From positions 1 to 12,309 of the forward strand of contig JAFWDX010000463.1 in NCBI GenBank assembly GCA_017515945.1: a stretch of DNA of 12,309 nucleotides, read 5' to 3'. Every line of letters starts with the position of its first letter. The first letter of the stretch is position 1. A program made the position numbers and the translations under genes. The notes below the pieces were generated by a model. That model was given only the letters and a program-made list of their open reading frames with translations, did not search any database and was not told where the DNA came from. Of this stretch, positions 1 through 12,309 are shown piece after piece. The DNA comes from Blautia sp. (lineage in GTDB: Bacteria; Bacillota; Clostridia; Lachnospirales; Lachnospiraceae).

Positions 1-20
1 GAATATATGACCTGATTTTT

Positions 21-800
21 ATGTGGACAATGGTCAATGACCTGAACACCGTCTGCGGGTATGTGGAAAAGGATGATGAAGACCGGTCCGTGAACTATCT
101 GCTGGTGGTTTTGTTTTCCGTGTTCACCTTTTCAATATATTATTATTATTGGCTCTATAAACAGGGAAACAGGATGCGGGCAGCCGGAGAAAAGTACAAC
201 ACCCGAATTGATGAAGGCGGATGGTCATATATCGTATGGTATCTGCTCCTGTGGTTTGGCGGACTGATCGGGTTCCATCTTTTTATTAAAAATCTGAACC
301 GGTTGGCCAGAAGATACAATGAGGAGATTTCAACACCATTTTTGCCATCGAAGGATCCGGGGAATGGATACGGAGTGGAGAGCTACCCCTTGCCTCAGGA
401 TCCGGCAGTGATAGACATACCGGACCGGCCGCGGCCATATGGACCTTTTGACACGGATACGTCAGAAGGACTCACGGTGGGTCTCAAGCAGGGAACCATT
501 GAATGCATATCCGGACAATACAAAGGTGCAAATATCCTGGTCCCGCCCGGAGATGAGCTGGTGATCGGCCGCAATGCCATGGTCAGCCAGCTGGTGCTTG
601 CTGACGGGGATATCAGCAGAAAGCATTGTACGATCGTTTTCAAAGCTGCACCGGATAACGCTTATTATGTGACGGATCACTCCAGTTGGGGAACCTTCCT
701 TAATGGAAACATGCGTCTGAAAAAAGATCAGGAGACATATTGTCCGGTGGGCTCCAAGCTGACACTGGCGAGCGGAAATAATCAATTCTTACTGAAATAA
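21..800 (+). CDS. DUF4234-like membrane protein with C-terminal FHA domain (5' end uncertain)
   Basis: Probable membrane-anchored FHA protein that would hold a phosphothreonine-binding module at the inner face of the membrane. Two hydrophobic segments lie at about residues 24-44 and 69-89. The aromatic pattern between and around them (IYYYYWLYK, later LNRLARRYN) resembles DUF4234. A Pro-rich linker (about 105-145) leads to an FHA domain (about 158-259) with the conserved GR at 183-184, a canonical SRKH at 199-202 and an SSWGTFLNG strand-turn at 221-229. It is the only FHA domain in the window with an intact SxxH motif, so it is the best candidate phospho-reader. The ATG at 21 has no Shine-Dalgarno sequence, and the frame stays open to base 3, so the true start may lie upstream of the window; an in-frame ATG at 30 is no better supported. 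The next gene begins 14 bases after the stop, so the two are probably co-transcribed. The FHA call is firm; the DUF4234 call rests on pattern resemblance. Confidence 0.85.
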   Translation: MWTMVNDLNTVCGYVEKDDEDRSVNYLLVVLFSVFTFSIYYYYWLYKQGNRMRAAGEKYNTRIDEGGWSYIVWYLLLWFGGLIGFHLFIKNLNRLARRYNEEISTPFLPSKDPGNGYGVESYPLPQDPAVIDIPDRPRPYGPFDTDTSEGLTVGLKQGTIECISGQYKGANILVPPGDELVIGRNAMVSQLVLADGDISRKHCTIVFKAAPDNAYYVTDHSSWGTFLNGNMRLKKDQETYCPVGSKLTLASGNNQFLLK

Positions 801-801
801 C

Positions 802-807
802 AGGAGG
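802..807 (+). promoter_or_regulatory. Shine-Dalgarno site of the zinc-ribbon/FHA gene
   Basis: A perfect AGGAGG lies 7 bases before the ATG at 815 and fixes that start. Confidence 0.9.
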
Positions 808-814
808 TAAACAG

Positions 815-1705
815 ATGAAACTTACAAAATGCCCGAATGGCCACTACTATGATGCAGATAAATTCAACACCTGCCCTCATTGCGCAGGAGCCGGGAGCAA
901 GGCCGGCGGTACGATCGGAAATGATGATGACAGGACAGAAAATTTTTATGAAAAAGGAAACGACTTTGGCGGGTCAGGCCAGGGACCGGCGGATGTGACA
1001 GGCCGCTATCCCACGCAGCCGATGTATCAGAATGATCCTTCCCGTCAGGCAGCGCCTTCGTATTCGGATTTCCAGACTTCTTCACAGCCTACTATGCCTC
1101 CGATCGCACCGGACCCGACGTCCGATACGGTATCCATGAGCATACCGGGGATGCCTTCCTGGAAGACACAGGCGTCAGCCCCGTATTCGGATGATGACGA
1201 CGAAAAGACAGTCGCTTATTACGCAGATCTGAACCCGACAGGCAGTTTTGACAAAAACAGTTCGCTGAATATGCCCCGGTTTGGCGTTGACAGTGACATG
1301 ACTGCACCGATCATACCGGGAGCAGGTGCTGCCAGGGAAAAAGTTGAACCGGTGGTGGGCTGGCTGGTGTGTATCGAGGGTTCCAACTTCGGTCGTTCAT
1401 TTATTCTCCATGCCGGAAAGAACTTCATCGGCCGCAATCAGAATTTTGATATATATCTTCCGGATGATATTTATATCTCGAGAGATATTCATGCCAGTAT
1501 TATTTTTGAGCCGAAACAGCGGGTATTCTTTGCTCAGCCGGGAGATTCGCATGCGTTGTTTTATCTGAATGACAATGTCGTGCTTTCCAATGTGGAGATC
1601 CATGACAGGGATATAATTGAGATCGGGCATACAAAGCTGATGTTCGTTCCCTTCTGTGACGAGCGGTTCAGCTGGGATGCCGGAAAAGGTGTGGAGAAGG
1701 CATGA
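815..1705 (+). CDS. Zinc-ribbon/FHA domain protein (paralogue of the 9747 gene)
   Basis: Probable cytoplasmic adaptor; no signal peptide or membrane segment is visible. The N-terminus has a compact metal-binding-type motif: CPNGHYYD at 6-13 and CPHC at 20-23, with C6, H10, C20 and C23 as possible ligands. A disordered Gly/Ser/Pro/Asp-rich linker spans about 25-175 and includes an acidic run, SDDDDEKT, that could carry a phospho-site. The C-terminal FHA domain (about 181-282) has GR at 206-207. In place of SxxH it reads SRDIH (222-226), one residue longer than usual. It ends in a conserved FVPFC...FSWD tail. The 9747 product shares the N-terminal motif, the GW(L/V)VC entry strand, the lengthened S/A-R-x-x-H loop and the FC...WD tail, so the two are paralogues. 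The stop overlaps the next start (ATGA at 1702-1705), which indicates translational coupling. The molecular partner is unknown. Confidence 0.92.
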   Translation: MKLTKCPNGHYYDADKFNTCPHCAGAGSKAGGTIGNDDDRTENFYEKGNDFGGSGQGPADVTGRYPTQPMYQNDPSRQAAPSYSDFQTSSQPTMPPIAPDPTSDTVSMSIPGMPSWKTQASAPYSDDDDEKTVAYYADLNPTGSFDKNSSLNMPRFGVDSDMTAPIIPGAGAAREKVEPVVGWLVCIEGSNFGRSFILHAGKNFIGRNQNFDIYLPDDIYISRDIHASIIFEPKQRVFFAQPGDSHALFYLNDNVVLSNVEIHDRDIIEIGHTKLMFVPFCDERFSWDAGKGVEKA

Positions 1706-2472
1706 AAGCTGCACGTAGTTTTACATACAACTGCCATGACGACAGCGGATCCATGATCTATACATGCCAGCCGAATGACGTCATCGATGATATCCTGTAC
1801 GCCCGGCTGCAGAGGGAATTGATCCCCCATCTGCTGCCGGTAAAGAAAATGCGTCTGAGCCAGACCCATCTGGTTTACGACCTCGGCAATATGATCGTAT
1901 TTAACGCGTATAAGGAGCGGATCCAGCCGCAGGCTCAGCGTCAGCTTGACAAAAAACGGCGGGAAATCATCAGAAACCTGATCAACAGCGGCATTCCGCT
2001 GGACACGATCATGACGGACGACCAGCATGTTTATTTCAATGAAACCGACGGAGAGATATATTTCATCTGCCTTCCGCTGAAGGATCATGACACCGAAAGG
2101 GTCTATCCCGGTACGACCACAGGCACTACGGGCAGCGGTACGGGTCAGGAAATACATACTCAGCCCATGGAGAAAGCAATCCTCAGACGATGCAGTGACG
2201 GGAGTCAGTACAGAATGGAGAATACCAGACTGAGGGTCGGCCGCAAGCCGGACGAAGCGGATGCCGTGATCACCGGAAACGGTCGGATCGGAAGGCTCCA
2301 CTGTATTCTGAGCAGTGAAGGTGGAAGATACTTTATTCAGGACAATCGCTCGGTCAATGGCACCGTCGTCAACGGGCACCGCCTGGAAGCAGGGGGGAGA
2401 GCTGAGCTGACGAACGGGAGCCGGATAAAGCTGGCGGATGAGGAATTCATTTTTGAGATCCGTCGTCCGTAG
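1702..2472 (+). CDS. FHA domain protein with DUF6382-like N-terminal domain
   Basis: Probable soluble signalling protein of 256 residues. The N-terminal region (about 1-128) looks like the DUF6382 domain often found before FHA domains in Clostridia: helix-rich, with a YDLGNMIVF strand, a LINSGIPLDTIM segment, and an ending HVYFNETDGEIYFICLPL. A Gly/Thr-rich linker (about 135-152) follows. The FHA domain (about 158-255) has GR at 180-181 and DNRSVNGTVVNG at 214-225. The position of the conserved Ser in SxxH is Gly (GRLH, 197-200), so phosphopeptide affinity may be changed or lost. The start overlaps the upstream stop by 4 bases, and GGAG at 1693-1696 gives 5-base spacing, so this ATG is well supported. 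The DUF6382 assignment is from remembered pattern and is moderate; the FHA call is strong. Confidence 0.9.
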   Translation: MKAARSFTYNCHDDSGSMIYTCQPNDVIDDILYARLQRELIPHLLPVKKMRLSQTHLVYDLGNMIVFNAYKERIQPQAQRQLDKKRREIIRNLINSGIPLDTIMTDDQHVYFNETDGEIYFICLPLKDHDTERVYPGTTTGTTGSGTGQEIHTQPMEKAILRRCSDGSQYRMENTRLRVGRKPDEADAVITGNGRIGRLHCILSSEGGRYFIQDNRSVNGTVVNGHRLEAGGRAELTNGSRIKLADEEFIFEIRRP

Positions 2473-2495
2473 CACAGGAAAGGAATGAAGCAGGT

Positions 2496-4961
2496 ATGAG
2501 GTGCCCAAAATGTGGAAATACTGTACGGGATGGGGAACCGGTCTGCCCGGTCTGCGGCGCTAAGACAGACTATACGCCGGTAAGACCGGAACACAGCAGT
2601 GATCATCAAAAAAAGCCGAACAGATTCGTTCAGATCCTGGCCGGATGTCTGGCTGGTGTTATGGTGCTGACTGCGGGAGTTTCAGGTTTTATATATGTCA
2701 GGAGCAGGTCAAAGGACGCCCGCCTGGAACGACAGCTGAAGCGGGCGGCCAATTATCTGGAGGCTGAACAGTATGAGGAGGCTGAGGTCGCCTATAATGA
2801 GGCTCTGAGGATAGACAGCGAATCCAATGAAGCGGCGCTGGGTCTGGCAGAGGTGTATAATGCCCAGGACAAACCGGAAGAAGCAGATCGTATGCTGCAG
2901 AGAGTTGATCAGCGTATCCAGTATCTGGCCGAGGCCGATATACCGGATTCCGAAAGAAGGGCGCTGGAGGATCAGAAAGAGCAATATGACAGAGTCGCGG
3001 ATCGGACCGCCGATATGTTTGCATCCAATGGAGAGCCGGAAGTTGCTGAAAACCTGAACAACAGGAAAAAGAATACAGATGACAGGTATCGATATATTAT
3101 TGATGATCCGGGAGTGGATTTAAAACCGGATCCGGTCGATCCCGGCCCCGTGGTATACGGCGTAACACCAGTCGTCGACAAGTCGAAGGGGACGACGGAA
3201 TCTCCTTATGGGGGGATAGATGATGCCGATGATGTGGGAACTGCAGATCCCACTGTGCCGTCGGAGATCGAGACGGAAACGGAGACAGAGAACACAACGG
3301 AATCTGTGGTTCCTCCGGTCACTGCGGCGCCTGAACACGAGGAGCCGGAAAACCCGATCGTCACGACGGAATACGATATAGCTGTGACGACGGAGTTTGA
3401 AACTGCTGCAACGACAGAGTCTGAGGTTGTCGCAACGACGGAGCCGGATGCTGCTGCGGTGACGGAGCCTGAGACAGCTGTGACAACAGAGTTTGAGGCT
3501 GTCGCAACGACAGAGCCGGATGCTGCTGCGGTGACGGAGCCTGAGACAGTTGTGACGACAGAAACAGCGCCGGCAGCAACTACGGAATATGCGAGTGTTG
3601 TTACAACAGAAGAACCGACGGGACCGAGAGTGATCATGGATACCCCGCTGACGGAGGATCCGGAAGATGATCTGATATCGGATGATGATCAGATGACGGG
3701 AGAAGACGATATTTCTGATGAGGATCAGATCCCGGCAGAAGACGGGATAACGGAGGAGGATCACACATCGGACGAATATCCGGAGGATCCCGAAGAACCA
3801 GACAAAGATCACGCATCGGATGAATATTCGGAGGATCCCGAAGAACCAGACGAAGATCACATATCGGATGAAGACCCGGAGGATCCGGATGAACCGGGCA
3901 AAGAGGACCGGGAGGAAGAGACCACATCTGAGGATCCGGAGCATGCAAAGCGGGATATACCGCAGGAGGATGCGGAAACGATCGGGACACCTGAAAAGAG
4001 AGACAAGGGTGCCCATACCGGGGATGAGGAACACACGGAAAATCCTGCCGACGATCCATCCGGGACGGAGGAGCCGCCGACACCGACTGAAGGGCCGGTT
4101 GAGGAACCGTTGACACCGACTGAAGCGCCAGTTGATGAAGCGCTGACACCGGCTGAAGAGCCGGGAAATGAACCGGCGGCACCGACTGAAGAGCCGGCTG
4201 ATGAACCGCTGACACCAGCTGAAGAGCCGGTGGATGAACCGTCGGCACCGATTGAAGAGCCGGTGGATGAACCGCCTGTGCCGGTTGAAGAGCCGGTGGA
4301 TGAACCGTATATACCAGCTGAAGAACCGGTTGAGGAACCGTCTGAGCCAGCTGAAGATCCATGGGATGAATTCCCTGTGTCGGCTGAAGAGCCGGAACCT
4401 GAATTGCCTGAGCCAGTCGAAGAGCCATGGGAAGAGCTGCCGGAGTCGGTCATGGAGTATATACCTGAAGAGGTTTACGATGCCGTGGAACCCGCACTGG
4501 AATCGGTGGAGCCGCTCGTCCAGGCCATGGCCATGGAGTACGAGGACAGCGCCGATATTTCCTCCGACTATCCCGACGCAGATGATTTCTGGGAGATCGC
4601 GGAAAATTATGCTCAGATCAGAGGCGGGAGCTGCAGCACTTATGAACTGAATGAAGCCGCGTATGCGATGTTCCCGGATTACCCGGGCGTTCTTCCTGAA
4701 GTACCCCGGTCCATGACGGACAGCGGGAAAATCGCGGAGAACGGCGGCAGCTACAGCTTCGGTTCCGGCACGACAGGCGGCAGTCTGGTTCTCCAGAGCA
4801 GTACCGTGTCAGAGGACGGAACCGTTGAGGCCACATATATGTACACGGGAACAGATGGAGCCACATTGACCATCTCGGTTCGTCTGACGGAAAATCCGAA
4901 GTCTGATGGGGCTTCCGGAAGTATATTTAAGTACAGGATACAGTCGATTCAAATTAAATGA
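2496..4961 (+). CDS. Zinc ribbon-TM-TPR protein with long repetitive acidic stalk and C-terminal domain
   Basis: Large single-pass membrane protein of 821 residues. A zinc ribbon (C3xxC6 and C17xxC20) is followed by a basic linker, a TM helix at about 46-68 and TPR-like helices at about 78-140 (YLEAEQYEEAEVAYNEALRI). From about 255 to 660 it is low-complexity: a Thr/Glu/Ala stretch with a 24-residue tandem repeat, an Asp/Glu/Ser stretch with a 16-residue repeat, and eleven consecutive 11-residue units of PxEEPVDEPxx type (530-650). The last 125 residues form a separate domain: helical about 694-725, containing GGSCSTYELNEAAYAMFPDYP, then beta-rich. I do not recognise this domain. By analogy with the kinase at 5171, the zinc ribbon is probably cytoplasmic and TPR, stalk and C-terminal domain extracytoplasmic, with the stalk spanning the wall. 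The gap to the previous gene is 23 bases. The ribosome binding site is weak (AGGAAAGGA at 2476-2484, 11 bases away). The function is unknown; sensing or scaffolding is inference. Confidence 0.9.
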   Translation: MRCPKCGNTVRDGEPVCPVCGAKTDYTPVRPEHSSDHQKKPNRFVQILAGCLAGVMVLTAGVSGFIYVRSRSKDARLERQLKRAANYLEAEQYEEAEVAYNEALRIDSESNEAALGLAEVYNAQDKPEEADRMLQRVDQRIQYLAEADIPDSERRALEDQKEQYDRVADRTADMFASNGEPEVAENLNNRKKNTDDRYRYIIDDPGVDLKPDPVDPGPVVYGVTPVVDKSKGTTESPYGGIDDADDVGTADPTVPSEIETETETENTTESVVPPVTAAPEHEEPENPIVTTEYDIAVTTEFETAATTESEVVATTEPDAAAVTEPETAVTTEFEAVATTEPDAAAVTEPETVVTTETAPAATTEYASVVTTEEPTGPRVIMDTPLTEDPEDDLISDDDQMTGEDDISDEDQIPAEDGITEEDHTSDEYPEDPEEPDKDHASDEYSEDPEEPDEDHISDEDPEDPDEPGKEDREEETTSEDPEHAKRDIPQEDAETIGTPEKRDKGAHTGDEEHTENPADDPSGTEEPPTPTEGPVEEPLTPTEAPVDEALTPAEEPGNEPAAPTEEPADEPLTPAEEPVDEPSAPIEEPVDEPPVPVEEPVDEPYIPAEEPVEEPSEPAEDPWDEFPVSAEEPEPELPEPVEEPWEELPESVMEYIPEEVYDAVEPALESVEPLVQAMAMEYEDSADISSDYPDADDFWEIAENYAQIRGGSCSTYELNEAAYAMFPDYPGVLPEVPRSMTDSGKIAENGGSYSFGSGTTGGSLVLQSSTVSEDGTVEATYMYTGTDGATLTISVRLTENPKSDGASGSIFKYRIQSIQIK
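3423..3556 (+). repeat. 72-bp tandem repeat in the Thr/Glu/Ala linker
   Basis: The stretch at 3423-3484 recurs at 3495-3556 with only a few substitutions, an offset of 72 bases (24 codons). It encodes two copies of a unit starting E-(V/A)-VATTEPDAAAVTEPET. The repeat keeps the reading frame, so copy changes would alter stalk length without breaking the gene. Confidence 0.85.
3781..3876 (+). repeat. 48-bp tandem repeat in the acidic stalk
   Basis: Two 48-base units, starting at 3781 and 3829, encode near-identical 16-residue blocks of the form EDPEEPD(K/E)DH(A/I)SDE. A third, diverged partial unit follows from about 3877. The repeat is in frame. Confidence 0.8.
4083..4445 (+). repeat. Eleven 33-bp units encoding an 11-residue Pro/Glu repeat
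   Basis: Residues 530-650 of the stalk protein divide exactly into eleven 11-residue units with no indels. Examples are PTEGPVEEPLT, PAEEPVDEPSA, PIEEPVDEPPV, PVEEPVDEPYI and PVEEPWEELPE. Central units are nearly identical at DNA level, while the outer ones have diverged and gain Trp/Phe (PWDEF, PWEEL). The pattern suits an extended, acidic, proline-rich rod. Confidence 0.9.
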
Positions 4962-4987
4962 CTGCACAGACGATATACTAGAGGGTC

Positions 4988-5021
4988 TAAATACGTGGAA
5001 TGCTTTGCTTCCACGTATTTA
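4988..5021 (+). terminator. 13-bp perfect hairpin downstream of the stalk-protein gene
   Basis: TAAATACGTGGAA (4988-5000) pairs perfectly with TTCCACGTATTTA (5009-5021) across an 8-base loop. Outer GAGG (4981-4984) and CCTC can extend the pairing through two mismatches. It lies 26 bases after the stop, where a terminator for block 1 is expected. No U-run follows on either strand, so it is not a canonical intrinsic terminator. An operator, an mRNA-stabilising 3' hairpin or an attenuator for the kinase gene are alternatives. Confidence 0.55.
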
Positions 5022-5058
5022 AAGCCTCTGCATATACCGCGCGGAAATTCAGGTATAT

Positions 5059-5088
5059 TTTCCATATATTTGATCTCGCGGGTATAAT
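5059..5088 (+). promoter_or_regulatory. Sigma-A-type promoter of the kinase-protease unit
   Basis: A perfect TATAAT -10 box (5083-5088) lies 18 bases after TTTCCA (5059-5064, 4 of 6 matches to TTGACA). It would start transcription about 75 bases before the kinase ATG, so the palindromic repeat at 5097-5129 would be in the mRNA leader. A 7-bp inverted repeat, ATATACC (5032-5038) and GGTATAT (5052-5058), lies just upstream of the -35 box and could be an operator; that part is speculative. Confidence 0.65.
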
Positions 5089-5096
5089 GAGAAAGG

Positions 5097-5129
5097 CAGC
5101 TGTGAAGGAGCTTGTGACTGAACAGTTAC
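5097..5129 (+). repeat. Palindromic intergenic repeat, copy A
   Basis: The left arm CAGCTGT (5097-5103) and right arm ACAGTTA (5122-5128; pairs with one end mismatch and one G-U) flank the 18-base loop GAAGGAGCTTGTGACTGA. The loop differs at one base from copy B (read on the - strand) and is clearly related to copy C. The unit lies in the kinase leader. It is flanked by near-identical direct repeats TGAGAAAGGCAGCT (5088-5101) and TGAGAAGGCAGCT (5130-5142). Confidence 0.8.
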
Positions 5130-5170
5130 TGAGAAGGCAGCTTAAGGACGAATCCTGAACAGGAGTGAAC

Positions 5171-7168
5171 ATGGCAGAGTCGTATTCAGAGAAATATGAG
5201 ATCATTGGCCAGATCGGTGAAGGCGGGGGCGGGATCATTTACAAAGCCTATCATCGCGGGCTCAGAAAATTCGTCGTGCTCAAAATGATCAAGGGCGGAT
5301 TCCGGAAAGGTATCGGCAGCCGTATTGAGGTGGACATTCTCAAAAACCTGAAGCATCCGAATCTGCCGCAGGTATATGATTTCCTGACCATCAACGGAAA
5401 TCTGTATACGGTGATGGACTTTATCCCGGGTAAATCCTTTAAGGAGTACCTGGATCAGGGATGCCGCTTCGGTCAGGATGAGGTACTGGAATGGATGACG
5501 GAGCTGGCGCAGACCCTTGATTATCTTCATACCCGCAAAAGGCCGATCATTCATTGTGACATCAAACCGGGGAATATCATGCTGCAGCCGGATAACCGGA
5601 TCTGTCTGATCGATTTTAACGTATCCGCAGGTGCGGAAGGCAACAGTGTGGTGACCGGTTATACCAGGGCCTACGCGCCGCCTGAACAGGTCTGGGCTGT
5701 GACCTATAACCGGACACAGCCAGATCCCGCGAAATGGATGGGGATCGACGGCCGCTCGGATATCTACAGTCTCGGCGCATCCATCTATCACATGCTCAGC
5801 GGGGTATATCCGGCAGGACATGGAAGCAGGAACGACGGGAAAAAAGAGCCCATTGTACCGATCCGTAAGGTCGTGCCGGGTATACGCAGAGATTTTGCCG
5901 AGATCATCATGAAATGTCTGGAGGAGGATCTGGACAAAAGGTATCAGAGTGCCCGTGAGCTGGTGGAGGCGCTGGAAAAGATCCGCCATCCCGCGTGGCA
6001 CAGATATCTGGCCGCCGGGTTGTGTGCGGCCGCCGCCGTGTCGGTACTGGCGGCCGTCATTTTCACCCGTTCGAGGATGCGCGAGAACCGCTATGAGGAT
6101 CTGGTGGCCGAAGAGTGGGCCTGTATAGAGTCGGAAAAATATGACGAAGCCAGGGAGGCTTATAAGGAGGCGATCCGGATATTTCCGGACCGGATCGACG
6201 CGTATTATAACCAGGCGGTCGCGCTTCATGCCCAGGATCTTTATAAAGATACGATCGATTTTATTGAGGATACGATCCTTTCCGACTCCTCCATATATCT
6301 GGGAACAAATAAAGACGAATTGTATTACCTGCTGGGAAATTCCTATGAGAACATGAGGCAGTATGAAAGAGCTTCAGACTGCTACCGGATCACGATCGAG
6401 GCAAATCCGCAGAATGCGGATTATTACCGTGAGTACGCGATCACGCTGGCGCAGTCCGGCAGGATCGAGGAAGCCCGGCAGGCGACAGAGGACGCCAGGA
6501 ATCATGATGTGGATTCTGTGACTCTCGAGCTGGTGGAGGGGCAGATCCTGTACAGGCAGGGAGAGACACAGCGCGCGAAAGAGCTCTTCAGGGAGATCAT
6601 AGACAAGACGGATAATTCCTATATCCAGATGCGCGCGTATCTCATGCTGGCTGAGTGCGCGGAGCACCCCGGAGAAGGAATGGATCCGGCATATCAGGAG
6701 GAACTGCAGTACCTGGAGGAAGCGAGGGAAAAACTCCCGCTGGAATTCCGCACGGAAGTCATGAAGCGTCTGGCAGATACCTACATCCGTCTGCAGAGTG
6801 CAAGCGGGGACAATGCTTACTATCTGATGGCGGCTGATGTGTACAAACAGATGAAAAGTGAGGGAACTGCTTCTTATAATGTCCTTCGCAAGCTGGCGCG
6901 CATCTACGTCAATCTGAAAGATTTTTCAAAGGCATTGCAGGAGCTGGAGGAGCTCAGGCTCGATTACGGTGATAAATACATCACGTACCGGGAACTGGCA
7001 TATACCGAAGGGCTGCGCCAGGACGGATTGTCTGCAGACAGCCGGGATTATACAGACTTCTGTGAGTACTATGAAAAAGCACAGAGGCTTTACAGTCTGC
7101 AGACGGATCAGGAACCGGATGAAATTATGGATCTGCTGAAAGAAAAATATGAGTCCATAAAGAAATGA
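5171..7168 (+). CDS. Membrane Ser/Thr protein kinase with C-terminal TPR tail
   Basis: Receptor-like Hanks-type kinase of 665 residues, predicted to transfer phosphate from ATP to Ser/Thr of partner proteins at the inner membrane face. The catalytic domain (about 7-270) has a Gly-rich loop IGEGGGGIIYK (15-25), catalytic Lys38 in VVLKMIK, and a catalytic loop HCDIKPGN (128-135) with Cys in place of the Arg of HRD, making it a non-RD kinase. The metal-binding motif is DFN (148-150) instead of DFG. The activation segment has TGYTRAY followed by PPEQ (170-173). Asp130, Lys132, Asn135 and Asp148 are kept, so activity is plausible. A TM helix (about 279-298) leads to a TPR-rich domain of about 360 residues, probably extracytoplasmic. 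ATG 5171 is preferred over an in-frame GTG at 5165, because AGGAG (5161-5165) sits 5 bases before the ATG and overlaps the GTG. Likely partners are the FHA proteins and the PP2C phosphatase in the window. Confidence 0.95.
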   Translation: MAESYSEKYEIIGQIGEGGGGIIYKAYHRGLRKFVVLKMIKGGFRKGIGSRIEVDILKNLKHPNLPQVYDFLTINGNLYTVMDFIPGKSFKEYLDQGCRFGQDEVLEWMTELAQTLDYLHTRKRPIIHCDIKPGNIMLQPDNRICLIDFNVSAGAEGNSVVTGYTRAYAPPEQVWAVTYNRTQPDPAKWMGIDGRSDIYSLGASIYHMLSGVYPAGHGSRNDGKKEPIVPIRKVVPGIRRDFAEIIMKCLEEDLDKRYQSARELVEALEKIRHPAWHRYLAAGLCAAAAVSVLAAVIFTRSRMRENRYEDLVAEEWACIESEKYDEAREAYKEAIRIFPDRIDAYYNQAVALHAQDLYKDTIDFIEDTILSDSSIYLGTNKDELYYLLGNSYENMRQYERASDCYRITIEANPQNADYYREYAITLAQSGRIEEARQATEDARNHDVDSVTLELVEGQILYRQGETQRAKELFREIIDKTDNSYIQMRAYLMLAECAEHPGEGMDPAYQEELQYLEEAREKLPLEFRTEVMKRLADTYIRLQSASGDNAYYLMAADVYKQMKSEGTASYNVLRKLARIYVNLKDFSKALQELEELRLDYGDKYITYRELAYTEGLRQDGLSADSRDYTDFCEYYEKAQRLYSLQTDQEPDEIMDLLKEKYESIKK

Positions 7169-7181
7169 GTCCATAAAGAAA
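7150..7181 (+). repeat. Perfect 16-bp tandem duplication spanning the kinase stop codon
   Basis: TGAGTCCATAAAGAAA occurs twice, back to back (7150-7165 and 7166-7181). The second copy supplies the TGA that ends the kinase gene. With a single copy, the kinase frame would read on past the protease start to a TGA about 60 bases further. Confidence 0.9.
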
Positions 7182-7192
7182 AGAGAGAATAT

Positions 7193-9655
7193 ATGGATCA
7201 GTTTGCACTTTTGCCGAATACGATACTGAACGCACGATATCTCGTCAAATCTTTGCTGGCTTATGAAGAACCGTGCTTTAAGTATGCCTGTGTGGATCTT
7301 CAGAGACAGCAGGATTGTGTGATCTGGGAGTTTTTTGATCCTTCCGTTATGGCCAGAATGCCGGATCTGACTGCAGTGGGATTCCTGGGACCGGCAGAGG
7401 AGCGTTTTCGTGCGGAACGCGATGAATTTGCCCGCAATGCGGCCTTTCAAAGCCAGAACCCGGATTTTACATATTTTAAGGAAAATCATACTTATTATCT
7501 GGTCGACTGCTCTGCTCCGATGGAGCAGGCCTCTGCGGCGGAAAAGGAACATGACAGGTCCGGATATAAAAAGGCCGCGGCAGAAAAGACGCATAAAAGG
7601 CCTGGACATAAATACACTGCTGCGGCCGTAGTCCTGTGTCTGCTGGTGGCAGCAGTTGGTGGCTTTTTTTTCCTGAGTCATCATGGCGTGCCATTTCCGT
7701 TTCCGTGGGGGAACGGTCATACAGAGCTTTCGGATCATACATCCGGAAAGCCTGTTCCGGCGGGTACAACGATCATGATCTATATGACCGGGGCGGATCT
7801 GGAACATGAAGGAGGGCTGGGCAGCCTTGAGATGGAGGAAATTGCCGCTTCGGGCATTTCCGTACCTCTTAATGAGATCCTGATCTGCACCGGCGGTACG
7901 AAGCTGTGGCAGAACGGTATTCCGGCGGACAAAAATACGATCTGTCATCTGGAGAGCGACGGGAGTTATACGACGGTCCATGAAACCTCTGCACTGCAGA
8001 ATATGTGCGCCCCGGATATGCTGGCTGAATTTGTCAACTACTGCACCGCGCATTATCCTTCCGATCACTATGGACTGATCCTGTGGGATCATGGGAGCGG
8101 ACCGATCCTGGGCTATGGACTGGATGAAAATTTTGAATATGATACCATGATGCTGAGCGAGATGAAACAGGCGATGGATCAGACGGTTTTTGCCGGGGAG
8201 GAAAAAATCGACTGGGTCGTGTTCGACGCCTGTGACATGGGGAGTGTGGAAATCGCGCGGACATGGGCTCCTTACAGTGAGTATCTGGTTGCTTCTCAGG
8301 AATCGATCCCCGGATTAGGGCTTGATTACAGCTTCCTTTCGGAACTCAATGATACCGGTGATCCTGTGAGGATCTGCAGGAATATTTCGGAGAGATATAT
8401 GCGTTCCTATCAGGAGATGGAGGATTCCTTTACCGTACCGGTGCAGACGATCTCATGTATCCGTCTTTCTGCCACGCAGGATCTCGCAAAGAAGCTGGAC
8501 GACCTTTTTGTACGTATGCAGGGAGAATTGAATGAGGATACTTATCCGCGGCATGCCAGACTGCGGGCCGATACCAGACGGATCGGGCTGGTCGCATCGG
8601 CGGGTAAGATGTACAGCTCTGACATGATCGACCTCGGTGCGTATCTGGAGGGATGCCGGGAAATATGCCCTGCACAGGCCGGCGCCTGTATCGACGCGCT
8701 GGAGAAATGTGTGGTCATGCATGAAGAAAACAGGGCAGCCCTGTCGGGGCTGAGCATATATCTGCCCTATGACAATCTGGAGTTCTATGACGCTGTCGGG
8801 CAGGAAGTGATAGGGGACGTCAATGAATCGGAAAATGCCTGCACCTATCTCAGAGAAATGGTCAAACTCAGAAACAGAGGCACATCCGGGGCTGACTGGC
8901 ATTTTGCAGAGGCTTCCTCAGACAAGGATTCACTGACATTAAAACTGACAAAAGAGCAGCAGGCGGATACTGCAGAGGTATATTTTACCGCACTGAGCCA
9001 TGAGGATGTATTCGGCGCCATCACCGGTATTCCGGGAAAATGGCTGAGTATTGATTCCGGTACATATTTTCCTCTGCTGAAAGAGTGCCGGATATGGCCG
9101 GATAAAAAGGGAAGGATAAAGATTCCCTGGCAGCAGGAGCTGGCCTGTGTATATTCCGGACCTGAACATACGGTACATGTGGTTCCTGTGAGACAGACGG
9201 ATAAAGAAGGAGATCTGGAGTTTTATGTAACCGAAACGGCTCATCTGACGGATTTTTCCGGTTTTGGCGGGGAATTTGTGCAGGATGCGGATGTGTACAT
9301 GAACTTTGCCTGGGACAAGAAGAAACAGGCTGTGGAGATCATAAGCGTTACCAATGGCCAGGCGGCTCCGGTGGAAAACTTCGGCGGAAAAAACGAGATG
9401 CTGACAACAGACTGGCAAACGCTGGAATACGGTTTTTCAACGATCACTCCACCCGGAATGAGGGATGGGATCATGGCACCCTATGATACATGGCCGGAGG
9501 ATGTCTGGGCCAGGAGCGGATCTGTCACAATGGATGAAAACCTGGCTGCCGGCAGTGTGATCTCATCCGGCCCTGATTTCTGCTATCAGATCATTGTAGA
9601 GGACGTGTATGGCGTAAGACATGCCACACCGATCTATTCCATGCCCGAAACGTAA
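7193..9655 (+). CDS. Membrane-anchored clostripain-family (C11) cysteine protease with kinase N-lobe-like N-terminus
   Basis: Probable surface protease of 820 residues. The cytoplasmic N-terminus (about 1-107) follows the order of a kinase N-lobe: LPNTILNARYLV, then CVIWEFFDP where active relatives have VAIKEYFP, a long RFRAERDEFARNAAF helix, and FKENHTYYLVDC resembling the hinge. The Gly loop and catalytic Lys are missing (Trp45 is near the Lys position), and no C-lobe follows. After a basic linker, a TM helix spans about 141-161. The peptidase C11 domain starts near 191 (TTIMIYMTGADLE). It has the His of LWDHGSG (H300) and the Cys of VFDACDMGSVE (C347), the expected catalytic pair. C11 enzymes typically cleave after Arg/Lys and are often autoprocessed. 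The last 250 residues or so are beta-rich and unassigned. AGAGAG (7182-7187) precedes the ATG by 5 bases. The gap to the kinase is 24 bases, so it is co-transcribed. The C11 call is strong; the N-lobe call is inference. Confidence 0.93.
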   Translation: MDQFALLPNTILNARYLVKSLLAYEEPCFKYACVDLQRQQDCVIWEFFDPSVMARMPDLTAVGFLGPAEERFRAERDEFARNAAFQSQNPDFTYFKENHTYYLVDCSAPMEQASAAEKEHDRSGYKKAAAEKTHKRPGHKYTAAAVVLCLLVAAVGGFFFLSHHGVPFPFPWGNGHTELSDHTSGKPVPAGTTIMIYMTGADLEHEGGLGSLEMEEIAASGISVPLNEILICTGGTKLWQNGIPADKNTICHLESDGSYTTVHETSALQNMCAPDMLAEFVNYCTAHYPSDHYGLILWDHGSGPILGYGLDENFEYDTMMLSEMKQAMDQTVFAGEEKIDWVVFDACDMGSVEIARTWAPYSEYLVASQESIPGLGLDYSFLSELNDTGDPVRICRNISERYMRSYQEMEDSFTVPVQTISCIRLSATQDLAKKLDDLFVRMQGELNEDTYPRHARLRADTRRIGLVASAGKMYSSDMIDLGAYLEGCREICPAQAGACIDALEKCVVMHEENRAALSGLSIYLPYDNLEFYDAVGQEVIGDVNESENACTYLREMVKLRNRGTSGADWHFAEASSDKDSLTLKLTKEQQADTAEVYFTALSHEDVFGAITGIPGKWLSIDSGTYFPLLKECRIWPDKKGRIKIPWQQELACVYSGPEHTVHVVPVRQTDKEGDLEFYVTETAHLTDFSGFGGEFVQDADVYMNFAWDKKKQAVEIISVTNGQAAPVENFGGKNEMLTTDWQTLEYGFSTITPPGMRDGIMAPYDTWPEDVWARSGSVTMDENLAAGSVISSGPDFCYQIIVEDVYGVRHATPIYSMPET

Positions 9656-9689
9656 CTGTTCAGCCACAAGCTCCTTCACAGTTATTTTT
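9653..9689 (+). terminator. Palindromic repeat copy B acting as intrinsic terminator of the protease gene
   Basis: The arms TAACTGT (9653-9659) and ACAGTTA (9678-9684) are perfect complements around an 18-base loop and are followed directly by TTTTT (9685-9689), giving terminator form. The first three bases of the left arm are the protease stop codon TAA. Read on the - strand, this is the same repeat as copies A and C, so a dispersed repeat appears to have been adopted as terminator. Confidence 0.75.
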
Positions 9690-9716
9690 CCATTTATTTC
9701 ATCTGGCGAGTAAACG
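9687..9716 (+). promoter_or_regulatory. Weak promoter-like stretch related to the kinase promoter
   Basis: TTTCCA (9687-9692) is followed 18 bases later by TAAACG (9711-9716), a poor -10 box. The stretch aligns without gaps to the kinase promoter region (5054-5088), for example TTTTCCATTTATTT here and TTTTCCATATATTT there, and ATCTGGCGAGTA against ATCTCGCGGGTA. It may be a degraded copy of the same element and drive the FHA/PP2C pair weakly. Confidence 0.35.
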
Positions 9717-9746
9717 TGAACCGGGTGCAACTGGAGGAAAAAGCGT

Positions 9747-10364
9747 ATGAGAGAGATCATCAGATGTCCGCAGGGGCATTACTACGACAGAGCGCAATAT
9801 GGAAGGTGTCCTCATTGTGAGAGAGGGGCATTTCCTCTGCGAAGACCGGATACCCTGGAAAAGAGGGAGATCTCCGATCTGGCAGGCGAATATCTGCTGG
9901 AGCAGCTGAACAGAGGAACAGTGCCGGTCAGACGGAATATACGCCAGGATGATCAGCCTACGGTGGCGATGATGTCGGACCGGAAGGACTATTTTGTGAC
10001 AGGTTGGGTGGTCTGTGTCGGAGGGCCGGATATCGGCCATTCTTACAATCTGCACTTCGGCTTTAACCGGATCGGACAGAGCTTTGAGAACGAGGTTGTG
10101 CTGTCTGAAGATCCGGCTGTAGCCCGCAGGACGCATTGTACGATCATATACGATGGCGCAAAAAGCAACGCCTTTTATCTGCTCCCTGAGGAGGGATGCG
10201 TCACGCTGGTCAACGGAGAACCCGCGAGGGCTGCAGGGGGTATGCCCGCGGCAGTCCTGCGCTCGGGTGACCGGATCACATTGGGAAAGACGATGCTGGA
10301 GTTTATTGCATTTTGCAGAGGCGCGAGGCGCTGGGATTTTGGAGAGCAGCAAGGGAGACGATGA
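9747..10364 (+). CDS. Zinc-ribbon/degenerate FHA domain protein (paralogue of the 815 gene)
   Basis: Short adaptor of 205 residues, probably cytoplasmic. N-terminal motifs CPQGHYYD (7-14) and CPHC (21-24) match the 815 product. A linker much shorter than its paralogue's contains QPTVAMM, a possible Thr site. The FHA-like domain (about 86-190) starts GWVVCVGG and ends FIAFC...RRWDF. Key residues have drifted: the GR pair is GQ (110-111), and the SxxH region is ARRTH (126-130), lacking the Ser. Phosphothreonine binding is therefore doubtful, and a scaffold or regulatory role is an alternative. GGAGG (9733-9737) lies 9 bases before the ATG. The stop at 10362-10364 is one base short of the PP2C start at 10366, so the pair is translationally coupled and the product may serve the phosphatase directly. 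Confidence 0.9.
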   Translation: MREIIRCPQGHYYDRAQYGRCPHCERGAFPLRRPDTLEKREISDLAGEYLLEQLNRGTVPVRRNIRQDDQPTVAMMSDRKDYFVTGWVVCVGGPDIGHSYNLHFGFNRIGQSFENEVVLSEDPAVARRTHCTIIYDGAKSNAFYLLPEEGCVTLVNGEPARAAGGMPAAVLRSGDRITLGKTMLEFIAFCRGARRWDFGEQQGRR

Positions 10365-10365
10365 A

Positions 10366-11100
10366 ATGATGACATATGCCAGAGAGTCTAAGGCCGGTGA
10401 TCGTAACTATAATGAAGACTGTGTCATGGTGACAGAGAATGACGGCCATTTGTGCGCAGTATTGGCAGACGGACTTGGCGCGCATGGAGGCGGTGATCTG
10501 GCATCCCGTATCGTGGCCGAAGAGAGCGTACGGATCGCCGGCGAAGCGGCTGTGTTTACGGAGGCTACCATGTGCAGCTGTTTTGAGCAGGCGCAGGAAA
10601 AACTGATGGCTGAACAGGAACAGCTGGGACAGCGGTACGGGATGAAGACCACCATGACGCTGCTGCTGGCCGATGAAAAGCAGATCCTGCAGGGGCACAT
10701 CGGAGATTCCAGGATTTATACGTTTAAGAACGGACTCATGACGGGAAGAACACTGGATCACAGTGTTCCGCAGGCACTGGTGAGGATCGGGGAGATCACA
10801 GAGGATCAGATCCGCCACCATCCGGACAGAAATCGTCTCCTGAGGGTAATGGGTGTGGACTGGGAAGATGAGAAGCCCTATGTACTGGCACCTGCGATGA
10901 CCCGACAGGAAGATCAGGCCTTTTTGCTCTGCACGGATGGGTTCTGGGAATACATTCTGGAAGCCCAGATGGAAGCCTGCCTGCAGAAGACGACCACAGC
11001 AGAGGAATGGCTTGATGAAATGCTGAAGATCGTGGAGAAAGAGGGGAAAGGCCATAATATGGATAATTACTCTGCGATCACGATCCGTATGGATGAGTGA
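10366..11100 (+). CDS. PP2C-family (PPM) Ser/Thr protein phosphatase
   Basis: Soluble metal-dependent phosphatase of 244 residues, the length of a bare bacterial PP2C catalytic domain. Family motifs appear in order: GDRNYNEDC (11-19), LADGLGAHGGGDLAS (33-47) with metal-binding Asp35, TTMTLLL (95-101), GHIGDSRIY (110-118), LLCTDGFWEYI (187-197) with Asp191, and DNYSAITI (233-240) with metal-binding Asp233. All expected acidic residues are present, so it should be active. Its likely role is to reverse phosphorylation by the kinase at 5171. I chose the ATG at 10366 because AGGGAG (10352-10357) lies 8 bases upstream; a second in-frame ATG at 10369 is possible. It has no membrane segment. Kinase and phosphatase are separated by a terminator, unlike the common arrangement of adjacent PP2C and kinase genes. 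Confidence 0.95.
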   Translation: MMTYARESKAGDRNYNEDCVMVTENDGHLCAVLADGLGAHGGGDLASRIVAEESVRIAGEAAVFTEATMCSCFEQAQEKLMAEQEQLGQRYGMKTTMTLLLADEKQILQGHIGDSRIYTFKNGLMTGRTLDHSVPQALVRIGEITEDQIRHHPDRNRLLRVMGVDWEDEKPYVLAPAMTRQEDQAFLLCTDGFWEYILEAQMEACLQKTTTAEEWLDEMLKIVEKEGKGHNMDNYSAITIRMDE

Positions 11101-11115
11101 TCAGCTGAGATATAG

Positions 11116-11149
11116 GTAACTGTGAAGAAAGTTGTGACTGTACAGTTAC
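11116..11149 (+). repeat. Palindromic intergenic repeat, copy C
   Basis: Perfect 8-bp arms GTAACTGT (11116-11123) and ACAGTTAC (11142-11149) flank the 18-base loop GAAGAAAGTTGTGACTGT, which is related to the loops of copies A and B. It lies 15 bases after the PP2C stop. No T-run follows on either strand, so termination by this copy would not be canonical. A small 5-bp inverted repeat, TGGTT (11162-11166) and AACCA (11171-11175), follows. Confidence 0.75.
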
Positions 11150-11194
11150 AAATAAAGATAGTGGTTCGATAACCAGAATAAGGATCTGTCAAAC

Positions 11195-11202
11195 GGAGGA
11201 GG
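11195..11202 (+). promoter_or_regulatory. Strong Shine-Dalgarno site of the secreted-protein gene
   Basis: GGAGGAGG lies 5 bases before the ATG at 11208 and establishes the start of a gene that has no stop within the window. Confidence 0.85.
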
Positions 11203-11207
11203 AAGAG

Positions 11208-12309
11208 ATGAATAAAGAATGGCCATCGCTTCGAAAGAAAGCAAAACGGGTATTTCATACATTTGCAGTCATTATCTCTATAATGAGCGTACTAAGCCTG
11301 ATAAATGCAGGTGATTTTCAGACGGAAATACAGGCTTCTCAGGTTACGGGTTTCACATCTGAGCAAGCGACGGAAGAGACTTCTGCTGCGCCCGCTGTCA
11401 CGTCCGATGTTACGCCAACATCGGAACAGACCTCCACATCAACTACAGAACAGACCACCACACCAACTACAGAACCGGCGACCACACCAACTACAGATCC
11501 CACACCAACTACAGAACCCGCGCCAGTTTTAACGCCAACACCTACATCAACACCAACACCAACACCGACGCCTACATCAACACCAACGCCTTCACCTGTA
11601 ACTGTACCAACTAAGAACATCAAAACAAAACTCAAACAGTTTGGAGATAAGTATCTTATTATAAAACCTGTGAAGAGTAATAAAGTTGAAATTGGGTTAC
11701 AGAATGAAAAAAAAGCGGGCCAGTTTATTTCCGATAACCTGAATAAAGAAAAAAAGAAAACGCAGATAAATATATCATTAACAGCCATAGGTCTTAAAAA
11801 GAACAAAGAATTACTGAATGAAAATAAAAAACTGAGTACACTGCTTCAAAAAAAATCACTCAGATTAAAGCTTAATGGCGGTATTATTCCAAATGAATTA
11901 TACAGAACGAGATTTCAAATGAGATACCCCATTGATCATCCTTCTGTAAAAAGCTCGTCATACCGATATTTTTGCGGTGTACAGCTGAATGCCTCTAAAT
12001 TAAGCGAGAGTAATGGAAGCGCAACAGTACAGTTCAAACTGCCGAAGGAGATCGTGGGAGTTCGAACGATAAAAATAAAGCTGTTGGACGACAAAAAGAA
12101 CCTTATAGAGAAAAAAAGCATTAAGAACAAGTCGGGCAGTACGAAGACTTTTACGGGTATAAAGAAGAATACACGCTATTATTATACTTGTGAGGTCAAA
12201 ACCTCTGACAAAAAGCAGGAAAAATGTACGGATCTGGGTTTGGGTTCATTTATTATTTCCACAGGTAATCAGGCTGCCAAAGCAAAAGGAACCGCAGAAA
12301 ACGTTGAAC
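11208..12309 (+). CDS. Secreted Thr/Pro-linker protein, 3' end beyond the window
   Basis: The frame is open from this ATG to the last base (367 codons), so the gene is 3'-partial. The N-terminus is a signal peptide: a basic region (RKKAKR, 9-14), a hydrophobic core at about 16-33, and a possible Ala-x-Ala-like cleavage around INAG or IQAS. Residues 46-135 are a Thr/Pro/Ser-rich linker with PTTEP and TPTPTP repeats, typical of wall-spanning segments. The rest is Lys-rich and beta-prone. The stretch GIKKNTRYYYTCEVKT (317-332) resembles the final strands of an FN3-like domain. From about 11600 on, the DNA is clearly richer in A/T and Lys/Asn/Ile codons than the upstream genes. I recognise no enzyme family. 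A surface adhesin or wall-associated protein is plausible, and it need not belong to the phospho-signalling set. Confidence 0.85.
   Translation, partial: MNKEWPSLRKKAKRVFHTFAVIISIMSVLSLINAGDFQTEIQASQVTGFTSEQATEETSAAPAVTSDVTPTSEQTSTSTTEQTTTPTTEPATTPTTDPTPTTEPAPVLTPTPTSTPTPTPTPTSTPTPSPVTVPTKNIKTKLKQFGDKYLIIKPVKSNKVEIGLQNEKKAGQFISDNLNKEKKKTQINISLTAIGLKKNKELLNENKKLSTLLQKKSLRLKLNGGIIPNELYRTRFQMRYPIDHPSVKSSSYRYFCGVQLNASKLSESNGSATVQFKLPKEIVGVRTIKIKLLDDKKNLIEKKSIKNKSGSTKTFTGIKKNTRYYYTCEVKTSDKKQEKCTDLGLGSFIISTGNQAAKAKGTAENVE
11400..11606 (+). repeat. Thr/Pro-coding low-complexity repeats
   Basis: ACACCAACTACAGA occurs three times (11460, 11484 and 11502), followed by short CCAACACC-type repeats to about 11590. 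Together they encode the PTTEP/TPTP linker of the secreted protein and are prone to copy-number slippage. Confidence 0.8.

Follow-up and report, generated by a model that had tools for sequence, protein, structure and literature searches.

The window, by which we mean the whole stretch of 12,309 nucleotides that was analysed, carries on one strand three FHA genes, a zinc-ribbon TPR gene, a kinase-TPR gene, the gene under study, a further FHA gene and a PP2C phosphatase gene, in that order (Table 1). The gene under study (7193-9655, + strand) is an open reading frame of 820 amino acids. It belongs to a draft genome of 518 contigs, 79% complete, and its contig ends with the window. The zinc-ribbon TPR protein (2496-4961) contains long Thr/Glu/Pro repeats of the TTEPDAAAVTEPE and EEPVDEP types, and at 11208-12308 the N-terminal part of a PT-rich, likely secreted protein is interrupted by the contig end.

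Table 1. Features of the gene under study and of its neighbours in the window.
Feature	Position	Strand	Basis
Orphan kinase N-lobe, residues 1-105, ends at hinge	7193..7507	+	HMM, HHalign, AF2, Foldseek, VIA-align
W45 at beta-3 ATP-binding Lys position	7325..7327	+	Alignment
N82 at alpha-C Glu position	7436..7438	+	Alignment
Cytoplasmic linker (predicted), residues 106-142, polar, K/R-rich, low pLDDT	7508..7618	+	Sequence, AF2
Single TM helix, residues 143-161	7619..7675	+	Hydropathy, flanking charges
C11 protease region, residues 192-571	7766..8905	+	PF03415; PDB clostripain-like sequences
H300, catalytic-type His in LILWDHG	8090..8092	+	Invariant in 5/5 aligned C11 proteins
C347, catalytic-type Cys in FDACDM	8231..8233	+	Invariant in 5/5 aligned C11 proteins
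Neighbouring bitopic kinase with TPRs; possible partner	5165..7168	+	PF00069, TPR; TM residues 282-300
Three FHA genes	21..2472	+	Pfam
FHA gene with DUF4234	21-800	+	Pfam
FHA gene, middle one of three	815-1705	+	Pfam
FHA gene with DUF6382 match	1702-2472	+	Pfam
Zinc-ribbon, TM, TPR protein with acidic repeats	2496..4961	+	ORF, Pfam, hydropathy
FHA protein	9747..10364	+	Pfam
PP2C phosphatase, Stp1/IreP-like	10369..11100	+	PP2C_2 E 4.8e-13; NF033484 E 2.4e-45

The fusion through a TM helix to a C11 protease, as described in the initial annotation, is confirmed by Pfam and hydropathy. Within the C11 (clostripain-type) region, PF03415 matches residues 213-448 with 149.6 bits against a cut-off of 25.8 (E 2.2e-43), and PDB clostripain-like sequences match as well. 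With this score and with its His and Cys motifs the protein belongs to the C11 family, and proteolysis itself is predicted from sequence. Residues 143-161 form the sole strong hydrophobic segment, with six K/R among the 20 residues that precede it and none among the 20 that follow. Since the positive charges precede the TM helix and none follow, the N-terminal part is predicted to lie inside and the protease outside, and any control of the one by the other would therefore have to cross the membrane.

On profile comparison and modelled structure, residues 1-105 do resemble the N-lobe of a Hanks-type kinase. This resemblance lies below library thresholds, as the Pfam and NCBIfam scans find no match in residues 1-151 and recognise Peptidase_C11/clostripain only. 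An N-lobe HMM was therefore used that had been trained on 18 active zinc-ribbon-kinase N-lobes from fetched genomes and database proteins (Lys, HRD and DFG kept by pattern), with pseudo-lobes left out of training. The model covers window residues 5-104 (model positions 2-110 of 116) and scores 33.7/32.1 bits on a 113-residue piece and 27.5/25.9 bits on the whole protein, while the best of the shuffled controls of the same 113 residues (n = 2000, 1826 reported) reached 6.1 bits. When 2762 ORFs of the fetched loci were scanned with the lobe HMM, what it matched beyond C-lobe-bearing kinases comprised the orphan lobes, one lobe truncated at a contig end and one frame-broken kinase; the next score had an E of only 0.015. 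HHalign gave 97.4% for the window lobe alone and 99.7% for four pseudo-lobes jointly.

Structure prediction points the same way. AF2 modelled residues 1-113, from an 8-row alignment with three active kinases among its rows, at pLDDT 91.5 and pTM 0.84, with strands at 16-25, 28-35 and 40-47, the alpha-C helix at 66-86 and strands at 92-97 and 100-105. A full-protein AF2 model built from five rows and no active kinases drew the same N-lobe strands at a poor overall pLDDT of 57.7 (block values of 38-73 across residues 1-110), and its protease part was too poor for use. The initial annotation had proposed a kinase N-lobe that spans first strand to hinge, and had named a five-stranded sheet plus alpha-C as the pattern that would support it and an unrelated fold or disorder as what would speak against it. 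The HMM, HHalign, AF2 and Foldseek results bear this proposal out: the predicted fold has the five strands and alpha-C, with the homology to match, and neither an unrelated fold nor disorder was seen.

By its sequence the lobe is non-catalytic. The initial annotation had correctly noted that the Gly loop is absent and that CVIWEFFDP replaces the VAIKEYFP of active relatives; LAYEEPC stands where these have a loop of the GEGGFG type, with A, E and C at the Gly positions. The Leu position of the R-spine is occupied by Q86, and the lobe has none of the Gly loop, beta-3 Lys and alpha-C Glu of an active kinase, nor does the protein have a C-lobe with HRD and DFG. When the window was searched as 204 six-frame ORFs, the only C-lobe match was that of the kinase at 5165. 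The earlier statement that a TM helix takes the place of the C-lobe therefore stands as regards the missing C-lobe, but the helix begins only after a polar linker of about 37 residues.

The relatives of the protein indicate where this lobe may have come from. A homology search with window residues 1-300 returned the protein itself, P0002 and, by the C11 part only, P0003; a search with P0002 residues 1-330 brought in P0005. Both P0002 and P0005 consist of a zinc ribbon, a full pseudokinase, a TM helix and a C11 domain, and the window lobe has local identities of 35% and 31% to them. Their C-lobe is degenerate (Pkinase matches of E 0.11 and 0.0044), with HRD and DFG unrecognisable by eye. A scan of a genome collection gave two loci, with the lobe present only in one, a contig of the Lachnospiraceae MAG RUG11216 (L025), whose protein P0004 (representative of 12 member sequences on 10 contigs) has a zinc ribbon, an N-lobe only, a linker, a TM helix and a C11 domain. 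Its lobe stops at the same hinge position (FKENHTWYLI) as that of the window (FKENHTYYLV). The beta-3 Lys, W45 in the window, is Arg in P0002, P0005 and L025, and the alpha-C Glu, N82 in the window, is F, M and K, respectively. No C-lobe was found in 283 six-frame ORFs of L025. Other searches added little: L025 residues 1-150 retrieved their own cluster only, a whole-protein search of the genus matched 18 of 64 genomes via the C11 part while the N-terminal part was matched nowhere outside the genome of the window, and a phage search gave two partial matches and no lead. As the library scans and the L025 query gave nothing further, the family was linked via P0002 and the custom profile. Two genes made of tandem DYD-rich repeats lie some way off on either side of the L025 region (3450-5273 and 13517-15100).

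A tree built from 56 C11 domains unites the window, L025, P0002 and P0005 in one clade, with support of 99/98. The window protein thus sits in the C11 clade of the zinc-ribbon pseudokinase-TM-C11 proteins but is without the N-terminal zinc ribbon that P0002, P0005 and L025 all have. Across all the loci fetched, 62 ORFs match C11; of these, only the window and L025 gene copies also carry the lobe. The pairing of these two within the tree is weak (81/36), so that one loss of the C-lobe and two losses are both possible. Since P0002 and P0005 still bear a C-lobe and already have Arg for Lys, weak Pkinase matches and no HRD or DFG recognisable by eye, the pseudokinase state probably preceded the loss of the C-lobe. 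The ancestor would have been a zinc-ribbon pseudokinase-TM-C11 protein, a form that P0002 and P0005 would retain in full; the C-lobe would then have been lost, in the window together with the zinc ribbon, while the N-lobe was retained and remodelled. We regard it as very probable, from sequence comparison and modelling, that the protein is a membrane C11 protease with an orphan non-catalytic N-lobe that arose from such an ancestor. A zinc-ribbon pseudokinase of another kind, P0009, is joined to PASTA domains, with Arg for Lys and with HRD and DFG absent by eye.

The N-lobe-only layout is not confined to C11 proteins. A census, based on lobe-profile searches of 397 family genomes for which many of the listed places were fetched, plus other loci, gave at least 166 distinct lobes among the matches listed, 158 with a C-lobe and eight without. 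Two of the eight were dropped, one cut by a contig end (L193) and the other a 146-residue lobe (L145) whose C-lobe lies in the next ORF, making it a frame-broken kinase. This leaves at least six true C-lobe-less lobes among the matches listed: those of the window and L025, one in an 898-residue protein with a TM helix, Ig-like and MORN repeats (G193), two in proteins of 683 and 675 residues with a TM helix and LRR (G072, G394), and a stand-alone zinc-ribbon lobe of 152 residues that stops at the hinge (G405). The LRR proteins form a related pair and so do the C11 proteins; the six orphans therefore amount to about four lineages. At least one of Lys, HRD and DFG is missing in 21 of the 158 C-lobe-bearing kinases listed, as judged by simple patterns and with some ORFs cut.

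Several details of these proteins can be added. The G193 lobe (L160 79-2772), set among active kinases, retains its Gly loop and alpha-C Glu but has Arg for Lys. The LRR pair (L241 8708-10756, L242 5823-7847), of N-lobe-TM-LRR-PUD layout, occupy the same place in two genera, away from kinase genes. The 152-residue lobe (L243 8468-8923), possibly a soluble regulator, lies just downstream of kinase, FHA and PP2C genes, and a kinase split across two frames (7356-8461) adjoins it.

The stretch between alpha-C and beta-4 normally helps to join the two kinase lobes. Measured between the column of the alpha-C Glu and the EN motif that precedes the last strand, this span is 23 residues in 154 of the 158 C-lobe-bearing kinases listed (range 22-25, none under 22) and also in the C-lobe-bearing P0002 and P0005. 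Of the six orphans, G193 and G405 have 23 residues too, while in the other four the span is shortened (16-21), to 16 residues in the window, 17 in L025, and 20 and 21 in the two LRR proteins; as the shortened ones form related pairs, this represents about two lineages rather than four. Given the usual role of the stretch, such trimming is consistent with a lobe that has adapted to existing without a C-lobe. The recurrence of the layout suggests a reused building block and not a broken gene. The initial description of a decayed remnant can therefore be kept only in so far as the lobe is a non-catalytic pseudo-N-lobe; decay is the less apt word, since the layout recurs in L025 and four other proteins, with span shortening, and looks like that of a remodelled module.

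The genes around the orphans link some of them to kinase signalling. Besides the window, the G193 orphan (PP2C and a kinase upstream, more kinases downstream) and the G405 orphan (preceded by FHA, PP2C and kinase genes) stand in kinase/phosphatase clusters, whereas L025, G072 and G394 are not beside kinases, so that three orphans support a kinase link and three do not. The 15.1 kb of the L025 locus gave no match to any of the window's other proteins, FHA and PP2C included, and the G072 and G394 orphans follow genes that we take, by eye, to resemble NusG, L11 and L1. Ser/Thr kinases are present in all six orphan-bearing genomes, and the L025 genome has six further lobes of the same type as its orphan.

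The kinase at 5165 belongs to another subfamily, scoring no more than 6.4 bits with the zinc-ribbon N-lobe HMM, and this score led us to reject the idea that the lobe is a copy of its neighbour. Ten genus relatives have a full-length counterpart of this kinase; the zinc-ribbon TPR gene adjoins it in all ten and an FHA gene in nine, and the N-lobe-C11 gene was found in none of the ten fetched stretches (one of which ends at the kinase). The FHA, zinc-ribbon TPR and kinase-TPR genes (window 1702-7168; L089-L098) stay together in these relatives. In L091, the one neighbourhood with a Pfam scan, Tad-pilus-type genes (TadE, prepilin peptidase) lie next to the module, and a zinc-ribbon F5/8-type protein comes after it; the window copy has no Tad-pilus neighbours on its contig.

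The function of the lobe can be addressed more tentatively. In the explanation that we favour, at slightly less than even confidence, the lobe would fold in the cytoplasm, bind no ATP and serve as a docking or self-association module; the extracellular protease would be held in a complex at the membrane that also contains Ser/Thr kinases and FHA proteins, and the clustering or placement of the protease would follow that complex. Because protease and lobe are predicted on opposite sides of the membrane, the simplest effect would be to place or gather the protease rather than to switch it directly. This explanation draws on the fold and homology, the C11 clade, the recurrence of the layout, the shortened span and the predicted topology, as well as on the three orphans in kinase/PP2C clusters and the kinases in all six genomes. 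Against it stand the three orphans away from kinases, the different subfamily of the 5165 kinase and the operon core that is kept in genus relatives without the N-lobe-C11 gene. Docking of the lobe to a kinase is plausible. The back of the N-lobe sheet and alpha-C are known contact surfaces, and the residues of the back-to-back contact in PknB are R10, L33 and D76. By eye, these map to R15, R38 and T93 in the window, where only the Arg appears to be kept; if the lobe docks, the contact is therefore probably altered.

Other explanations of the lobe need to be weighed. It could be a passive leftover of a pseudokinase, a soluble cytoplasmic head that precedes a TM signal anchor and has no specific partner, and we give this a possible but clearly minor share. 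Such a remnant would agree with the position of L025, G072 and G394 away from kinase clusters, with the loss of every catalytic N-lobe position in the window, and with the window lobe being the most diverged of the six from the active profile (about 26-34 bits). A leftover would, however, not readily account for a core fold that is retained with high predicted confidence in AF2, for a truncated layout that recurs with a remodelled loop, or for a 152-residue stand-alone lobe (G405) that has nothing to anchor. Alternatively, the lobe could pair with itself and bring two proteases together with no kinase partner involved. Back-to-back N-lobe dimers are described for PknB (PMC6333020) and for the MviN pseudokinase (PMC12599244), and orphans without a kinase neighbour would fit, but residues of the PknB-type interface appear, by eye, to be only partly kept, and we consider self-pairing unlikely.

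Somewhat more improbable is that the 5165 kinase phosphorylates the lobe and linker as a substrate platform, with FHA proteins reading the Ser/Thr and the phosphatase resetting them. Four FHA genes, the kinase and PP2C do lie within the same stretch, and the linker is polar and predicted to be disordered. Yet Ser/Thr are scarce by eye in this linker (residues 106-142), the long linkers of the other orphans are unlike it, and FHA and PP2C are absent within the 15.1 kb of L025. A mis-assembly, frameshift or wrong start that conceals a C-lobe or joins two genes would be conceivable in a draft genome such as this one, but is highly improbable: the six-frame searches revealed no C-lobe in the window (the 5165 kinase aside) or in L025, which shows the same boundary independently, and the member sequences of P0004 together with these searches led us to reject mis-assembly. 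The docking or self-association module in a membrane complex remains the explanation that we favour.

Several known systems share features with the protein. Zinc-ribbon Hanks kinases with a PpkA-like N-lobe (L061 and L062 in the same genome, P0006-P0008 and PpkA 5hnv/5x1r) share the N-lobe pattern and fold, and many of them are bitopic, as is the window protein; they keep the Gly loop, Lys, Glu and a C-lobe with HRD/DFG, all of which the window protein lacks along with the zinc ribbon. P0002 and P0005 agree with it in order of parts, lobe and C11 clade and differ in keeping the zinc ribbon and a degenerate C-lobe. L025/P0004 has the N-lobe only, the same hinge and a span of nearly the same length, but differs in its zinc ribbon, its long PT-rich stalk, its location apart from kinase genes and the residue before Ala-Cys, two positions ahead of the catalytic-type Cys, which is Asn there and Asp in the other aligned C11 proteins. 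The C11 peptidases 6n9j, 6mzo and 9cip share the C11 domain with its His and Cys motifs, and a kinase-derived domain is absent from the match.

The closest conceptual parallel is KIND, a kinase C-lobe that serves as an independent non-catalytic module (PMC3415841). Both are half kinase folds used without catalysis; KIND is a eukaryotic C-lobe (Spir, PTPN13 and others), whereas the window lobe is bacterial, membrane-bound and matched to the N-lobe half, and is thus not a KIND domain. The MviN pseudokinase (ActPs3) uses its N-lobe as a dimer surface (PMC12599244) and is, like the window protein, a bacterial pseudokinase coupled to the membrane, but it is fully bilobal, actinobacterial and without a protease fusion. 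A narrow search of open-licence literature found neither an N-lobe-only counterpart of KIND nor a C11-kinase fusion. Within the scope of that search, what is new here is the N-lobe-only form of a half-kinase pseudo-domain, half-kinase modules as such being already known through KIND.

Kinase pseudo-domains are usually studied as bilobal wholes. It is a speculative and rather doubtful generalisation that orphan N-lobes form a recurrent bacterial signalling module, which would bind kinase N-lobes in heterotypic pairs and so couple or switch those kinases to outside parts (C11 protease, LRR or MORN/Ig), with stand-alone lobes as soluble regulators. If it were true, the ATP lobe too could live alone as an interaction part, beside the C-lobe in KIND, and the N-lobe would offer a small expressible domain for testing such an interaction. 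For the bacterium itself, the proposed docking would provide a route by which cytoplasmic phosphosignalling could position or gather a cysteine protease outside the cell.
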